64,000 nucleotides of DNA from Candidatus Poribacteria bacterium. GTDB lineage: Bacteria > Poribacteria > WGA-4E > WGA-3G. The DNA lies in the NCBI GenBank assembly GCA_958295945.1, contig OY282386.1:1999371-2063370 (forward strand), written 5' to 3'. Under the pieces are notes generated by a model. The model saw only the letters and a list, made by a program, of their open reading frames with translations, was not told the origin of the DNA and did not search any database. The number at the start of each line of letters is the position of its first letter. Positions within the stretch are counted from its first letter, which is position 1. Below are positions 1-64,000 of this stretch, in pieces. The translations under genes and the position numbers were made by a program.

Positions 1-66
1 ATCAGCACTGTCTCAACAACAGTTATCGGAGTAACATATTTTATTATCAACCTTGCACAAAGGTAA
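1..66 (+). CDS. C-terminal fragment of a possible membrane permease
   Basis: An open frame enters from the left edge and ends with TAA at 64-66. The 21 visible residues are hydrophobic (VIGVTYFIINLAQR at the end), which resembles the last membrane helix and short cytoplasmic tail of a sugar ABC-transporter permease. That assignment is an inference from composition and from the neighbouring carbohydrate genes. The fragment is too short to identify a family and could be chance coding. Confidence 0.3.
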   Translation: MSTVSTTVIGVTYFIINLAQR

Positions 67-107
67 TATCAAAAGTGGAAACGTCTGTGTTCAGCAGTCT
101 TGAAAAT

Positions 108-1940
108 TTAGTAAACTAATAACAGTTTGCTTTGAAATGGTTTAAATGTCCGATTAACATAAGTATTTCCGTTTGCAAACCACATATCTATTGGTATGAT
201 TTTCCCTGTAGCAAACTCTATTTCTTGAACTTTCTCAATCCTGCCTATTATTTCAACCAGCGTATCGTATGATTCATTCTCTGTGTTGTGTAAACAAAAG
301 GATAGATGGTTTTCGGACATTCTATGATGTATCTTCACTGTTTCAAGTCGTTGGTTCTCATTGCCATAATATACATTGATAGCAGGAGTGATCCACTTTT
401 GTAGCAGTTTTCTAAGTTCAATTTCTCTCTCATTTTCTAGACCATCTAAGATAGTTGTTCGTCTTCCATAGACAAGACGTTCCAGCAAATAAGGTTCCAG
501 TCCTATTTTGCCATTCAATAGATAGGGAACAGGAGCATTTACTATAAGTTTTCCTTTTGATTTTGTGAACGATGTCAAACATTGGATTGTGTTTTCATGA
601 AGGGACAGGCAACTCGGAAGCAAAACCAAGTCGTAAACATTGCCATTGAGATTAATCACGGCATCTTTCTTATCAATTTGAGCATCAAATAGGTGTTGTT
701 CAGCGACAATATCAAAATCATATCCCATATTCCATACTATTTGACATAACCAACCCCACGCTTTCGTAATGGAATTCCACTGCTTCTCTTCAGGTTTCAT
801 CCAAAGACTCTGTGTCGGTGACAACATGAGTAATTTTCGTTTGGGAAACCCGTTTTGCAATACCTCAATTTGTTGATTAGAAACTAATTCATCATTTTTT
901 ATTTTATTTTTATGAGTAATCCATGTATTGAATCCCTGAACAACGTCATTGTTAAACTGAATTAATGAAAGTTTGTCATGGCGCATTATTCCAACATGTT
1001 TTGAATGACTACACACTGATTTAGAGACAACAAATTGACGTGCCGTATCAGATTCTGATCTTACAATAATAGGACAATCAATTTGTTGTAAAAGGGTTCT
1101 CAGTTCGTATTGAAGGGATCGCGCACTTTCCTGTATAGTCATTGCAAGTCTGAGTTTGTGCTCATGACAGAATTTACGAAGTCCGGTAATGAAACTTCGC
1201 ACAAATTGGGACGTCAATTCCTGCCAGAACACGCTCCTAATGACAGGTGAATTGTATTTTTCGTAAAAAAGAAATGGTAGGAAACTTGATCTGGTGTTTT
1301 GCGTTCTACTATCTATATCCTTGAAGTTTTCATCACGAATATAATCCAAGAGAGTATTACTCCAAGGTATTGATGTTGCATCCGAGTCAAAAACAGACAA
1401 GAATTGGGGTGGTTCAATAGCAAATCCAATGATTGTTTTAGATCCATAAGCCTCAAGATATCTGGTTAGATAATGTTTAATGAATGCATTTGTCCCTGAT
1501 TCACTCAATAAGTCGTGTCCATTATCATCGGATTGATATAGGTAAAGAATTGTCCTTCCAATTAAGCGTTCAGCAACTGCGATATCTCCTGCAATACAAT
1601 TTTGGATGTATTCTGTGATGTTGTAATATAATGTTTCTGAACCTGGTTGTGCGACCAGAAAAAACTGATAAAATGTAGAATGGTTATCTTCCGAATTGTT
1701 TCCAAACAATAAATGTCGTAAGTATAGTTGTATGGTTTGAGCTTTTTCAGATGTCTTGAAATTTAATTCTAATATAGTCAATCGGTACCGTGTTTTTAAA
1801 TCAGTAGAATCCAACTTAATCCATGTCTGCTTTCCTAACCGAGATAGGTTTTTTAGCTCAGTTTGATGTGCTGCAGACGTATTGAAATTTGGATAATTTA
1901 GTAAATGGCTGTGAAAAGGTAAGAAGAAATCGTTGTTCAT
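108..1940 (-). CDS. Putative glycoside hydrolase, GH106 (alpha-L-rhamnosidase)-like
   Basis: The 610-residue protein has the order I associate with GH106-like enzymes. A TIM-barrel part has an acidic strand end (IEPPQF, about 180) and then IPWSNTLLDYIRDENF, a SFLPFLF segment and an arginine-rich helix ending CHEHKLRLAMTIQESAR. After about residue 370 comes a Rossmann-like part with MLSPTQSLWM, NMGYDFDIVAEQHLF and YDLVLLPSCLSL. No signal peptide is visible, so it is probably cytoplasmic. It is transcribed away from the sugar-isomerase gene at 2216. The catalytic residues cannot be fixed by eye, and a beta-galactosidase-like (GH42) or non-catalytic role remains possible. Confidence 0.5.
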   Translation of the reverse strand: MNNDFFLPFHSHLLNYPNFNTSAAHQTELKNLSRLGKQTWIKLDSTDLKTRYRLTILELNFKTSEKAQTIQLYLRHLLFGNNSEDNHSTFYQFFLVAQPGSETLYYNITEYIQNCIAGDIAVAERLIGRTILYLYQSDDNGHDLLSESGTNAFIKHYLTRYLEAYGSKTIIGFAIEPPQFLSVFDSDATSIPWSNTLLDYIRDENFKDIDSRTQNTRSSFLPFLFYEKYNSPVIRSVFWQELTSQFVRSFITGLRKFCHEHKLRLAMTIQESARSLQYELRTLLQQIDCPIIVRSESDTARQFVVSKSVCSHSKHVGIMRHDKLSLIQFNNDVVQGFNTWITHKNKIKNDELVSNQQIEVLQNGFPKRKLLMLSPTQSLWMKPEEKQWNSITKAWGWLCQIVWNMGYDFDIVAEQHLFDAQIDKKDAVINLNGNVYDLVLLPSCLSLHENTIQCLTSFTKSKGKLIVNAPVPYLLNGKIGLEPYLLERLVYGRRTTILDGLENEREIELRKLLQKWITPAINVYYGNENQRLETVKIHHRMSENHLSFCLHNTENESYDTLVEIIGRIEKVQEIEFATGKIIPIDMWFANGNTYVNRTFKPFQSKLLLVY

Positions 1941-2021
1941 ACTATCAATGTTCCAAATTGTGGCTTGAAGTGTAGGGATTGAGTTTCAATATTGTTGCAT
2001 GTCTATGGTGCATCTGTTATT

Positions 2022-2135
2022 ATACCATTTCTAATAGAAAACGCCGCATTTTTGTAACACAAACTGCCAGTTTGTGCAGTCCTTCAAGACATTCTTAACA
2101 AATGCTAATGGGATAAACATTTATAGAAATGGTAT
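2022..2135. repeat. Small inverted-repeat element (MITE-like) between divergent genes
   Basis: The ends are a 12-bp perfect inverted repeat: ATACCATTTCTA at 2022-2033 and TAGAAATGGTAT at 2124-2135. Inside is a second hairpin, CACAAACT-GCC-AGTTTGTG, at 2058-2076. A related pair occurs at 3913-3943. It lies between two divergently transcribed genes, so it may carry or disturb their promoters. There is no T-tract, so it is not a standard terminator. Confidence 0.6.
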
Positions 2136-2215
2136 TATATCATCTAATTGGTAGAAATGACAATTTTCTACCAGTTTTATTTGGACATTGATAGGGTGAA
2201 ATAGAAAGGAATATT

Positions 2216-3040
2216 ATGATAGGTTTATCATATCATGCAGGTGGAATGAAAGACCTTCCGCTTCAAGATGTTGTATCTATACTCTCTGATGTTGGTTATG
2301 ATGCAATAGAGATGATGTGTGGTCCTGAAGCACACATCCCTTCAGGTGAAATAACAGACTCTTTACTTAGAGATGTCAAACTCATGACAGACGATCATGG
2401 TTTGCAGGTTTCTGTCATCAATCCATTTACTGGAAAGGGACTCTACCATCTTGCTTTAGAAGAAATGCAGACAGCGATTGATCATTACGCCATACTTCAG
2501 GATGTAGCAGTTGCACTTGATGCAGGCGGTGTAAATTTTCTCACAGGATATGGTGGTGATAAGGGAGATGCGTATGCTTGGAAAATACTTGTAGATGTCT
2601 TAAAGCCTATCTGTCAACGCGCAGAAGGACTCGGTATAACTATGAATATTCATAATCATGAAGCAAACACTATTGACACATCTTCAAAAGTATTGCTGTT
2701 GATAGAACATGTTGGTTCTGATGCGTTGAAAGTTCTGAATGATATTACCAATTTCTATCACCTTGGTGAAGACATCGCAGAAGCAACTGAAAAATTAGGT
2801 CCGCTTACGGCTCATTGTCATGTCAAGGGAGTAGCGGGAATGTATCCTTACAGCACATTTCTTATTCCAGGTGAGGAAAGAGATGAATTAGACTTTAAAA
2901 CTTTTGCAGAAGCGTTGGGAAATGTAGGATATGACAAATACATTTCTGTTGAAACTTTCCCACAGATGCGAATGGAGAAGGCTGAGATTGCATATCAGAT
3001 GATGGCTACAACTCTAAAGGTATTAGGATTAAGGGAATAA
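2216..3040 (+). CDS. Sugar phosphate isomerase/epimerase (xylose-isomerase-like TIM barrel)
   Basis: The 274-residue protein is of the AP-endonuclease-2/xylose-isomerase barrel type. Likely metal ligands occur in order: Glu in YDAIEMMCG, His/Glu in NIHNHE, Asp in VLNDITN, His in CHVKG and Glu in ISVETF near the C-terminus. Members interconvert keto-sugars or act on inositol and other polyols; the substrate cannot be read from sequence. The start is supported by AAAGGA 7 nt upstream of ATG. It converges with the PhyH gene, leaving only about 30 bp between stops. Confidence 0.85.
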   Translation: MIGLSYHAGGMKDLPLQDVVSILSDVGYDAIEMMCGPEAHIPSGEITDSLLRDVKLMTDDHGLQVSVINPFTGKGLYHLALEEMQTAIDHYAILQDVAVALDAGGVNFLTGYGGDKGDAYAWKILVDVLKPICQRAEGLGITMNIHNHEANTIDTSSKVLLLIEHVGSDALKVLNDITNFYHLGEDIAEATEKLGPLTAHCHVKGVAGMYPYSTFLIPGEERDELDFKTFAEALGNVGYDKYISVETFPQMRMEKAEIAYQMMATTLKVLGLRE

Positions 3041-3069
3041 TAGATGTTTTCTATCTATTCAAGAAGTTG

Positions 3070-3855
3070 TTACTCTAATGCCTTAATTCCAGGCCAATCT
3101 CTCCACATATCCTCATTCGGTGGTTCTTCTTGTGTTTCAGACAATTCGGTTTTTCTAAAGTCGTAAAGCACGGCTTGTCGAATCTGATGTGTATAGTTAT
3201 GTCCTGCTGCATGTCCGATACGATGATGCCAGAAGACAATATCCCCTGCATTACCGTGGCATTCAACACCTGGTTCTCTACTAAGACGTTCCCTGTCAAC
3301 ATCGTACTGTGGAGTCGGTTCGTTCTTATATTGAGATTTGTAATCATAATAGAATATTTTATGACTACCAGGCCAAACAGTGAATGCTCCACCTTCAGGT
3401 AGAACATCATCAATATAGCCAACAACACCGAGGTGGAAAGGATGCGCGTCAACATGACAACCAATGGACTTCTTCGGCACATCACCGTAAGGTAGAGTGC
3501 AATAAATTCCACGAACTCGATTTGGTACGACTAAGGTTCCCTCACCTAAAAACTGTTCTGCCATTCCCCAAACGTTAGGATCCGTAGCAAGTAGTTTTAC
3601 CATCCACTCCTCACCACCGGGTTCACGGAAATTCCAACGGAATCCTTTTCGTCTATTTGAATTATCTTCATTCTCTTCTTCTGGTTTGAAGGGACCGACC
3701 CAAGTATCTGGATCTTCGCGGAGTCTTCCTTCAGGTGCACCCTCCCATAACCTTGATCTTGCTCTTTCCATGAGTTCTGGGTTCAACACATTTTTCTTTA
3801 TCAGATAACCATTATCTCTGAAAAACGCAATGTCTTCATTTGTAAGTTCAACCAT
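3070..3855 (-). CDS. Phytanoyl-CoA dioxygenase (PhyH) family Fe(II)/2-oxoglutarate oxygenase
   Basis: The start at 3855 is chosen because AGGAGG lies just upstream of ATG-GTT; an in-frame ATG 30 nt earlier lacks this. The 261-residue product has the N-terminal pattern FFRDNGYLIKKNVL typical of PhyH. The iron triad is probably His134 and Asp136 (HVDAHP) plus His215 (HRIGHAAGHN), with Arg226 in IRQAVLYDF positioned for 2-oxoglutarate. The family hydroxylates small organic substrates; the substrate here is unknown. All ligands are present, so the enzyme should be active. Confidence 0.88.
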   Translation of the reverse strand: MVELTNEDIAFFRDNGYLIKKNVLNPELMERARSRLWEGAPEGRLREDPDTWVGPFKPEEENEDNSNRRKGFRWNFREPGGEEWMVKLLATDPNVWGMAEQFLGEGTLVVPNRVRGIYCTLPYGDVPKKSIGCHVDAHPFHLGVVGYIDDVLPEGGAFTVWPGSHKIFYYDYKSQYKNEPTPQYDVDRERLSREPGVECHGNAGDIVFWHHRIGHAAGHNYTHQIRQAVLYDFRKTELSETQEEPPNEDMWRDWPGIKALE

Positions 3856-3912
3856 ATTCTCCTCCTTACCACAGAATTTTAACAATTAAAGTGGGAAAAA
3901 GCAAATATAATT

Positions 3913-3943
3913 CCATTTCTGTTTAATTGTAGAAGGGAAATGG
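3913..3943. repeat. Short inverted repeat related to the 2022-2135 element
   Basis: CCATTTC (3913-3919) and GAAATGG (3937-3943) form an inverted pair with a 17-nt spacer. The pair sits between the PhyH start and the stop of the UnbV/ASPIC gene. The sequence core matches the ends of the larger element at 2022-2135. Confidence 0.4.
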
Positions 3944-3945
3944 TA

Positions 3946-5634
3946 TTATTGGTGTGCGTTCATCAACCCTTTTTCTTCATGTATTTTGAGAATCTGATTG
4001 ACCTTCACATTGGTGAACTGCTGTTTCTTTCCACTTGTCCAATTCAATTCAAGTGTATCAATCACTGTGTTCTTATTAAGTCCGAAGTGTAAACGCAGGT
4101 CATTTTGTGAGAGATAACTGGATCCACTGTGAACTTCTTTGATTTGAATAAGATCGTCTGCAGTTATTTTGATTCGAGTGCCAATTCCCGATATATTGCT
4201 TTTTGTTCCGATTGTCTGAATTATTATCCAATTATTGTTATTCCCACCGTCATTCCGCAGCAGTTTCGCGGCTTGATTGGAATTATTCAAGAAGATGTCA
4301 ATATCTCCATCATTGTCATAATCTCCGAATACTGCTCCCCTACCAACCATCATAGTGCGTTGCGACAAACCTACTTCCGTTGAGACATCTGTGAATATAT
4401 GCTTATTCTTGTTCTTGGTATTCTCAAACAATAAATCTTCTTGTGGATAAGTTGCATCAGAAAACAGTGCGATGTTATCCTGTAGATGACCGTTTGAAAC
4501 ATAAATATCTTGAAGACCATCGTTGTTATAATCCAAAAAATCGACTGCCCATTTGAAATATGGAAGTGTCACTGCACCAATTCCAGATGTATAGGAGATA
4601 TCTGAGAAGAAAAGAGCATTTTCATTTTGATATAGAATTGCAGGATATGATGATGCATTGCTTACAACCAAATCCAGATATCCATCATTATCATAATCTC
4701 CAAATGCACTACCCATCCCACTCCCGGGCATTCCGTTTTCATCATATCCAGCACCAGAGAAATCTGTTATATCAGTGAATGTTCCGTTCCCGTTGTTTTG
4801 GTAAAGTAGGTCAGGTTCCATATCGTTAGCAATATGTATGTCCGCATCCCCATCGTTATCGTAATCGCCAACAGCGATTGCAAGTCCAAGTGCGCGATGC
4901 TTTATCCCGGCTTGTTCTGTTACATCTATAAATGTTCCATCTCCATTATTACGGTATAAGATATCAGACTCACTTTTAAAATTGGATTTATCGATTTGGT
5001 CTGTTGGACTACAGTAGGTTCTAACTCCGCGTATTATCCATCCTTTTTCCGAAGGAACAGCATATTGCATGTAATTTACAACATATAGGTCGATGTAACC
5101 ATCTAAATCGTAATCTAAAAAAGCACAACCTGTTCCCCATCGTTCATCACCAACTCCTGCTTTTTCGGATATGTCAGTAAAAGTGCCATTTCCACTGTTG
5201 AGATATAATCTGTTGGCTCCAAAATTTGTTACATATATCTCAGGGAATCCGTCGTTGTTGATGTCAGCAGCAGCACAACCAACACCATAGCCAGTATCAC
5301 CAACACCTGCAATCTGCGTGACATCAGTAAAAGTAGCATCTCCGTTGTTTCTATAGAGAGTATTTGTATTAGGATTTAGGTTGTTTTTAAAATCGTCTGT
5401 GGGTGAGATTTGTGATGCGTTGACTATATACAGGTCTTGATCACCATCAGAATCGTAATCAAGAAATAACGCTCCTGAACCAAGTGTTTCAATCAGATAT
5501 TTATCTCCAGTTCGACCATCAAAATGAAGAAAATCAATACCTGCCTTGTCTGTAACGTCAGTAAACTTTACTTGAGCATCAGTGTAAGAAATCAATAATA
5601 TGAAACAGAATAGAATTGGATAGAAACATCTCAT
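3946..5634 (-). CDS. Secreted FG-GAP/VCBS-repeat protein with C-terminal ASPIC/UnbV domain
   Basis: The start at 5634 is preferred over an upstream in-frame ATG. It gives a clean signal peptide (MRCFYPILFCFILLISYTDA) and its ATG overlaps the stop of the upstream TPR gene as ATGA. About seven repeats carry the calcium-loop pattern DxDxDGxxDLYxxN (for example DYDSDGDQDLYIVN, DYDLDGYIDLYVVN and DYDNDGDIDIFLNN), as expected for a seven-bladed integrin-type propeller. The last 90 residues match the ASPIC/UnbV pattern: GIGTRIKI, then EVHSGSSYLSQ, LHFGLN and LNWTSGKKQQ. It is probably extracytoplasmic and binding in function. It is the last gene of a five-gene coupled operon. Confidence 0.9.
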   Translation of the reverse strand: MRCFYPILFCFILLISYTDAQVKFTDVTDKAGIDFLHFDGRTGDKYLIETLGSGALFLDYDSDGDQDLYIVNASQISPTDDFKNNLNPNTNTLYRNNGDATFTDVTQIAGVGDTGYGVGCAAADINNDGFPEIYVTNFGANRLYLNSGNGTFTDISEKAGVGDERWGTGCAFLDYDLDGYIDLYVVNYMQYAVPSEKGWIIRGVRTYCSPTDQIDKSNFKSESDILYRNNGDGTFIDVTEQAGIKHRALGLAIAVGDYDNDGDADIHIANDMEPDLLYQNNGNGTFTDITDFSGAGYDENGMPGSGMGSAFGDYDNDGYLDLVVSNASSYPAILYQNENALFFSDISYTSGIGAVTLPYFKWAVDFLDYNNDGLQDIYVSNGHLQDNIALFSDATYPQEDLLFENTKNKNKHIFTDVSTEVGLSQRTMMVGRGAVFGDYDNDGDIDIFLNNSNQAAKLLRNDGGNNNNWIIIQTIGTKSNISGIGTRIKITADDLIQIKEVHSGSSYLSQNDLRLHFGLNKNTVIDTLELNWTSGKKQQFTNVKVNQILKIHEEKGLMNAHQ

Positions 5635-6911
5635 TTTTCTGGTGAGTTTAGCAAGGAAATCTGCTTTTGACGTGCATTTTGTGCTTGGTTTTCTAATCCG
5701 AGATGTGTGCATACTGTTGCAAGTGTGTCCCAATAATTAGCGTCATCAGGAGCAAGATCTGTTGCTGTTTTTGCATGGAGGAGTGCTTTTTCAGGATTTA
5801 GTCTCATATCGGTATAACAGACAGCGAGATTATTGTGGGCGATTGCAAGGGTTGGATCTAATGTAATTGCTTGTTGATATGCCTTAATTGCAAGATCTAA
5901 TTTACCTTGTTTATGATAAGTGAGTCCTAAGTTGTAGTGCGTAGTTGGTAAATCCGGGGATATAGAGATAGCATGTTTATAGTATTCAATAGCCTTATCA
6001 TGTCGTTTGCGCGTCAGGTAAATGATACCAAGGTTGTTGTACCCTATGGGGTCATCAGGATTGATTTTGACCCATCTTTTTGCTTTTTCAAGTATAGGAT
6101 CTGTATTTCGTAATAACTTAAAGAACTCCATTCTTGAAGTTGCTTTCTCCCTATCACCAAGTTTGTGATATATCTGAGCAAGTTGGAAATGTGCTTCGGT
6201 ATTATCACTCTCAAGTGATAATACCTTGTCAAATGTATCTATTGCCACATCATGCCGTTTCTGTTTTGCATACACTTGACCTAATCCTGACAATATCGCT
6301 AACCCATTTGGATTGAAATGCGCTGCAGTCAAATATGCTTTTTCTGCATTTTCAAAATCTCCTTGCTTGAGGTATATTTCACCGAGACCAATATAGGCAT
6401 CTGACCAATCAGCATCAACAGCAATTGCATTCTTAAAGGCAGTTTCTGCAAACGTGAATACCCCTTGTTTGAGATAAACTAATCCGAGATTATAGTAAGG
6501 TTGTGCGTTCTTCGGTGTTTTTTCTATTGCTTTCTGGTAAGCAGCAATTGCTGCTTTATACTGTTTTAGCTCCGAGTATGATATACCGAGCGCGTTATAG
6601 TATACACCTGAATTTGGGTTTAAAGTGATTGCTCTCTTATAGGATGCTATGGACTTATTGTATTCTTCCAGGATGTGGTAGGTTGATGCGATTTGATAAT
6701 ATGTATCTGCAAGTAGGTTTGTGTCTGTCCCTGCTTGTGCAGAGTTAATAACAAGATCAAATGATGCAATTGCATTTTGATACTGTCCTGCGTTTTTGTA
6801 TTGTATACCTTGCTGATAGTTGTCACTAAGTCCTTCAGCAAAGTAACCATTCGCTGCAGAAAAACTGAGACAGAATATGAATACAATTCTTAATGGATGC
6901 ACAATATTCAT
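5631..6911 (-). CDS. Secreted tetratricopeptide-repeat (TPR) protein
   Basis: The 426-residue protein has an N-terminal signal peptide (hydrophobic IVFIFCLSFSAANGYF). It is followed by about ten 34-residue TPR units, each with the G-Y-A-type pattern (such as NALGISYSELKQYKAAIAAY and YNLGLTYHKQGKLDLAIKAY). TPR proteins are scaffolds for protein complexes. The start codon overlaps the stop of the cysteine-hydrolase gene (ATGA), and its own stop overlaps the start of the UnbV/ASPIC gene (ATGA). TPR plus UnbV/ASPIC proteins are often adjacent, which suggests a shared envelope complex (inference). Confidence 0.9.
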   Translation of the reverse strand: MNIVHPLRIVFIFCLSFSAANGYFAEGLSDNYQQGIQYKNAGQYQNAIASFDLVINSAQAGTDTNLLADTYYQIASTYHILEEYNKSIASYKRAITLNPNSGVYYNALGISYSELKQYKAAIAAYQKAIEKTPKNAQPYYNLGLVYLKQGVFTFAETAFKNAIAVDADWSDAYIGLGEIYLKQGDFENAEKAYLTAAHFNPNGLAILSGLGQVYAKQKRHDVAIDTFDKVLSLESDNTEAHFQLAQIYHKLGDREKATSRMEFFKLLRNTDPILEKAKRWVKINPDDPIGYNNLGIIYLTRKRHDKAIEYYKHAISISPDLPTTHYNLGLTYHKQGKLDLAIKAYQQAITLDPTLAIAHNNLAVCYTDMRLNPEKALLHAKTATDLAPDDANYWDTLATVCTHLGLENQAQNARQKQISLLNSPEK

Positions 6912-7678
6912 TGTTCAATGATCTTTAAGAAATCCGCATTTGAAGCACTAAACCCATATTGTTGTTCTACTTCTCGGATTGCAATCTCTGTTGTGAACAG
7001 ATTTTCATAGGTATCAGGAAACTCAACTCCCGTTGTCGCATCACGGAGCAGAATGATGTTATATCCATATCGAGACATTGATCGGATACCGTAGTCTCTC
7101 CCTAATACACACCAATTCGTAGCAAAACCGGCATAGAGGAGATGGAGTATGCCTCGTTCCTCCATTAATTCATGCAGTTGCTGTCCAGTTGCAATGACGA
7201 ATTCATCCTCTTTTACATCAATTGCAGGCGACATAGAGAGTTGGGATGCAAGTTTGTTCCAATGTATGCCAATTCCAGGGGGTTGACTACGTGGACCACG
7301 ATATATATTATAGTCACCAGAACGACTTCTGAACTCAGATGGCGGCCATGTATTCGGTGTGGACGGTTGCGGAGGATTGTGTCGTTCAAGCTGTGGATAT
7401 TGTGCAGCAACTGATGGTGATGGGGCATGAACGATAGTCATGCCAGTTTTGCGAGCAGCATCAATAACAGGGACGACACAATCTACAGTAACTTGTTTGG
7501 CACGTTCAATCCAACTTTCAATGAAATGCACATTCCACAAATCAACTAAGACCAATGCAGTCTCGTCAATTGGTAATGGCATTTCAAATTCACGGCGGAC
7601 GAATTCAGTTTCACGACAGGGTACATCTGCTGGTGTACTATCCTGAAAATAACGGACGCGTAGGTCTAAATTTTTCAT
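6908..7678 (-). CDS. Isochorismatase-like cysteine hydrolase
   Basis: The 256-residue protein has the alpha/beta fold pattern of the family: the nucleophile-side Asp46 in TALVLVDLWNVHF and the probable catalytic Cys190 in FATNWCVLGRDYG. The family uses an Asp-Lys-Cys triad to cleave amides or vinyl ethers. The usual Lys position falls in DEFVIATGQQLHELM, where no Lys is at the expected place, so activity is uncertain. The gene is coupled by ATGA overlaps to the M16 partner upstream and the TPR gene downstream. The substrate is unknown. Confidence 0.8.
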   Translation of the reverse strand: MKNLDLRVRYFQDSTPADVPCRETEFVRREFEMPLPIDETALVLVDLWNVHFIESWIERAKQVTVDCVVPVIDAARKTGMTIVHAPSPSVAAQYPQLERHNPPQPSTPNTWPPSEFRSRSGDYNIYRGPRSQPPGIGIHWNKLASQLSMSPAIDVKEDEFVIATGQQLHELMEERGILHLLYAGFATNWCVLGRDYGIRSMSRYGYNIILLRDATTGVEFPDTYENLFTTEIAIREVEQQYGFSASNADFLKIIEQ

Positions 7679-9828
7679 TTTGATGTCTCAAATAGAGTCT
7701 CATCAATATCTGTGTTTAACATAATTAAATTGGTACGACTATTAATGTGTGGATTTCCATCTATATTCTGTACAAAACCATAAGCAATTTTAATTCCATC
7801 TACATCACGAAAATCAGAATAGATGTTCTCTTTATTCAGCGTTACGCCTTGTTCTGTTTCGCGATAGACCATTTTAACGATATAATTTGTTTCTTCACTG
7901 ATATATATCTTTAACATTTCACCAGATGGTTGTTCTGTGACCAAAATGGAAGCCGGTGTGCCATTGACATCTTCAGAACCTGCAAATTGTAACTGCGCAG
8001 ATTCACTCAGAGAAAGATGTTCAAGGAGTTGTATCGGATCTCTAAATAAAGCATCCTTTACAGAAGTTGCTATTTCAGGTGGTAGCGGTTGTATTTCCCT
8101 CATTGAGGAGCCATAAGCAGTTTCACCATCATAAATAAGACTAAATTCTCCCTGCGGTGTTTTGACATCTTGACGGTATTTATCAGGATAAAGAACATAC
8201 ATACCAATTTGCAAAACTGCTGGTCCTGCGGGTGTAATCATTGTGTTATCTGCTTCTAAAACCAAGTTATCTACTGCTTTCAACAGATCAATTCCTCCGT
8301 GTGCCTCAACGGTTGCGGCAAGAATCTCCTGTGCTTTTGCAATATCATCATCACTTGCATCGGGTATTGCTTCTACAGGTGGCGGCTCAGGTTGCTTAAT
8401 CTCAATTACATTTACTTCACCGAATTCACTCAGTGGTCTATCAAAATTATCCTGCTTCCCAACTGCAACAATCGTTAGTGCTTCTGGATGTAAATATTTC
8501 TGTGCGACTGTCTGCACGTCTTCCGCAGTAACTTTAGCGATTTTGTCCGTATAAGTTTCAAGGTAATCAGGAGCGAATCCACGGAAATCTAACATCATTT
8601 GCTGGAATGCAATTTGAGAACTACTCTCAAAACTAAACACAAAAGAATTGATGAGTGAGTCTTTAGTGCGTTGTAATTCATCTGATGGTACTGGATTTTC
8701 ACGTAAATCACTGACAACTTTGATGATGAGTTCAATAGCTTCGGCCGTTTTCTCTGTTCGTGTTTGTGTGTAAGCAAACCATTCACCTGGATTCGTGTAG
8801 AAACTCATCGACATCAAACTACCGACCATATAAGCAAGACCATGTTTTTCTCGCACTTCTGACATCAGACGGGAAGTGAATCCGCCTTCACCCAGAATCT
8901 CATTCATAACACGTAACGCGAAGAAATCTGGAAAATCTGGCGTGCGTTTGATACCGAAATGTCCAATCAACATTGTTGTCTGCGGTAGTTCTTTGTGAAT
9001 ATAGTTAACTGAAGAAATTGGAGCATCTTCTACTTCAGCAACATTTGACAATTCTACATCTGACATTTCCCACCCCTCAAATGCTTTTTCAAACTGTGTG
9101 ATTAGTGTTTCAGTGTCAAAATCGCCAGTTATTGCAAGCATGATGTTGTTAGGATGGTAATAATTTTTATGGAAGGTATTGAGATCATCTACTGTAATGC
9201 TTTCAACAGTTTCTATTTCAGAATACCAACCGAATGGATGATCTTTCCCGTATAGAATAGTGGAGAAATTACGCCAGGCTAATTGTATCGGATTGTCATT
9301 CCTTCTACGAATAGCTTCAATCGCTTGTTGTTTCCGGAGTTCTAATTTTTCCTCTCTAAATGCAGGATTTCGTAGGATATCTGCAAAAATTTCTAATCCT
9401 TTTTCAATATCCTCTGCCATTGTTGACAGACTAACTGATCCGTATTCAGGAGACATGCCAATCTCAACCGAAGCTGCCATAGATTCCAGTTCTTCGTTCA
9501 AAGCGTCTGGTTCGCGTGTAATAGTTCCGCCGGTACGCATGACACTTGCGAAGATAGATGCTAATCCAATTTTTTCTACTGGATCGTAAATAGTTCCGGT
9601 TTTGATAAGTCCACTGATGTCAAAAACTGGCAATTCATGGTCTTCAAGTAGATATAACTCCATTCCATTTGAGAGGACATGTTTCTGTGGTACTGGTGGT
9701 TTGAAATCAATTGGTTCAAATTCAAGTTCTTCATGTGGTTTCGCATTAGTGGTTAATGTCCCCCATGCGACTAAACAAGTAATCAGGGTGACTATAACAA
9801 GTAGATTTGTAAAATGTTTTTTTCTCAT
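7675..9828 (-). CDS. M16-family peptidase-like partner subunit with C-terminal extension
   Basis: The 717-residue protein begins with a signal or anchor segment (LLVIVTLITCLVAWGTLTTNA). It has two M16 (insulinase-type) repeats through about residue 480, but the zinc motif HxxEH is absent: the position reads ASVMRTGGTITREPD. This is typical of the non-catalytic member of a heterodimeric M16 pair. An acidic linker follows, then about 230 residues of beta-rich sequence resembling lipoprotein-sorting (LolA-like) folds (inference). The catalytic subunit is the next gene upstream (ATGA overlap at 9825-9828), so the two are made in a fixed ratio in the periplasm. Confidence 0.85.
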   Translation of the reverse strand: MRKKHFTNLLVIVTLITCLVAWGTLTTNAKPHEELEFEPIDFKPPVPQKHVLSNGMELYLLEDHELPVFDISGLIKTGTIYDPVEKIGLASIFASVMRTGGTITREPDALNEELESMAASVEIGMSPEYGSVSLSTMAEDIEKGLEIFADILRNPAFREEKLELRKQQAIEAIRRRNDNPIQLAWRNFSTILYGKDHPFGWYSEIETVESITVDDLNTFHKNYYHPNNIMLAITGDFDTETLITQFEKAFEGWEMSDVELSNVAEVEDAPISSVNYIHKELPQTTMLIGHFGIKRTPDFPDFFALRVMNEILGEGGFTSRLMSEVREKHGLAYMVGSLMSMSFYTNPGEWFAYTQTRTEKTAEAIELIIKVVSDLRENPVPSDELQRTKDSLINSFVFSFESSSQIAFQQMMLDFRGFAPDYLETYTDKIAKVTAEDVQTVAQKYLHPEALTIVAVGKQDNFDRPLSEFGEVNVIEIKQPEPPPVEAIPDASDDDIAKAQEILAATVEAHGGIDLLKAVDNLVLEADNTMITPAGPAVLQIGMYVLYPDKYRQDVKTPQGEFSLIYDGETAYGSSMREIQPLPPEIATSVKDALFRDPIQLLEHLSLSESAQLQFAGSEDVNGTPASILVTEQPSGEMLKIYISEETNYIVKMVYRETEQGVTLNKENIYSDFRDVDGIKIAYGFVQNIDGNPHINSRTNLIMLNTDIDETLFETSK

Positions 9829-11345
9829 TCACTTTCCTCCTCGTCAACAATATCCTCTGAAGTTTCAATTTCCTTCTTAACAAGTGTGGCAACGGTGCGA
9901 TTGCTCTTCTTGAAATAGGTTTTAGCAACTCTCATGATGTCATCAGGTGTAATTTCATACATCTTCTTTCGCCAATCGAGAATATATCGCCAGTCACCTG
10001 CAATCCCTTCGTAAAAGGCAAGTTGATTTGACATACCTGCATTTGAACTTAATGCACGAATGAAACTTGCATCAATTTGTTTGAGGATACGTTTAAATTC
10101 CTTTTCTTCAACGGGTTCTGTCTTGAGTTTCTCTAATTCTGCATAAATTGCTTCTTCTACTTCAACAGTTGTGTTCGGTGAACGAGGCGTAGCACTGATA
10201 ACAAAGAGATTGTCGTAACGAGCACCGGGGTATCCATTGATTGAATTTACAGAAACAGCAATACTTTCTTCAACGATGTTCTTGTAAAAACGGGATGTGC
10301 GACCATCTGATAGGATCGCGCTTATCATATCAAGCACATAGTCATCAAAATGAGGTATTGTCGGTTTATGGAAGCCAATCATCATCTGCGGTTCAGCGTC
10401 AAATTCAACTTCAATCCTACGTTCACCTTCTTGTGCGGGTTCACGTACGGTAACCTCATCAGGCAGTGGTTGCGATGAAATATCACCAAAATATTTGTCA
10501 ATCAATTTGATAGTATTCTCAATATTAATGTCTCCAACAATGACCATAACGGAGTTGTTCGGTGCATAATGTATTTTGAAAAACTCTTCTGCTTTATTAC
10601 GATTGAGCATTGCAATGTCTGAGGGCCATCCAATGATTGGCATGCCGTAAGGATGTGCTGTGAAAGACGCAGCAATAAACTGCTCATATAATTTTCCACC
10701 CGGACGCGTATCTACTGCCATTCGCCGTTCTTCTTTGACTGCTTCTCGTTCAACATAAAATTCGCGTAACACTGCGTTCTTAAGTCTATCTGACTCAAGC
10801 ATCGCCCATAATTCTAATTTGTTTGAAGGAAGTTCGACCGTATAAATAGTGTAGTCTACAGAAGTTCCCGCGTTGAAACCTGTGCTTCCGTGTTGTGTAT
10901 AGATTTTTGTGTACTCGCCAGAGACAATCCATTCCTTTGCGGCTTCCTGTTTTGCCGCAAGTGATTCCTCTAATTCTGTGATTTTTGCATCATCTGCTTT
11001 TGCACCTTTAGCCCGTTCTTTATCAAGTGCATCACCTATTTCGTCTATTTCTGTAAGTACCTTTTTCTCTTTTTCATAATCAGTGGTACCGATAGTCTTT
11101 GTGCCTTTGAATAGCATATGCTCAAGCATGTGCGCTATACCGCGTGCATCGTCAGACTCATCAACCGATCCTGCTTTAAACAGTATGTATGGTGCGACGG
11201 TCGGAGAAGTATGACGTTCAATCATCAACAACTTTAAACCATTGTCAAACTGATGTTCTACTACCCGGTCTGCAAGATTTTGTGCTGAAGCTATTCCACT
11301 TACACAAAATAGGAATAGAATCAGCATTGATCGTATCTGTTTCAT
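9825..11345 (-). CDS. M16-family zinc metallopeptidase, catalytic subunit
   Basis: The 506-residue protein has a signal peptide (MLILFLFCVSGIASA) and the inverted zinc motif HMLEH (His72, Glu75, His76 in GIAHMLEHMLFKG). The downstream acidic ligand lies in VEREAVKEERR. An insertion rich in Ala, Lys and Glu at about residues 100-145 probably forms a coiled coil. Two M16 domains are visible, the second inactive. A Shine-Dalgarno AAGGA precedes ATG. It is the first gene of the five-gene coupled run and presumably acts in the periplasm with the 9828 gene product. Confidence 0.9.
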   Translation of the reverse strand: MKQIRSMLILFLFCVSGIASAQNLADRVVEHQFDNGLKLLMIERHTSPTVAPYILFKAGSVDESDDARGIAHMLEHMLFKGTKTIGTTDYEKEKKVLTEIDEIGDALDKERAKGAKADDAKITELEESLAAKQEAAKEWIVSGEYTKIYTQHGSTGFNAGTSVDYTIYTVELPSNKLELWAMLESDRLKNAVLREFYVEREAVKEERRMAVDTRPGGKLYEQFIAASFTAHPYGMPIIGWPSDIAMLNRNKAEEFFKIHYAPNNSVMVIVGDINIENTIKLIDKYFGDISSQPLPDEVTVREPAQEGERRIEVEFDAEPQMMIGFHKPTIPHFDDYVLDMISAILSDGRTSRFYKNIVEESIAVSVNSINGYPGARYDNLFVISATPRSPNTTVEVEEAIYAELEKLKTEPVEEKEFKRILKQIDASFIRALSSNAGMSNQLAFYEGIAGDWRYILDWRKKMYEITPDDIMRVAKTYFKKSNRTVATLVKKEIETSEDIVDEEESE

Positions 11346-11429
11346 TTAATCCTTACGACAACTGTATTCTATGAGTAAAATGACAGTCTGTGCCGTTCCT
11401 TTCTGTTATAAAAATAAATGTTGTCATAC

Positions 11430-11463
11430 AAAAAGAAGTCCCGATATTAAACCGGAACTTCTT
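11430..11463 (-). terminator. Rho-independent terminator
   Basis: Just after the stop of the rubredoxin-like gene, the minus strand reads an 11-bp stem with one mismatch (AAGAAGTTCCG paired with CGGGACTTCTT) around a 9-nt loop. A run of T follows. It separates that gene from the M16 operon. Confidence 0.75.
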
Positions 11464-11467
11464 ATAT

Positions 11468-11725
11468 CTACTCTTTCTTAAGGTCTTCCAATAAACCAAC
11501 ACAAGCAAATCTTATGTGAGAAGAGAGAGCAGAGTTCTCTGCACGTAAATCTGCACCTTCTTCATCGGGATACATTACATGTGCCGCAACAGCACGTTTT
11601 ACCCAACGTTCTGCTCTATCATCATAGGGGATGTATTTCTCTTTTGGAGCAGTGCACGCAGGACACTCATCTGGGGGTTCATCAGCCTCTTTCCATAAAT
11701 AACCACAAGCGATACATACAAACAT
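11468..11725 (-). CDS. Small rubredoxin-like metal-binding protein
   Basis: The 85-residue protein begins with a CxxC pair (Cys4, Cys7 in CIACGYLW) and has a second pair at Cys21 and Cys24 (CPACTAPKEKY). This spacing fits an iron-sulfur rubredoxin or rubrerythrin-tail knuckle. The remaining 55 residues are helical and unfamiliar. It may be an electron carrier or a zinc ribbon; sequence alone does not settle which. AAAGGAAA precedes the start, and the downstream terminator indicates a separate transcript end. Confidence 0.7.
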   Translation of the reverse strand: MFVCIACGYLWKEADEPPDECPACTAPKEKYIPYDDRAERWVKRAVAAHVMYPDEEGADLRAENSALSSHIRFACVGLLEDLKKE

Positions 11726-11866
11726 TGCATTTTCCTTTCTTTATTTGTATTTAATGTTCTGTCAATAATAGCTAAAAAATATAAACATTACTGATGCTAT
11801 TTTAGCAAAATTCATATTGAAAAGCAATGAATAAAATCCAGCAGAAAATTACCGTACAAAACTGAT

Positions 11867-14800
11867 TTATTTGTCTTGAATATCGTTTATGTTCAAATCC
11901 TTGAAAGGTTTCCCATCTGTATCCGTAATCCTCAGATAAAATCCACTCTCCTTTTCCTCATTACATACTTTGACGAGAATTGAGTTTTTACCTGCTTTGA
12001 GCGTAACTGGAATTATTTCTCTATCAAGACTGATAGTTTTATCTTGAGTATTTGCATATATCTCTTCACCATTCAGCCACATTTTGCCTTGGTCATCACT
12101 ATCAAAGCGGAATTGTACTTGCCGTTCATCAGGTGAGGTGATTGTTGTCCATGCATAGGAAACACACCAATTTCCTCTTGGACTGAAATCAATATAACCG
12201 TCAAAAGCATCGTCATTGAATTTTATCCACTTAATTTGTTCATTTACACCTTCAAATTTTGCTATCATATCTAACTGTGTAGAATCCTCAGAGAAATATT
12301 CTGTGTTGTATCCTATTCCTGCTGTGTTATCAAAAGGTCCGAGAGTTAACCAGACATTTTCAGCAACAATACCAGTTTGCTGCATCATTTTCATTGCTTT
12401 CTCCAGCATGTTGTTCTGACTATAGTATTTTGCTAATCTGAGTTTTACAAGTATTCGGTTAATTTCTATACGATGACCTGTGTATTCAGATGGAATGGAA
12501 TCTGCCAACGAATCCAACATTTCATAGTACCGACCTTTGTCTTTTACTTTTTTTCCATAGTCAGTAATTCTTCCCCAGAAACGACCAAATGAAGCTTCGT
12601 CTGAAATTACTGTGAATTCATAATTATAGAACTTTAGAGCGTCATCATATAGTCCATTTGCAATACATGCAAGTCCAACAGTTGCTAAATACGAATAGTT
12701 AGGATATGTGTTTTTAAGGTGGGCACGTTTAGCTACTCTTAGGGCAGTTTCAGGAAACAAATTCTTATCAAGGAGTTCTACAGCAAAATTATGTAACTGA
12801 TAATAACTATTTTGCTGATTCAATTCTTTCAGTCGAATTGACAACCATTTTGCATAAGCATCTTCAGATTTTACATTCTCACCCACTTTTTTGTAGTTAG
12901 CACCTAAGAGTTCGTACAAGAAAGCACTTTTTTCCATTCTCGGTTCAATTTCTTCAAGTATAGGAACGATTTTGTCATCCATCTCATTCTCATAATATAA
13001 TTTGGAAATAGCTTGAATAGCTGACTCGTAATCGTTCTGTCTAAATTCCATGCCTAAGACTTGTTGATATGTTTCTTCTGCCTTTGCTGTTTGTCCTGCC
13101 AAGACATAAGTTTGTGCTAATTTATCGTAAAGTTGATAAGATGTTGGTTCAAGTCCGATTGCTATTTGATAAGCTTCTATTGACTTTGTATATTGATCAG
13201 ATCGTAATCTCTCAAAAACAGGACGTGTGTAGGATGCAATTTTGGCATCTCCAATGAGTTTACCATCGTTTTTGTTCGGTGTAGCATCAAAGATATTTCC
13301 ATCCTTTTCTTCATCAAATTTCCAGTATCCAACTAAACCCGGTTCGTCTCCGTTCAACTGTCTATTCATATCTGACCGAATTTCTTCTTCAGTCCGTGGT
13401 TTGTTCCACACACGGACTTCATCAATCTGACCGATAAAAGAGGTGTTTTGCACTTGGTCTGGGATATGTGTAACGCCTATACGGAGCGGCAGACGACAAC
13501 TAACGAAGCTGCTTTGCCCATTGTAGTGTCTATTACCGACAATCTTCCCGTCAATGAAAATCTTCATATAGTTTTTTCTTGAATCAATGACACCGGCGAT
13601 GTGAGTCCATTTGTTGAGTTTGATGAGACCAGGGGCAGAATAAAGTGATGCATATCCCTCATCTTTTGGGGATGAAGTTATTTTAAGCTTACCATCCGAT
13701 CTTATAGCAAGTATATAACTACGTTGCCTATAATTCTGTTTCTTTTCATCGCTTCTGAATATGATACGCACATAATTGTTTGGAAAACTGGTTGGCTTAA
13801 TCCACGCAGACACCGTCACTTGATTCGTTATTTTATCTAAAGACTCACTGTCATTCATTTCTACATAACTTCCATTGCCACTGAGTGTCAGTGCAGTTCC
13901 TTCATGTATTTCACCTGTTTCACTTCTTGTTGGCAGCATAGTTTGATAATAATGACCAAGTTTTTTATACCATTCAGGATTATCTGAATCAAGTTCAGCG
14001 AGTCTTTCATACTGAGTTACTGCCTCTTCAATATTGTCATTAGCCTCATAACTTTCAGCAAGTTCTAAGATGAATTCTATATTGTTTGGATTATCCGTTA
14101 CTTTCTTAATCTGTTCTGGTATCCATTTTTCATAAAGTTTCCCTTCCTTTGCTATTTTTTTCATTTCAGGTTCTGCTGTTCTTTTCATGTAATTATGTTC
14201 ATCAAATTTAATTACATTTTGGTATGATTTGAACGCATCTTCATACTGTTTTGCCCCATGATAACTCTTCGCAAGGATATTATAGTGATAATTCAAACCC
14301 CATTTGTTATCTCTTTTTTCTGCTTCAGTGATTGCATCATTTGCAAGTTTAATCGCTGCGTCGTACATTTTGTTTTTTTGACAGATTGTAGCCATTGCTC
14401 CGAGAAATGATGTATCACTTCTATGATTGCTGGATTTAAGTGCTGTGTATGCTTGGTTCAATATCTCGATTGCCTTATCAGGTTGATTGATTTTCTGATA
14501 AGCGACAGCAGCGAGATATAAACTACGGACATTCTTGGGTTCTGCTTCATTTAGCAGTTGATATGTTTCAGCAGATTTTTGGTGTTCCTCTGCATTCCAA
14601 TAAATCTCTGCGAGCATTTCAATTACTGCCGGATTTGCAGTACCCTTCTCGTATTTACCCTTGAATATGGATTTTATTTCATCAAGTTTCCCTTGATTCT
14701 TATAAGCATTTATCAGTGATTTACGAATTTCATCTCCACCAAAAGTAGTTGTAATACCACCAGAACCGTATGTTGAAGTTGTCGATGTGTTTCTCGGAAA

Positions 14801-15727
14801 CTTTTTTGATTCAGAATCATAGAATGTTATTGCTAAATCTGTTCTTCCTTGTTTTATGTAAGCCTTGATCAATGATTCAGCAACTCTATTTCTTGCGTAT
14901 TGATCTCTTGTCATATCAAGTGCTTTACCATAAGCTTCAGCAGCTTTTTCAAATTCACCATTACTAAGGTGGATTTGTCCAAGTTCTTTTTGCAATTCTA
15001 TTGAATTGTTGTCTTCATCATCTGCTTTCAGTAGTTTCTGTGCCAAATTACCTTGAGAACGGTATAGGTTTATCAATCGTTTTTCAATATTCTGTCGATC
15101 CCAATCTGATGATGCGACTAAAATAGCATTTTTCAATGCATTTTCCGCTCCTTCAACATTATCCATAGCATAATATAGTTCTGCAAATTTAAGATGTATA
15201 TCTTTCTCACCATATCCTAATTCAGTTGCTTTTTCATAGTTTTTGATTGCTACGTCCTCGTTCTCAAGGTCAGCATATAGTGTTGCAAGTCGTGCGTAAT
15301 GGATACCAACATCAGGCTGCATTTGGATGTATGCCTCTATGATTTCTATTGCTTCATCATCTCTGCCATCTGCTTTTAAACTATTTATCAAGGATTCTTG
15401 ATACTTGGTGTTATCTGGGTCAATTTCAATCAATCTCTCCCAGATTTGTGCAGCTTTTTCGTGATTTTTTGTTTGTGTATAGAGTGTTGCGAGTTTCGTG
15501 TGCGATTCAAGATTTTTAGGATCTGCCTTTATAATTCGTTCATATATTTCTATCGCATCGTCAATATTGTTTTGCTTCTCAAAATCTTCTGCCATTTTGA
15601 TGAATTCTTGAAAAACTGCTTGCTTTCCTTCATCTTTAATCTCGTCTGCAGCAAGTTGAACATGGTAGTTAGACACAGTGATTAACACAAGAATAACTAC
15701 GAAGTAATATGTTTTCAGAACTGTCAT
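11867..15727 (-). CDS. Giant secreted TPR protein with embedded LamG domain
   Basis: The 1286-residue protein has a signal peptide (VVILVLITVSNYHVQLAA), then TPR units to about residue 590. A concanavalin-like LamG domain of about 220 residues follows (GTALTLSGNGSYVEM, VTVSAWIKP, KWTHIAGVIDS, IGQIDEVRVWNKPRTEEEI, GLVGYWKFDE). TPR units then resume (about 840-1080). The C-terminus, from WLTLGPFDNTAGIGYN, is a jelly-roll-like region resembling PA14-type carbohydrate modules (inference). AAGGAG precedes the ATG. It is probably a large extracellular scaffold binding glycans or partner proteins. A LamG module interrupting a TPR solenoid is unusual. Confidence 0.88.
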   Translation of the reverse strand: MTVLKTYYFVVILVLITVSNYHVQLAADEIKDEGKQAVFQEFIKMAEDFEKQNNIDDAIEIYERIIKADPKNLESHTKLATLYTQTKNHEKAAQIWERLIEIDPDNTKYQESLINSLKADGRDDEAIEIIEAYIQMQPDVGIHYARLATLYADLENEDVAIKNYEKATELGYGEKDIHLKFAELYYAMDNVEGAENALKNAILVASSDWDRQNIEKRLINLYRSQGNLAQKLLKADDEDNNSIELQKELGQIHLSNGEFEKAAEAYGKALDMTRDQYARNRVAESLIKAYIKQGRTDLAITFYDSESKKFPRNTSTTSTYGSGGITTTFGGDEIRKSLINAYKNQGKLDEIKSIFKGKYEKGTANPAVIEMLAEIYWNAEEHQKSAETYQLLNEAEPKNVRSLYLAAVAYQKINQPDKAIEILNQAYTALKSSNHRSDTSFLGAMATICQKNKMYDAAIKLANDAITEAEKRDNKWGLNYHYNILAKSYHGAKQYEDAFKSYQNVIKFDEHNYMKRTAEPEMKKIAKEGKLYEKWIPEQIKKVTDNPNNIEFILELAESYEANDNIEEAVTQYERLAELDSDNPEWYKKLGHYYQTMLPTRSETGEIHEGTALTLSGNGSYVEMNDSESLDKITNQVTVSAWIKPTSFPNNYVRIIFRSDEKKQNYRQRSYILAIRSDGKLKITSSPKDEGYASLYSAPGLIKLNKWTHIAGVIDSRKNYMKIFIDGKIVGNRHYNGQSSFVSCRLPLRIGVTHIPDQVQNTSFIGQIDEVRVWNKPRTEEEIRSDMNRQLNGDEPGLVGYWKFDEEKDGNIFDATPNKNDGKLIGDAKIASYTRPVFERLRSDQYTKSIEAYQIAIGLEPTSYQLYDKLAQTYVLAGQTAKAEETYQQVLGMEFRQNDYESAIQAISKLYYENEMDDKIVPILEEIEPRMEKSAFLYELLGANYKKVGENVKSEDAYAKWLSIRLKELNQQNSYYQLHNFAVELLDKNLFPETALRVAKRAHLKNTYPNYSYLATVGLACIANGLYDDALKFYNYEFTVISDEASFGRFWGRITDYGKKVKDKGRYYEMLDSLADSIPSEYTGHRIEINRILVKLRLAKYYSQNNMLEKAMKMMQQTGIVAENVWLTLGPFDNTAGIGYNTEYFSEDSTQLDMIAKFEGVNEQIKWIKFNDDAFDGYIDFSPRGNWCVSYAWTTITSPDERQVQFRFDSDDQGKMWLNGEEIYANTQDKTISLDREIIPVTLKAGKNSILVKVCNEEKESGFYLRITDTDGKPFKDLNINDIQDK

Positions 15728-15848
15728 AGATATAATCTCCTTATCTGGATTCTTTATCTAAAATATATTCTACAAGTGTTAGGATATTATCGGATGTGAA
15801 GAGTTCTTGTACTAAAAGTGTCAATTTAACGGAAAATACCACCAGACA

Positions 15849-15963
15849 TTGTAGTGCCAAATCAACGGTATGAATGCGCTTATGGCATTCCCCGGGTCTC
15901 CGTGCCCCGCCAATATACCCAAAATTCAAGCAATAGATGGGGCACGGAGACCCCGCACTACAA
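15849..15963. repeat. Nested palindromic repeat element
   Basis: Outer arms TTGTAGTGC (15849-15857) and GCACTACAA (15955-15963) enclose a 15-bp perfect inner pair (15894-15908 with 15939-15953, core TCTCCGTGCCCC). A side hairpin GAATGC-7 nt-GCATTC lies at 15872-15890. Similar sequences recur at 40168-40239 and 50058-50080, so this is a dispersed family. It fills most of the 310-bp gap between the WD40 gene and the TPR/LamG gene; the rest of the gap shows nothing else. Confidence 0.7.
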
Positions 15964-16037
15964 TATGGATGAAGGTTTTGGACTATCTTAAATGCGTCTA
16001 CCAAGAAAAACTTGTAACAAATCGTAGATGTCACCAT

Positions 16038-17966
16038 TCACTCTGTGTCTAAAGCAGGAAAATCCCAAAATAGGACGGTGCCATCAAGACTACCACTCGC
16101 GAGTATTTTACCATTTGGACTAAATGCCACACTAAATACAATGCCGGTATGTCCAGTAAGGATGGTTGGTGGATTATCTGTGAACATTTTCCATAAATGG
16201 ACGTTAGCATCATCACCGCCACTTGCGAGTGTTTGTCCATCAGGACTGAATGCAACACTGCGTACAACAGAGTTCACATGACCAGTGAGAGTGTGTAGGT
16301 GTTCTCCTGACTGTGAATGCCACAAACGAATGGTGGTATCACCACTACCACTTGCCAAGATTCGACCATCCGGATTGAAAACAATGCTATTAACAGAACT
16401 CGTATGACCTTCAAGGAGTTGGAGTTGAACTCCTGTTGATGGATCCCACAGAAGGACGGTGTTATCAACGCTTCCGGAAGCAAGGATTTTCCCATCCGGA
16501 CTAAATGCCACGCAATTGACCCAATGTGTATGTGCACCAAGCATTTGAATTTCTTTTTCTCTCTGAATATCCCATATTCTGACTGTACCATCAGCACTCG
16601 CGGTGGCAAGTGTCTTCCCATCGGGAGCATAAGTTACGCATCTGACCAAATCTATATGACCAGCAATAGTTTGGATGCTATCATCTGCATTAGGAATAGT
16701 GTGGATGGTTTTTTCTGCCATAAAATCAGGTATTAGAACAGCGTCGTTTCCTCTGCCAATTGCCAATATTTCTCCATCTGGACTGAATGTAAGATTGGTG
16801 ACTCCAGTCAGGAACGTGCTCAATTCATCTGATGCCAGAGCAATTCTGTTGAGTCGGTTTCCTGTTTCTGTTTCCCACAGTCGTATGATATTGTCCTTAC
16901 CGTTACTTGCCAAAACCTGACCATCGGGACTGAATGCGACACTATAAATAACATCTGGATACTCAGCGATGATACGCAGGTGTTTTCCCGAATCTACATC
17001 CCATAGACGAACCGTTCCATCTAAACCCTCACTCGCAAGTGTTTTTCCATGTGGACCGAAAACAATGTTTTCAACCCTTGATGTATGTCCCTTGAGCAGA
17101 CTTTGCTGTTCACCAGTCTTTACATCCCACAGGCGTATTGTTGTGTCATCACTACAACTTGCCAGCAATTCTCCATCCGGACTGAATGCAATGCTACGAA
17201 CCCAATCATTATGACCTGAGAAAGTCCTGATAGTCTTACCTGTGTTTGTATCCCATAGGATAACGTTCATGTCATTTCCACCACTTGCAACCATCTTTCC
17301 ATCTGGATGAAACGCCACGCTATTCACAGGAACACTTGTACGGCAAGTTAAATTGTTGTCTGAATTTGAAGCTTCTGTCTGTAATGACCAGATACATACA
17401 GTTCCATCTTTACTACCACTTGCGATCAACTTTCCATCCTGACTGTACGTCACGCTATTGATTTTGTCAGTGTGTCCAAAAAACAAATGTAGTTGTTCGC
17501 CAGTGATTAAATCCCACACCTGTACTATACCGTCTGTTGCTCCACTCACAAGTGTTGTACCGTCTGGACCGAAAGCGATACTAGAGACTATACCAGAATG
17601 ACCAACGAGTCTGTTTATCAGTTCACCTGTCTCAACATCCCAAAGTATGACAGTGGAGTCAGCACCAGCACTTGCTAAAAATCTTGCGTCAGGACTATAG
17701 CGAACACTCCAGACAGCACTCTCATTGTCTGTAAGCAACTTGAGAACTTCACCTGTTTCAATATCATGAATCCAATTGCCATTTTTTCCGCCAACAACAA
17801 TATGTTTGCCATCAGGGGAGTAATGTATCGCAGTGCTCCAACCATTGCCAAGACGCATCACAGCATTCTCTGGCAAAGGTTGGTGCGTGGATTGTGCGAA
17901 ACTGGATGGTAAGTTTGCGAATATAGTTAAAAAAACTGCAAACACTAAATACAGCTTGTCTCTCAT
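16038..17966 (-). CDS. Secreted WD40-repeat beta-propeller protein
   Basis: The 642-residue protein has a signal peptide (LYLVFAVFLTIFANLPSSFA). About 12-14 WD40 blades follow, with the pattern GH-(x)n-SVAFSPDG-xxLASG-xxDxTIRLWD-xxTG. The repeat number suggests two propellers. It is probably a periplasmic or surface protein-interaction platform with no enzymatic domain. It lies 9 nt after the uvrB stop in the same direction, so it may be cotranscribed, although the functions are unrelated. Confidence 0.9.
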   Translation of the reverse strand: MRDKLYLVFAVFLTIFANLPSSFAQSTHQPLPENAVMRLGNGWSTAIHYSPDGKHIVVGGKNGNWIHDIETGEVLKLLTDNESAVWSVRYSPDARFLASAGADSTVILWDVETGELINRLVGHSGIVSSIAFGPDGTTLVSGATDGIVQVWDLITGEQLHLFFGHTDKINSVTYSQDGKLIASGSKDGTVCIWSLQTEASNSDNNLTCRTSVPVNSVAFHPDGKMVASGGNDMNVILWDTNTGKTIRTFSGHNDWVRSIAFSPDGELLASCSDDTTIRLWDVKTGEQQSLLKGHTSRVENIVFGPHGKTLASEGLDGTVRLWDVDSGKHLRIIAEYPDVIYSVAFSPDGQVLASNGKDNIIRLWETETGNRLNRIALASDELSTFLTGVTNLTFSPDGEILAIGRGNDAVLIPDFMAEKTIHTIPNADDSIQTIAGHIDLVRCVTYAPDGKTLATASADGTVRIWDIQREKEIQMLGAHTHWVNCVAFSPDGKILASGSVDNTVLLWDPSTGVQLQLLEGHTSSVNSIVFNPDGRILASGSGDTTIRLWHSQSGEHLHTLTGHVNSVVRSVAFSPDGQTLASGGDDANVHLWKMFTDNPPTILTGHTGIVFSVAFSPNGKILASGSLDGTVLFWDFPALDTE

Positions 17967-17975
17967 TATATTATC

Positions 17976-20039
17976 CTATTTCAGTCTAGGAACTTTTGCC
18001 TTCAGTTCATTAATCTGATCGCGTATCAAAGCAGCAAGTTCAAATTCAAGGTCTATTGCAGCCTTGTGCATTTGTCGGGTAAGATCGTCTATAGCTGATC
18101 TTATTTCTTCTTCATTTGTCTCTTCAATAACAGGAACAGGTGCAATATCTTCAGGTTTACTCGTAATATATTCCTCTGTGGATTCAGAGATGAGTTGCTC
18201 AATTGCTTTCTGAATAGTAACGGGTGTGATGTCATGCTCCTCATTGTATTTCAACTGTATGTCGCGTCTACGTTGTGTTTCTGCCATTGCTTCTGCCATT
18301 GCTTCGGTGACGGTATCTCCATATAACAACACTTCACCATCAACGTTACGCGCAGCACGTCCAGATGTCTGAACCAAAGAGGTAACGGATCTGAGGAAAC
18401 CGGGACGGTCAGCATCCAATATCGCTACGAGAGAAACTTCAGGAAGGTCAAGTCCTTCACGCAGAAGATTAATACCGATGAGAACATCGAACTCACCTTC
18501 GCGGAGTTGTCGTAAAATACGAGCACGGTCAAATACATCAATTTCAGAATGCATGTAGTTGGCACGGATACCCGCTTCAATAAAATACTCACTTAAATCT
18601 TCTGCCATCCGTTTGGTAAGGGTTGTGACAAGTACGCGCTGTTTCTGCTTCACACGTTCATGTATCTTACCGATAAGATGGTCAATCTGTCCACGGACAG
18701 GATGTACGGTAATTTGAGGATCAATCAGTCCTGTCGGACGTATGATCTGTTCAACGATTTGCCCACCACCTTTTTCCTCAATCTCATATTTACCCGGAGT
18801 TGCAGAAACAAATATAACCTGATCCCAATATGCTTCTATCTCCTCAAACTTCAGAGGGCGGTTGTCTAATGCTGAGGGTAAACGGAATCCGTACTCTACG
18901 AGTGTTGTTTTTCTTGCACGGTCTCCACGATACATGCCTTTTAATTGCGGAATTGTCACATGAGATTCATCAATGAAAAGCAGAAAATCTTCTGGAAAGT
19001 AATTTAGAAGGCAGTATGGTGGTTCACCCTCTTGCAATCCAGATAAGTGTCGTGAATAATTTTCTATCCCAGAGCAGTAACCGACTTCACGTAGCATTTC
19101 CAAATCAAAACGTGTTCGTTGTTCAACGCGTTGTGCTTCTAACAGTTTATTCTCTTTCTCAAAAGTTGCTATACGATCATGAAGTTCAAGTTCTATATTA
19201 ATAAGTGCTTCTTCAAATATATCAGCATCGGTCATAAAGTGTCGAGCGGGATATATTTCAAGCGTGTTCTGTTTTGCTAAGATTTCGCCTGTGGTAGTAT
19301 CAATTTCACAGATTCTATCTACTTCATCACCAAAAAGTTCAATACGGAATGCGCTTTCACTATATGCTGGAAACACCTCAATAACATCACCACGCACACG
19401 GAATGTCCCTTGCCAAAAATCCACATCGTTGCGAACATACTGAATAGCTACCAAATCGCGCAGGAATTCATCGCGCCGAATCATCTTTCCGATTTCCAAA
19501 TCAATTTTCTGACCTTCAAATTCGCGGGGTGAACCCAAACCGTATATACATGAAACACTCGCAACAATCACAACATCCCGGCGCGACATCAATGAAGCAG
19601 TGGATGCAAGTCGCATACGAGTGATCTCCTCGTTAATGCGTACATCTTTTTCTATGAACGTATCAGTTGATGGAACATACGCCTCTGGTTGGTAGTATTC
19701 ATAATCACTAACGAAATAGTGGACAGCATTATGTGGAAAAAAGGATTTAAACTCGTTATAAAGTTGTGCTGATAAGGTTTTGTTTGGAGAGATAACAAGA
19801 GTAGGACGTTGAACATTTTGAATGACATTTGCCATCGTATACGTCTTACCAGACCCCGTAACACCGAGTAGTGTTTGTGATCTATCCCTGCGCAAAATAC
19901 CGTTCGTCAATTTCTCTATCGCTGCAGGTTGATCTCCTTCTGGATCAAAATCGGAGACTAACTCAAACGGTTCTGTAGGAATCTCTGGGTTTATATTAAT
20001 TGGGGATATTGAGGGACGTGCGTCAAAGTGTTCTCTCAT
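17976..20039 (-). CDS. uvrB: UvrABC excinuclease subunit B
   Basis: The ATG at 20039 ([10 protein letters not shown]) is preferred; an in-frame TTG lies 9 nt upstream and no Shine-Dalgarno decides it. The 687-residue protein has Walker A GVTGSGKT, the UvrB beta-hairpin region with the [18 protein letters not shown] block, motif II DESHVT and motif [10 protein letters not shown]. The C-terminal UVR motif that binds UvrC is also present ([19 protein letters not shown]). It verifies damage in nucleotide excision repair. The length matches the family and all helicase motifs are intact. Confidence 0.97.
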
Positions 20040-20268
20040 TTTTGTCAAACAAATCTATATGGGGACTTGTCAAGTCTGTTGAGATTTAATAATAGCATCA
20101 GTATTGTATTGGTAGTATAGCATGTTATGCATTTTGTTTGTAAGAAAGTATAGCTGAATGTGAAGTAGTATGTAAAATAAAGCAGATTAACACAATCTCT
20201 GCAATGCCTGACCGATTCTCGTTTATGAATGATTGGTTTTCTATGTGGTATGCTCAGTTGACTGAACA

Positions 20269-22482
20269 TTAATCAAAGACCCGTCGTATCAAAGATGAAA
20301 ATGATATACCGCTTCCATCAACAAGTTGCGTATACATATATGTTCTGTTTCCATTTCCATCAATGACATGTAGGTTAATGAAATTGTCTGCATATTTTGG
20401 ATAATCAAATTCAACTGTTGACTTCTTCTCACCTTTCAATGTTAAGACTTCATGCAGAACATTATTTTTACCTCTATAGTTTTTAACCCATTCTTTTTGG
20501 TTTTCACCTGGATCCGAATACCTCTTAAAACCAGCAGGAGGACTTTCGCTCATTGGTTTTACCAATAAACGAACCTGTCTAATTCCATCAGCATCTTCAA
20601 TCTTAAATCTGACTTTTCCTTTTGAATTTGAAAGTCTTTGAATTGATGTCTTAACATCATAGAATGTCCTATTAGCATTAAAATATTGGCTACAATTTAA
20701 CCATGCAGCACTACTCTTGGATAATTGCTTAGATTCTTCACTGTATGACATAAGATATGAAGGACTCCGATAATCTCGGTTTAATCCTATTGATTCTCCA
20801 AACTTAGCTGCTATGTTATGCACCGAGTATTTATTGAGCGGTGTCCGAACTACAATATTTCCGCCATGTTCTCTAAATATACTATCTATTAGCTGTAACT
20901 CTAATTCCGTTATTCGTTGATTCAAAACTCGTATGTTTTTACTAATATTTTCCACATCTGAAACTGTATATTTATTTTCATCTGATTTCTTTTCTATTTT
21001 TTCATCCATGATGACAAAATAAAAATTGCGGGTTAAATCAAAATGCTGTTGAATTTCCTTTTTCACTCTTGATGAGGTGTATACATCATAGTAGTCATCA
21101 GCTGTTTTACCTTCAAATAAGTATACTTTCGCAGATCCATTACTATTTTTTTCATATTTGAATGACTTTCGTCCATATCCGTGTCGTTCCATTTCATCTG
21201 CAAAATATGTCTGAAGGTCACTTAATAGTATATCAATTTTCTCTGGTATCTCTGCTTGTGGCAGACGGTTAGTAGGCAGAAAGTAAATAGGAATAACAGC
21301 ATTTTGTATTGTTTCTTGTTTAGTAGGCAAATAGTCATCTATATCCCAGACTCGAATCACACCGTCATTACCGCCACCAGCGACAAACCGACCATCAGCA
21401 GATACATCAACACACTTCACCCAATCGGAATGTCCTTCAATAGAAGTTATATGTTCACCATTTTCAACGGACCAAAATTCAATTTCGTTGATACCTGCAC
21501 TGATAATGACTTTGCCATCTGGAGTAAAAGCAAAATCATAGACATTTCCAGCTGGAATCGTGTTATAGTCTTGCCAATCAGGTGGATAATACAATCTTAT
21601 ATCTGCATCATTATCTGCAATTGCAAGGATAGGATTCTCTGGATCAGGCAAAAACTTCATAGCCTCAATCCAGCCAACTTTTTCATTTATCACTATAATA
21701 GAGTTCTTCTTGATGACGTGATTCCCATTAATCTCCCAGATATTTACGGTGTCGGTACTTGCTTCTATTGTTGCCATTAATTTACCATTGACAGAAAATG
21801 TATGCTCTTCTTCAAAGTTATTCCCTTCTAACTTAATGGCTTCTATAGGATCTGTCGGATTGCTGACATCCCACAGTTCTATACCGGAAGTACTAATCGC
21901 TAAATGTATTTGGTCTGGTGAAAAAACTGAATCAAATCCACTTACACGTAAAGAACTAATAAATTGATTTTCTCCAATATCCCATAATCGTACACCACCC
22001 TCAATATTTCCCAAAACAGAAATTGCAAGTAATTTCCCATCTGACGAAAATGAAGCTGAATTTTCGCTAAATGAATTTCCGCTAAATTCAACTATAGGTC
22101 TATGCAGGTTCTTAATATCCCATAGTTTGATATTCTTTTCAGTACTGTATTGGAGTGTACTACTTACAACTAAGTTTGGGTTTGTTGGTGAAAATTCGAC
22201 ACTCTGTGGGGATTTTTCATGAAGGAATTCAGCCACAATTTCAGGTTTTTCTGGAATGAATTCAGGTTTTTTTGAAACAGCGGCAAACTTCTGTCTAATA
22301 TCATCTGGTATCTTTTCAGTTCTGGGAATGTCTGGTGGAGGACTATCGTTTCTTGATGAGAACCTGTCTATCAATTGTTTTCTGTCTTCCTCTTGCTGAA
22401 TTATATCTATAATTATGTAGACAAATCCAAATAGGATGACACACCCGATCAACAAAAGCGAAATGAAAACCTTGAATTTCAT
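20269..22482 (-). CDS. Membrane-anchored WD40 protein with degenerate metalloprotease-like domain
   Basis: An N-terminal membrane segment (FISLLLIGCVILFGFVYIIIDII) is followed by about seven WD40-like blades (residues 90-390). The C-terminal half starts IPIYFLPTNRLPQAEIPEK and has the layout of a zinc-protease domain I associate with Poribacteria-like WD40/protease fusions. The position expected to read HExxHxxGxxH reads AAKFGESIGLNRDYRS at about residues 558-573, with every ligand replaced. It would therefore be an inactive pseudoenzyme. The family match is from memory and should be tested. A final beta-rich module (GIRQVRLLVKP) closes the protein. Confidence 0.7.
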   Translation of the reverse strand: MKFKVFISLLLIGCVILFGFVYIIIDIIQQEEDRKQLIDRFSSRNDSPPPDIPRTEKIPDDIRQKFAAVSKKPEFIPEKPEIVAEFLHEKSPQSVEFSPTNPNLVVSSTLQYSTEKNIKLWDIKNLHRPIVEFSGNSFSENSASFSSDGKLLAISVLGNIEGGVRLWDIGENQFISSLRVSGFDSVFSPDQIHLAISTSGIELWDVSNPTDPIEAIKLEGNNFEEEHTFSVNGKLMATIEASTDTVNIWEINGNHVIKKNSIIVINEKVGWIEAMKFLPDPENPILAIADNDADIRLYYPPDWQDYNTIPAGNVYDFAFTPDGKVIISAGINEIEFWSVENGEHITSIEGHSDWVKCVDVSADGRFVAGGGNDGVIRVWDIDDYLPTKQETIQNAVIPIYFLPTNRLPQAEIPEKIDILLSDLQTYFADEMERHGYGRKSFKYEKNSNGSAKVYLFEGKTADDYYDVYTSSRVKKEIQQHFDLTRNFYFVIMDEKIEKKSDENKYTVSDVENISKNIRVLNQRITELELQLIDSIFREHGGNIVVRTPLNKYSVHNIAAKFGESIGLNRDYRSPSYLMSYSEESKQLSKSSAAWLNCSQYFNANRTFYDVKTSIQRLSNSKGKVRFKIEDADGIRQVRLLVKPMSESPPAGFKRYSDPGENQKEWVKNYRGKNNVLHEVLTLKGEKKSTVEFDYPKYADNFINLHVIDGNGNRTYMYTQLVDGSGISFSSLIRRVFD

Positions 22483-22543
22483 AATGATAACCTTGGCTAT
22501 ATAAAGGTATGGTCGACTTATGATTTGACTTTGTAATTAAGGT

Positions 22544-25093
22544 CTAATGCTGATCACATATTTTGGTAGGTGCTTGTCCTTCAAGAAAGGGTTCATTGCT
22601 AATATTCTCAGGTGGACATTTGTCTTTATTCCGTAGTAGACCTGTGATTTTGTCAATTTCCCAGAACTCAATCCCTTCAGGTACAGGAAATGGTTTTTCA
22701 GGACCTCTTGAAGCATCTTTCATAAACCGCGCCCAAATCGGTAGTGCTGCTTTAGCACCTTCTTCATTATAGTTGTGTCTATTACGTCTATACACATCAA
22801 ATCCTACCCAAACACCAACCACCAAATCCGTGCTATATCCTACAAACCAAGCATCCACATTATTGTTAGTTGTGCCTGTTTTTCCAGCTATAGGACGAGT
22901 GATTTTGTAATCATGATATTGTGAAATAGCGCGGATACCTGTGCCATTTTGTATTACACTTTCTAAAAAAGTATGTATTTGATAAGCAACTCTTTCATCA
23001 ATTACTCGTGTGCGATCTGGTTGAAATTCGTAAACTGGTTTTCCAGCTGCATCTACGATATACTTGATGTAACTTGGCTCTACTAACATGCCACGATTTG
23101 CAAATACGCCATACGCAGCAGTTAATTCAAGCACGGTCATACCTGATGCACCTAAAGTCAGTGCTGGTGTCGGCTGCATAGGGCTTTTTATGCCCATTCT
23201 TTTCGTTAATTTGACAATCCTATCAATACCTTCCCATAAACCTTTGTCATTCACAGGCGTATTTAATGCTGCCTTTGCTGTCGGAACATTGATAGATTTT
23301 TTTATAATCTCTCGAACCGTAAGAGGTCCTTTAAAGGTTCTACTATAATTTCTGGGATGCCATTTTTTCTGACCAGGAGCAGGGACTATACCCCAAATGT
23401 CATCAATTAAAATCGTTGCTGGAGTTACAATCGATGGTTCATCCATCAATGCAGCGAAGACTATCGGCTTAAACGCGGAACCCGGTTGTCTCCGAGCAGG
23501 ATCTCTCTTGTTTCCAATAGTTCTATTGAAGAAATTTATGTCAGATTCATTATTTCTTTTTTCTTCATTTATTTTATAATCACGTCCACCAACCATTGCC
23601 TTAACTTCACCAGAGTGTGGGTCAAACGCTATGAAACCTGCTTGTAGATAGCTTTTTATTGGATCTATTCTCTTAACCTTAACTTTATTTACATCGTAGT
23701 TTGGCAATCTACTACCCTTATCTAACTCGCGCAGGTGGTCACCAACCGCTTTAGCAGCAACTGATTGCATAGACATGTCAATAGTCGTGTAAACCTTTAA
23801 TCCTTCTTTATACAGACTCGATTGAAGTTCAGGTATCTTATCAAGTTCTGACCTAATCTGATTGATAAAGTGACCTGCCAAATCCCGATTATTGTTTATA
23901 ATTGACGATTCCGGTTGATTCACTCCCAAAGGTTCATTCCGACTATGTTCATATTCCTTTTGTGTAATAAAACCTTGTGTGTACATTGCCTTGAGTACAA
24001 CATTACGTCGAGCGAGAGCCTTCTTTGGATTTCTTATTGGAGAAAATTGTGTTGTTCCCTTTGGTAAGGCAGCGAGCAGGGCACATTCATGAAAATCAAG
24101 TTCAGATACTTCCTTCCCAAAGAATTCCATAGCAGCTTTTTGTATTCCAAATAGTTGACGACGATTGAACCGTCCAAAATCAATGAAATTCAGATATCCT
24201 TCTAAAATCTGGTCCTTTGACAACGATTTTTCAATTCTGAAGGCAAGTAGTATTTCACGAGTTTTTCTCGCAGGTGTTCGTTCATCTCCCAGATAGACGT
24301 TCCGTGTTAGCTGCTGTGTTAATGTACTGGTTCCACTAACGCGATCCCCACCTTGTAAAGAATATACAATTGCTCCAACGAGGCGGATTATGTCAATTCC
24401 AGAATGCTGATAGAATCTTCTGTCTTCAATTGCAATAAAGGCATCCTTCAATTTATTTGGCATTTCTACGAGTGGAATGATTCTTCTGGTAGTACCTCCC
24501 TTATCTGCAGGAAATTCATCAAGGAGTTCTGGTTCAAGATAGAACTCTCTTATTGATATACCTTCAACGTTTTTTATAGATTCAATCTTGCCACTTTTTA
24601 TTCTTAGCGTTATTCGTTTTGGTACTGTTTCTTCTTCCATTACTGGATAGTCAAATTGTCGTGTAAATAATTCTATTGTTCCATTCTGTTTTCGTGGTTC
24701 ACCACTCAATTTAACCAGATATTGTCCTGGAGAGTTGATACCGCGGGCATCTGGTGACATTTTTTCGTAAGCCAAACGTTCTAATTTGTCTACCAAAAAA
24801 ACTGCAGTATCTTTCAACTGCACTTCACAAATTGAGGAATATACTTCAAGATGTTGCCGCCAAGTATTAGTGTCCTGTTTGTATTCTAATTTTTGCAAAT
24901 TGAGAGAAGCTACATCCTCCCAACATCCAAGCATAAACCCACCTCCTACACCTATTCCAAAGCAGATAACAAAAAAGACGATAATAACTGGTACAAATAC
25001 AATACTTAATAATACATTGAGTATATGTGATAGTAAATCTCGCATTTTCATAACCAAGTGATGTGTTAAAATATAGTAAAATGCATGTAGCAT
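22544..25093 (-). CDS. Penicillin-binding protein 1A (bifunctional transglycosylase/transpeptidase)
   Basis: The 849-residue protein has an N-terminal membrane helix (VLLSIVFVPVIIVFFVICFGIGVG). The GT51 transglycosylase has catalytic Glu in AIEDRRFYQHSGID and the block GTSTLTQQLTRNVYLG. The transpeptidase has SxxK (GSAFKP), SxN (SINVPT) and KTG (GKTGTTNNNVDAWFVGYS). It polymerises and cross-links peptidoglycan, which implies a real cell wall. The start is uncertain: the first ATG at 25093 lies 5 nt after the upstream stop, a second at 25051, and neither has a Shine-Dalgarno. It is the last gene of the PHP-GT9-HAD-redoxin operon. Confidence 0.95.
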   Translation of the reverse strand: MLHAFYYILTHHLVMKMRDLLSHILNVLLSIVFVPVIIVFFVICFGIGVGGGFMLGCWEDVASLNLQKLEYKQDTNTWRQHLEVYSSICEVQLKDTAVFLVDKLERLAYEKMSPDARGINSPGQYLVKLSGEPRKQNGTIELFTRQFDYPVMEEETVPKRITLRIKSGKIESIKNVEGISIREFYLEPELLDEFPADKGGTTRRIIPLVEMPNKLKDAFIAIEDRRFYQHSGIDIIRLVGAIVYSLQGGDRVSGTSTLTQQLTRNVYLGDERTPARKTREILLAFRIEKSLSKDQILEGYLNFIDFGRFNRRQLFGIQKAAMEFFGKEVSELDFHECALLAALPKGTTQFSPIRNPKKALARRNVVLKAMYTQGFITQKEYEHSRNEPLGVNQPESSIINNNRDLAGHFINQIRSELDKIPELQSSLYKEGLKVYTTIDMSMQSVAAKAVGDHLRELDKGSRLPNYDVNKVKVKRIDPIKSYLQAGFIAFDPHSGEVKAMVGGRDYKINEEKRNNESDINFFNRTIGNKRDPARRQPGSAFKPIVFAALMDEPSIVTPATILIDDIWGIVPAPGQKKWHPRNYSRTFKGPLTVREIIKKSINVPTAKAALNTPVNDKGLWEGIDRIVKLTKRMGIKSPMQPTPALTLGASGMTVLELTAAYGVFANRGMLVEPSYIKYIVDAAGKPVYEFQPDRTRVIDERVAYQIHTFLESVIQNGTGIRAISQYHDYKITRPIAGKTGTTNNNVDAWFVGYSTDLVVGVWVGFDVYRRNRHNYNEEGAKAALPIWARFMKDASRGPEKPFPVPEGIEFWEIDKITGLLRNKDKCPPENISNEPFLEGQAPTKICDQH

Positions 25094-25098
25094 CTAAA

Positions 25099-25719
25099 CT
25101 ATGGCGTACGATCTATATCTGTCTTTCTGACTCTTTTTATCAGACAACCAATCGCACGCGTTTTTTTCTGTTTATCTGGTATTGTTCTTCCTTCCAATAC
25201 CAGATCCAGATTAGACCGTAAATATTGGGTTTTAGGATCTTGTCGACTATCGTCAATTGCTCCTCTATATCTGAGAATCTTTTTGGAATCTATGAGAAAA
25301 ACTTCTGGAGTTCTGCGAGCATTAAAATAGTCTGCCAAAACATTGTCAGTATCCTTTAGTATTGTGAACGCAAGCTCATGTTTTTCTTTATACTTTTTTA
25401 TTTCTTCGATTTTCTCATGTTTATTTGAATGTACTCCTACTATCTGAACATCTCTCTCCTTATATTCCTTATTTAGAGCATTGATACGGACAATATAATC
25501 ATCTACTACTGGACACTGTGTTGCCAAGAATATGAGTAAAATTGCTTTCTTCTCTTCACCCAACTTTTTGAGTGAATGCAGTTTGTCTTCTGTATCTTTA
25601 AGACTCCAATCTTTGACCTGTTCATCAATTTTGACTGACTCAGTTTCTTTTTCTGAAGCAAACGTTAAACAGGTAATAAAAATTACAAGTCCTAAAATAG
25701 TAAATAACCTCCGTATCAT
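25099..25719 (-). CDS. Exported redoxin (AhpC/TSA, thioredoxin-fold) protein
   Basis: The 206-residue protein has a signal peptide (LFTILGLVIFITCLTFA) and a thioredoxin fold. The active region is ATQCPVVDDYIVRIN, with one cysteine at the expected position; the cis-Pro region reads RRTPEVFLID. A second Cys near the end (RAIGCLIKRV) is typical of this redoxin subgroup and may act as the resolving residue (inference). It would reduce peroxides or disulfides outside the membrane. It lies between the HAD gene (27 nt) and PBP1A (5 nt), so it is probably cotranscribed. Confidence 0.82.
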   Translation of the reverse strand: MIRRLFTILGLVIFITCLTFASEKETESVKIDEQVKDWSLKDTEDKLHSLKKLGEEKKAILLIFLATQCPVVDDYIVRINALNKEYKERDVQIVGVHSNKHEKIEEIKKYKEKHELAFTILKDTDNVLADYFNARRTPEVFLIDSKKILRYRGAIDDSRQDPKTQYLRSNLDLVLEGRTIPDKQKKTRAIGCLIKRVRKTDIDRTP

Positions 25720-25746
25720 AGAAATCCCTCTAATAAAGAAACAAAC

Positions 25747-26493
25747 TCACGTTAAATTCGTTAAGAAATCAGTTAATTCATGTAAATGGTTAAGTTGAAC
25801 ATCAACAACTGATAGGTCTGGACATTCTTTCTGCTGATTCCCAATCATCCATGCTGTCCACATCCCTACCTTTTTCGCACCTATCATATCAGCAGTATAA
25901 CTATCACCAACATAGATTGCTTCAGAAGGTGTAACATTTATTTCTGTAAGCGCGGCGTTGAATATACTGGGATCAGGTTTTGAGGCACCAAATACAGTAG
26001 AATCAATGATCACATCCAATAATGGTGTCAGTTGAAATTCGTCACACCATCCTTGTGTATTACCAAAATTATTACTAATTACACCAAGCACATAGTTGCC
26101 ATATAGTGATTTGAGCCAATCACGATTACTCGTTAAATTCTCAGTTACTCCATTGCAAAACCATTCTACATATTCATCTTTCAATTGATCACTCAACGCA
26201 AGACGTTTAAATACACCCGTTCCAATAGCATCAACTGTTTCACATAGGCTGCATTTTGCTGCTTCACGGTTTGCTACTGCACCGACTGGTAACATTGAAC
26301 CATCTTGATAAGACCATTCAACTGAGGCATCACCGAATGCAAATTCAGAAATTGTTGCACGATCTGCTTTGTCAAATTGATCACGGGTGATTTCAGGATG
26401 ATGTTTTTTAATAAACTGATATGTTCGTTCCAACCAATGGGTTCCGTTTGCATCTAATGTTCCACCAAAATCAAAAATTAATGCTTTTATCAT
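25747..26493 (-). CDS. HAD-superfamily hydrolase
   Basis: The 248-residue protein has HAD motif I as DFGGTLD near the N-terminus (the second Asp is Gly, as in many HAD members). Motif II is the Asn/Ser region GVISNN, motif III lies around SKPDPSIF and motif IV reads YVGDSYTADMIGAKKVG. It is a phosphatase-like enzyme of the haloacid dehalogenase type; the substrate is unknown. Its position between a GT9 glycosyltransferase and a redoxin suggests a sugar-phosphate role (inference). Confidence 0.85.
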   Translation of the reverse strand: MIKALIFDFGGTLDANGTHWLERTYQFIKKHHPEITRDQFDKADRATISEFAFGDASVEWSYQDGSMLPVGAVANREAAKCSLCETVDAIGTGVFKRLALSDQLKDEYVEWFCNGVTENLTSNRDWLKSLYGNYVLGVISNNFGNTQGWCDEFQLTPLLDVIIDSTVFGASKPDPSIFNAALTEINVTPSEAIYVGDSYTADMIGAKKVGMWTAWMIGNQQKECPDLSVVDVQLNHLHELTDFLTNLT

Positions 26494-26538
26494 ATATTGT
26501 ATGTCATTCCTTGTATGAAATTATGTTTATAAATGCCT

Positions 26539-27591
26539 TTATTCAATTAATTTCTCTACTAATGCCTCTGTGACTTCAGTTACAGTAATTTCCTGCATAC
26601 ATAAGTATTGTGTATCTTCTCGGTCGCAGGTACGCTTGTAGCACGGTCGACACTCAACAGGTTTTTCTATGATTGTGTGTCCTATACCACAAGGTCGGTG
26701 TCGTACTGGAGACGTAGATCCGAAAAGCGATACCGTCGGTGTCCCGACTGCCGCAGCAATATGCATTGGACCACTATCACATGTGAGACAAACATCACAC
26801 ACTTCTAATAACGCACCAAGCTGCAATATATCTGTTTTACCTACAAGATTAATCGTTGAATCTGAAAAAGACAACTTTTCCACTAATGAAGTTTCGTCTA
26901 ACGATCCAACCAAGACGATTTTGATATTCGGTATTCTTTCAGATATTTTATTTATTACATTATCAAAATTATTTACACTCCACTGTTTTGTTCGCCATGT
27001 GGTACCCAAATTTATCGCCAAGAGTCTATCGCTATCTGATACACCTTTATCGTTCAAAATATTCAAAATAGATTGTCGGTCTTCATCAGTATGCCAATAT
27101 TCTAAATGTCTTGTGTCAACAGATTTTGTCTTTCCTAAGACATTCTGGTCGTTTGGTTTGTCATTGGAAAGAATATTTACAACATTAAGGTATTTCTCTA
27201 CCTCATGTAAATCTGTCCTATTCTTGCAAACTGTGGTCAGAAATATGTCGCGCCCTTTCAAGGAAGCACCAATACGAATCGGTATGCGTGCAAAAAAAGG
27301 GAAAAGTGCATTTCTAAACGAAGTATGATGCATCACGACAGCCATGTCAAACTTGTATTCACATATTATCCGAACCATTCTGAAAAATGATTGATACCGA
27401 TTTTCTGTCTTGGAATCTACAATACAACTATCAACATACGGGTTTGTCTTCATTAGGTCTGCGACAAGTGGTCGCAACAATAATGTCAGGCATGCTTCAG
27501 GATATTCTTGTTTCAGTACGCGCAAAGATGGCGTAAGAAGGACCATGTCACCGATCCAAGCTCCCGTATGACAAACAAGTATTTTCTTCAT
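26539..27591 (-). CDS. Glycosyltransferase family 9 (ADP-heptose:LPS heptosyltransferase-like)
   Basis: The 350-residue protein begins ILVCHTGAWIGDMVLLTPSLRVLK, the GT9 N-terminal nucleotide region. It carries the donor-binding block DSGPMHIAAAVGTPTVSLFGST. The C-terminal Cys-rich part (VECRPCYKRTCDRED) is also common in the family. It adds sugars to LPS core or related envelope glycans, suggesting a Gram-negative type envelope. Its ATG overlaps the stop of the PHP gene by one base (TAATG), showing translational coupling. Confidence 0.9.
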   Translation of the reverse strand: MKKILVCHTGAWIGDMVLLTPSLRVLKQEYPEACLTLLLRPLVADLMKTNPYVDSCIVDSKTENRYQSFFRMVRIICEYKFDMAVVMHHTSFRNALFPFFARIPIRIGASLKGRDIFLTTVCKNRTDLHEVEKYLNVVNILSNDKPNDQNVLGKTKSVDTRHLEYWHTDEDRQSILNILNDKGVSDSDRLLAINLGTTWRTKQWSVNNFDNVINKISERIPNIKIVLVGSLDETSLVEKLSFSDSTINLVGKTDILQLGALLEVCDVCLTCDSGPMHIAAAVGTPTVSLFGSTSPVRHRPCGIGHTIIEKPVECRPCYKRTCDREDTQYLCMQEITVTEVTEALVEKLIE

Positions 27592-28466
27592 TAGAAATAG
27601 AACGGATTAGACCAAGCTTTATGACCCGTTTCGTCCGTCACTTCTATTCGGACATATTTCGTGCTTTCTGATACTGGATATGTAGCTTCTGTAAGGAGTT
27701 CTCCATTTGTTGGTAGAAAACGTCTACCACGACTACGTTCTGCTTTAAATACGATAGATTTTGCTTCGGTACACTTGACATGCAACTTACTATCTTGTAG
27801 CGTTATATCATAAATTTCAGGTCCGAGAGTAGAATAAAATGAACCTGCTCTAAGTGCCTCCATGATACTGTCAAGAGTCAATTCTTGTGATTTTACCATT
27901 ATCCAACCGTGGAAACAGTCGTGTTCTGTGCCGTGTGAATCATCTGAAGCAATCCCAAGAACAGGCCCCCCTTTATCTAATAGGTCATCCCAAGACTGTT
28001 CTGAAAAACCTTTCCCAATTCCCATACAGGTATCATTGTAGACTTCTACAGCGAAATACCCGCGCAACGGAAGGTAATCTGTAATAGTGTGTCCACACCA
28101 ATATGGATGACAGAGGACTGCCTCTCCTCCCTGTTCTTTAATATCATCAATTACAGCATTTGGATGCATTTTGGCACAGTTTACCGCTTCATGTATGTTT
28201 ATCGCTACAATGTGGTATGTGGGACCTCCGTATGGATTTGATGGATGGACTTCACTACCTGAGATCGCCAAAAAATCAGATGAGGTATACGCATCAACAT
28301 CATTTACTTTGCGGTGATCAGTTAAAACAAGAAAATCGTAGCCAGCGTCCTGATATGCTGCGAAACGATCTGAAATTGAAAGTCGACCATCCGATTCTGT
28401 ACTATGACTGTGGGTATTACCCCGGTACCATTGTCCTGGTTCTTGAAAAGGGTTTCGATAGTTCAT
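27591..28466 (-). CDS. PHP-domain metal-dependent phosphoesterase
   Basis: The 291-residue protein has the PHP N-terminal motif NTHSHSTESDGRLS with the H-x-H pair, then FLVLTDHRKVND. A later SDDSHGTEHDC motif probably supplies further metal ligands. The family hydrolyses phosphoesters of nucleotides or sugars. The C-terminal 80 residues form a beta-rich extension (YVRIEVTDETGHKAWSNPF) found in CehA-like members. AAGGAG precedes the ATG. It heads the operon leading to GT9, HAD, redoxin and PBP1A. Confidence 0.85.
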   Translation of the reverse strand: MNYRNPFQEPGQWYRGNTHSHSTESDGRLSISDRFAAYQDAGYDFLVLTDHRKVNDVDAYTSSDFLAISGSEVHPSNPYGGPTYHIVAINIHEAVNCAKMHPNAVIDDIKEQGGEAVLCHPYWCGHTITDYLPLRGYFAVEVYNDTCMGIGKGFSEQSWDDLLDKGGPVLGIASDDSHGTEHDCFHGWIMVKSQELTLDSIMEALRAGSFYSTLGPEIYDITLQDSKLHVKCTEAKSIVFKAERSRGRRFLPTNGELLTEATYPVSESTKYVRIEVTDETGHKAWSNPFYF

Positions 28467-28630
28467 TGTAGACTCCTTATTTCTACTTTAATTCGTTTGG
28501 AAAAATAATTCTCATTAGCATTAACTCTTCTTTGTAATGTAGTTCATGACAACATTACTATGTCAATTTTACCATATTAAAATGCCATGTGTCAACAAGA
28601 TTGGAATGGAAAGCAACGAGAGAATAATAC

Positions 28631-28659
28631 TTGACAGAATCCTATCTTTTGGATATGAT
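28631..28659 (+). promoter_or_regulatory. Sigma-70-type promoter
   Basis: TTGACA (28631-28636), a 17-nt spacer and TATGAT (28654-28659) differ from consensus by one base. It faces the protease-TPR gene at 28836 and would give a leader of about 170 nt. The rest of the 369-bp gap between the PHP and protease genes shows no ORF, repeat or RNA gene that I recognise. Confidence 0.6.
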
Positions 28660-28835
28660 TTAGAAAATCATGTCGTAGTAAATCAACTGAGGTAACCATA
28701 AATCTTTGAGATAGCATTACTTGTAACGATGAGTGTATTGTCTTGAAAAGTTTAGATTAACAACAGAATTAATGGTGGGTACAAGAAAAAAATTACATTT
28801 ACGACTTCGCTAAGCGATTAATAGAGAAACCTCTG

Positions 28836-31028
28836 ATGGAACAAGAAAAAAGTAAAATACTCCAGCAGATTCCAGATAGTAATAGAAACAACATCGTATG
28901 TATTGAGGTAGTTTACAAAACCAAATTAAGTTCGCACTTTTTGCACATTCAAAATATAGCATCAACGAATCCAAGTAAAGTTCACGGACGTGCAATAGGT
29001 TTTTTCATTGCACCTTCTTTGCTTGTTACAAACATACATGTAATAATCTCCGCTAGATCTGTCTCAATAAAACAGTTTGATGTGAAAAGATCAAAAGAAC
29101 CTAAACTGTTTACTATTGAAGGAGTTATAGCCTTTGATGCTATGAATGATTTGGTAGTCTTAAAAGTTTCACAACAATGTGAAAACTATTTTCCTATTGG
29201 CAACAGTAACACCGTCAAACAAAAGGACAGAGTTTTGACCTATACATACGCCGAAGTAAAATATAGGTCTATAGAGAGCACTATTAATTACAGTAGTACT
29301 GATGATGGATGGCACTTTATAAATACACAACTTTCACCATGGGACACTGGTGCACCTATATTAAACAGAAATGGTGAAGTAATTGGTATTGCTAATACAC
29401 TCAGTAAGAAAATGGATGATTCAATTGGTATTACCGGCTATACTTATGTGATTCCTTCAAATACTCTAAACTCAATATTTGAAATTGCAGAGAAAGTTGA
29501 ACCAATAGTTGCATGGAAAAAACGTCCTGTCATCCGTGCTTATATTGAAGATATTCACGCAAATATGAAAATAAAAGAAAATAAATATAAAGAAGCAATA
29601 GTGAACTTTGACACTGTGCTTCACCTGAATCCGAATTTAGTACAGTCTTATGTGACGCGTGGATTTACAAAGTCCATTTTGAATGACTATGAAGGTGCTA
29701 TTTCTGACTGTAATGCTGCTCTTCGACTCAATCGAGGTTTTGTTCAAGCCTATACAAATCGTTTTACGGCAAAGAATAACTTGCAAGACTATGAAGGAGC
29801 TTTGGATGACCTCAATATTTTGCACCAACACTTTTTGGATTCAATTGAACTCTCTCAATTATACGTTCATCGTGCAGGTGTGAAGAATAATCTCGGTGAC
29901 TTTGAAGGAGCAATACATGACTATACACAAGCATTAGAAATGAAAACTGAAGACCAGATGTCTTATTACAATCGTGGGGAAATTAGGAAGGTTCTCGGTG
30001 AAGAAATCATGAACCAGGGGAATATAATTGAAGCACAAAATCTTTATCATGGAGCGATAAAAGATTATACCAAAGTAATACAGTTAACCCCAGATAGAGT
30101 CAATGCCTACTTCAGACGAGGAATTGTCCAACACAATCTTGCGATTTCTTTAGTCAGTCATGAGAAACTAGATGAATCAGCAAATTACTATCAAAAAGCA
30201 ATCAATGATTATACTGAAGTTATCAGATGGAAATATTGGCATTTTACATCATATTATAATCGTGGTCTTGCGAAGTATCAACTTGGGAAGAATGAATCTA
30301 AACGTGGAAATTCAGAGATTGCAAAAGGACACTATAAAGATGCAATAAAAGATTTTGACATATATATCCCACAAAAACGAAAACAACATGTCAATGCATA
30401 CAAAAACAGGGGAAATGTAAAGAATGCTTTAGGACAATTTGTGGATGCTATAGAAGACTATACAAAAACTATACAGTTAGACCCAGAGAATGTTTCAGCA
30501 TACGACAATCGCGGTTATATTAAAACTAATCTGGCTGAATCTAAAGCAGAAACAGGTAATGTTAATAAAGCACAGAAATTATATCTAGACGCATTAGAAG
30601 ATTATAACAAAGCAATTCAGCTAACTCCTGAGAAACCTAAAATTTACAATAGACGAGGAATTGTCCAACACAGACTTGGAAAATCTTTAGTAGATCAAGG
30701 AAATGTTGAAGAAGCACAGAAATATTTTCAAGAAGCGATCGCTGATTATTCTGAAACTATTAGACAATATCCCAAATATGCTGTTGCATATAACAATCGA
30801 GGCCTTACAAAGTATTACATCGGTCTATCTGAAATTGACCTTGGAAATGAAGGAAAAGCAATAGGATACTTTCAAGATGCAATTTTAGATTTAGATAAAA
30901 CAATCACACTAAATCCGAAATATATAAGGGCTTACAACAATCGAGGAAAAGTAAAGAATGCCTTGAATATGCATAAAGAGGCAGAAACCGATTTTTCGAA
31001 AGCAAAGGATTTGGAATCAACGGATTGA
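28836..31028 (+). CDS. Trypsin-like serine-protease domain fused to TPR repeats; altered nucleophile
   Basis: The 730-residue protein begins with a chymotrypsin-fold domain (residues 15-215) and no signal peptide. His68 (LLVTNIHVI) and Asp105 (AMNDLVVLKV) match the catalytic pair. The serine site normally reads GxSGxP, but here it reads WDTGAPILNRNGEVIG, so the nucleophile would be Thr171. From about residue 230 to the end there are about ten TPRs with the pattern AYNNRGxxKxxLGxxxxAIxDYTKxIxLDP. The TPRs probably recruit a target, as in other protease-TPR fusions. It is either a threonine-dependent enzyme or an inactive sensor. Confidence 0.75.
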   Translation: MEQEKSKILQQIPDSNRNNIVCIEVVYKTKLSSHFLHIQNIASTNPSKVHGRAIGFFIAPSLLVTNIHVIISARSVSIKQFDVKRSKEPKLFTIEGVIAFDAMNDLVVLKVSQQCENYFPIGNSNTVKQKDRVLTYTYAEVKYRSIESTINYSSTDDGWHFINTQLSPWDTGAPILNRNGEVIGIANTLSKKMDDSIGITGYTYVIPSNTLNSIFEIAEKVEPIVAWKKRPVIRAYIEDIHANMKIKENKYKEAIVNFDTVLHLNPNLVQSYVTRGFTKSILNDYEGAISDCNAALRLNRGFVQAYTNRFTAKNNLQDYEGALDDLNILHQHFLDSIELSQLYVHRAGVKNNLGDFEGAIHDYTQALEMKTEDQMSYYNRGEIRKVLGEEIMNQGNIIEAQNLYHGAIKDYTKVIQLTPDRVNAYFRRGIVQHNLAISLVSHEKLDESANYYQKAINDYTEVIRWKYWHFTSYYNRGLAKYQLGKNESKRGNSEIAKGHYKDAIKDFDIYIPQKRKQHVNAYKNRGNVKNALGQFVDAIEDYTKTIQLDPENVSAYDNRGYIKTNLAESKAETGNVNKAQKLYLDALEDYNKAIQLTPEKPKIYNRRGIVQHRLGKSLVDQGNVEEAQKYFQEAIADYSETIRQYPKYAVAYNNRGLTKYYIGLSEIDLGNEGKAIGYFQDAILDLDKTITLNPKYIRAYNNRGKVKNALNMHKEAETDFSKAKDLESTD

Positions 31029-31083
31029 AGATTGTATCTACATATCTCTATAGTACAAGCAATAATGTTGGAAAGGATAAGTA

Positions 31084-32643
31084 ATGACAGGTGGAACACT
31101 ATTTGTCGAATGTTTGAAAGCACAAGGAATTGAGGTGATTTTCGGTCTACCGGGAAATCATCTTGACACCGTATACGAAGCACTATACCATAATCAGGAA
31201 ACAATTAAGCACTATGTAACACGTCATGAAGGTGGAACTGCCTTTATGGCGGATGGGTATGCACGTGCCACAGGTGATATCGGCGTTTGCATGACGGTGC
31301 CAGGTCCAGGTTCAAATAATGCATCAATCGGGATATGTGAGGCATACACCGCATGTTCTCCAGTGCTATGGATAACAGGACAAAATCCATCCTACTTGTC
31401 ACAAAAAGATCCTCGCAAATGTTTTCACGGATTAGATCAAGCAGCTGCCTTCGCGCCGATGACAAAACATATCGAGATTGTCCACCGTGTAGAACAGATT
31501 CCGAATGCCGTCAATCGCGCATTTAGAGAGTTACGTTCAGGAAGACCAGGACCAGTGCTAATGGAACTCGCTACGGACGCACTACAAGCAGACATAGACT
31601 TGCCAATTCCGCCAAGAAATTACGGTATTCAGACAATGGCAAATGAGAACGATATTGACGAAGTGGTTGCATTGATCAAATCGTCAGAACATCCTCTGAT
31701 AATATCTGGTGGAGGGATAAATCATACACGCGCAACCAAAGAACTGCTTGATTTCGCCAAACTGCTTGATTCTCCTATAGCAATGACAGGTATGGGTAAA
31801 GGATCTATCCCTGAAGATTCTCCGTATTCAATCGGACTTTTCCGTGATGGTGTAGCGCAAGCAGCTATGAAAACATCAGATCTAATCATTGCAATTGGCA
31901 CACGATTCACCTATCGGGACACAGGAAATTGGTCGCTACAAATACCACAACCCTTGATACACATTGAAGCAGACGTGGATGAGATACACAAAGAATATCA
32001 CGCATCCGTTGGAATAGGGGCAAATCCAAAATTAGTGTTACAACAACTGAATGCAAGACTTCAAGATGAAAACATAGACTGCGGATGGGGTGATGGATTA
32101 GAGCAACTTCACAACCAATTCACATCCATTGAACCACCACGCATTCTCAAAGAACTGCGTGATGTTATGCCACGTGATGCAATTCTATCTGTTGATGTCA
32201 ATATAACAGGATATGGTGCACTATCACATTTTCCAACATATTCTGCTGGAAGTTATATCTTTTCAGGTATATCGGTGGCAATGGGAATTGGGTTAACCGC
32301 TGCAATCGGGGCACAAGTCGCATATCCAAAAAGAAAAGTTGTTGCTCTCTGCGGAGATGGCGGATTCTTGATGACCAGTCCCGATCTTGCCACTGCAGTG
32401 ATGTATGACCTACCTGTGGTTACACTTGTGATGAATGACAATCAATACACATCCATTGAACGTGGTCAGTTGCGTCGGTTTGGGAAACGCATCGGAGTGG
32501 AATTGGTCAATCCAGATTTTGTACAGTTTGCAGAGTCATTTGGAGCAATAGGTTTACGTGTAGAAGATCCTGAAGATTTTAGACCAACATTGGAAAAGGC
32601 ACTTTCTCTTGATAAACCTGTTCTTGTTGAAGTAATAAAGTAA
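31084..32643 (+). CDS. Thiamine-diphosphate-dependent enzyme, acetolactate-synthase-like
   Basis: The 519-residue protein follows the three-domain ThDP fold: a Pyr domain with the conserved Glu in TRHEGGTAFMADGYARATG, a central domain, and a PP domain with GDGGFLMTSPDLATA ending in NDNQYTS. These bind Mg-ThDP. Related enzymes decarboxylate 2-keto acids and condense or oxidise the product (acetolactate, glyoxylate or benzoylformate types). The length is short of true AHAS catalytic subunits (about 560-590) and no regulatory-subunit gene is adjacent, so a decarboxylase is equally likely. AAGGAT precedes the ATG. Confidence 0.85.
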   Translation: MTGGTLFVECLKAQGIEVIFGLPGNHLDTVYEALYHNQETIKHYVTRHEGGTAFMADGYARATGDIGVCMTVPGPGSNNASIGICEAYTACSPVLWITGQNPSYLSQKDPRKCFHGLDQAAAFAPMTKHIEIVHRVEQIPNAVNRAFRELRSGRPGPVLMELATDALQADIDLPIPPRNYGIQTMANENDIDEVVALIKSSEHPLIISGGGINHTRATKELLDFAKLLDSPIAMTGMGKGSIPEDSPYSIGLFRDGVAQAAMKTSDLIIAIGTRFTYRDTGNWSLQIPQPLIHIEADVDEIHKEYHASVGIGANPKLVLQQLNARLQDENIDCGWGDGLEQLHNQFTSIEPPRILKELRDVMPRDAILSVDVNITGYGALSHFPTYSAGSYIFSGISVAMGIGLTAAIGAQVAYPKRKVVALCGDGGFLMTSPDLATAVMYDLPVVTLVMNDNQYTSIERGQLRRFGKRIGVELVNPDFVQFAESFGAIGLRVEDPEDFRPTLEKALSLDKPVLVEVIK

Positions 32644-32733
32644 ACAAACATATACGACATATCAGTTTTTAGAACATACTTATGTTCATCACATTTGAAA
32701 TATTATTTTTATAATGTCCGATAGGAGTTTTCT

Positions 32734-33936
32734 ATGAAAAGAAAGATAGGCGTTCTAACTGGTGGGGGAGATACAAGTGCACTCAATGCCACCCTAAAAG
32801 GAATCGCACTGAAATCCGAAGAACTCGGTTTTGAACTTATCGGTTTTATGGAAGGTTGGAGAGGAGTCCTTGAAGGCGGACGCTACCTAACCCTAACACC
32901 TGACATGATTGATGAGAATCATGGTGGCACAATACTAAAGAGTTCACGCACAAACCTCATCGCCATGGACAAGTTAGACGAAGCAATTGAAAACCTAAAA
33001 AAATTGAATATCAGCGGTCTAATCCCAATCGGTGGAGATGATACCCTTACAGTCGGTTCAGCACTTTCAGAACAATTTACAACCGTATTTGTTACAAAAA
33101 CGATTGACAATGATGTGGGAATAAATCCACCTGAAGGTGATGCCGTTGATTATTCAAAAATGGTCAACTATTTCTGTCCCGGTTTCCCAACTGCAGCAAA
33201 TAGAGTAATTAATGCTGTCAGAGATTTACGAACAACGACATATTCTCACGACCGCATTATTGTCGTTGAAGCAATGGGAAGAGATGCAGGATGGCTCACG
33301 CTCTCTGCTGCCTACGGTTTGGCAGACCTTATCGTTGTACCAGAAATGCCATATCAACCCGATAGGTTGGCAGAAGCAATACGAGAAAAACATGCACTAC
33401 AAGGGAATGTTATTGTCGTTGTTTCTGAGGGCATACGAAATGACGATGGCGAATTAATGATTACATCTCAAGCGGAACTTGATGCCTTTGGACACACTAA
33501 ACCTGGAGGATGTTCTGAGATTATCGTGGAAGCAATGAAGAAACGTCTCACTGATATACCCAGTTCAGCCTTACGTGCTTTGATTCTCGGATACATGCAA
33601 AGATGTGGTAGTCCTATAGAATTGGATCGTGATACCGCGATTAGTGCAGGATCCCTTGCTGTCCGTTCACTCGCTGATGAAATGGACAATGGTGTTGCTA
33701 CAATAACACGGACAGATGCGGGGATAGAACCCATTATGTTACCAATTGAACAAGTTTTGAAACGAGACGAAACTGGACACGTCATCCGACGCAGCCTCGA
33801 CCCGCGGTTTTATGATGCTGATCGCTATCATCTATCACCAGAAGGGGCTGGGTATTTCCGACCTCTCTTTGGAGACCTGCCACGAAGAAGACGTTCCTTG
33901 GAAGAACGCAACATTGATATCGGTGTATTGGAGTAA
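32734..33936 (+). CDS. Phosphofructokinase, predicted PPi-dependent
   Basis: The 400-residue protein begins KIGVLTGGGDTSALNATLKG. The diagnostic positions are GGDDT (100-104) and TKTIDND (121-127). Asp103 and Lys122 replace the Gly residues that ATP-dependent enzymes have at these sites, a known signature of pyrophosphate-using PFKs. The catalytic Asp125 and a substrate motif EAMGRDAGW are present. It phosphorylates fructose 6-phosphate in a reversible step, so it could run glycolysis or gluconeogenesis. TAGGAG lies before the ATG. It is adjacent to, but 90 bp from, the ThDP enzyme gene. Confidence 0.9.
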   Translation: MKRKIGVLTGGGDTSALNATLKGIALKSEELGFELIGFMEGWRGVLEGGRYLTLTPDMIDENHGGTILKSSRTNLIAMDKLDEAIENLKKLNISGLIPIGGDDTLTVGSALSEQFTTVFVTKTIDNDVGINPPEGDAVDYSKMVNYFCPGFPTAANRVINAVRDLRTTTYSHDRIIVVEAMGRDAGWLTLSAAYGLADLIVVPEMPYQPDRLAEAIREKHALQGNVIVVVSEGIRNDDGELMITSQAELDAFGHTKPGGCSEIIVEAMKKRLTDIPSSALRALILGYMQRCGSPIELDRDTAISAGSLAVRSLADEMDNGVATITRTDAGIEPIMLPIEQVLKRDETGHVIRRSLDPRFYDADRYHLSPEGAGYFRPLFGDLPRRRRSLEERNIDIGVLE

Positions 33937-33994
33937 AAAAATCACTAAAAATGATTCATGATTGGTAACTGATTCAATACATATCCAATGACAC

Positions 33995-35056
33995 TTACAA
34001 TGGTAATGTTATTGGCACTCCAGATTGAGATGAACGGTATGCTGCTTCAGCCAATTCTATACCATCTCTCCCAATCTGTCCATGCGTTGTCGGTTCTGCT
34101 TCACCCGCAATACACTGCAACCAATGGTCAATACTCGCGCCTTTTGCAGCGATGCCCCAGTACCGTTGATTCCGTTGTGCTTCTGGTATATTGCGATATG
34201 TATCGTCATCTGGGATGGGTGCTGTGAATTCCTCTGCTGATTGCATATCGTGAGTTTTCCAGCGCAGACCATGACTTATGATAGATGCGGAACCATTGCT
34301 TGTGACCAGACCATTGCCACTATGCCCGATCTGTGCTGCCCAACTCTTCATCATCATACCAACACCACCATTTTTGAAGTGCACAGTTAAAACAGCATTG
34401 TTTTCCACTGCTTTTTCTTCAGTTGGATAAGTGCCACCAAGTGGGACATGACTTGTATATCCGTAGACTGATGTAGCAGGTCCATACAACCACAACCACA
34501 AATCTAAATGATGGATCGCTTGCTCCACAAGCATCCCACCAGATTCCTCCTTCACAAAAAGCCACGGATGTTTTTCAGGTGAAAAGTATCCAACTTGATT
34601 ACTATATGCCATCTGTAAAGTGCCAAGAGTTCCATCCTCAAGCAGTTCTTTCAATTTCCTTTGTCCAGGATCAAACCGCATCATATAGGCGACCATCAAT
34701 AGAACACCCGCATTCTCGGCAGCAGCGACCATTGCATCACCCTCAGCAACATTACAACACATCGGTTTTTCCATGAGGATATGTTTACCTGCTTCAGCGG
34801 CTGCACGTGTAATCTCAAGATGGGGACGCGGATGAACACATACATCAACTGCATCTATGTCTTTTCTATCCAGAAGTTCACGATAAACCGTGTAAGCATC
34901 TGCTTCAAAACGGTCTGCTTGTTCTTTAGCACCTGTCTCATTAATGTCAGCAATTGCAACAATGTCTGCGCGTCGTGTCGGTTCATTGTAGTACGGAGAG
35001 TGAAGGTTACGAAAGATACCACCACATCCAATAATACCGACTCTAATTCTGTCCAT
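33995..35056 (-). CDS. Gfo/Idh/MocA family oxidoreductase
   Basis: The 353-residue protein has an N-terminal Rossmann fold (RVGIIGCGGIFRNLHSPYY) and the EKP signature (MEKPMCCN) that positions the nicotinamide. The C-terminal alpha/beta domain includes EQAIHHLDLWLWL with catalytic-type His residues. The family oxidises or reduces sugars, inositols and related compounds with NAD(P). AAGGAA precedes the ATG. Its ATG is one base after the stop of the GrdB-related gene, so the two are probably cotranslated. Confidence 0.9.
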   Translation of the reverse strand: MDRIRVGIIGCGGIFRNLHSPYYNEPTRRADIVAIADINETGAKEQADRFEADAYTVYRELLDRKDIDAVDVCVHPRPHLEITRAAAEAGKHILMEKPMCCNVAEGDAMVAAAENAGVLLMVAYMMRFDPGQRKLKELLEDGTLGTLQMAYSNQVGYFSPEKHPWLFVKEESGGMLVEQAIHHLDLWLWLYGPATSVYGYTSHVPLGGTYPTEEKAVENNAVLTVHFKNGGVGMMMKSWAAQIGHSGNGLVTSNGSASIISHGLRWKTHDMQSAEEFTAPIPDDDTYRNIPEAQRNQRYWGIAAKGASIDHWLQCIAGEAEPTTHGQIGRDGIELAEAAYRSSQSGVPITLPL

Positions 35057-35057
35057 C

Positions 35058-35792
35058 TTATGTTCCTTTCTGTATACTGTTTCTTAAAATAGGAGGTGTC
35101 CCCGCATCCTGTAAAAGTGCAAGAGTTTCAGCAATTATCGCATGCTGTAATTCTGAATTGTTCGGTTCTCCCAACGGATGTCCAAAACTATATGGCACAT
35201 GCAACGCACGCGGGGGTTTCACCTTCTTCGTGACATCTTCCAAGAGTGTAATTGACACAGTAGATATTCCCACTTCTTCAACAACACGTTGAATCAATCC
35301 TACAGATTGATTGCAAAGTGGTCACACGGGAGTTAAGAATGCAACATCAACACCATCATCTCTAAGCATCCGTGCAACCTCTGGTGCAGTATTCGCAATG
35401 AGATGCTTCGGTCTTGATATTGATCCCATAAAGCTGAAGTGTCTATGATTAAGAGAACCGATTGCTCCTGCATTCTTCAACTCTCTAAAACGATCAATAG
35501 GAAAAACAAGGTTGGCATCTGTCTTTGTATCGGACTTATCGTAGGCAACGCTTTTATGTCCGACCTTTAGTTCATTAGTCTGGATTGTATTTGGAATCTC
35601 GCGGTAGGAACAATCACCGTTTACATAAGGTTGCTGTCCACTGATATAAAAGCCTGCAGTTGTAATGAGAGCAACAGTACATTCATTCAAAGGTTTCTTG
35701 AGCGGCGTGTTTGGAGTCGTGCCATACCGTTTGCCACGATAAAACCGCATAAAGAAACGAAATAACGGTTCAAGTTCACTAATTGATGCCAT
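35058..35792 (-). CDS. GrdB/PrdB-related reductase, predicted UGA-selenocysteine selenoprotein
   Basis: A single reading frame of 244 residues is interrupted only by TGA at 35322-35324. Before it the protein reads DGVDVAFLTPV; after it PLCNQSVGLIQRVVEE, in the same frame, giving TPV-U-PLC (Sec157, Cys160). This UxxC arrangement matches the redox site of the glycine/sarcosine/betaine or D-proline reductase B-type family, where many homologues use Sec. TGA is a normal stop in neighbouring genes, so it is not globally reassigned. A perfect hairpin follows 9 nt downstream. The gene lies 27 bp after the restriction-modification gene and directly before a Gfo/Idh/MocA gene. A nonsense-mutated pseudogene is the alternative. 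Confidence 0.8.
35292..35312 (-). promoter_or_regulatory. Candidate bacterial SECIS hairpin
   Basis: On the coding (minus) strand, 9 nt after the UGA, AAUCAAUC pairs perfectly with GAUUGAUU around the loop UGUAG. The second loop base is G, at +19 from the UGA. Bacterial SECIS elements are known to lie just after the UGA, with an apical loop about 16-37 nt away and G among the first two loop bases. This hairpin fits all three rules. Confidence 0.7.
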
Positions 35793-35819
35793 TCTATTCT
35801 CTGTGTTTTGGAGTGATAA

Positions 35820-38800
35820 TTACGCTTTATTTTCAAGAGGCCATCCACCGTGTTGTTCCACAGTATTGTCAATTTCTTCCATAACATTGATTGTCTTTCC
35901 AATTGCCCCACAAATATTCCGATAGTGTTGAATTTCATCATACGTCAAAGTTCTCGATTTCCGATCGTCAAGCCATTTTTCGGCAGGCTGGTGTCCACCT
36001 ACACGAAATTCCCAAACATATTGCTGGATTTGTTCAAAATATTGGGTTCGATTGATCCAAACGCGTTGGTCTACTTCTGTCCAGTGAATATCTTCAACTT
36101 TTTGATTGCCGCTTACTGGAAAGACTGGTAGGTTCAGTCCTTCACTTTGAAAGAGTTGTGATTCCACTAATTGTTCTCCTAACAATGCCAATTTTTGAAA
36201 CAGAGATCGGTTAGTTGTCAACGGAATATGTGGGAAATCAATTTTGAGTTGATCTGCATATCTCTTTCTGTATTCTGGGGCATGTAAAACTGCATAGATA
36301 TAGTTAAAGATATCCTCAGGTCCTAATGATATGTCACAGTCTCCTTTTCCATCATGTATGAAACTTAATGTGTCTGTACTACTGTTTTCATAATTTAGAT
36401 GTCGACAGACTTCTTCTATGTATTGATGGGAAAGATTATGTAGTCTTTGTCCACCTTTATCACCAAAACTGTACATAGGAAAAACAACAATTCCACCGCG
36501 TCTGAAGAGATTCAAATTGGCAATTTTTTTGGAGATAGAGACGAGATTCCATATAGTATCCCCAACTGCTTGTCCTGCCCTGCCGACACACATCGCGAGA
36601 TTCTCACCCGCTAGAAGATGACGCATCACTGTTACAGTTCTTCTTGCCACCAATGCGTCATGGTAAAAAATGAATCTTTCATCATAAGGTCGATATAAGA
36701 ATGGTTGAATATGCTCATTAAGGTCTTGTTCTGATCGAAGTGTTTCGCGTGCCTTATCAATATTCCACTCTTTATTCATTCGAATAGGTAATTGCCTACA
36801 GAGCTCATCATTGGATTCTGTTGAATTCCGAAAGAGATTTACCCGTTTAAGTATCGGTTCCTTTTCAAAATCTACCACCATTCTGTCTCTCTTCGTAATA
36901 GTTCCACCATTGTTGAAAGGGAAAATTTTGGTTATTTTCCAACCGCGTTCGTATTCCTCACTTACACTTTCACTATATGGAACAAACAAATAATTAGGAT
37001 ATGATGATGGTGATTCTTTCCACTGGGTTGAGTCAATAGTATTAGTACCAAGCCATTTATATTTATCCTCACGGTTTCCCCATAACTCATAATGGTAAAC
37101 ATTTGCGGTAGACTGATTTTCTGAAGCATTTTTGACAAAGATACCAATGGACACACCTTGTTGAATCTTAAATACATTATCGTCTGGACCACCATCAGGT
37201 GGTTTTTCATTTGTCCGCTTATTTCCATGCAGATCAAGAATATAGATAGAATCAAAAGTATGCATGAGACTTTGTCGCATCCCACGAAACGTGACGTTAT
37301 TGAGATATCCATGATTGGATATAAAGGCAAGGATACCGTATCCTGTTCGTTCAATCCGCCATTGTGCAAAACGAATAAATTTCACATAATCATCGTTTAA
37401 CCATTTTGAATTCCGTTCATCAAGATCTCGACCATTTACCTTAAAGTAATCTTCTGTGGTTATGTTTCCATCAAGTCCCCGCAATAATCCCCTAATCCAT
37501 TTGCCATTGTTGTCAGATTCGCCGAGATACGGAGGATTTTTGATAATTACCATAACAGGCATATCACGTTTTACATTGGCAGCTGATTCTGCTTCCTTTG
37601 CAATTTCGTCAATAAAAATTGGCAACCCAACATCACGATCCCCTGCTTCAAGTGCATCCGTAAGGTAGACATTAAGTCGTTCTCCATCATCCAAATTGTA
37701 ATCAAGTTGTGATAGTTGATGTGTAAGGGTTAAATGACACATCGTATATGGTGCGGGTAGACGTTCAAACCCGTGAAGTCGAGGTAAAAGATGCTGTGAT
37801 ACATACTCTTGCCATGCCCCAGGCATACCACCAGTCATTATGGTGTCATGTATCTGGGCAATCACTGACCGTAGAAATGTTCCAGTACCTACAGCAGGAT
37901 CAAGGATTTGTACCTTTGGAAGCTGATTTTCGTTATGTTTGACAGTCCCTGTATGGGCAAGTCCATCAGATAGATTAAACTGATCAATTAAAACTTGATC
38001 AACGCTACGAACGATATAGGAAACAACGGGTTCGGGTGTATAATAGACACCTGATTTTTTTCGAATTTCAGGATCGTAGTCACTGAGAAAGTCTTCATAG
38101 AAATGTATAATTGGTCCCGCTTGTCTACCATCAGCCCCAAATTCGGAAATGATACTTTCCATATCAGCAAATTCAAGTAATTCAGCAATTGGATCGATAA
38201 TCCAATTTAGTTTCGTTAATCGTTGAATAGATGTCCAGAACAGTTGTGAGAGAAAGGGATTTATTTCTTCAAGGATATCCATTGCGCGAGTGCGATCAAA
38301 GTTACCGTGTGTATGGTAACAGCGTGCAGCGAATAGGCTATATGTAATCGTCTGAGCCATCATATCTGAGAATTTCGCTTTAGGAAGATCGGCAATGAGA
38401 TGTTCACGAAACGCTTCCAATCGATTCTTGAGTTCGTTATTTGATGAATCCTTCAGCAGGTTGGAAATTGCGGCCTTGAGCAATTGTGCTTTTCCACTTA
38501 GCATCCGTGCTAAGTCTGAAGCTTTACCAATTCTGATAGGTTCTGATCCAAAAAATGCTGACAAAAAAGTAGAGATTTCAGAGTCATCATTGCATTGATT
38601 TGTCAAACCTTGGTTGGCATCACCCTTGGCATCATCTATATCTGAAATTCGGACAGAGAAACAATTTTCACCTGAACTATATAGGCGAAATTCTATATAA
38701 TCGGTTAATATAAGATTTGAAAACGCTTTACGATACCGTTGAAGTTGTTCAGATTTTTCTTCATTACCTAAGTCAGTTCCAGGAGGTTTTGTTTCAATCC

Positions 38801-39014
38801 ATCCTAATGACATATCACCTTGTTTCACAAGGAAATCTGGGGCATTACCTGCAATACGTTTGGGTTCATTTGTGATGTTGTAATCTGCTGAAGTAGAGAA
38901 ATCCTGACACCATTCACCCAAAAACTGTTGAAGAAGTAGACGATAGCTATGCTCAGTTGCATCCCCAGATTGTAATAAGGTTTCAATTCCATCAAGATAT
39001 TCTGTAATTGTCAT
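35820..39014 (-). CDS. Single-chain restriction-modification enzyme (N6-adenine methylase plus nuclease)
   Basis: The start at 39014 (MTITEYLDG) is chosen for AAGGA 6 nt upstream; the longer frame would overlap the upstream gene. The 1064-residue protein begins with a nuclease-like block, Pro59-Asp60 then Glu74-Thr-Lys76 (PDFLVKQ ... IETKPPG), a PD-(D/E)xK signature. The methylase has motif I ILDPAVGTGTFL and motif IV NPPYLGESDN. A long C-terminal half resembles the specificity region of type ISP/IIG enzymes (NLAMCVGRAGQ, HDGKGDCDISLGPED). No helicase is seen, so it probably acts alone on DNA. It is set oddly between two metabolic genes. Confidence 0.88.
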   Translation of the reverse strand: MTITEYLDGIETLLQSGDATEHSYRLLLQQFLGEWCQDFSTSADYNITNEPKRIAGNAPDFLVKQGDMSLGWIETKPPGTDLGNEEKSEQLQRYRKAFSNLILTDYIEFRLYSSGENCFSVRISDIDDAKGDANQGLTNQCNDDSEISTFLSAFFGSEPIRIGKASDLARMLSGKAQLLKAAISNLLKDSSNNELKNRLEAFREHLIADLPKAKFSDMMAQTITYSLFAARCYHTHGNFDRTRAMDILEEINPFLSQLFWTSIQRLTKLNWIIDPIAELLEFADMESIISEFGADGRQAGPIIHFYEDFLSDYDPEIRKKSGVYYTPEPVVSYIVRSVDQVLIDQFNLSDGLAHTGTVKHNENQLPKVQILDPAVGTGTFLRSVIAQIHDTIMTGGMPGAWQEYVSQHLLPRLHGFERLPAPYTMCHLTLTHQLSQLDYNLDDGERLNVYLTDALEAGDRDVGLPIFIDEIAKEAESAANVKRDMPVMVIIKNPPYLGESDNNGKWIRGLLRGLDGNITTEDYFKVNGRDLDERNSKWLNDDYVKFIRFAQWRIERTGYGILAFISNHGYLNNVTFRGMRQSLMHTFDSIYILDLHGNKRTNEKPPDGGPDDNVFKIQQGVSIGIFVKNASENQSTANVYHYELWGNREDKYKWLGTNTIDSTQWKESPSSYPNYLFVPYSESVSEEYERGWKITKIFPFNNGGTITKRDRMVVDFEKEPILKRVNLFRNSTESNDELCRQLPIRMNKEWNIDKARETLRSEQDLNEHIQPFLYRPYDERFIFYHDALVARRTVTVMRHLLAGENLAMCVGRAGQAVGDTIWNLVSISKKIANLNLFRRGGIVVFPMYSFGDKGGQRLHNLSHQYIEEVCRHLNYENSSTDTLSFIHDGKGDCDISLGPEDIFNYIYAVLHAPEYRKRYADQLKIDFPHIPLTTNRSLFQKLALLGEQLVESQLFQSEGLNLPVFPVSGNQKVEDIHWTEVDQRVWINRTQYFEQIQQYVWEFRVGGHQPAEKWLDDRKSRTLTYDEIQHYRNICGAIGKTINVMEEIDNTVEQHGGWPLENKA

Positions 39015-39021
39015 AATTTCC

Positions 39022-40047
39022 TTACCCATTCGCAAAAATAAGCCGTTTCCTGTTCTGACAGGGAAGTTCAATCGTCTGTCCCGTGATACCACTCTCAATC
39101 GAAGCAAAACCGATTTCATTCACAGCAGTATAATCATCGCGTGAACAATCAGGCGGTTCACCACCATCAAGATAATCAGTTATCTGTTTATACGCAATCT
39201 TAAATGGACTTGCATTGTCAGGCAAATCAAGTGTGTCATTATCTACCATCTTACCACCCTTCTGAACTGTTGCACCACTATAGAAACCAGTCTGCACTGA
39301 ACCTTCACTTCCAAGTACATCCACTGAAAATCCACCTTTAACGCCATGTTTTCCAACATGATAACCGATAGCACCGTTTTCAAATTTGATAGTTGCACCG
39401 ACAATTGCAGGCTCTGGTTCATAAGGTTCTGGCACATCACCACCACCTTCTACATAGCCTGTGACTGAAACAGGGTCATATCCAGCAAACTGACAAATCA
39501 TATCAGTAGTATGAATTGAGAAGGACAGCACACCACCACCACAATACCCGATGACACTCTGCACTTCTCCAATCAACCCGTCCTTAACCAACGATTGTAA
39601 GCGGATGAGATGCGGTCCCCAATGTCTTGTATAGTCAACCACAATGGGAACACCTTTCGCATCAGCACCAGCAGTCATGGTGTCTACCTCTTCAAGTGAA
39701 CAGCCAGCAGGTTTCTCAAGAAAAATCGCTTTGATGTCTGCCCTCAAAACATTCTGCATTACCTCAAAATGGTGTGGACCACGCACACAGACAGCAACAA
39801 TATCTAACTTCTCACTTTCTAACAATTGCACATCTGTTTCATAATAATTGATTGAATTGTCTGGGAACCCTGGCCCCCAAGTCCTTTTGAAGTCTGCTTG
39901 ACGGTCAGTAGACATATCTGCAACTGCAACTAACTCTGTAGTTTCACACAGACGAATACCACCAGCATGACAATATGGATATTCATCACTCGGTGTTGAA
40001 TAACGAGCAGCGATACTACCTAATCCAATAATTCCGACACGATACAT
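39022..40047 (-). CDS. Gfo/Idh/MocA family oxidoreductase
   Basis: The 341-residue protein starts RVGIIGLGSIAARYS (Rossmann fold) and has the EKP motif (FLEKPAGCS). Its C-terminal domain is a beta-sheet substrate domain with VIGYCGGGVLSFSIHTTDMI. It belongs to the family of NAD(P)-dependent sugar and polyol dehydrogenases; the substrate is unknown. AAGGAG precedes the ATG. The restriction-modification gene starts 7 nt after its stop, so the four genes from 40047 down to 33995 could form one transcript. Confidence 0.9.
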   Translation of the reverse strand: MYRVGIIGLGSIAARYSTPSDEYPYCHAGGIRLCETTELVAVADMSTDRQADFKRTWGPGFPDNSINYYETDVQLLESEKLDIVAVCVRGPHHFEVMQNVLRADIKAIFLEKPAGCSLEEVDTMTAGADAKGVPIVVDYTRHWGPHLIRLQSLVKDGLIGEVQSVIGYCGGGVLSFSIHTTDMICQFAGYDPVSVTGYVEGGGDVPEPYEPEPAIVGATIKFENGAIGYHVGKHGVKGGFSVDVLGSEGSVQTGFYSGATVQKGGKMVDNDTLDLPDNASPFKIAYKQITDYLDGGEPPDCSRDDYTAVNEIGFASIESGITGQTIELPCQNRKRLIFANG

Positions 40048-40167
40048 TGATTTACTCCTTATGCATTGGGATGTTAAGAGATTAGCATATATTGAGGTTA
40101 ATAGGCAAGTGTTATTCCTTTTACTAGGTGTGTAAAGATTTTGTCACTAACTTCTCACCATGAATTA

Positions 40168-40239
40168 TAGGGGCGGGTCTCTGTGCCCGCCCGTTGCCTT
40201 ACAGGACAAGGAATGGCAGGGCACAGAGACCCGCCCCTA
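40168..40239. repeat. Long perfect inverted repeat (dispersed palindrome family)
   Basis: A 21-bp arm at 40168-40188 pairs perfectly with 40219-40239 around a 30-nt loop. The core GGGTCTCTGTGCCC resembles the inner arms at 15894-15953. There is no T-tract. The surrounding gap from 40048 to 40531 otherwise holds no recognisable gene. Confidence 0.75.
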
Positions 40240-40520
40240 CAATAGGTTACAGGTTTTTCAAATGAAATGGCTCATGCCAAAAACTTTACATACCCCACAC
40301 CCACAGAATTGTTGCACAAAAATGAATTCTATGTATAATATAACTAACCGCAGAACATGAACTCACAGAATGTCAACCTGCATCAACGTTTATTTGGAGA
40401 TTTATGCTTTAGCGGCAAGATGCATTGATCCAATATACAATGCACAGAAGGTCTGTGTATCACGGATTGTGCGCCAAATCAACTTCTATATATTTGCCAT
40501 AAAACGGCAAATCAAAATAA

Positions 40521-40558
40521 AGAGGATTAACATGCATATATATATATATATATATATA
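40521..40558 (+). promoter_or_regulatory. AT dinucleotide tract after a Shine-Dalgarno/ATG: possible phase-variation switch
   Basis: AGAGGA (40521-40526) is 5 nt before ATG at 40532, followed by CAT and (AT)11-A at 40536-40558. In the present length this ATG runs into TGA at 40577. Removing one AT unit, or adding two, places it in frame with the secreted protein downstream and adds a Lys/His-bearing signal-peptide start. The repeat thus sits exactly where slip-strand change would switch translation. Confidence 0.6.
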
Positions 40559-40575
40559 AACACTTTACAACTGCA

Positions 40576-41403
40576 GTGATACTTTTAACACTCGTTTGCA
40601 TATCTTTTGTTAGCCAAAGCCACGCGTTTGAATTTGTTGAAAAGACGACCGACTCTGAAGACATTAATTATGGATACTCCCAAGGAATATGGCACTTAGC
40701 TTACGTGAAAACATCGACAGCGTACTACTGCGTAGACTGGTATATTCGTGAGCATGGAAGTACGGAGTTTGTCTATCAAAAAACCAGTTTCGGTGATCGT
40801 GAAGCCTGGTTCTGGCCTTATTGGCTCAGTGGAACAATTAAAGGGACAAAGTATACGATTAAGGCAGTTGCATATCAAATGCCTCTAGATCCAAATGTAG
40901 ATATTCTTCAGACTCAGATTACTCACACCTATACACTCAAAGTCTATAGTCCAATAATTGACAGTGGTATCAAAAAGACCACAGCGGAAGGCGCGGAATT
41001 ACCTGGCATATTACGCGTCACGGGTGCGAACGGTCACGCAGAACTCACACGCCACTACTTCAACGGATCGTTTATTGGAATAGATGGGTTCATAAGGGCG
41101 TCTAACCATACTGAAAATCGTTTGACAGGTTTTGGAAGGTTCCGTCATGCACTCTTAAACAAACCTGCTGATGAACTTGAAAAGGATTTGGCTAACGAGC
41201 CAATTGAACCTGGGGAAACTTATGGACCTTATTATACCAGTGATTACGGCACCTTCTTTGAGTATCCCACAGGTGGTAATATTGTGAAAGGCGATGATTG
41301 GAAATGTCAAGCGTACATTCGATTAAAGGTGTCTGATGGACTTGTTACGGATACATGGTTAGCACCAACAACAAGCACGTTTACCTATGAAGACAATCCA
41401 TAG
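40576..41403 (+). CDS. Secreted protein of unknown function, possibly phase-variable
   Basis: The frame as given begins at a GTG (MILLTLVCISFVSQSHAFEF), but this start lacks a basic N-region and a good ribosome site. The frame is open upstream into KHFTTAVILLTLVC. It would join the ATG at 40532 if the (AT)n tract changed by one unit, making a normal signal peptide. The mature 255 residues are beta-rich with Trp/Tyr blocks (DWYIREHGSTEF, WFWPYWLSGTIKG, YYTSDYGTFFEYP) and no family I recognise. It may be a surface or carbohydrate-binding protein. Coding quality is otherwise good. Confidence 0.65.
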   Translation: MILLTLVCISFVSQSHAFEFVEKTTDSEDINYGYSQGIWHLAYVKTSTAYYCVDWYIREHGSTEFVYQKTSFGDREAWFWPYWLSGTIKGTKYTIKAVAYQMPLDPNVDILQTQITHTYTLKVYSPIIDSGIKKTTAEGAELPGILRVTGANGHAELTRHYFNGSFIGIDGFIRASNHTENRLTGFGRFRHALLNKPADELEKDLANEPIEPGETYGPYYTSDYGTFFEYPTGGNIVKGDDWKCQAYIRLKVSDGLVTDTWLAPTTSTFTYEDNP

Positions 41404-41413
41404 TATATGCTAT

Positions 41414-41437
41414 CTGCGGGGACGCGTTTCCCCGCAG
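41414..41437. repeat. Short GC-rich hairpin between two genes
   Basis: CTGCGGGG (41414-41421) and CCCCGCAG (41430-41437) form a perfect 8-bp stem around ACGCGTTT. No T-run follows on the plus strand, so attenuation or mRNA stabilisation is as likely as termination. It resembles the GC palindromes elsewhere in the window. Confidence 0.55.
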
Positions 41438-41456
41438 TCCATAAAAGGAGAAAACC

Positions 41457-42503
41457 ATGTGCTACTTCAACAAAGTTTGTTTGCTCTGTTTCATGCTACT
41501 AATTTTAGCTACCTCTGCATCTGCAAGAATCGTCTTTGGATCAGTACGAGATGGTATTGATGGTATCTACGTTATGGATGATGACGGAAGTAATCTGACG
41601 CTTCTGACAGATAAATCCAGACCAATATTACCGCGCTGGTCACCTGATGGCAAACATATTGCGTTTAAGGCTTACGGGCCTGACGGTTCCTACCTTTACC
41701 TAATGAATCCAGATGGCACGAATATACGGCCAATTACAAAAGAACCTATTGATTATATTGGAGCGATATCATTTTCACCGGATGGAGCATCTCTCGTTTT
41801 TAATATGCACGTGCAGATAGGAAACACATTCAAAGACAGTATCAAAGTGGTAAATATCAAAACTGGTAAGGTCACAGAATTAGTTGATCTGGATGCTGCA
41901 GATTTGGATGCAATATATTGCGATTGGTCGCCGGATGGGAAACATATCGTGTTTTCAAGGTCGATGCGTGTCAATATGCCCGTTGCCCCAATTCATATTA
42001 TGAATGCTGATGGACATAAACCACATCCGCTGTTGGCTCCTATAAATGGACGGCAACGTGCGCCGCGTTGGTCACCAGACGGTAAACAGATTGTCTATCT
42101 TCAAGATAAGTATACCTGGACCCCGATCGGCAATGGTCGTCTTGCGTTGATCTATCATGCACATCAGTATATGATCTGTGATCGCAATGGAAAAAACATC
42201 AAACAACTTCGAATACCAAAGGACTGGAGACCTATATCCATTGATTGGATGGACGATGGCGAGTCGGTTGTCTTTAGCGCGTATGCTGGCTTACCATTGG
42301 ACGAACCGATATTGGAGGGGTTTGAGTTCCCGCCACAAAATATCTATAAGCATCATATTTGGACAGAAGTGACCACCCAGTTAACAAACCATCAAGACGA
42401 TGATGATATAATAGATTGGATAAGTGATGATGTTCTTTCTATTACACCTATAGGCAAAAAAAAAGTGACTTTGGGAACCATTAAGATGACGGATAGTCAG
42501 TAA
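41457..42503 (+). CDS. Exported TolB-like (PD40) beta-propeller protein
   Basis: The 348-residue protein has a signal peptide (LLCFMLLILATSASA). It has repeated PD40/TolB units: IYVMDDDGSNLTLLTD, PRWSPDGKHIAF, LYLMNPDGTNIRPIT, DWSPDGKHIVFSR and PRWSPDGKQIVYL, giving about six blades. TolB-like propellers bind partners at the envelope, but no TolA/Pal partner is nearby, so this may be a stand-alone domain. AAAGGAG precedes the ATG. It lies 53 bp after the unknown secreted gene in the same direction. Confidence 0.85.
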   Translation: MCYFNKVCLLCFMLLILATSASARIVFGSVRDGIDGIYVMDDDGSNLTLLTDKSRPILPRWSPDGKHIAFKAYGPDGSYLYLMNPDGTNIRPITKEPIDYIGAISFSPDGASLVFNMHVQIGNTFKDSIKVVNIKTGKVTELVDLDAADLDAIYCDWSPDGKHIVFSRSMRVNMPVAPIHIMNADGHKPHPLLAPINGRQRAPRWSPDGKQIVYLQDKYTWTPIGNGRLALIYHAHQYMICDRNGKNIKQLRIPKDWRPISIDWMDDGESVVFSAYAGLPLDEPILEGFEFPPQNIYKHHIWTEVTTQLTNHQDDDDIIDWISDDVLSITPIGKKKVTLGTIKMTDSQ

Positions 42504-42565
42504 CCATTAGCCTGCATTTCTTGGTGTTAGGCAGGTATCCGTTAGTGGGTATCTGCCTATAATTT

Positions 42566-42726
42566 AACGTGAGTTTAATAATTCATAGGATGGGCGCAAA
42601 TTAAACAGAAAACGGATATATTTGCTTAAAAAATCGTTATTTTGGTGTTTTTACCCCCTCAAATCCCCTTATCAGTGGGACTTTAAGAGGAAATGTGGAA
42701 GTCCTCACTATTTATCAAACTCACGT
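42566..42726. mobile_element. MITE sharing ends with the IS982 element
   Basis: The 160-bp, non-coding sequence begins AACGTGAGTTTAATAATT and ends with the reverse complement ATTTATCAAACTCACGT. The right end matches 17 of the first 18 bases of the left end of the IS at 43351. No ORF or transposase is inside. It is probably mobilised in trans by the IS982 transposase (inference). Confidence 0.7.
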
Positions 42727-42752
42727 AAAATTAAGAAAATTGCGGAATTCAC

Positions 42753-43322
42753 TTAAAAGTAATAGTGAATACCAACCGTTCCAGATGTCGTTAAATGTAA
42801 ATCAAGGGCCTCGTCAAATTCATCAGCATTGAACCTTATAAATTTTATTCCAATTTCAAAAGCAAATCCAAGATTGGGGTGCTCACTAAATGAATATTCT
42901 ACTCCTCCAAAGCCTTCCAAGCCTAAACCTACGTTATTGACATCCTCCTCTGAATCGCCAACATTCATAAGAGTGTAATTTGCCCCGCCCCCAAGATAAA
43001 ATCTGGAACGCGCCTTTTCCTGAACGGTATATAAAAATCGTCCACCGAGGGTCGATATTGACGCAGAGATATCTTCAGAGGGCACCGAAAAACCTGCACG
43101 GAAAATTAATCCTTGAAAGCCAACCCCTGTAGCAGTCCAATACTTCGCACTGATCCCATTAAGGGGCAAATCAGTGTGAAACCCAATCCCAAATTTACCG
43201 TTCTTCACATCCGAAACCTTTTCACTTGCATGCTCGTCTGCAAAGGTATCAAAAGGGGTTAGTCCTATAAAACAAGCAATTGTTGTGAATATTAGTAAAG
43301 TCATAAAACAATAAATCTTCAT
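42753..43322 (-). CDS. Small outer-membrane beta-barrel protein
   Basis: The 189-residue protein has a signal peptide (LLIFTTIACFIGLTPFDTFA). About eight amphipathic beta strands follow, rich in Gly and aromatic residues (GFGIEGF-type, FYLGGGANYTLM, GFAFEIGIKFIRF). The terminal residue is Phe (VGIHYYF), the usual signal for outer-membrane barrel assembly. The function is unknown. AAGGAG precedes the ATG. It is flanked on one side by the MITE and on the other by the IS982 element. Confidence 0.78.
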   Translation of the reverse strand: MKIYCFMTLLIFTTIACFIGLTPFDTFADEHASEKVSDVKNGKFGIGFHTDLPLNGISAKYWTATGVGFQGLIFRAGFSVPSEDISASISTLGGRFLYTVQEKARSRFYLGGGANYTLMNVGDSEEDVNNVGLGLEGFGGVEYSFSEHPNLGFAFEIGIKFIRFNADEFDEALDLHLTTSGTVGIHYYF

Positions 43323-43380
43323 TTGATACTCCTTAGTCCCACATTCTATTAACGTAAGTTTGATAAATAATTCAAGTAAT

Positions 43381-43409
43381 TTGTTTAAAGAGAACCCTTT
43401 TGGTATAAT
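43381..43409 (+). promoter_or_regulatory. Promoter of the IS982 transposase
   Basis: TTGTTT (43381-43386), a 17-nt spacer and TATAAT (43404-43409) sit just inside the left end and 34 bp before the transposase ATG. AAAGGAG lies 8 nt before that ATG. Confidence 0.6.
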
Positions 43410-43442
43410 GAAGTCATTATAATAAGATAAAGGAGTTCTCTC

Positions 43443-44342
43443 ATGCGTATTTTAACACTTTTTTGCAAAATTGACGACTTTTTTTTAGCTTTTGAGGCAT
43501 TTCTGGCATCACGTTCACTTCAGGACGATAAACCGATTGAAACACGCGGGCGTCCGCGCAGTCTGCACGACAGTGAGGTCATGACCATAATCATTGCCTT
43601 CCATCAAAGTGGGTATCGGACGTTCAAACATTTTTATGAAAAACATGTCTGCGTCTATTGGTGTGCTGAGTTTCCAAATCTTGTCAGTTATTCTCGGTTC
43701 GTGCAGCTCAAAAAAGAGGTGCTGCAACTCTTGGTGATTTTTCTTGATGTGCACAAAGGAGAATGTAGTGGCACCTCTTTTGTGGATGCCACGCGTCTGC
43801 GCGTGTGTGATAACAAGCGGATTTCAGCACATCGCGTCTTTGCTGAATATGCGGGGCGTTCAAAAACCTCTATGGGTTGGTTCTTTGGCTTTAAACTTCA
43901 CCTGATCATCAATGAGAAAGGCGAACTTTTAGGTATTCAACTCACACCGGGCAACACAGATGACCGAAAACCCTTACCCGACTTAGTGGTGGGACTGCAT
44001 GGTTCCCTCTACGGAGATAAGGGGTATATCTCTAAAGACATGCGGGAGACGCTTCAACAGCAAGGCATCAACTTGATCTATAAAGTCCGCAAGAATATGA
44101 AACCCGAACCGTTGTCTGCTTCCGATGAGGTGTGGCTGAGAAAACGTATGATTATTGAATCTGTGATCAAGGAACTGAAAACACAGACGCAGTTGGAACA
44201 CAGCCGACATAGAAGTTTCGTCAACTTTCAAGTGAACGTGGTTTCTGCCCTGATTGCTTATCAACTTTCAGAGAACAAACCCTCGGTGAACCTGCGAAAA
44301 CTTCAGGAAATCAATAATTTGCCTATGCTTTTTAACTCCTAA
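43443..44342 (+). CDS. IS982-family DDE transposase
   Basis: The 299-residue protein has the IS982 layout: an N-terminal helix-turn-helix part (RSLHDSEVMTIIIAFHQSGYRTF) and a DDE core. The core has Asp in FVDATRLRVCDNKR, Asp in LYGDKGYISKD and Glu in RMIIESVIKELK; the block HRVFAEYAGRSKTSMGWFFGFKLHLI is characteristic. The frame is intact and full length, so it could be functional. It cuts and rejoins the element ends. Confidence 0.93.
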   Translation: MRILTLFCKIDDFFLAFEAFLASRSLQDDKPIETRGRPRSLHDSEVMTIIIAFHQSGYRTFKHFYEKHVCVYWCAEFPNLVSYSRFVQLKKEVLQLLVIFLDVHKGECSGTSFVDATRLRVCDNKRISAHRVFAEYAGRSKTSMGWFFGFKLHLIINEKGELLGIQLTPGNTDDRKPLPDLVVGLHGSLYGDKGYISKDMRETLQQQGINLIYKVRKNMKPEPLSASDEVWLRKRMIIESVIKELKTQTQLEHSRHRSFVNFQVNVVSALIAYQLSENKPSVNLRKLQEINNLPMLFNS

Positions 44343-44362
44343 ACTATTTTCAAACTCACGTT

Positions 44363-44811
44363 ATAATTTAAGAGTATATGATGCTAAATTGACATACATG
44401 CAGATCCTGGTCAAGACACAGTCAACCTTCCCAATTCTCGTCACATCCTTCCATCCGACCAAAAACCCATCCGCTATTCAGGGACAATGAAATCAAAAAA
44501 CTCTATCCCCATCCTATCCAACAACCCCTATCCTCCTAAAGACATCTGATCTTGAAAATCCTGGTTCAGACAAAAAAGAATTCAACAAAACCCAATACTC
44601 TTTGTTCCCATTCTGTCAAATTGTTCTGCCTTTGTTGAACTCAGAAAATGATGACTACAACTTTACACACCCATGCACCAATTGTTTTTGCCAATGATTA
44701 CCAAAATGTGATATAATAAACAAGAGTTCGCAAATATATGAAAAATTGGACACTTAACTTATGGTAATATCCCATTATATATAGAAGACACATCTCTGTC
44801 AGGAGGGAGAT
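44363..44811. other. Intergenic region after the IS; promoter of the aldolase gene only
   Basis: The 449-bp stretch has no ORF of note and no RNA gene that I recognise. A promoter-like TTGCCA (44688-44693), 18-nt spacer and TATAAT (44712-44717) faces the aldolase gene at 44812, giving a leader of about 90 nt. Two loosely similar CCTGGT-CA segments (about 44405 and 44560) look like decayed repeats. Confidence 0.5.
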
Positions 44812-45519
44812 ATGTCGGAAACAAACCTAAAGAAACGTATTCGTGGTGGACACCATGTATATGGAACATCTGTGTCAATGACCATAGATCGTGACAGTCT
44901 CGCTGAAAGAGTGGAAAGAGGTGGATACGATTTTGTTGCAGTTGACAGTCAACACGCACCTTATAGTGAAGACAGACTTGTCGCATTTTGTAATATGGCA
45001 GACGATTTAGGTATTCCAGTCAACTTTCGGATCAAACATACACGCAATGCATATCTCATTGGAAACTACCTCGATCTAGGACCATCTGGTATTGAAGTGC
45101 CACAAGTAGAATTAGTGGAAACTGTTGACGAAGCTATAGATTTCTTCTATTACCCACAGAAAGGAATACGCAGTTGGGGTGGCGGTGCAAGAAAAAATTC
45201 AGCAAATATGGAACGACTGGAATATGCCGATTGGTGGAATAACTACGGTATGCTTTGGATGCAGATTGAGTCTGTTGAAGCAGTAACACATGCACGCAGA
45301 CTCGCAAAAACTGGTGTGGATTGTCTCTCGTTCGGTCCAACAGATTTAACTTTCAGTATGGAAGGTCATCCGAATTATGCTTTAAAAACAGTGGATGCTT
45401 GCGTCCAGTATGTTGTCCGGGAATTAGAAAGTAGTCCTACTACTGTCTGTTTTAGAAACGGTAATCCAAGCACACGCAACAAATATGCTGATATGGGTGT
45501 TACCGTGTTCTTAGAATAG
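44812..45519 (+). CDS. HpcH/HpaI-type aldolase/citrate lyase family protein
   Basis: The 235-residue protein has the class II pyruvate-aldolase pattern: VAVDSQHAPYSEDRL with Asp and His near the active site, PVNFRIKH in place of the usual arginine strand, GPSGIEVPQVE, and LSFGPTDLTFSMEG. These enzymes split or form 4-hydroxy-2-keto acids with a divalent metal. The protein is slightly short of the usual 250-260 residues. AGGAGG lies just before ATG. It probably degrades a sugar-derived keto acid (inference from the neighbouring sugar genes). Confidence 0.85.
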   Translation: MSETNLKKRIRGGHHVYGTSVSMTIDRDSLAERVERGGYDFVAVDSQHAPYSEDRLVAFCNMADDLGIPVNFRIKHTRNAYLIGNYLDLGPSGIEVPQVELVETVDEAIDFFYYPQKGIRSWGGGARKNSANMERLEYADWWNNYGMLWMQIESVEAVTHARRLAKTGVDCLSFGPTDLTFSMEGHPNYALKTVDACVQYVVRELESSPTTVCFRNGNPSTRNKYADMGVTVFLE

Positions 45520-45527
45520 TCTGAACG

Positions 45528-46916
45528 ATGTTATATTATGGACTTGTATGCTCAGTAAAAAGTGAAGATAGGCAGGCATTACGAGAGGGGATGCGGCTTT
45601 TAGCAAACACCGCTCATAAACACAATATACCAATTACTTGGTCATTAACTGCTGAATTAACACAAACTTTTGCTAACGATTTGACAGAATGGCACAATGA
45701 ATACAGTGACGAACCTTTGTTGATGCTGGATATTACATCATTATGGAAAGAAGGATGGTATTCAATTACTGAACAATCTGATTCAGGAGAAGAAATTGAC
45801 GCTGAAAACATAAATACGTTGTACGATTCTGCAACAGCAAACTCAATTGCTGAACACCTCGTAAAAATGAGAGAATCTGTACCGAAATATATCAAATCTG
45901 AATGGAAGAAATTTGAGAGTGCGTTGGATTGGACAGTGCCGAATAACGCTGGAGCAGATTGGAAAAATCCTGTGTTAGTCCAAGCATTGGAAAAGGAAGG
46001 TTTTCGCGGTCTATGGGGATATCGTTGGGATGAACGAAACTCCATAGCTGAGGCAGATCGAGGGTGTCCTTTCGGTTTCTTTTATCCTTCTGCAGAACAA
46101 CATAACTTCAGCACACCTTCTGCGGGAAGTATCGCAGGTATACCTTACAATACTGCAGCACACATTCAGAAGGAGCAACACAATCTTAGATATTCACTCA
46201 TTAACGATACACTACATCAGCACATAAATCTATATCTGGAAAATGATAGTTGGAATCGGTGGTTCTGTTATATTGAACATATCAATGTTATGGATGTCGT
46301 ACAATTAGGTAAAGAAACATTAGGAAAACTTGATGCTTATTTAGAATTCATTTCAACGAATGAAACCATTAAGTTATTACCGTTATCAGACATAATTGAC
46401 GACTATTGGACAAATTGTCAGATGACAGAACCGACTCATATTGTCGTTAATCCAATAGCTTCAAACTCTGAATCTGATATTACACCAACAGAAAATTCCG
46501 AGATACTTAATGAAAAGATAAAAGAATTCAAATATTACGATGCCGAATGCCAATGTTCGTTTGTTGAAGGTACGATGGAACCTGTTGAGATGAATAATTA
46601 TATCTCACCACCTGTTATAGATAATATCGGTCTCGGCGGTTCAGACCACAGTTTTTCAAATTATGGTGTTGAATACCATTTACCAAAAGTAACGAATTAC
46701 CAACCAATAAGGAAACGTTCAAAATTACATATTAATTTCACGATAGAGTCAACAAAAGCAATGCCTTATGCCGTTGCTGTCTGGGGAAACCACCTTGGCT
46801 TACAGTTAACTGAGTCAAACGCCAAAGAAGTAAAATGGATAGATAAACATTTGCTTTTCTTACGACTATCATTAGAAAAAGGTGAAAACGAGTTTGAGAT
46901 CATCCTGTCAATATGA
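45528..46916 (+). CDS. Unrecognised protein, possible polysaccharide-deacetylase-like barrel
   Basis: The 462-residue protein has no signal peptide. Its first 300 residues alternate strands and helices in the manner of a TIM-like or NodB-like barrel (HNIPITWSLTAEL, LLMLDITSLWKEGWY, GFRGLWGYRWDE, WFCYIEHINVMD). The last 120 residues are beta-rich (INFTIESTKAMPYAVAVWG). I do not recognise a family. It starts 8 nt after the aldolase gene, so the two are probably cotranscribed and act in one pathway. Confidence 0.55.
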   Translation: MLYYGLVCSVKSEDRQALREGMRLLANTAHKHNIPITWSLTAELTQTFANDLTEWHNEYSDEPLLMLDITSLWKEGWYSITEQSDSGEEIDAENINTLYDSATANSIAEHLVKMRESVPKYIKSEWKKFESALDWTVPNNAGADWKNPVLVQALEKEGFRGLWGYRWDERNSIAEADRGCPFGFFYPSAEQHNFSTPSAGSIAGIPYNTAAHIQKEQHNLRYSLINDTLHQHINLYLENDSWNRWFCYIEHINVMDVVQLGKETLGKLDAYLEFISTNETIKLLPLSDIIDDYWTNCQMTEPTHIVVNPIASNSESDITPTENSEILNEKIKEFKYYDAECQCSFVEGTMEPVEMNNYISPPVIDNIGLGGSDHSFSNYGVEYHLPKVTNYQPIRKRSKLHINFTIESTKAMPYAVAVWGNHLGLQLTESNAKEVKWIDKHLLFLRLSLEKGENEFEIILSI

Positions 46917-46945
46917 AAAGAGATATAGAATAGAAGGATACAGAT

Positions 46946-46970
46946 ATTATAGTAAAACTATAATTATTTT
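46946..46970 (+). terminator. Weak AT-rich terminator
   Basis: ATTATAGT (46946-46953) and ACTATAAT (46957-46964) form an 8-bp stem with a 3-nt loop, followed by TATTTT. It lies 30 bp after the 45528 gene. The stem has few GC pairs, so strength is doubtful. Confidence 0.45.
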
Positions 46971-46982
46971 CACACTACGGTA

Positions 46983-47004
46983 GGTTCGGTTTCCTAACCG
47001 AACC
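46983..47004. repeat. Hairpin repeat (GGTTCGGTT type)
   Basis: GGTTCGGTT (46983-46991) and AACCGAACC (46996-47004) form a perfect 9-bp stem around TCCT. The same unit is found at 50011-50032, and a related palindrome at 59347-59364, so it is a dispersed short repeat. Confidence 0.6.
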
Positions 47005-47132
47005 ATAAGCGTCAATTTTAGGATATATTTTCCTGCGTAGGATTTTGGAAGTATATTTTTATCTTATGCACCTTTCGCACTGCTGATGCTGAGTTTCCTG
47101 TAGTGGACATTTTCTATATACCTTCCGCACCG

Positions 47133-47274
47133 CTAGTGGACTGTCCACACTAAAATTATAGGTCCATATCGCGATTCGGAGATCGCTCCTACCGATTGAC
47201 TACTGATTGTCCGAAGGAACTCCGATTCCCGAGGACTGACACGACCCGCAATTTTAGCATAGACAGTCTACTAG
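47133..47274. mobile_element. MITE A, first of two abutting CTAG-bounded elements
   Basis: The element is about 142 bp, with ends starting CTAGTGGACTGTCCACACTA and a near-complement ending at 47274 (about 21 of 25 bases match). It contains no ORF. It shares the CTAG at 47271-47274 with the next element. Internal GCGAT-TCGGAG-ATCGC hairpins match the dispersed repeats nearby. Confidence 0.65.
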
Positions 47275-47406
47275 TGGTCTGTCTACACTAAAATTGTCCG
47301 TCGCGATTTGGGGATCTCTCGGACAGAAACCTTGTGTCCGGTAGGAGGGAACTCCGATTCCCGATTTCTTTGGAGATTCATAATTTTAGTGTAGACGCTC
47401 CACTAG
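47271..47406. mobile_element. MITE B, second of two abutting CTAG-bounded elements
   Basis: The element is 136 bp, with ends CTAGTGGTCTGTCTACACTA and a near-complement ending CACTAG at 47401-47406 (about 23 of 27 bases match). It is non-coding. Its right edge is exactly the left edge of the 120-bp direct repeat, so the two MITEs appear to have landed inside a longer copy of that repeat. Confidence 0.65.
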
Positions 47407-47526
47407 TGCTGATATGCGATTTATAAAAGCCTCGGAGAGGCGACAGGTGTATAGCACGTAATATCAACACAGACGAAAGCCCCAGCGGGGCGATAGGTGT
47501 ATCAAATGCACAAACTTTACTAACTA
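47407..47526. repeat. Direct repeat, left copy (120 bp), flanking the ATPase cassette
   Basis: It starts TGCTGATATGCGATTTATAA and ends TTACTAACTA, and matches 49878-49997 at 116 of 120 bases. Within it are the palindromic units AGCCTCGGAGAGGCG and AGCCCCAGCGGGGC. Because both copies have the same orientation, recombination between them could delete or circularise the 2.35 kb in between. Confidence 0.85.
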
Positions 47527-47684
47527 TAGTAAACTTTTGAATTAATGGGACATTTTGAGATGTCCGAGGGAACTCCGATTCCCGATTATCACTGAGTTAT
47601 GTCGCGATTCGGAGATCGCTCCTATAGGGTTATTGAACATCTTTTGCATATAACTTTACATGCCGTGTTATTCTTCCAATTGCC

Positions 47685-47713
47685 TTGTATTTGATCGTAG
47701 ATGTGTATATAAT
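47685..47713 (+). promoter_or_regulatory. Promoter of the AAA ATPase gene
   Basis: TTGTAT (47685-47690), a 17-nt spacer and TATAAT (47708-47713) lie 34 bp before the ATG at 47748. AGGAG (47733-47737 region) is the ribosome site. Confidence 0.55.
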
Positions 47714-47747
47714 TAATTCAAAGTCAGCAAAAATAGGAGAAGAAACA

Positions 47748-49199
47748 ATGGATGCATACATCAACGTAAAAAACTTCGGTCCGATAGAAGCGGCAGAGGT
47801 AGACTTGCGTCCGCTGACTGTATTCGTCGGTGAGAGTAACACTGGCAAGACGTATCTTGCCGCGCTCATTTACGCATTACACCGATATTTTCATGGAATC
47901 GCACAATTTCCTTGGGCAGATACAATTACTTATTATTACAGTTCTGTTTCCCGGACGCGAGACCGTTATCCACAAGATCAGCGGGAGGCGTTGGAACAAC
48001 AAACATTCGAGGCACTCGAAAAGTTAAACACACTTAGACGTCCGTTCAAATTTTCCGATTTACCTCTGAAGATACGCGAACTGTTGGATTATAGACTCAA
48101 ACATCAAGGAGACTTCACAAACGAACTTGAACGGTGTTTTGACCTTGAACCCGTTTCTAAGTTAATACGATTCACTAGCAGTCAAACCAACGAAATGAAC
48201 GTTTCACTATCGGTTCGTGAAGGCAGTCAAAAGTATTGGGATTTTGAGGTGCAAACCGCAGTATCCACCGCTCCTACTATAACCGGGGGTATTAATCCAG
48301 ACATGATTCTTCATGATGTAAACGAAGTGAATCACAAAGCTGAGTTCAATGAAATATCCGATGTTGAACGTCTATTTCGGACTATACGGACTGATCAGTG
48401 GAAATCAGGAGAATCATACTACTTACCTGCTGCTCGGAGCGGTGTTATGCAAAGTCGAGATGTACTTGCGACTGCCCTTATCAAACGGGCGACGCGCATC
48501 GGTATAGATCGCCTTGAAGTGTCTACGTTTTCAGGAATGATAGGAGATTTTTTGGAGCAGATCTTTGACTACAAGGAACGTGATGGATCATCAAAAGAAA
48601 TTAGTCACGTCGCGGAACAACTGGAGATGGAACTGCTGGAAGGCAAAATAGAGGTTAAACGTCCTACACCAGAAGCATATCCGGAATTTCTGTACCGTCC
48701 AGATCAAGCAGAAGACTCACTGCGGATGAGCCACTCCTCTGCGATGGTATCTGAGCTTGCACCTTTAGTCCTTTATCTGCGAGGCATCGTTAGACAAGGT
48801 GACTTACTTATTATTGAAGAACCAGAGTCTCATCTGCATCCGGGTGCACAAACCATAATTGCCAAAACCCTTGCCCGATTGGCCCGTGCTGGTGTTCAAG
48901 TCTTGATTACAACACATAGCAACTATCTCCTTCAACAAATCAGTAACCTAATTCGCGAAGGTGAATTGCAGAAACAGGGCGAATCCACAAATGAATCAGA
49001 AGACTATCTGAAAGCGGAAGAGGTCGGTGCGTGGTGGTTCCATAAGGACAAGCCGGTCGAAGAACTCCCGTTTAATCTTATTGAAGGTATAGAACCGGAA
49101 GATCACTTGGATATTGCGGAGGATCTCTATAACCAATCAGCAGGACTCCAAAATAGAATTGAAGCAAAGAAAGAAGGGGATAAAGTTGAAGCTAAATAA
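47748..49199 (+). CDS. AAA/ABC-type ATPase (OLD-like), probable defence or DNA-processing protein
   Basis: The start at 47748 is chosen for AGGAG just upstream. The 483-residue protein has Walker A GESNTGKT at residues 28-35, preceded by VKNFGPIEAAEVDLRPLTVFVG, and Walker B LLIIEEPESHLHPGAQ near residue 355. The switch His motif is LITTHSNYLLQQISNLI. These are the marks of AAA_15/OLD-type SMC-like ATPases. No TOPRIM nuclease domain is attached, unlike classic OLD proteins, so the nuclease role may be supplied by the next gene. The pair lies between 120-bp direct repeats. Confidence 0.85.
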   Translation: MDAYINVKNFGPIEAAEVDLRPLTVFVGESNTGKTYLAALIYALHRYFHGIAQFPWADTITYYYSSVSRTRDRYPQDQREALEQQTFEALEKLNTLRRPFKFSDLPLKIRELLDYRLKHQGDFTNELERCFDLEPVSKLIRFTSSQTNEMNVSLSVREGSQKYWDFEVQTAVSTAPTITGGINPDMILHDVNEVNHKAEFNEISDVERLFRTIRTDQWKSGESYYLPAARSGVMQSRDVLATALIKRATRIGIDRLEVSTFSGMIGDFLEQIFDYKERDGSSKEISHVAEQLEMELLEGKIEVKRPTPEAYPEFLYRPDQAEDSLRMSHSSAMVSELAPLVLYLRGIVRQGDLLIIEEPESHLHPGAQTIIAKTLARLARAGVQVLITTHSNYLLQQISNLIREGELQKQGESTNESEDYLKAEEVGAWWFHKDKPVEELPFNLIEGIEPEDHLDIAEDLYNQSAGLQNRIEAKKEGDKVEAK

Positions 49200-49683
49200 A
49201 GGACTTACCCACATTCAAGGGCAGGTGTCCAAAAACAGTATCACTAAAGATTGTGGCGGAGAAGGATGTAAAGTATACCGTACCGACATGCCCAGACAGA
49301 AAGTCGTAATAAATGTAGAGAAAGAGTTTGAATCACGTAAAAATAGCAGTAAACGGTGTGACCGGCTGCTATTTTACGGGAATAAAAGAAGCCTCTACGC
49401 TGTTCCGATTGAACTCAAAGGTCGTGGTAAAGGCGACGAATCACAAGTGCTTGAGCAGTTGAAGAACGGTTTAGAATTTGCCGCTACCCTCGTGAAAGGC
49501 TTGAAGAATACTGTCTACGTTCCAATTGTGTTTACTAAAAAAGGCATTAGATCAAGGAGTCCAAGGCAACAAAACCGAGAACTTAAAGTGAAATTCAAAG
49601 GTAAAACTTTGACGGTTCTGACAGGACGTTGTGGTAGAAAAAATAACCTGGCAAACTTACTTTCCGAGGCAGGTTATCTCTAA
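49186..49683 (+). CDS. Small protein with PD-(D/E)xK-like ExK motif, partner of the ATPase
   Basis: I start it at TTG 49186, which has AAGGGG 7 nt upstream and overlaps the end of the ATPase gene by 14 nt; the longer open frame would overlap by 86 nt. The 165-residue product has Asp59 (RCDRLLFYG), then Glu76-Leu-Lys78 (AVPIELKGRGKG), the spacing of a PD-(D/E)xK nuclease core. A helix with Gln (SQVLEQLKNGLEFAATL) follows, as in that fold. Two Cys pairs lie upstream (CGGEGC). I do not know a named family. It is presumably the effector nuclease or an ATPase partner (inference). Confidence 0.65.
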   Translation: MKLNKGLTHIQGQVSKNSITKDCGGEGCKVYRTDMPRQKVVINVEKEFESRKNSSKRCDRLLFYGNKRSLYAVPIELKGRGKGDESQVLEQLKNGLEFAATLVKGLKNTVYVPIVFTKKGIRSRSPRQQNRELKVKFKGKTLTVLTGRCGRKNNLANLLSEAGYL

Positions 49684-49877
49684 ATCATGAGATATTGCAG
49701 CAGGCGGGTGGACAATGGAGAGGTATAAGGGCGGTGGGACAGAGTAGATACACCTTCAAGAAAGAGAAGATCGCGACCTCCTACAAAGAGGACAATATAA
49801 CGGGCGGGGAAACCCCACCCCTCTGGGGCTTGTGTGATGGGTAGTATCGCCTTCCTATACACCTTTCGTCCCGCTGG

Positions 49878-49997
49878 TGCTGATATGCGATTTATAAAAG
49901 CCTCGGAGAGGCGACAGGTGTCCAGCACGTAATATCAACACAGACGAAAGCCCCAGCGGGGTGGTAGGTGTATCAAATGCACAAACTTTACTAACTA
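49878..49997. repeat. Direct repeat, right copy (120 bp), flanking the ATPase cassette
   Basis: It matches 47407-47526 in the same orientation with four substitutions. Here the sequence continues leftward as ACACCTTTCGTCCCGCTGG without interruption. The left copy is instead preceded by CTAG and the two MITEs, so this copy preserves the state before their insertion. Confidence 0.85.
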
Positions 49998-50010
49998 AAT
50001 TGATGCCTAT

Positions 50011-50080
50011 GGTTCGGTTTCCTAACCGAACCGGAGTTTGTTCAGTGTTATAGTCAGGCAGAATGCGCTTATGGCATTCT
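50011..50080. repeat. Short palindromic repeats upstream of thrC
   Basis: A GGTTCGGTT-TCCT-AACCGAACC hairpin (50011-50032) repeats the unit at 46983. It is followed by GAATGC-7 nt-GCATTC (about 50062-50080), which repeats the unit at 15872-15890. The rest of the gap from 49684 to 50165 holds GC-rich short palindromes, the direct repeat and no credible gene. Confidence 0.55.
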
Positions 50081-50124
50081 GCATTGGTTAGGAAACCGTA
50101 TCTACCGGGGAGTGTGCACGTATT

Positions 50125-50152
50125 TTTACATATCATTTTAATTGAATATAAT
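50125..50152 (+). promoter_or_regulatory. Possible promoter upstream of thrC
   Basis: TTTACA (50125-50130), a 16-nt spacer and TATAAT (50147-50152) precede the thrC ATG by only 13 nt. The transcript would start almost at the ribosome site, so this promoter is doubtful despite its good sequence. Confidence 0.35.
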
Positions 50153-50165
50153 ATTTGGAGGAAGT

Positions 50166-51398
50166 ATGGATAAAGTTTTAGGCTTAAAATGCCGCGAATG
50201 TGAACGCGAGTACCCGAAGGAGCCACTTCACGTTTGCGAGTTCTGTTTCGGACCATTAGAGGTCCACTATAATTATGAAGCCATTCAAAAGTCTATCTCA
50301 AGACGTTCAATAGAACAAGGTCCTGATAGTTTATGGAGATACATTGATTTATTACCGATTGACGGTGAACCGACTGATGGACTAAAATCTGGTTTTACAC
50401 CGCTCATCCGAGCAAAGAATCTTGGCGATGCACTCGGTGTAAAGGAAATATACATTAAAGATGATTCAGTCTGTCACCCAACGCTATCCTTCAAAGACAG
50501 AGTGGTAGCAATCGCACTCAGCAAGTCAAAGGAATTCGATTTTGATACGGTCTCGTGTGCCTCTACTGGAAACTTAGCCAATGCTGTCGCTGCACATGCT
50601 GCCATCGCCAATTTGAACTGTTTTATTTTCATTCCTGCTGATTTAGAACTTGGCAAAGTTGTCGCTTCATTAGTCTATGCCCCCACGGTTGTTGGTATCA
50701 TGGGTACTTACGATGAAGTAAACCGTTTGTGTAGCGAAATAGCGGGTGTATACCCATGGGCATTTGTCAACATCAACATCCGTCCATACTATGCAGAGGG
50801 TTCAAAGACGCTCTGTTTCGAATTAATTGAACAACTCGGGTGGGAAGCACCAGACCACATAATTGCTCCCGCCGCTGGAGGTTCATTGATAACAAAGATT
50901 GGCAAGGCGTTGAAAGAATTTCATCAATTAGGATTGATTGAAAAACCAAATACAAAAATACACATAGCACAAGCAGAAGGGTGCGGTCCGATTGTAAATA
51001 CTTTCAAGGAAAACAGTGATTTTGTCAAACCTGTGAAACCTGATACGATAGCAAAATCTCTTGCTATTGGCAATCCAGCTGATGGTATATATGCTGTTAA
51101 TACTGTGCGAAAATCGGGTGGTTTCGGTGAACATGCAAATGATGATGAAATCGTTGAAGCAATTAAACTACTTGCTGCTACAGAAGGCATTTTCACGGAA
51201 ACTGCCGGCGGTGTCACTCTTGCAGCTACGAAAAAACTTATTGATGATGGACATATCGGAAGAGATGAACGTATCGTTGTTGCAATTACAGGTAACGGTT
51301 TCAAGACTATTGAAGCACTTGAAAACAAAACAGAGGATCCACATATTATTGCCCCACAACTCAATGCATTCCGAAAATTGATGACGAAGATAGAGTAA
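50166..51398 (+). CDS. thrC: Threonine synthase (PLP-dependent)
   Basis: The start at 50166 is supported by GGAGGA just upstream. The 410-residue protein has an N-terminal zinc-ribbon (Cys9, Cys12, Cys24, Cys27). It has a fold II PLP domain with the Schiff-base Lys in SFKDRVVAIALSK, the phosphate-cup SCASTGNLANAVAAHAA and the glycine-rich AAGGSLITKIGKAL. It converts O-phosphohomoserine to threonine. It is a standard-length single gene and does not sit in a thrA/thrB operon here. Confidence 0.93.
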   Translation: MDKVLGLKCRECEREYPKEPLHVCEFCFGPLEVHYNYEAIQKSISRRSIEQGPDSLWRYIDLLPIDGEPTDGLKSGFTPLIRAKNLGDALGVKEIYIKDDSVCHPTLSFKDRVVAIALSKSKEFDFDTVSCASTGNLANAVAAHAAIANLNCFIFIPADLELGKVVASLVYAPTVVGIMGTYDEVNRLCSEIAGVYPWAFVNINIRPYYAEGSKTLCFELIEQLGWEAPDHIIAPAAGGSLITKIGKALKEFHQLGLIEKPNTKIHIAQAEGCGPIVNTFKENSDFVKPVKPDTIAKSLAIGNPADGIYAVNTVRKSGGFGEHANDDEIVEAIKLLAATEGIFTETAGGVTLAATKKLIDDGHIGRDERIVVAITGNGFKTIEALENKTEDPHIIAPQLNAFRKLMTKIE

Positions 51399-51448
51399 TC
51401 CAGATATTCATATTCTTAACCTTGTAGCAACGCTTGGAGGATAATTGC

Positions 51449-52015
51449 ATGTCACAAATTGAAACACACGAACTTTCACAAGATTTATCTGGACAACATG
51501 CCGCAATGACTTTAGAAGAATTTCTTGAATATGATGTGGAAGGTTATGAATACGTTAAAGGGGAATTAATAAAATTGTCACCAGCATCAAGAAGACATGG
51601 TAGAATAAGCATTAATATAATTCGTTATTTGGATCCCCAGATCTATGATAACAATCTTGGTGAGTTGTATACGGCTGAAACTTCATTTAAGGTAGGGGAG
51701 CGGGTATTGAAACCAGATGTAGCCTTTATTGCTTATGAGCGATTGATTGGAGATGAAGATAAGGGATTACCTATACCCCCCGATCTGGCTATTGAAGTGG
51801 TGTCACCATCAGATACAAAGTCCCAAGTAGAGTTAAAGGCACTTGCTTATTTAGACGCAGGAACACGATGTGTTTGGGTGGTAGAACCTGTTTCAAGAAC
51901 TGTCACAGTGTATAAGTCCGAGACAGACATTAAAACACTAACACGTGATGACACCCTCACTGGAGACGATGTTGTTCCCGGTTTCTCCTGTCCAGTTGAA
52001 CTATTGTTTGAATAA
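51449..52015 (+). CDS. Uma2-family putative endonuclease (DUF820)
   Basis: The start at 51449 has GGAGGA 8 nt upstream; an in-frame ATG at 51434 does not. The 188-residue protein has the family order EEFLEYDVEGYEYVKGELIKLSP, then LKPDVAFIAYERL and PDLAIEVVSPSD, giving Asp and Glu at PD-(D/E)xK positions. Members are common in cyanobacteria and other large genomes and their true role is unsettled. It ends 10 nt before recD2, so it may be cotranscribed with it. Confidence 0.85.
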   Translation: MSQIETHELSQDLSGQHAAMTLEEFLEYDVEGYEYVKGELIKLSPASRRHGRISINIIRYLDPQIYDNNLGELYTAETSFKVGERVLKPDVAFIAYERLIGDEDKGLPIPPDLAIEVVSPSDTKSQVELKALAYLDAGTRCVWVVEPVSRTVTVYKSETDIKTLTRDDTLTGDDVVPGFSCPVELLFE

Positions 52016-52025
52016 TGGTAAAAAA

Positions 52026-54350
52026 ATGGAAACACTAAGCGGTATTCTCGAACGTATTGTATATGAAAACGCAGACAACGGTTATACTGTCGGCAGGTTT
52101 TCTGCGTACGGTCACCCAGAACTCGTAACCATAGTTGGAAATCTTGCATCGGTCAATGCAGGTGAGAGTCTGCTTCTCAGTGGAGAATGGACAAACAATC
52201 CAAAATATGGTGCACAATTCCAAATTGATAGATATGAGACCATCCAACCCGCAAATGTTCTTGGCATCAGAAAATACCTCGGTTCAGGTATGATTAAAGG
52301 GATTGGACCAAAGATGGCAACCCGCATCGTTAGTAAGTTTGGGATGGATACGATTGATGTTATTGAACAGACACCAGAGAAATTGGCTGGAGTGCCAGGA
52401 ATTGGTAAAAAGCGCGTGGAAATGATACAGCAAGCGTGGGAGGAACAACGTGAAATAAAAAATGTAATGCTATTTTTACAATCACACAATGTCAGCACAT
52501 CCCATGCCACAAAGATATACAAGACATATCAAAATGAATCTATACCCATTGTAACTGCAAATCCCTACCGTCTCGCTGATGATATTTACGGCATCGGTTT
52601 TGTCACTGCTGATACAATAGCACAAAAACTCGGGATTGATAAGAACGATCCACATCGTATACAAGCTGGCATCAAATATGTACTGAGTCAAAAAGCCGAT
52701 GACGGGCATGTCTTCCAACATCCTGCCGAACTAATAGAAGTAAGTGGAGATATGCTGGAACAGGAGCAACATACAATTGAGTTGGGAATAATGGCACTAA
52801 CACTGAAAGAAGAGGTAGTTATATCATCTCAGGATGGTCAAGTTGAGATCATTGCTGAAGAAAGCATGATTAATGACTGGCTAAATAGCAATAAGAATAC
52901 AACAAAAACTAATCCAGACAACATGTATATTGAAATATCTGATGATTCTGAAGAGGAAACAGATGTAGATATACCTGATCAACTGTTAAAAACTAATGAA
53001 AATAGTGCTGTCTATCTTGCCCCATTTTACTTTGCTGAAATGGGAGTCGTCAACCAATTGCAGCGACTTCTCGCCAGTGGTAAACGAACTTCCAGTGACT
53101 TAGATATTTCAAGGTCTTTGACACAGTTAGAAGTTGAAATGGATATTCAATTTGCCTCTCAACAGAAGGAAGCCATTCTTGCTGCCCTCACAAAACAGGC
53201 ATTGATTCTCACTGGAGGCCCAGGCACGGGTAAAACCACGACAACAATAGGGATGATTCGCTTGTTTGAGGCGGATGGTAGACGGATTCTGTTAGCAGCA
53301 CCTACAGGACGGGCAGCGAAAAGAATCAGCGAAACTACGGACAGAGAAGCCAAAACAATACACCGACTACTGGAATTTTCTCCACATCAGAATGGATTCA
53401 AACGAAATCGAGAAAACCCATTAGATGCAGATGTCGTCATTATTGATGAAATGTCAATGGTGGATATTGTCTTGATGAATAAATTGATGCAGGCGATACC
53501 AACACATGCAACCGTTATCCTCATCGGTGATACTGATCAACTCCCATCGGTCGGGGCTGGAAATGTATTGAAGGGATTGATTGACTCCAATCGCATTCCT
53601 GTCGTCACACTAACTGAAATCTTTCGGCAAGCACAACAGAGCATGATTGTTACGAATGCACATCTGATTAACACAGGTGAAGTTCCAAACCTGTCTGGTC
53701 CCAAAGATCGAAACTTTTTTTATATTGAGGAAGAGGAACCTGAAGAGATTGTCCAACTTGTTACTTCTCTTATCTCAGACCGACTTCCACGACACTATAA
53801 CTTCCATCCTATTGACGATATCCAATTGCTTTGTCCAATGCGACGTGGTATACTCGGGTCAGAGAATTTTAACAAATGTCTTCAAGATATACTAAATCCT
53901 TATGCCGAACAAGCCATCAGAGGTTGGCATACATTCCGAACAGGTGATAAGGTCATGCAAATACGTAACAATTATGATTATGATGTGTTCAACGGGGATA
54001 TAGGACGAATTGTCAATATTGATCAGGTTGAAAAGTTGTTGGACATACGTTTTTCTGACAAACTGGTTGCTTATGACATGGCAGACCTGAATGAGCTTGT
54101 TCTTGCCTATGCAACCACTATCCACAAAGCACAAGGAAGCGAGTATCCTGTCGTTGTCCTGCCCTTACACACACAACATTATATTATGTTACAGAGGAAT
54201 TTGCTCTATACAGGTATCACGCGTGCTAAGGAAATGGTAGTAATTGTTGGCACGAATCAGGCTCTCAATATATGCATACGCAATAATCAAGTGATGAGAC
54301 GAAACAGTTACCTGGCAGAACGTCTTCAAAATGCTACATATCACTTCTAA
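52026..54350 (+). CDS. recD2: RecD2-type ATP-dependent DNA helicase
   Basis: I take the ATG at 52026 (METLSGILERIVYENADNG), which begins the usual RecD2 N-terminal region. The 774-residue protein has tandem helix-hairpin-helix sequence (GIGPKMATRIVSKFG, GVPGIGKKRVEMIQ). The SF1 core follows: Walker A GGPGTGKTTT, PTGRAAKRISE, Walker B VIIDEMSMVD, motif III LIGDTDQLPSVGAG, TEIFRQ, and motif VI region TTIHKAQGSEYP. It is a 5'-3' helicase without RecBC partners, acting in repair or recombination. Confidence 0.92.
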   Translation: METLSGILERIVYENADNGYTVGRFSAYGHPELVTIVGNLASVNAGESLLLSGEWTNNPKYGAQFQIDRYETIQPANVLGIRKYLGSGMIKGIGPKMATRIVSKFGMDTIDVIEQTPEKLAGVPGIGKKRVEMIQQAWEEQREIKNVMLFLQSHNVSTSHATKIYKTYQNESIPIVTANPYRLADDIYGIGFVTADTIAQKLGIDKNDPHRIQAGIKYVLSQKADDGHVFQHPAELIEVSGDMLEQEQHTIELGIMALTLKEEVVISSQDGQVEIIAEESMINDWLNSNKNTTKTNPDNMYIEISDDSEEETDVDIPDQLLKTNENSAVYLAPFYFAEMGVVNQLQRLLASGKRTSSDLDISRSLTQLEVEMDIQFASQQKEAILAALTKQALILTGGPGTGKTTTTIGMIRLFEADGRRILLAAPTGRAAKRISETTDREAKTIHRLLEFSPHQNGFKRNRENPLDADVVIIDEMSMVDIVLMNKLMQAIPTHATVILIGDTDQLPSVGAGNVLKGLIDSNRIPVVTLTEIFRQAQQSMIVTNAHLINTGEVPNLSGPKDRNFFYIEEEEPEEIVQLVTSLISDRLPRHYNFHPIDDIQLLCPMRRGILGSENFNKCLQDILNPYAEQAIRGWHTFRTGDKVMQIRNNYDYDVFNGDIGRIVNIDQVEKLLDIRFSDKLVAYDMADLNELVLAYATTIHKAQGSEYPVVVLPLHTQHYIMLQRNLLYTGITRAKEMVVIVGTNQALNICIRNNQVMRRNSYLAERLQNATYHF

Positions 54351-54406
54351 CTAATTGTATCTTTGATACAACCAGAAAGGAAATATCAAAACAAAGGAGT
54401 TACTAT

Positions 54407-55945
54407 ATGAAAATACTTATTCTTGTTATTATCAGTTCACTACTATTCTTAACCCAAACAATCACATTTGCTGGTGTCAGCATACCGAATGTTTTCGGGA
54501 ACAACATGGTGTTACAGCGTGATATGCCAGCTCCGATATGGGGGTGGGCTTCCCCAAATGAAGCACTCACGATTACTGTTCTTAGACAGGATGTTGAAAG
54601 CGAAGTTGACACATACATAGTTAAGGCAGATGAAAAAGGAAATTGGAGAACAACACTTAAAGCTACACCAGCAGGCGGTCCGTATAAGATTGAGATTTCT
54701 GGTGAAAATACCATTGAACTTTCAGATATTCTCTTCGGTGAGGTGTGGGTATGTTCAGGACAGTCGAATATGGCATGGTCCGTCCAACAATCTAATAACA
54801 GTCAGGAAGAGATTGCCTCGGCGAACTATCCTATGATTCGGTTGTTCCATATTCCTAATGAAATCTCCGGACTTCCATCTCCAGATTTAAAAGCACAATG
54901 GCGACCAACTACACCTGATAATATAAGACATTTTTCTGCTGTAGCCTACTCTTTCGGTAGACATCTATACAAAGAACTTAACGTACCAATAGGATTGATA
55001 AATTCCTCTTGGGGAGGAAGTCGTATTGAACCGTGGACTCCTCCTGAAGGTTTTGCTTCGGTTAAGGCTCTTGCATCAATCTCTGAAGAACTCCAAGATA
55101 TAGATCAGAATATTCGCATGAAACTTCCAGAGACGTTACAAGCACTTGAAACATGGATTGAAAATACGAAGAAGGCTTTAGAGGACAGTGATACTGTCTA
55201 TGAGATGCCTGAACTTGAACATCCTTTGAAAAATGGTGGCAGACCTACAGCTATGTATAATAATATGATATATCCTATTGTTCCTTATGCCATTCGTGGG
55301 GCACTTTGGTATCAAGGTGAGTCTAACGCGCGTGAAGGGATGATGTATTATGAAAAGATGAAAGCACTCATACAGGGATGGCGTGAAGTTTGGGAACAAG
55401 GTGATTTTCCTTTCTATTTTGTCCAACTTGCTCCGTGGGGTGGCTATGACCGAGATGACCCTACCCATCTACCTAAATTATGGGAAGCACAAGCAGCTAC
55501 ATTAGAATTGCCAAATACTGGTATGGTAGTCACAACTGACATTGGTAACGTCAAGGATATTCATCCAAGAAATAAACAGGATGTTGGTTTGAGACTTGCC
55601 TATTGGGCACTCGCAAATACGTATGGTAAGGATGACCTTGTGTTTTCTGGCCCTCTATATAAATCCATGGAAATTGAAGGAAGTGCCATCCGACTAAGTT
55701 TCAACCATGCTGGTAGTGGTTTAGCCTCTCGCGATGGTGAACCTTTGACATGGATTCAAATCGCAGGTGAGGATCAGCAGTTCGTTGATGCTGTTGCTGT
55801 GATAGATGGTGATACTATTGTAGTATCAAGTGATGCGGTTGAGTCACCTGTCGCAGTTCGATTAGGTTGGAATCAAATCGCAGAACCAAACCTAATGAAT
55901 AAGGAAGGACTACCGGTGTCTCCGTTCCGTACAGATACATGGTAG
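54407..55945 (+). CDS. Sialate O-acetylesterase / SASA-family carbohydrate esterase
   Basis: The 512-residue protein has a signal peptide (ILVIISSLLFLTQTITFA). It begins with a beta domain (VFGNNMVLQRDMPAPIWGWA), then the SGNH-type block VCSGQSNMAW with nucleophile Ser120. The catalytic Asp/His pair probably lies in DIHPRNKQDVGLRLA. It removes acetyl groups from sialic acids or plant-type polysaccharides outside the cytoplasm. AAAGGAG precedes the ATG. The gene has its own terminator, so it is probably a single unit. Confidence 0.9.
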   Translation: MKILILVIISSLLFLTQTITFAGVSIPNVFGNNMVLQRDMPAPIWGWASPNEALTITVLRQDVESEVDTYIVKADEKGNWRTTLKATPAGGPYKIEISGENTIELSDILFGEVWVCSGQSNMAWSVQQSNNSQEEIASANYPMIRLFHIPNEISGLPSPDLKAQWRPTTPDNIRHFSAVAYSFGRHLYKELNVPIGLINSSWGGSRIEPWTPPEGFASVKALASISEELQDIDQNIRMKLPETLQALETWIENTKKALEDSDTVYEMPELEHPLKNGGRPTAMYNNMIYPIVPYAIRGALWYQGESNAREGMMYYEKMKALIQGWREVWEQGDFPFYFVQLAPWGGYDRDDPTHLPKLWEAQAATLELPNTGMVVTTDIGNVKDIHPRNKQDVGLRLAYWALANTYGKDDLVFSGPLYKSMEIEGSAIRLSFNHAGSGLASRDGEPLTWIQIAGEDQQFVDAVAVIDGDTIVVSSDAVESPVAVRLGWNQIAEPNLMNKEGLPVSPFRTDTW

Positions 55946-55975
55946 AATATGTAATAAGAACAATTGACCAACTTG

Positions 55976-56004
55976 TAGGCGTGCTTTGTAAGCGCGCCTA
56001 TTTT
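55976..56004 (+). terminator. Rho-independent terminator of the esterase gene
   Basis: TAGGCGTGCTT pairs with AAGCGCGCCTA (11 bp, one G-T wobble) around a TGT loop, followed directly by TTTT. It lies 30 bp after the stop and faces away from the minus-strand UxuA-like gene. Confidence 0.85.
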
Positions 56005-56032
56005 GTATAATACCATATTAACCCGATTCGTA

Positions 56033-56056
56033 GCGCGAGGTCTCAGTGCCTCGCGC
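56033..56056. repeat. GC-rich hairpin repeat
   Basis: GCGCGAGG (56033-56040) and CCTCGCGC (56049-56056) form a perfect 8-bp stem around TCTCAGTG. The loop core resembles the GTCTC-(T/C)GTG motif of the long palindromes at 15894 and 40168. Confidence 0.55.
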
Positions 56057-56118
56057 TCCTGACTCTATCTAAAAAATAATAATCATGTAAATGAGGTATA
56101 ATACCAAACAATCTGAAT

Positions 56119-57057
56119 TTATGCTGCTAATGCTGCGAAGATAGCCTTAATGTAACCAACAGAATACGCTAAACCGTCATTACATTCCAATCTTGGAATG
56201 TGGTCAGCATTGATACATCCATCAAAACCAACTTTTTGAAGTTCTCGAACAATTTTGAACATGTTCATATCACCATCGTCAAGGAGAGTTTCCTCAAATG
56301 CACCTGCAGTTGCGAGACTACCACGTACATTCCGAAGGTGGATCATGAAGATACGACCTTTACGTCCATAATTATTTATCTCATCAAGAACGATAGCACT
56401 ACCACCGGCTTCTGCCCGTGTTCCACAACAGTATAGATAACCAACATTCCTACTTGGAAAGGCATCAATGACACGATGAAAACCCAGACCACCCAACGGT
56501 GTATCAGGATTCGGCACATCAGATGGATGTATTGCTAACTTTATGTCGTGTTCATCCGCTATGGGAACTAATGCACCGTAGACATCGCAGAAACGTTTCC
56601 ACCACTCGTCAAGTTCATCCCGTGTCGGTGTCCCTGGCGGATTTTTCGTTGCTGCTCGACTCTCTCCACGTGAAATGTATCCGCCACGATGAACTGCAGA
56701 ATAACGCGTCATCAAGTAGTCAAATGTATCTCCCCAGAAACGTTGACGGGCAATTGGCACACCTGCTTCAGCGAATACTTTTAATGCGTTGCATGTATTC
56801 TCAAGTTCTTTATCACCACCAGGTTGTCCTTTCATAAACTTCTCTGTAATGTTTGGGAGTGTCACACGGTTGATATTCAGACCGTAAGATCGTATCAGTC
56901 TTTTCATTTTCAACAGTTCGTCTAAATCCGGATACCCCTGTTCTTTGACACCGGGGAAAGACCCACCGTTTCCAAAATCTATACAATCTGCACCAAGTTG
57001 AGTAACCTGTTTCAGATAGGTTTCAGACAAACCGCCATCCCATACTGAAATCTTCAT
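56119..57057 (-). CDS. Mannonate dehydratase (UxuA)-like sugar-acid enzyme
   Basis: The 312-residue protein has a TIM barrel with the order seen in UxuA-type enzymes: KLAIHPSDVPNP, GYLYCCGTRAEAGG, MIHLRNVRGSL, LLDDGDMNMFKIVREL and INADHIPRLE. These supply His and Asp metal ligands. True UxuA proteins are somewhat longer (about 390 residues) and dehydrate mannonate in glucuronate breakdown. This shorter form is probably a related dehydratase or epimerase. AAGGAG precedes the ATG. It lies next to a Gfo/Idh/MocA gene. Confidence 0.8.
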   Translation of the reverse strand: MKISVWDGGLSETYLKQVTQLGADCIDFGNGGSFPGVKEQGYPDLDELLKMKRLIRSYGLNINRVTLPNITEKFMKGQPGGDKELENTCNALKVFAEAGVPIARQRFWGDTFDYLMTRYSAVHRGGYISRGESRAATKNPPGTPTRDELDEWWKRFCDVYGALVPIADEHDIKLAIHPSDVPNPDTPLGGLGFHRVIDAFPSRNVGYLYCCGTRAEAGGSAIVLDEINNYGRKGRIFMIHLRNVRGSLATAGAFEETLLDDGDMNMFKIVRELQKVGFDGCINADHIPRLECNDGLAYSVGYIKAIFAALAA

Positions 57058-57067
57058 ACAAACTCCT

Positions 57068-58096
57068 TTACAAAGGTAATGAGACCGGTTGACCAGTTTC
57101 TACGGATTGATATGCAGCCAGTGCGATTTCAACAGCAGCACGACCATCCACGCCGGTAATCGGAGGGACAGTCCCATTGCGTATTGAATCCACAAATACT
57201 CGTACTTCCTGTTGCACTGGAGGTGGCACCTTAATATCTCCAATTCGGATACTCTTACCTTCCTCTTCAAATGGTTTAATCTGAATTGATGCGTCACCAC
57301 CCCATATTTGTGGAAAATAGATGGTTCCTTTTTCGCAGTCCACACGTCCTCCATATCCACCAACAGCAGCAGCATGACTGGAATGGAGCAAACCAACTGC
57401 ACCATTTTCAAATTTCAACGAAGCGAGCACGACATCTGGATAATCAGTTTCTTTTTGCACAAACTTCCCACCTGCACCAAAGACAGAAACAACTTCTCCA
57501 CATGTCCACCGCATAAAATCAATCTCATGTGCATTGATTTCCATCAGACTACCCCCGGACTTTGCGCGTTCTAACCGCCATGGAGTACGATGCCCTCCAC
57601 GCCAAGGTCCGCCGATGCGATGAACCATCATATTGACAGGTGCACCAAGTTCATTACTCTGTACTATTTCTCTGACTTTAGAATGTGTTGCATGATACCG
57701 ACAAACCAAACCGATTGTTAGATAAACTTCATTATCTACAGCGGCACTGATCATTGCATCACAATCTTCTAATGTTGGAGCCATCGGTTTTTCAGAAAAT
57801 ACATGCTTGCCTGCATTCGCTGCATCAACCGCCATCTGTGCGTGTAGGAAGGGAGGTGATGCGATAAGCACGGCACGGATTCTGTCATTTGCAAGCAGTT
57901 CATGATAATCGGTGGTATATTCTGTATTGAGATTGTCAGCAGCAGCTTTTGCCAAGTCCTTCTGCAGGTCACTTACAGATATGATTTCTATTCCTTCAAC
58001 AGCGTTTGCCCCATTTGCGAGGCTTCTTCCCATACCACCGCAACCGATTATCCCGATGCCGATGGTCTCCATAGATTGTGTTTCATCAATTTGCAA
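57068..58096 (-). CDS. Gfo/Idh/MocA family oxidoreductase
   Basis: The start is TTG at 58096, supported by GGAGGT 6 nt upstream; an ATG 24 nt later (METIGIG) is the alternative. The 342-residue protein has the Rossmann fingerprint GIGIIGCGGMGRSLANG and EKP motif (SEKPMAPT). The C-terminal domain has GGSLMEINAHEIDFMRW, which carries the probable catalytic His. It is an NAD(P)-dependent sugar dehydrogenase of unknown substrate. It is followed by the UxuA-like gene 10 nt later, so the two probably act in one sugar-acid pathway. Confidence 0.9.
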   Translation of the reverse strand: MQIDETQSMETIGIGIIGCGGMGRSLANGANAVEGIEIISVSDLQKDLAKAAADNLNTEYTTDYHELLANDRIRAVLIASPPFLHAQMAVDAANAGKHVFSEKPMAPTLEDCDAMISAAVDNEVYLTIGLVCRYHATHSKVREIVQSNELGAPVNMMVHRIGGPWRGGHRTPWRLERAKSGGSLMEINAHEIDFMRWTCGEVVSVFGAGGKFVQKETDYPDVVLASLKFENGAVGLLHSSHAAAVGGYGGRVDCEKGTIYFPQIWGGDASIQIKPFEEEGKSIRIGDIKVPPPVQQEVRVFVDSIRNGTVPPITGVDGRAAVEIALAAYQSVETGQPVSLPL

Positions 58097-58100
58097 TCTT

Positions 58101-58937
58101 TTACCTCCGTCGTGCCTTTATTTGTCCCCAAGTTACGCTCAAATGATTTGTTGTTGGACTCACATCAAGTCCTTCTGCATTCATGTTATTTTTAACTTCA
58201 GCTGCTGTGAGTGCCCTGTCATAGACGCGAAATTCGTCAAGATATCCTTGGATAGCATCTGCATTAACACCGTCTGATCTGTCACCAATACCTAACAAAA
58301 GACCACCTGCCGGGATTTTACCAGCAGCAACGGTATGATCTATTGCAAGTTTACCATCCACATAGTAACTAACATTTGAACCATCATAAGTGCCAACAAT
58401 ATGAATCCATTTTCCAATAGGTATATCTTCCTGGATAAGATGTTGGCCTGCATTTGTTGCCTTAGCACCGACTTTGACAAAAAAACCGTGTCTGTTGTCG
58501 TCATCATCATAATACAGGGTGACAGCTTTGGAATTAGTGGGTTGATCGTCAAGTGAAATGATACGGTTCCAACTATCATCTAATGCATTGATTTTAACCC
58601 AGCATTCTAAAGAGATTTCATCCCAATCACGGTCTATCTTCGGAGGATCAGAATCCTCAACAAGAAAATAGTCATCAACACCGTCAAGTAAAACGCATTC
58701 TCCGACCATACAATCTGCTGCAGGGACAAGTTCAGGATCACCATCAACTATTGCCTTTAAACCGGAAAAAACATCCTCTGCATGGTTGTTGATTTGCACA
58801 GTATCACTATCAAACGACCAATATGCAACCAAACCGTCTTCAACCGCTCCAATTGCTGCATAAGTTGGTTGTGTTATCAATGTGGAAAATAGAAACACAA
58901 TCAAAATTGCGATGAATAAATAAATTTTAGCGAACAT
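58101..58937 (-). CDS. Secreted LamG (concanavalin-like) domain protein
   Basis: The 278-residue protein has a signal peptide (IYLFIAILIVFLFSTLITQPTYA). One LamG/laminin-G-like domain follows: GLVAYWSFDSD, ISLECWVKINALDD, IGKWIHIVGTYDGSNVSYYV and IQGYLDEFRVYDRALTAAEV. Such domains bind glycans or proteins. AAGGAG precedes the ATG. The gene's last codons overlap the ribosome site of the 58096 oxidoreductase, so translation is linked. Confidence 0.88.
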   Translation of the reverse strand: MFAKIYLFIAILIVFLFSTLITQPTYAAIGAVEDGLVAYWSFDSDTVQINNHAEDVFSGLKAIVDGDPELVPAADCMVGECVLLDGVDDYFLVEDSDPPKIDRDWDEISLECWVKINALDDSWNRIISLDDQPTNSKAVTLYYDDDDNRHGFFVKVGAKATNAGQHLIQEDIPIGKWIHIVGTYDGSNVSYYVDGKLAIDHTVAAGKIPAGGLLLGIGDRSDGVNADAIQGYLDEFRVYDRALTAAEVKNNMNAEGLDVSPTTNHLSVTWGQIKARRR

Positions 58938-59104
58938 GATGTCTCCTTTAATGGATTGGCATGTTAAAGATATTTATCTATCTAACAAGCCAAATTGAGA
59001 ATTGCAAAGTAGATATAACGATGTATAAACTTTGATATTCAAACACCTCTTTCGCTCATACATTAGACATTATAATGAATTAATCAACGTCCCCTGTGAA
59101 CATC

Positions 59105-59169
59105 GTAGGGGCGGGGTTTCCCCGCCCGTCCACGGGTATTCCAGTCGGGCGGGGAAACCCCGCCCCTAC
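59105..59169. repeat. Long perfect inverted repeat (dispersed palindrome family)
   Basis: A 24-bp arm at 59105-59128 pairs perfectly with 59146-59169 around a 17-nt loop. Each arm is itself palindromic (CGGGGTTTCCCCG). In the same gap (58938-59387), a palindrome TTCGGTTTGGAAACCGAA lies at 59347-59364 and an IS982-type end at 59249-59264. No gene is visible there. Confidence 0.7.
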
Positions 59170-59387
59170 ACGCCACGCCTGTGAATGAAGCAACATTGGA
59201 CAATTAAATCGGCATAATGTCTATTCTTGGTGTTTAACCTATTGCAGTAACGTGAGTTTGATAAGTCAGATTTATGTATTCGGTGCGGTATCCTAATCAC
59301 ACGATATGTGTTAATTTAGCGGATATCCTTAAATAGAGGCTTATGATTCGGTTTGGAAACCGAACCCTACCGAGTGTTAGCCTATTC

Positions 59388-60779
59388 CTACGTTACATCA
59401 CGCATAGCACGACGACGTGCATCTGCTCGGTCCCTTTCGGTTTCAGCATCAGACTGTGCTTCAGGCTGTTCCGCAAAAATGGAAACATATTGTGATGCCT
59501 CACCTTTACGTTTGAAGATACGGAAGTAATCAAAACGTGTTAATGTCGGTGGAATATTTCCTGGACAGAGTGAATGTAAACCAACTTCCACTCTCGGTCC
59601 CATAGCAACACGAGTAATACCAACACCTTTCCAATGGATTCCGTCTTGACTTGCAAAAGAAGAGATTTGATTTCCACGTCTTTCTAAACGTAAGAATAGT
59701 TCACGGACATTCCGCATACCCCCACGTCCTACAAGGTGGAAACGTCTATTTACATGCCTTTCAAAACGTACATCCCCACGAAAAGCATGAGGTCCGGATG
59801 TTTTTTCCAAGCGAACAAACTGGTTTTCATTCTTCCAGATTATTATGCCGCCGTGCTCGCGTAATTGTGGAGAGATACGCAACCGGGTTTCAATAGCAAA
59901 GTCTTCTGTTACTGCCATGAGTAGCCTTGGGGCAGTCATATCTCCACCGTGTCCGTTTGGCCCGTGCCATAGATCTTGACCTGATTCCGTTCGCATTTCA
60001 AGATAGCCTTGACGTTCAGTCCATCCACCACCACCTTGAGGGTCTTCCCATCGCCATTCTGGACGCATATCGTTGCCAATAAATTCGTCCTCAAACACCA
60101 TTTCAGTAAATTCACCTGATGATGCCCATCCTTCTATCTTTATGGCAGAGATCGAATCACCGAAACTTTGCGGTAACAGGTGTAAGTTCGGGAGTTCCTT
60201 TTTAAATTCTGAAGGTTCCATTCTTATCGACAACTTCTGACCTTCAAAATCTGGGTGTTCATAGAATACAACTTCAGCACCATCGGGTGGGAAGTTAGGA
60301 CCTTTGAAGATACGGATTGAGGATATTCTGTCTTCAAACCATGTTCCTCCCTGTGGGTCTCGCAGGTTAGATATGTCACGCAGGATTGTGAGTTTCTTAC
60401 CCTTGAATTCTGCGTGTTCATAACAATCCACAATCATCGGTATCGTTCCCCATTCAGGACCAACAACATCTATTGTTGAACCAAAACTGATGGAGGATAC
60501 CCTATCAGCAAAGTTGAATGCAACGTCATGCAAGTTTGGGTAAAAACCTGGTCCGAGGGCAAGTTTCTTGCCTTTATAGTTGGCATGTTGATGTAATATT
60601 ACTTTGTAATTTGGACTTCCAGAAAAATTCGGTCCTTTATATACTCGAAGTGAGGAGATATTGTCTTGAAACCCGATATGTCCAGTATGTGGAATCGGTT
60701 CTAAGACATATCCCATCCTACCACGAAAATTGGTGTGTTGAAACACTTCTACGATAAGACGGGGGATTACAACTGGCAT
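59388..60779 (-). CDS. Beta/gamma-crystallin-domain protein with C-terminal DUF1349-like domain
   Basis: The 463-residue protein has no signal peptide. Residues 1-225 hold beta/gamma-crystallin Greek-key motifs (VEVFQHTNFRGRMGY, VILHQHANYKGKKLAL, VDCYEHAEFKGKKLTI, VVFYEHPDFEGQKLSI, each with a DxISSL/I strand). These may bind calcium. Residues 235-430 form a concanavalin-like domain (DEFIGNDMRPEWRWEDP, APRLLMAVTEDFAIETRL, VRLEKTSGP, FLRLERRGNQISSF), similar to DUF1349. AAGGAG precedes the ATG. It may bind a polysaccharide or act as a stress protein. Confidence 0.8.
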   Translation of the reverse strand: MPVVIPRLIVEVFQHTNFRGRMGYVLEPIPHTGHIGFQDNISSLRVYKGPNFSGSPNYKVILHQHANYKGKKLALGPGFYPNLHDVAFNFADRVSSISFGSTIDVVGPEWGTIPMIVDCYEHAEFKGKKLTILRDISNLRDPQGGTWFEDRISSIRIFKGPNFPPDGAEVVFYEHPDFEGQKLSIRMEPSEFKKELPNLHLLPQSFGDSISAIKIEGWASSGEFTEMVFEDEFIGNDMRPEWRWEDPQGGGGWTERQGYLEMRTESGQDLWHGPNGHGGDMTAPRLLMAVTEDFAIETRLRISPQLREHGGIIIWKNENQFVRLEKTSGPHAFRGDVRFERHVNRRFHLVGRGGMRNVRELFLRLERRGNQISSFASQDGIHWKGVGITRVAMGPRVEVGLHSLCPGNIPPTLTRFDYFRIFKRKGEASQYVSIFAEQPEAQSDAETERDRADARRRAMRDVT

Positions 60780-60973
60780 TTTTTTCTCCTTCAGTTACCT
60801 TGTCAGATAGATTAAAATTGTTTGAAAAAGTCAGTTCAGATGTTTGAAATAAGAGAAATATTATTCTTATGCAATACTATACTTTGGACAATTTTCATAC
60901 GTGAGTTTAGGACAAGAAATTTGTTGGACGACATCTGTTACCCAATTCTGACACAGGACACAAACGCTCTTTG

Positions 60974-61118
60974 CTCCAGCGGAGCAATATGTTTATAGCC
61001 ACAGTAGGAACAACCTCCCCGCTCCAGCGGAGCGGTATGTATGAATTAACACATAGCACTCCGCTGGAGTGCGAGAATATGCCATAACGTTTCTATAAAC
61101 ATAGCACTCCGCTGGAGT
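60974..61118. repeat. Cluster of CTCCAGCGGAG palindromic repeats in nested inverted order
   Basis: Two CTCCAGCGGAG units (about 60974 and 61022) are followed by two reverse units CTCCGCTGGAG (about 61059 and 61108). They are arranged so that outer pairs with outer and inner with inner; the outer pair extends to GTTTATAG/CTATAAAC. A hairpin GGGGTTAGAAACCCC at 61273-61287 abuts the following gene's end and may act as its terminator. The 510-bp gap has no other feature. Confidence 0.6.
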
Positions 61119-61289
61119 GCAGCATTTTTCGTGGGGTTCCCCCGATATGGGAAACTCGCTGAAAATAGTTTCTCCGTTGAAGACTCAACTTCCACTGAAC
61201 AAAAACTGTCCAAACTATAGTTATGCAATAGGTAAAATTATTTGGTTGTTTCTCATGTCTCTGATCTGCATTGGGGTTAGAAACCCCTC

Positions 61290-62390
61290 CTACAAAAGTT
61301 TGTTTAAAGTTGCTTCATAAATCTGAGCGAACCCGCTCCTATCCGAAGTAAACACAACATAATTTCCATCAGGACTGAAAGATGGATGTGGATGTGTATG
61401 TTGCGGGGCATAAACTTGAATCGGACCGTCACTGTATGGAAACGGTCCATCCCAATGTTCACCTAATGATGAAGCATTCGGATAACACAACGTTTTCGGT
61501 TCCCCGATTCCATCCCGCGGGTCAAATAGTTGGATGCCTCTATCAGGGAAATTTGTATCAGCCACCATTAATGTGCCGTCAGTGTTACATATTGCATGCC
61601 ATGCATTAAATGATGTAATTTGCCGTTCTTCTTCGGTGTCAACATTGACACACCGGACACCACGTTGCCAATCTACAAAAGCTAACTCACGCGTACGAGG
61701 TATCCAAGTTTCGTGTGTTATCCACTCATTTCTTTCAACATTCCTTGCATAGAGTCTACGATTTCCAGTACCATCACGATGAATTACCCAAACTCTGTCA
61801 GTCAAGGGACCCGCGTAATAGAGTAAGTTTGCATCATCAGGACAAAACTGTAGGTGTGCGATACTATCCCTGCGTAGAATAATGTCATGATCACCTGTCT
61901 CAGTGTTGACAATTGCGAGTGCTGACTCTTCACCTACACTAAAGCGAACTGCCCACCATTTGTCATCGTGGCTTAGTGCGGTTGTTCCCATCGCTGCAGC
62001 AACCATGCCGCTATCACGCATTTCAGTTGCGGAGAAGTTAACCAACTCCCGTTCTTCCAACGTTTCCAAGTCAAGTCGCCATCCACTTGTTCCTGCTGTG
62101 AAAAACACGGCAGTACCATCGTGTGATGGGTGAACTGACCATTCACTGAATTCCGGTCTATCAGTGAGTTGTCGGAGTTGACCTGAACTGCGTTCTTCAG
62201 CAAAAATCTGCGGCGTTCCTGTCCGATACGACACAAATATCATACGCTGCATCAAATCGTCATACGCAGGAATGATGAAGAACGGATGATGGTGGTGTGC
62301 TGAAGCAGTCGTTACCTGACGAATGTGAGTTCCAGTGCGCCTATCGTAAAATGACCTTGATTCAGCAGAATAAACTGTACCTTTTCCCAT
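61290..62390 (-). CDS. Oligogalacturonate-lyase-like beta-propeller protein (PL22-like)
   Basis: The 366-residue protein has no signal peptide. About six blades resemble PL22: TGTHIRQVTTASAHHHHPFF, MIFVSYRTGTPQIFAEE, LRQLTDRPEFSEWSVHPSHDGTAVFFTAG, and at the end HPSFSPDGNYVVFTSDRSGFAQIYEATL. PL22 enzymes cleave oligogalacturonides using His residues and a metal; several His are present but I cannot assign them. It may be a lyase in pectin breakdown or a non-catalytic TolB-like protein. The nearby UxuA-like and oxidoreductase genes support the catabolic reading. Confidence 0.65.
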   Translation of the reverse strand: MGKGTVYSAESRSFYDRRTGTHIRQVTTASAHHHHPFFIIPAYDDLMQRMIFVSYRTGTPQIFAEERSSGQLRQLTDRPEFSEWSVHPSHDGTAVFFTAGTSGWRLDLETLEERELVNFSATEMRDSGMVAAAMGTTALSHDDKWWAVRFSVGEESALAIVNTETGDHDIILRRDSIAHLQFCPDDANLLYYAGPLTDRVWVIHRDGTGNRRLYARNVERNEWITHETWIPRTRELAFVDWQRGVRCVNVDTEEERQITSFNAWHAICNTDGTLMVADTNFPDRGIQLFDPRDGIGEPKTLCYPNASSLGEHWDGPFPYSDGPIQVYAPQHTHPHPSFSPDGNYVVFTSDRSGFAQIYEATLNKLL

Positions 62391-62450
62391 CCATTAAAAC
62401 CATCTATAAGTTGAAAGCGGAGACCTGCTTTTATTCATTCAGAGTTTGAT

Positions 62451-63449
62451 CTATTCTTCAAATGCAGAATCAAATGCAACATCAGAAGGTTCAAAATCAT
62501 AAGCCTTGACTTCACCACATGCCTCACTGGCACCGTGTTCTCTATCCATACCACTGTCTTCCCATTCAATAGAAAGTGGACCGTTATAACTAATATTATT
62601 AAGGGCACGGATAATCTCTTCAAAATTAATATTACCGCGTCCAATTGAACGGAAATCCCAGAAACGTTTTGAATCGCCAAAGTTCAAATGTCCACCGAAC
62701 ACACCTGACAATCGTGGTGTATCTGCCCACCAAACATCCTTCATGTGAACGTGATATATCCGATCAGCTAAACGTTCAATGAACGCTACATAATCAACGC
62801 CTTGGTATCCAAGATGACTGGGGTCATAGTTGAAACCAAAAGTCTCTCTACCATCAAGTGCTTCAATTGCGCGCTCAGCAGTAACGATGTCAAATGCAAT
62901 TTCAGTGGGATGAACTTCAAGACCGAACTTAACACCTACCTCATCAAACACATCAAATATAGGATTCCATTTGTCTGCGAAATCTTTAAATCCAGCATCA
63001 ATTTGGGACGGGTCTACCGGTGGAAACGAATAGAGTAGATGCCATATTGAACTCCCGGTAAATCCGTTGACGACATCAACGCCAAGTTTTGCGGCAGCCC
63101 GTGCTGTGTTTTTCATCTCTTCGGCAGCACGTTCTTGAACGCCAGTAGGATCTCCATCACCCCAAATCGACTCAGATAGAATTGATTGGTGTCGGTCGTC
63201 AATATTATCACATACTGCTTGTCCAACGAGGTGATTACTAATCGACCAAACTTTCAATCCATATTTTGCAAGTAGATCATGTCTTCCTTGACAATAACTA
63301 TCGTCAGCAAGTGCTTTATCCGTTTCAAAATGGTCTCCCCAACAAGCCAGTTCTAAACCGTCATATCCCCACTCACTCGCCTTTTTTGCTAAATCTTCAA
63401 GGGTTAAATCTGCCCATTGTCCAGTAAATAGAGTAACAGGTCTTGCCAT
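62451..63449 (-). CDS. Sugar phosphate isomerase/epimerase (xylose-isomerase-like TIM barrel)
   Basis: The 332-residue protein has the barrel pattern with likely metal ligands Glu in [11 protein letters not shown], Glu/His in FGLEVHPTE, Asp/His in NYDPSHL, His in YHVHMKDVW and Glu in [16 protein letters not shown] precedes the ATG. It sits directly downstream of the partial Gfo/Idh/MocA gene. This pairing (dehydrogenase plus barrel isomerase) is common in inositol and sugar-acid breakdown, but the exact substrate cannot be read. Confidence 0.88.
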
Positions 63450-63510
63450 ATTTATTCTCCTTTATTCATAATTAAGTCCAAGTCAACTGTCTCAAATGTT
63501 TTCTATTCTT

Positions 63511-64000
63511 TTATGCTGGCGGTGTATAACTGGCATCCACCCAACCGCGTTGTTTTCCACTTTCAACGGTTGTATTTATGAAATGAACGCCACGTGCACC
63601 GTCCTGTACAGTGGGAAAATCTGTGTCAAATTCAGTAGGAGTTTCACCTGCAATTTTTGCTGCCATAGTGCGTGATGCATTTACATAGATATTCGCGAAC
63701 GCTTCAATAAATGCCTCAGGATGTCCAAATGGAATCCGTGAATTGTGTTGGGCAACCTCCGCAAGATAATCGTTCCCACGTTTATATACCTGTTCTGGTC
63801 CATCAGGGAAACGCACAAATAGGTAATTAGGATTTTCTTGATGCCATTCAAGGGACGCATCAGTCCCATAAACACGGATCCGCAGATTGTTTTCTTCTCC
63901 AACAGAGATTTGTGATGCATACAAAACGCCACGCACTCCATTTTCATAATGAACTAAGAGATTTCCATCATCTTCCAACAAACGTCCATCAACAAAGGTT
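63511..64000 (-). CDS. Gfo/Idh/MocA family oxidoreductase, C-terminal part (runs off the window)
   Basis: The open frame continues past 64000; the visible end is the C-terminal domain only. It reads FVDGRLLEDDGNLLVHYENGVRG, then IRVYGTDASLEWHQENPN and the tail EAFIEAFANIY. The EKP motif and Rossmann part lie beyond the edge. It is in the same operon direction as the barrel isomerase at 63449. Confidence 0.85.
   Translation of the reverse strand, partial: TFVDGRLLEDDGNLLVHYENGVRGVLYASQISVGEENNLRIRVYGTDASLEWHQENPNYLFVRFPDGPEQVYKRGNDYLAEVAQHNSRIPFGHPEAFIEAFANIYVNASRTMAAKIAGETPTEFDTDFPTVQDGARGVHFINTTVESGKQRGWVDASYTPPA

Follow-up and report, generated by a model that had tools for sequence, protein, structure and literature searches.

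A predicted PrdB-like UxxC selenoprotein gene and its candidate SECIS hairpin in Candidatus Poribacteria

In a genome of Candidatus Poribacteria, we identified a gene that, judged from its sequence, is predicted with high confidence to be a functional selenoprotein gene (35792-35058 of the window, by which we mean the whole 64,000-nucleotide stretch of DNA analysed here). The reading draws on observed features of the frame, its conservation, the selection acting on it, the machinery genes, hairpin covariation, family membership and neighbouring genes, from which we infer selenocysteine (Sec) insertion at the UGA at 35324-35322, a redox cycle and a partner. Poribacteria, a candidate phylum, are known chiefly from marine sponges. 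The host genome is a single contig of 5.34 Mb, 95.5% complete, and the nearest named relatives of the protein come from Candidatus Poribacteria MAGs (83% and 71% identity over the protein). Our literature search found no paper combining 'Poribacteria' and 'selenoprotein', and selA and selB have been reported as frequent among bins of sponge symbionts (PMC5649159); the gene described here points to the use of selenocysteine by Poribacteria. Its features are:

35058..35792, minus strand: PrdB-like selenoprotein gene of the UxxC type, ending in TAA; its product has 244 aa when the TGA is decoded as Sec
35322..35324, minus strand: in-frame UGA codon (Sec157), with Sec or Cys in the aligned column of all homologues read
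35292..35312, minus strand: covarying hairpin of the bacterial SECIS type, with 8 bp in the stem, UGUAG in the loop and 17 nt separating the UGA from the loop

The gene runs from an ATG at 35792 to the TAA at 35058, and frame 0 is open on either side of the TGA at 35324-35322. The joined product has 244 residues with Sec (U) at position 157, in the motif AFLTPV-U-PLCNQSV, whose redox centre UxxC consists of Sec157-P-L-Cys160. This bears out the preliminary description, which had taken two ORFs to be one in-register gene. Standard gene callers split or truncate this PrdB-like gene, which is widespread in Poribacteria, and reading it as a selenoprotein corrects it. In only three cases in the window does a TGA have at least 120 open codons ahead of it and at least 60 behind it in the same frame, and of these only the selenoprotein TGA has a hairpin. 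The other two, both lacking one, were rejected as Sec sites: TGA 25749 (window 26520-25101, minus strand) is an ordinary boundary between a HAD-type hydrolase gene and the thioredoxin-like gene that follows it in one frame, and the other terminates a WD40-repeat ORF, with an open stretch behind it that looks unrelated.

Conservation of the site extends throughout the phylum and beyond it. The gene is present in 68 of 85 poribacterial genomes, almost always with one in-frame TGA, and every match spanning the site in these 68 genomes contains a TGA. Base-by-base reading found TGA at the site in 36 of 36 poribacterial copies (30 from the same family and 6 more distant), and relatives in Acidobacteriota (Pyrinomonadaceae) and Gammaproteobacteria have it at the same position. 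The aligned column holds Sec in the PrdB of Terrisporobacter, Ligilactobacillus, Peptoclostridium, Acetoanaerobium and E. raffinosus, and Cys in Enterococcus gilvus PrdB, Paraclostridium, Roseomonas and Haematobacter; the earlier expectation of Sec or Cys at residue 157 held for all homologues read. With a pN/pS of 0.18 past the TGA and 0.28 ahead of it, purifying selection past the TGA is at least as strong as that ahead of it. One copy, in genome G054 (L109 5912-6580), has a second in-frame TGA (LPID-U-LAEL, where the others have Arg), which a point mutation, an error in the assembly or incipient decay might explain. Gammaproteobacterial relatives (L054 4905-6122 and L055 103-1314) are extended at the C-terminus by about 160 residues, and the L054 gene has a molybdopterin oxidoreductase gene immediately upstream of it.

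The preliminary description had proposed a search for the Sec machinery, and all four genes were found in the host genome: selA (612 bits), selB (362 bits), selD (361 bits) and, adjoining selB, a tRNA-Sec gene (selC) with anticodon TCA that scored 78 bits, over the cut-off. The selD of the host (L019, G000:C1:1975016-1975942) likewise reads as a selenoprotein gene, its in-frame TGA lying in the motif CAG-U-ASK. Across the phylum, selA was detected in 63 of 68 genomes bearing the PrdB-like gene and in 10 of 17 lacking it (Fisher p = 0.0017, uncorrected for kinship or completeness). In the five gene-bearing genomes where no selA was found, incomplete assembly may be the cause.

The hairpin, AAUCAAUC-UGUAG-GAUUGAUU at 35312-35292, begins 9 nt past the TGA and comprises a perfect 8-bp stem with a G at +19, the second loop position, exactly as had been described from the sequence alone. 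The published bacterial SECIS model asks for a loop of 3-9 nt, a stem of 4-16 bp, a G in the first two loop positions and a spacing of 16-37 nt (PMC13188914), and the observed stem, 5-nt loop, second-position G and 17-nt spacing agree with it. Counting both strands, the window has 2,890 TGA triplets, of which 9 are followed by a hairpin passing this rule. Among 27 distinct sequences, 95.8% of the cells in the 7-bp core stem are paired, and two-sided changes occur in 5 of the 7 counted stem pairs, although part of this covariation stems from three distant sequences in which amino acids changed too. None of 500 shuffles matched the covariation, and the pairing was lost when the partner was shifted by 1-3 columns. 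Most of the loops among relatives read UGUAG or CGUCG, in keeping with the published pattern N-G-[G/U]-N-N (PMC13188914). Folding energy alone is unexceptional (z = -1.5), and it is the covariation, not the energy, that counts as evidence for the hairpin. Synonymous diversity along the gene is minimal at the hairpin, where AAT, GGA and TTG are nearly fixed, and a synonymous-codon test went in the expected direction with a borderline p = 0.052; low codon diversity here is a weak but concordant sign of a SECIS. The Rfam SECIS models gave no match at the gene, but SECIS_1 matched no control genome either, so its silence is uninformative.

Could the TGA simply be a stop, leaving a 156-residue truncated protein, a pseudogene or a product of sequencing error? 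The ORF does mechanically end there, but the TGA recurs in independently assembled poribacterial genomes (the 30 same-family copies and the 6 others) and in other phyla, the sequence past it is under purifying selection, and downstream of it frames +1 and +2 have several stops whereas frame 0 has none. We consider a true stop to have practically no chance of being correct; at the level of sequence, conservation effectively refutes it. Nor is there any real prospect that this genome has reassigned UGA to one of the standard amino acids, an idea that has nothing in its support except the in-frame TGA. It had been claimed beforehand that TGA is a normal stop in the coupled neighbours and that the code is therefore unchanged. 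The first part failed, as the direct neighbours end in TAA, but the second stands: TGA terminates other genes in the window (28836-31028 and 45528-46916), and in several relatives this same selenoprotein gene has TGA as its final stop as well as inside the frame, so that a single gene uses the codon in both senses. Together with a dedicated tRNA-Sec and full Sec machinery, this effectively refutes reassignment.

A different alternative accepts the Sec but takes the protein for a true D-proline reductase PrdB, or the B subunit of a glycine/betaine reductase, acting in Stickland-type amino acid reduction. In its favour, TIGR04483 PrdB is the best NCBIfam match (174.1 bits over 29-229), Pfam GRDB (PF07355) is matched at 36.6 bits against a cut-off of 22 (profile positions 218-345 of 347), and the aligned column holds Sec. 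However, the PrdB score lies below the equivalog cut-off of 300, and where PrdB has the motifs FMGGGG and TAGUGTCH, this protein reads FMGSI and TPVUPLCN. In a 25-row tree, whose rooting is arbitrary and whose deepest split is weak, seven Firmicutes PrdB-type rows form a separate clade (support 100/99) that excludes the window protein, which groups with other Poribacteria, Pyrinomonadaceae and Gammaproteobacteria; two distant class-mates (L109 and L110), with an intermediate motif TPA-U-G[IL]CH, fall elsewhere. Nor were partner subunits found: PrdA (TIGR04480) and GrdA both went unmatched in the host genome. As both searches ran without a positive control, we added one for PF09338 (Gly_reductase), the domain of the PrdA/GrdE pyruvoyl partner, which had no match in 7 poribacterial genomes and was present in 3 of 3 control records, these being three that carry prd genes. 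We therefore regard a true reductase subunit as very unlikely. The original label 'GrdB/PrdB-related' is correct at the superfamily level, where the Pfam match exceeds its cut-off, but should not be taken to mean a subunit of glycine or proline reductase, since the searches turned up no partner.

The surroundings of the gene offer some hints of its role. The neighbouring genes in the window are:

33995..35056, minus strand: Gfo/Idh/MocA NAD-binding oxidoreductase (PF01408, PF02894), beginning 1 nt past the selenoprotein stop
35820..39017, minus strand: Type ISP-like restriction-modification gene (PF18135, PF02384), separating the selenoprotein gene from the dehydrogenase upstream
39022..40047, minus strand: second Gfo/Idh/MocA oxidoreductase (PF01408), upstream member of the cluster

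In same-family relatives the order Gfo/Idh, selenoprotein, Gfo/Idh is conserved on one strand, and in most of these genomes the selenoprotein gene starts about 17 nt past the first (upstream) dehydrogenase. The restriction-modification gene is absent from the locus in most relatives and present in the window, G016 and G082; it is probably an insertion and not part of the system. The same arrangement is found at L100 2731-5964 and L111 2789-6025, which with the window makes three genomes in two genera, consistent with a site inside the operon where insertion has recurred or been inherited. The dehydrogenase neighbourhood is limited to one family, and relatives in other families have other neighbours, including in family f4 a divergent Ldh_2 dehydrogenase. 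Kept in one family and different in f4, the neighbourhood hints at a dehydrogenase-linked role, short of proof.

The predicted structure (pLDDT 82.6, pTM 0.86) has an alpha/beta fold in which the UxxC is flanked by a strand (150-154) and a helix (160-173), a position commonly taken by redox motifs. Among solved structures, no relative was found by sequence, and none by fold (Foldseek best E 0.017). In the mechanism we propose, the ribosome would arrive at the UGA at 35324-35322, SelB bound to the hairpin just downstream would deliver Sec-tRNA-Sec, and translation would yield the full-length protein with its UxxC redox centre, a single-domain homologue of the PrdB/GrdB selenoprotein subunit of D-proline and glycine reductases. 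A selenol-dependent reductase cycle could then pass through a selenenyl-sulfide between Sec157 and Cys160. As neither a pyruvoyl partner (PrdA/GrdE type) nor GrdA was found, the protein would most likely act by itself or together with a thiol donor, for example thioredoxin, and its substrate may be tied to the two adjoining Gfo/Idh dehydrogenases. We lean slightly towards a stand-alone UxxC selenol oxidoreductase (reductase) as the predicted role. It is about an even bet that the gene represents a Sec-dependent 'PVUPxC' subfamily of the GrdB/PrdB superfamily that has no pyruvoyl subunit, carries out a novel reduction and is tied to Gfo/Idh enzymes in Poribacteria. If such a pyruvoyl-free subfamily exists, many environmental 'proline reductase PrdB' annotations would misname the activity.

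Comparison with known systems places the protein among several related groups. The D-proline reductase PrdB of Terrisporobacter, Ligilactobacillus, Enterococcus and Acetoanaerobium shares about 36-42% identity over about 200 residues, a similar length and Sec (or Cys) at the same site, but the poribacterial protein lacks the prdA/prdC/prdD operon, belongs to a separate clade, scores below the equivalog cut-off and differs in the motifs around Sec and at the FMGGGG loop. To GrdB/GrdF/GrdH it is homologous over the C-terminal half of a roughly 430-residue protein, with the UxxC in common; it has no N-terminal half, GrdA or GrdE-type partner, and the third Cys of the GrdB UxxCxxC is absent (UPLCNQS). 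The alphaproteobacterial 'glycine/sarcosine/betaine reductase selenoprotein B family protein' of Roseomonas and Haematobacter belongs to the same family and also stands alone, with no reductase partners beside it, yet has Cys instead of Sec, a C-terminal extension and about 32% identity to the poribacterial protein. Marine 'PrdB' UxxC selenoproteins (pfam07355) have been reported since 2005 in the Sargasso Sea and GOS surveys, where, with 42 and 235 Sec sequences, they are among the commonest selenoprotein families (PMC1088965, PMC2398784). Pfam family, UxxC and marine setting are shared with these, a likeness by description and not by sequence alignment, so the poribacterial protein adds to a known kind. 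The survey sequences are mostly unassigned metagenome sequences, whereas the gene described here is placed in a phylum with its context. What is new is this phylum assignment with wide conservation, the gene context and the evidence against a proline reductase subunit. The finding cautions against taking the abundant marine 'PrdB' genes for proline reductases as a matter of course.
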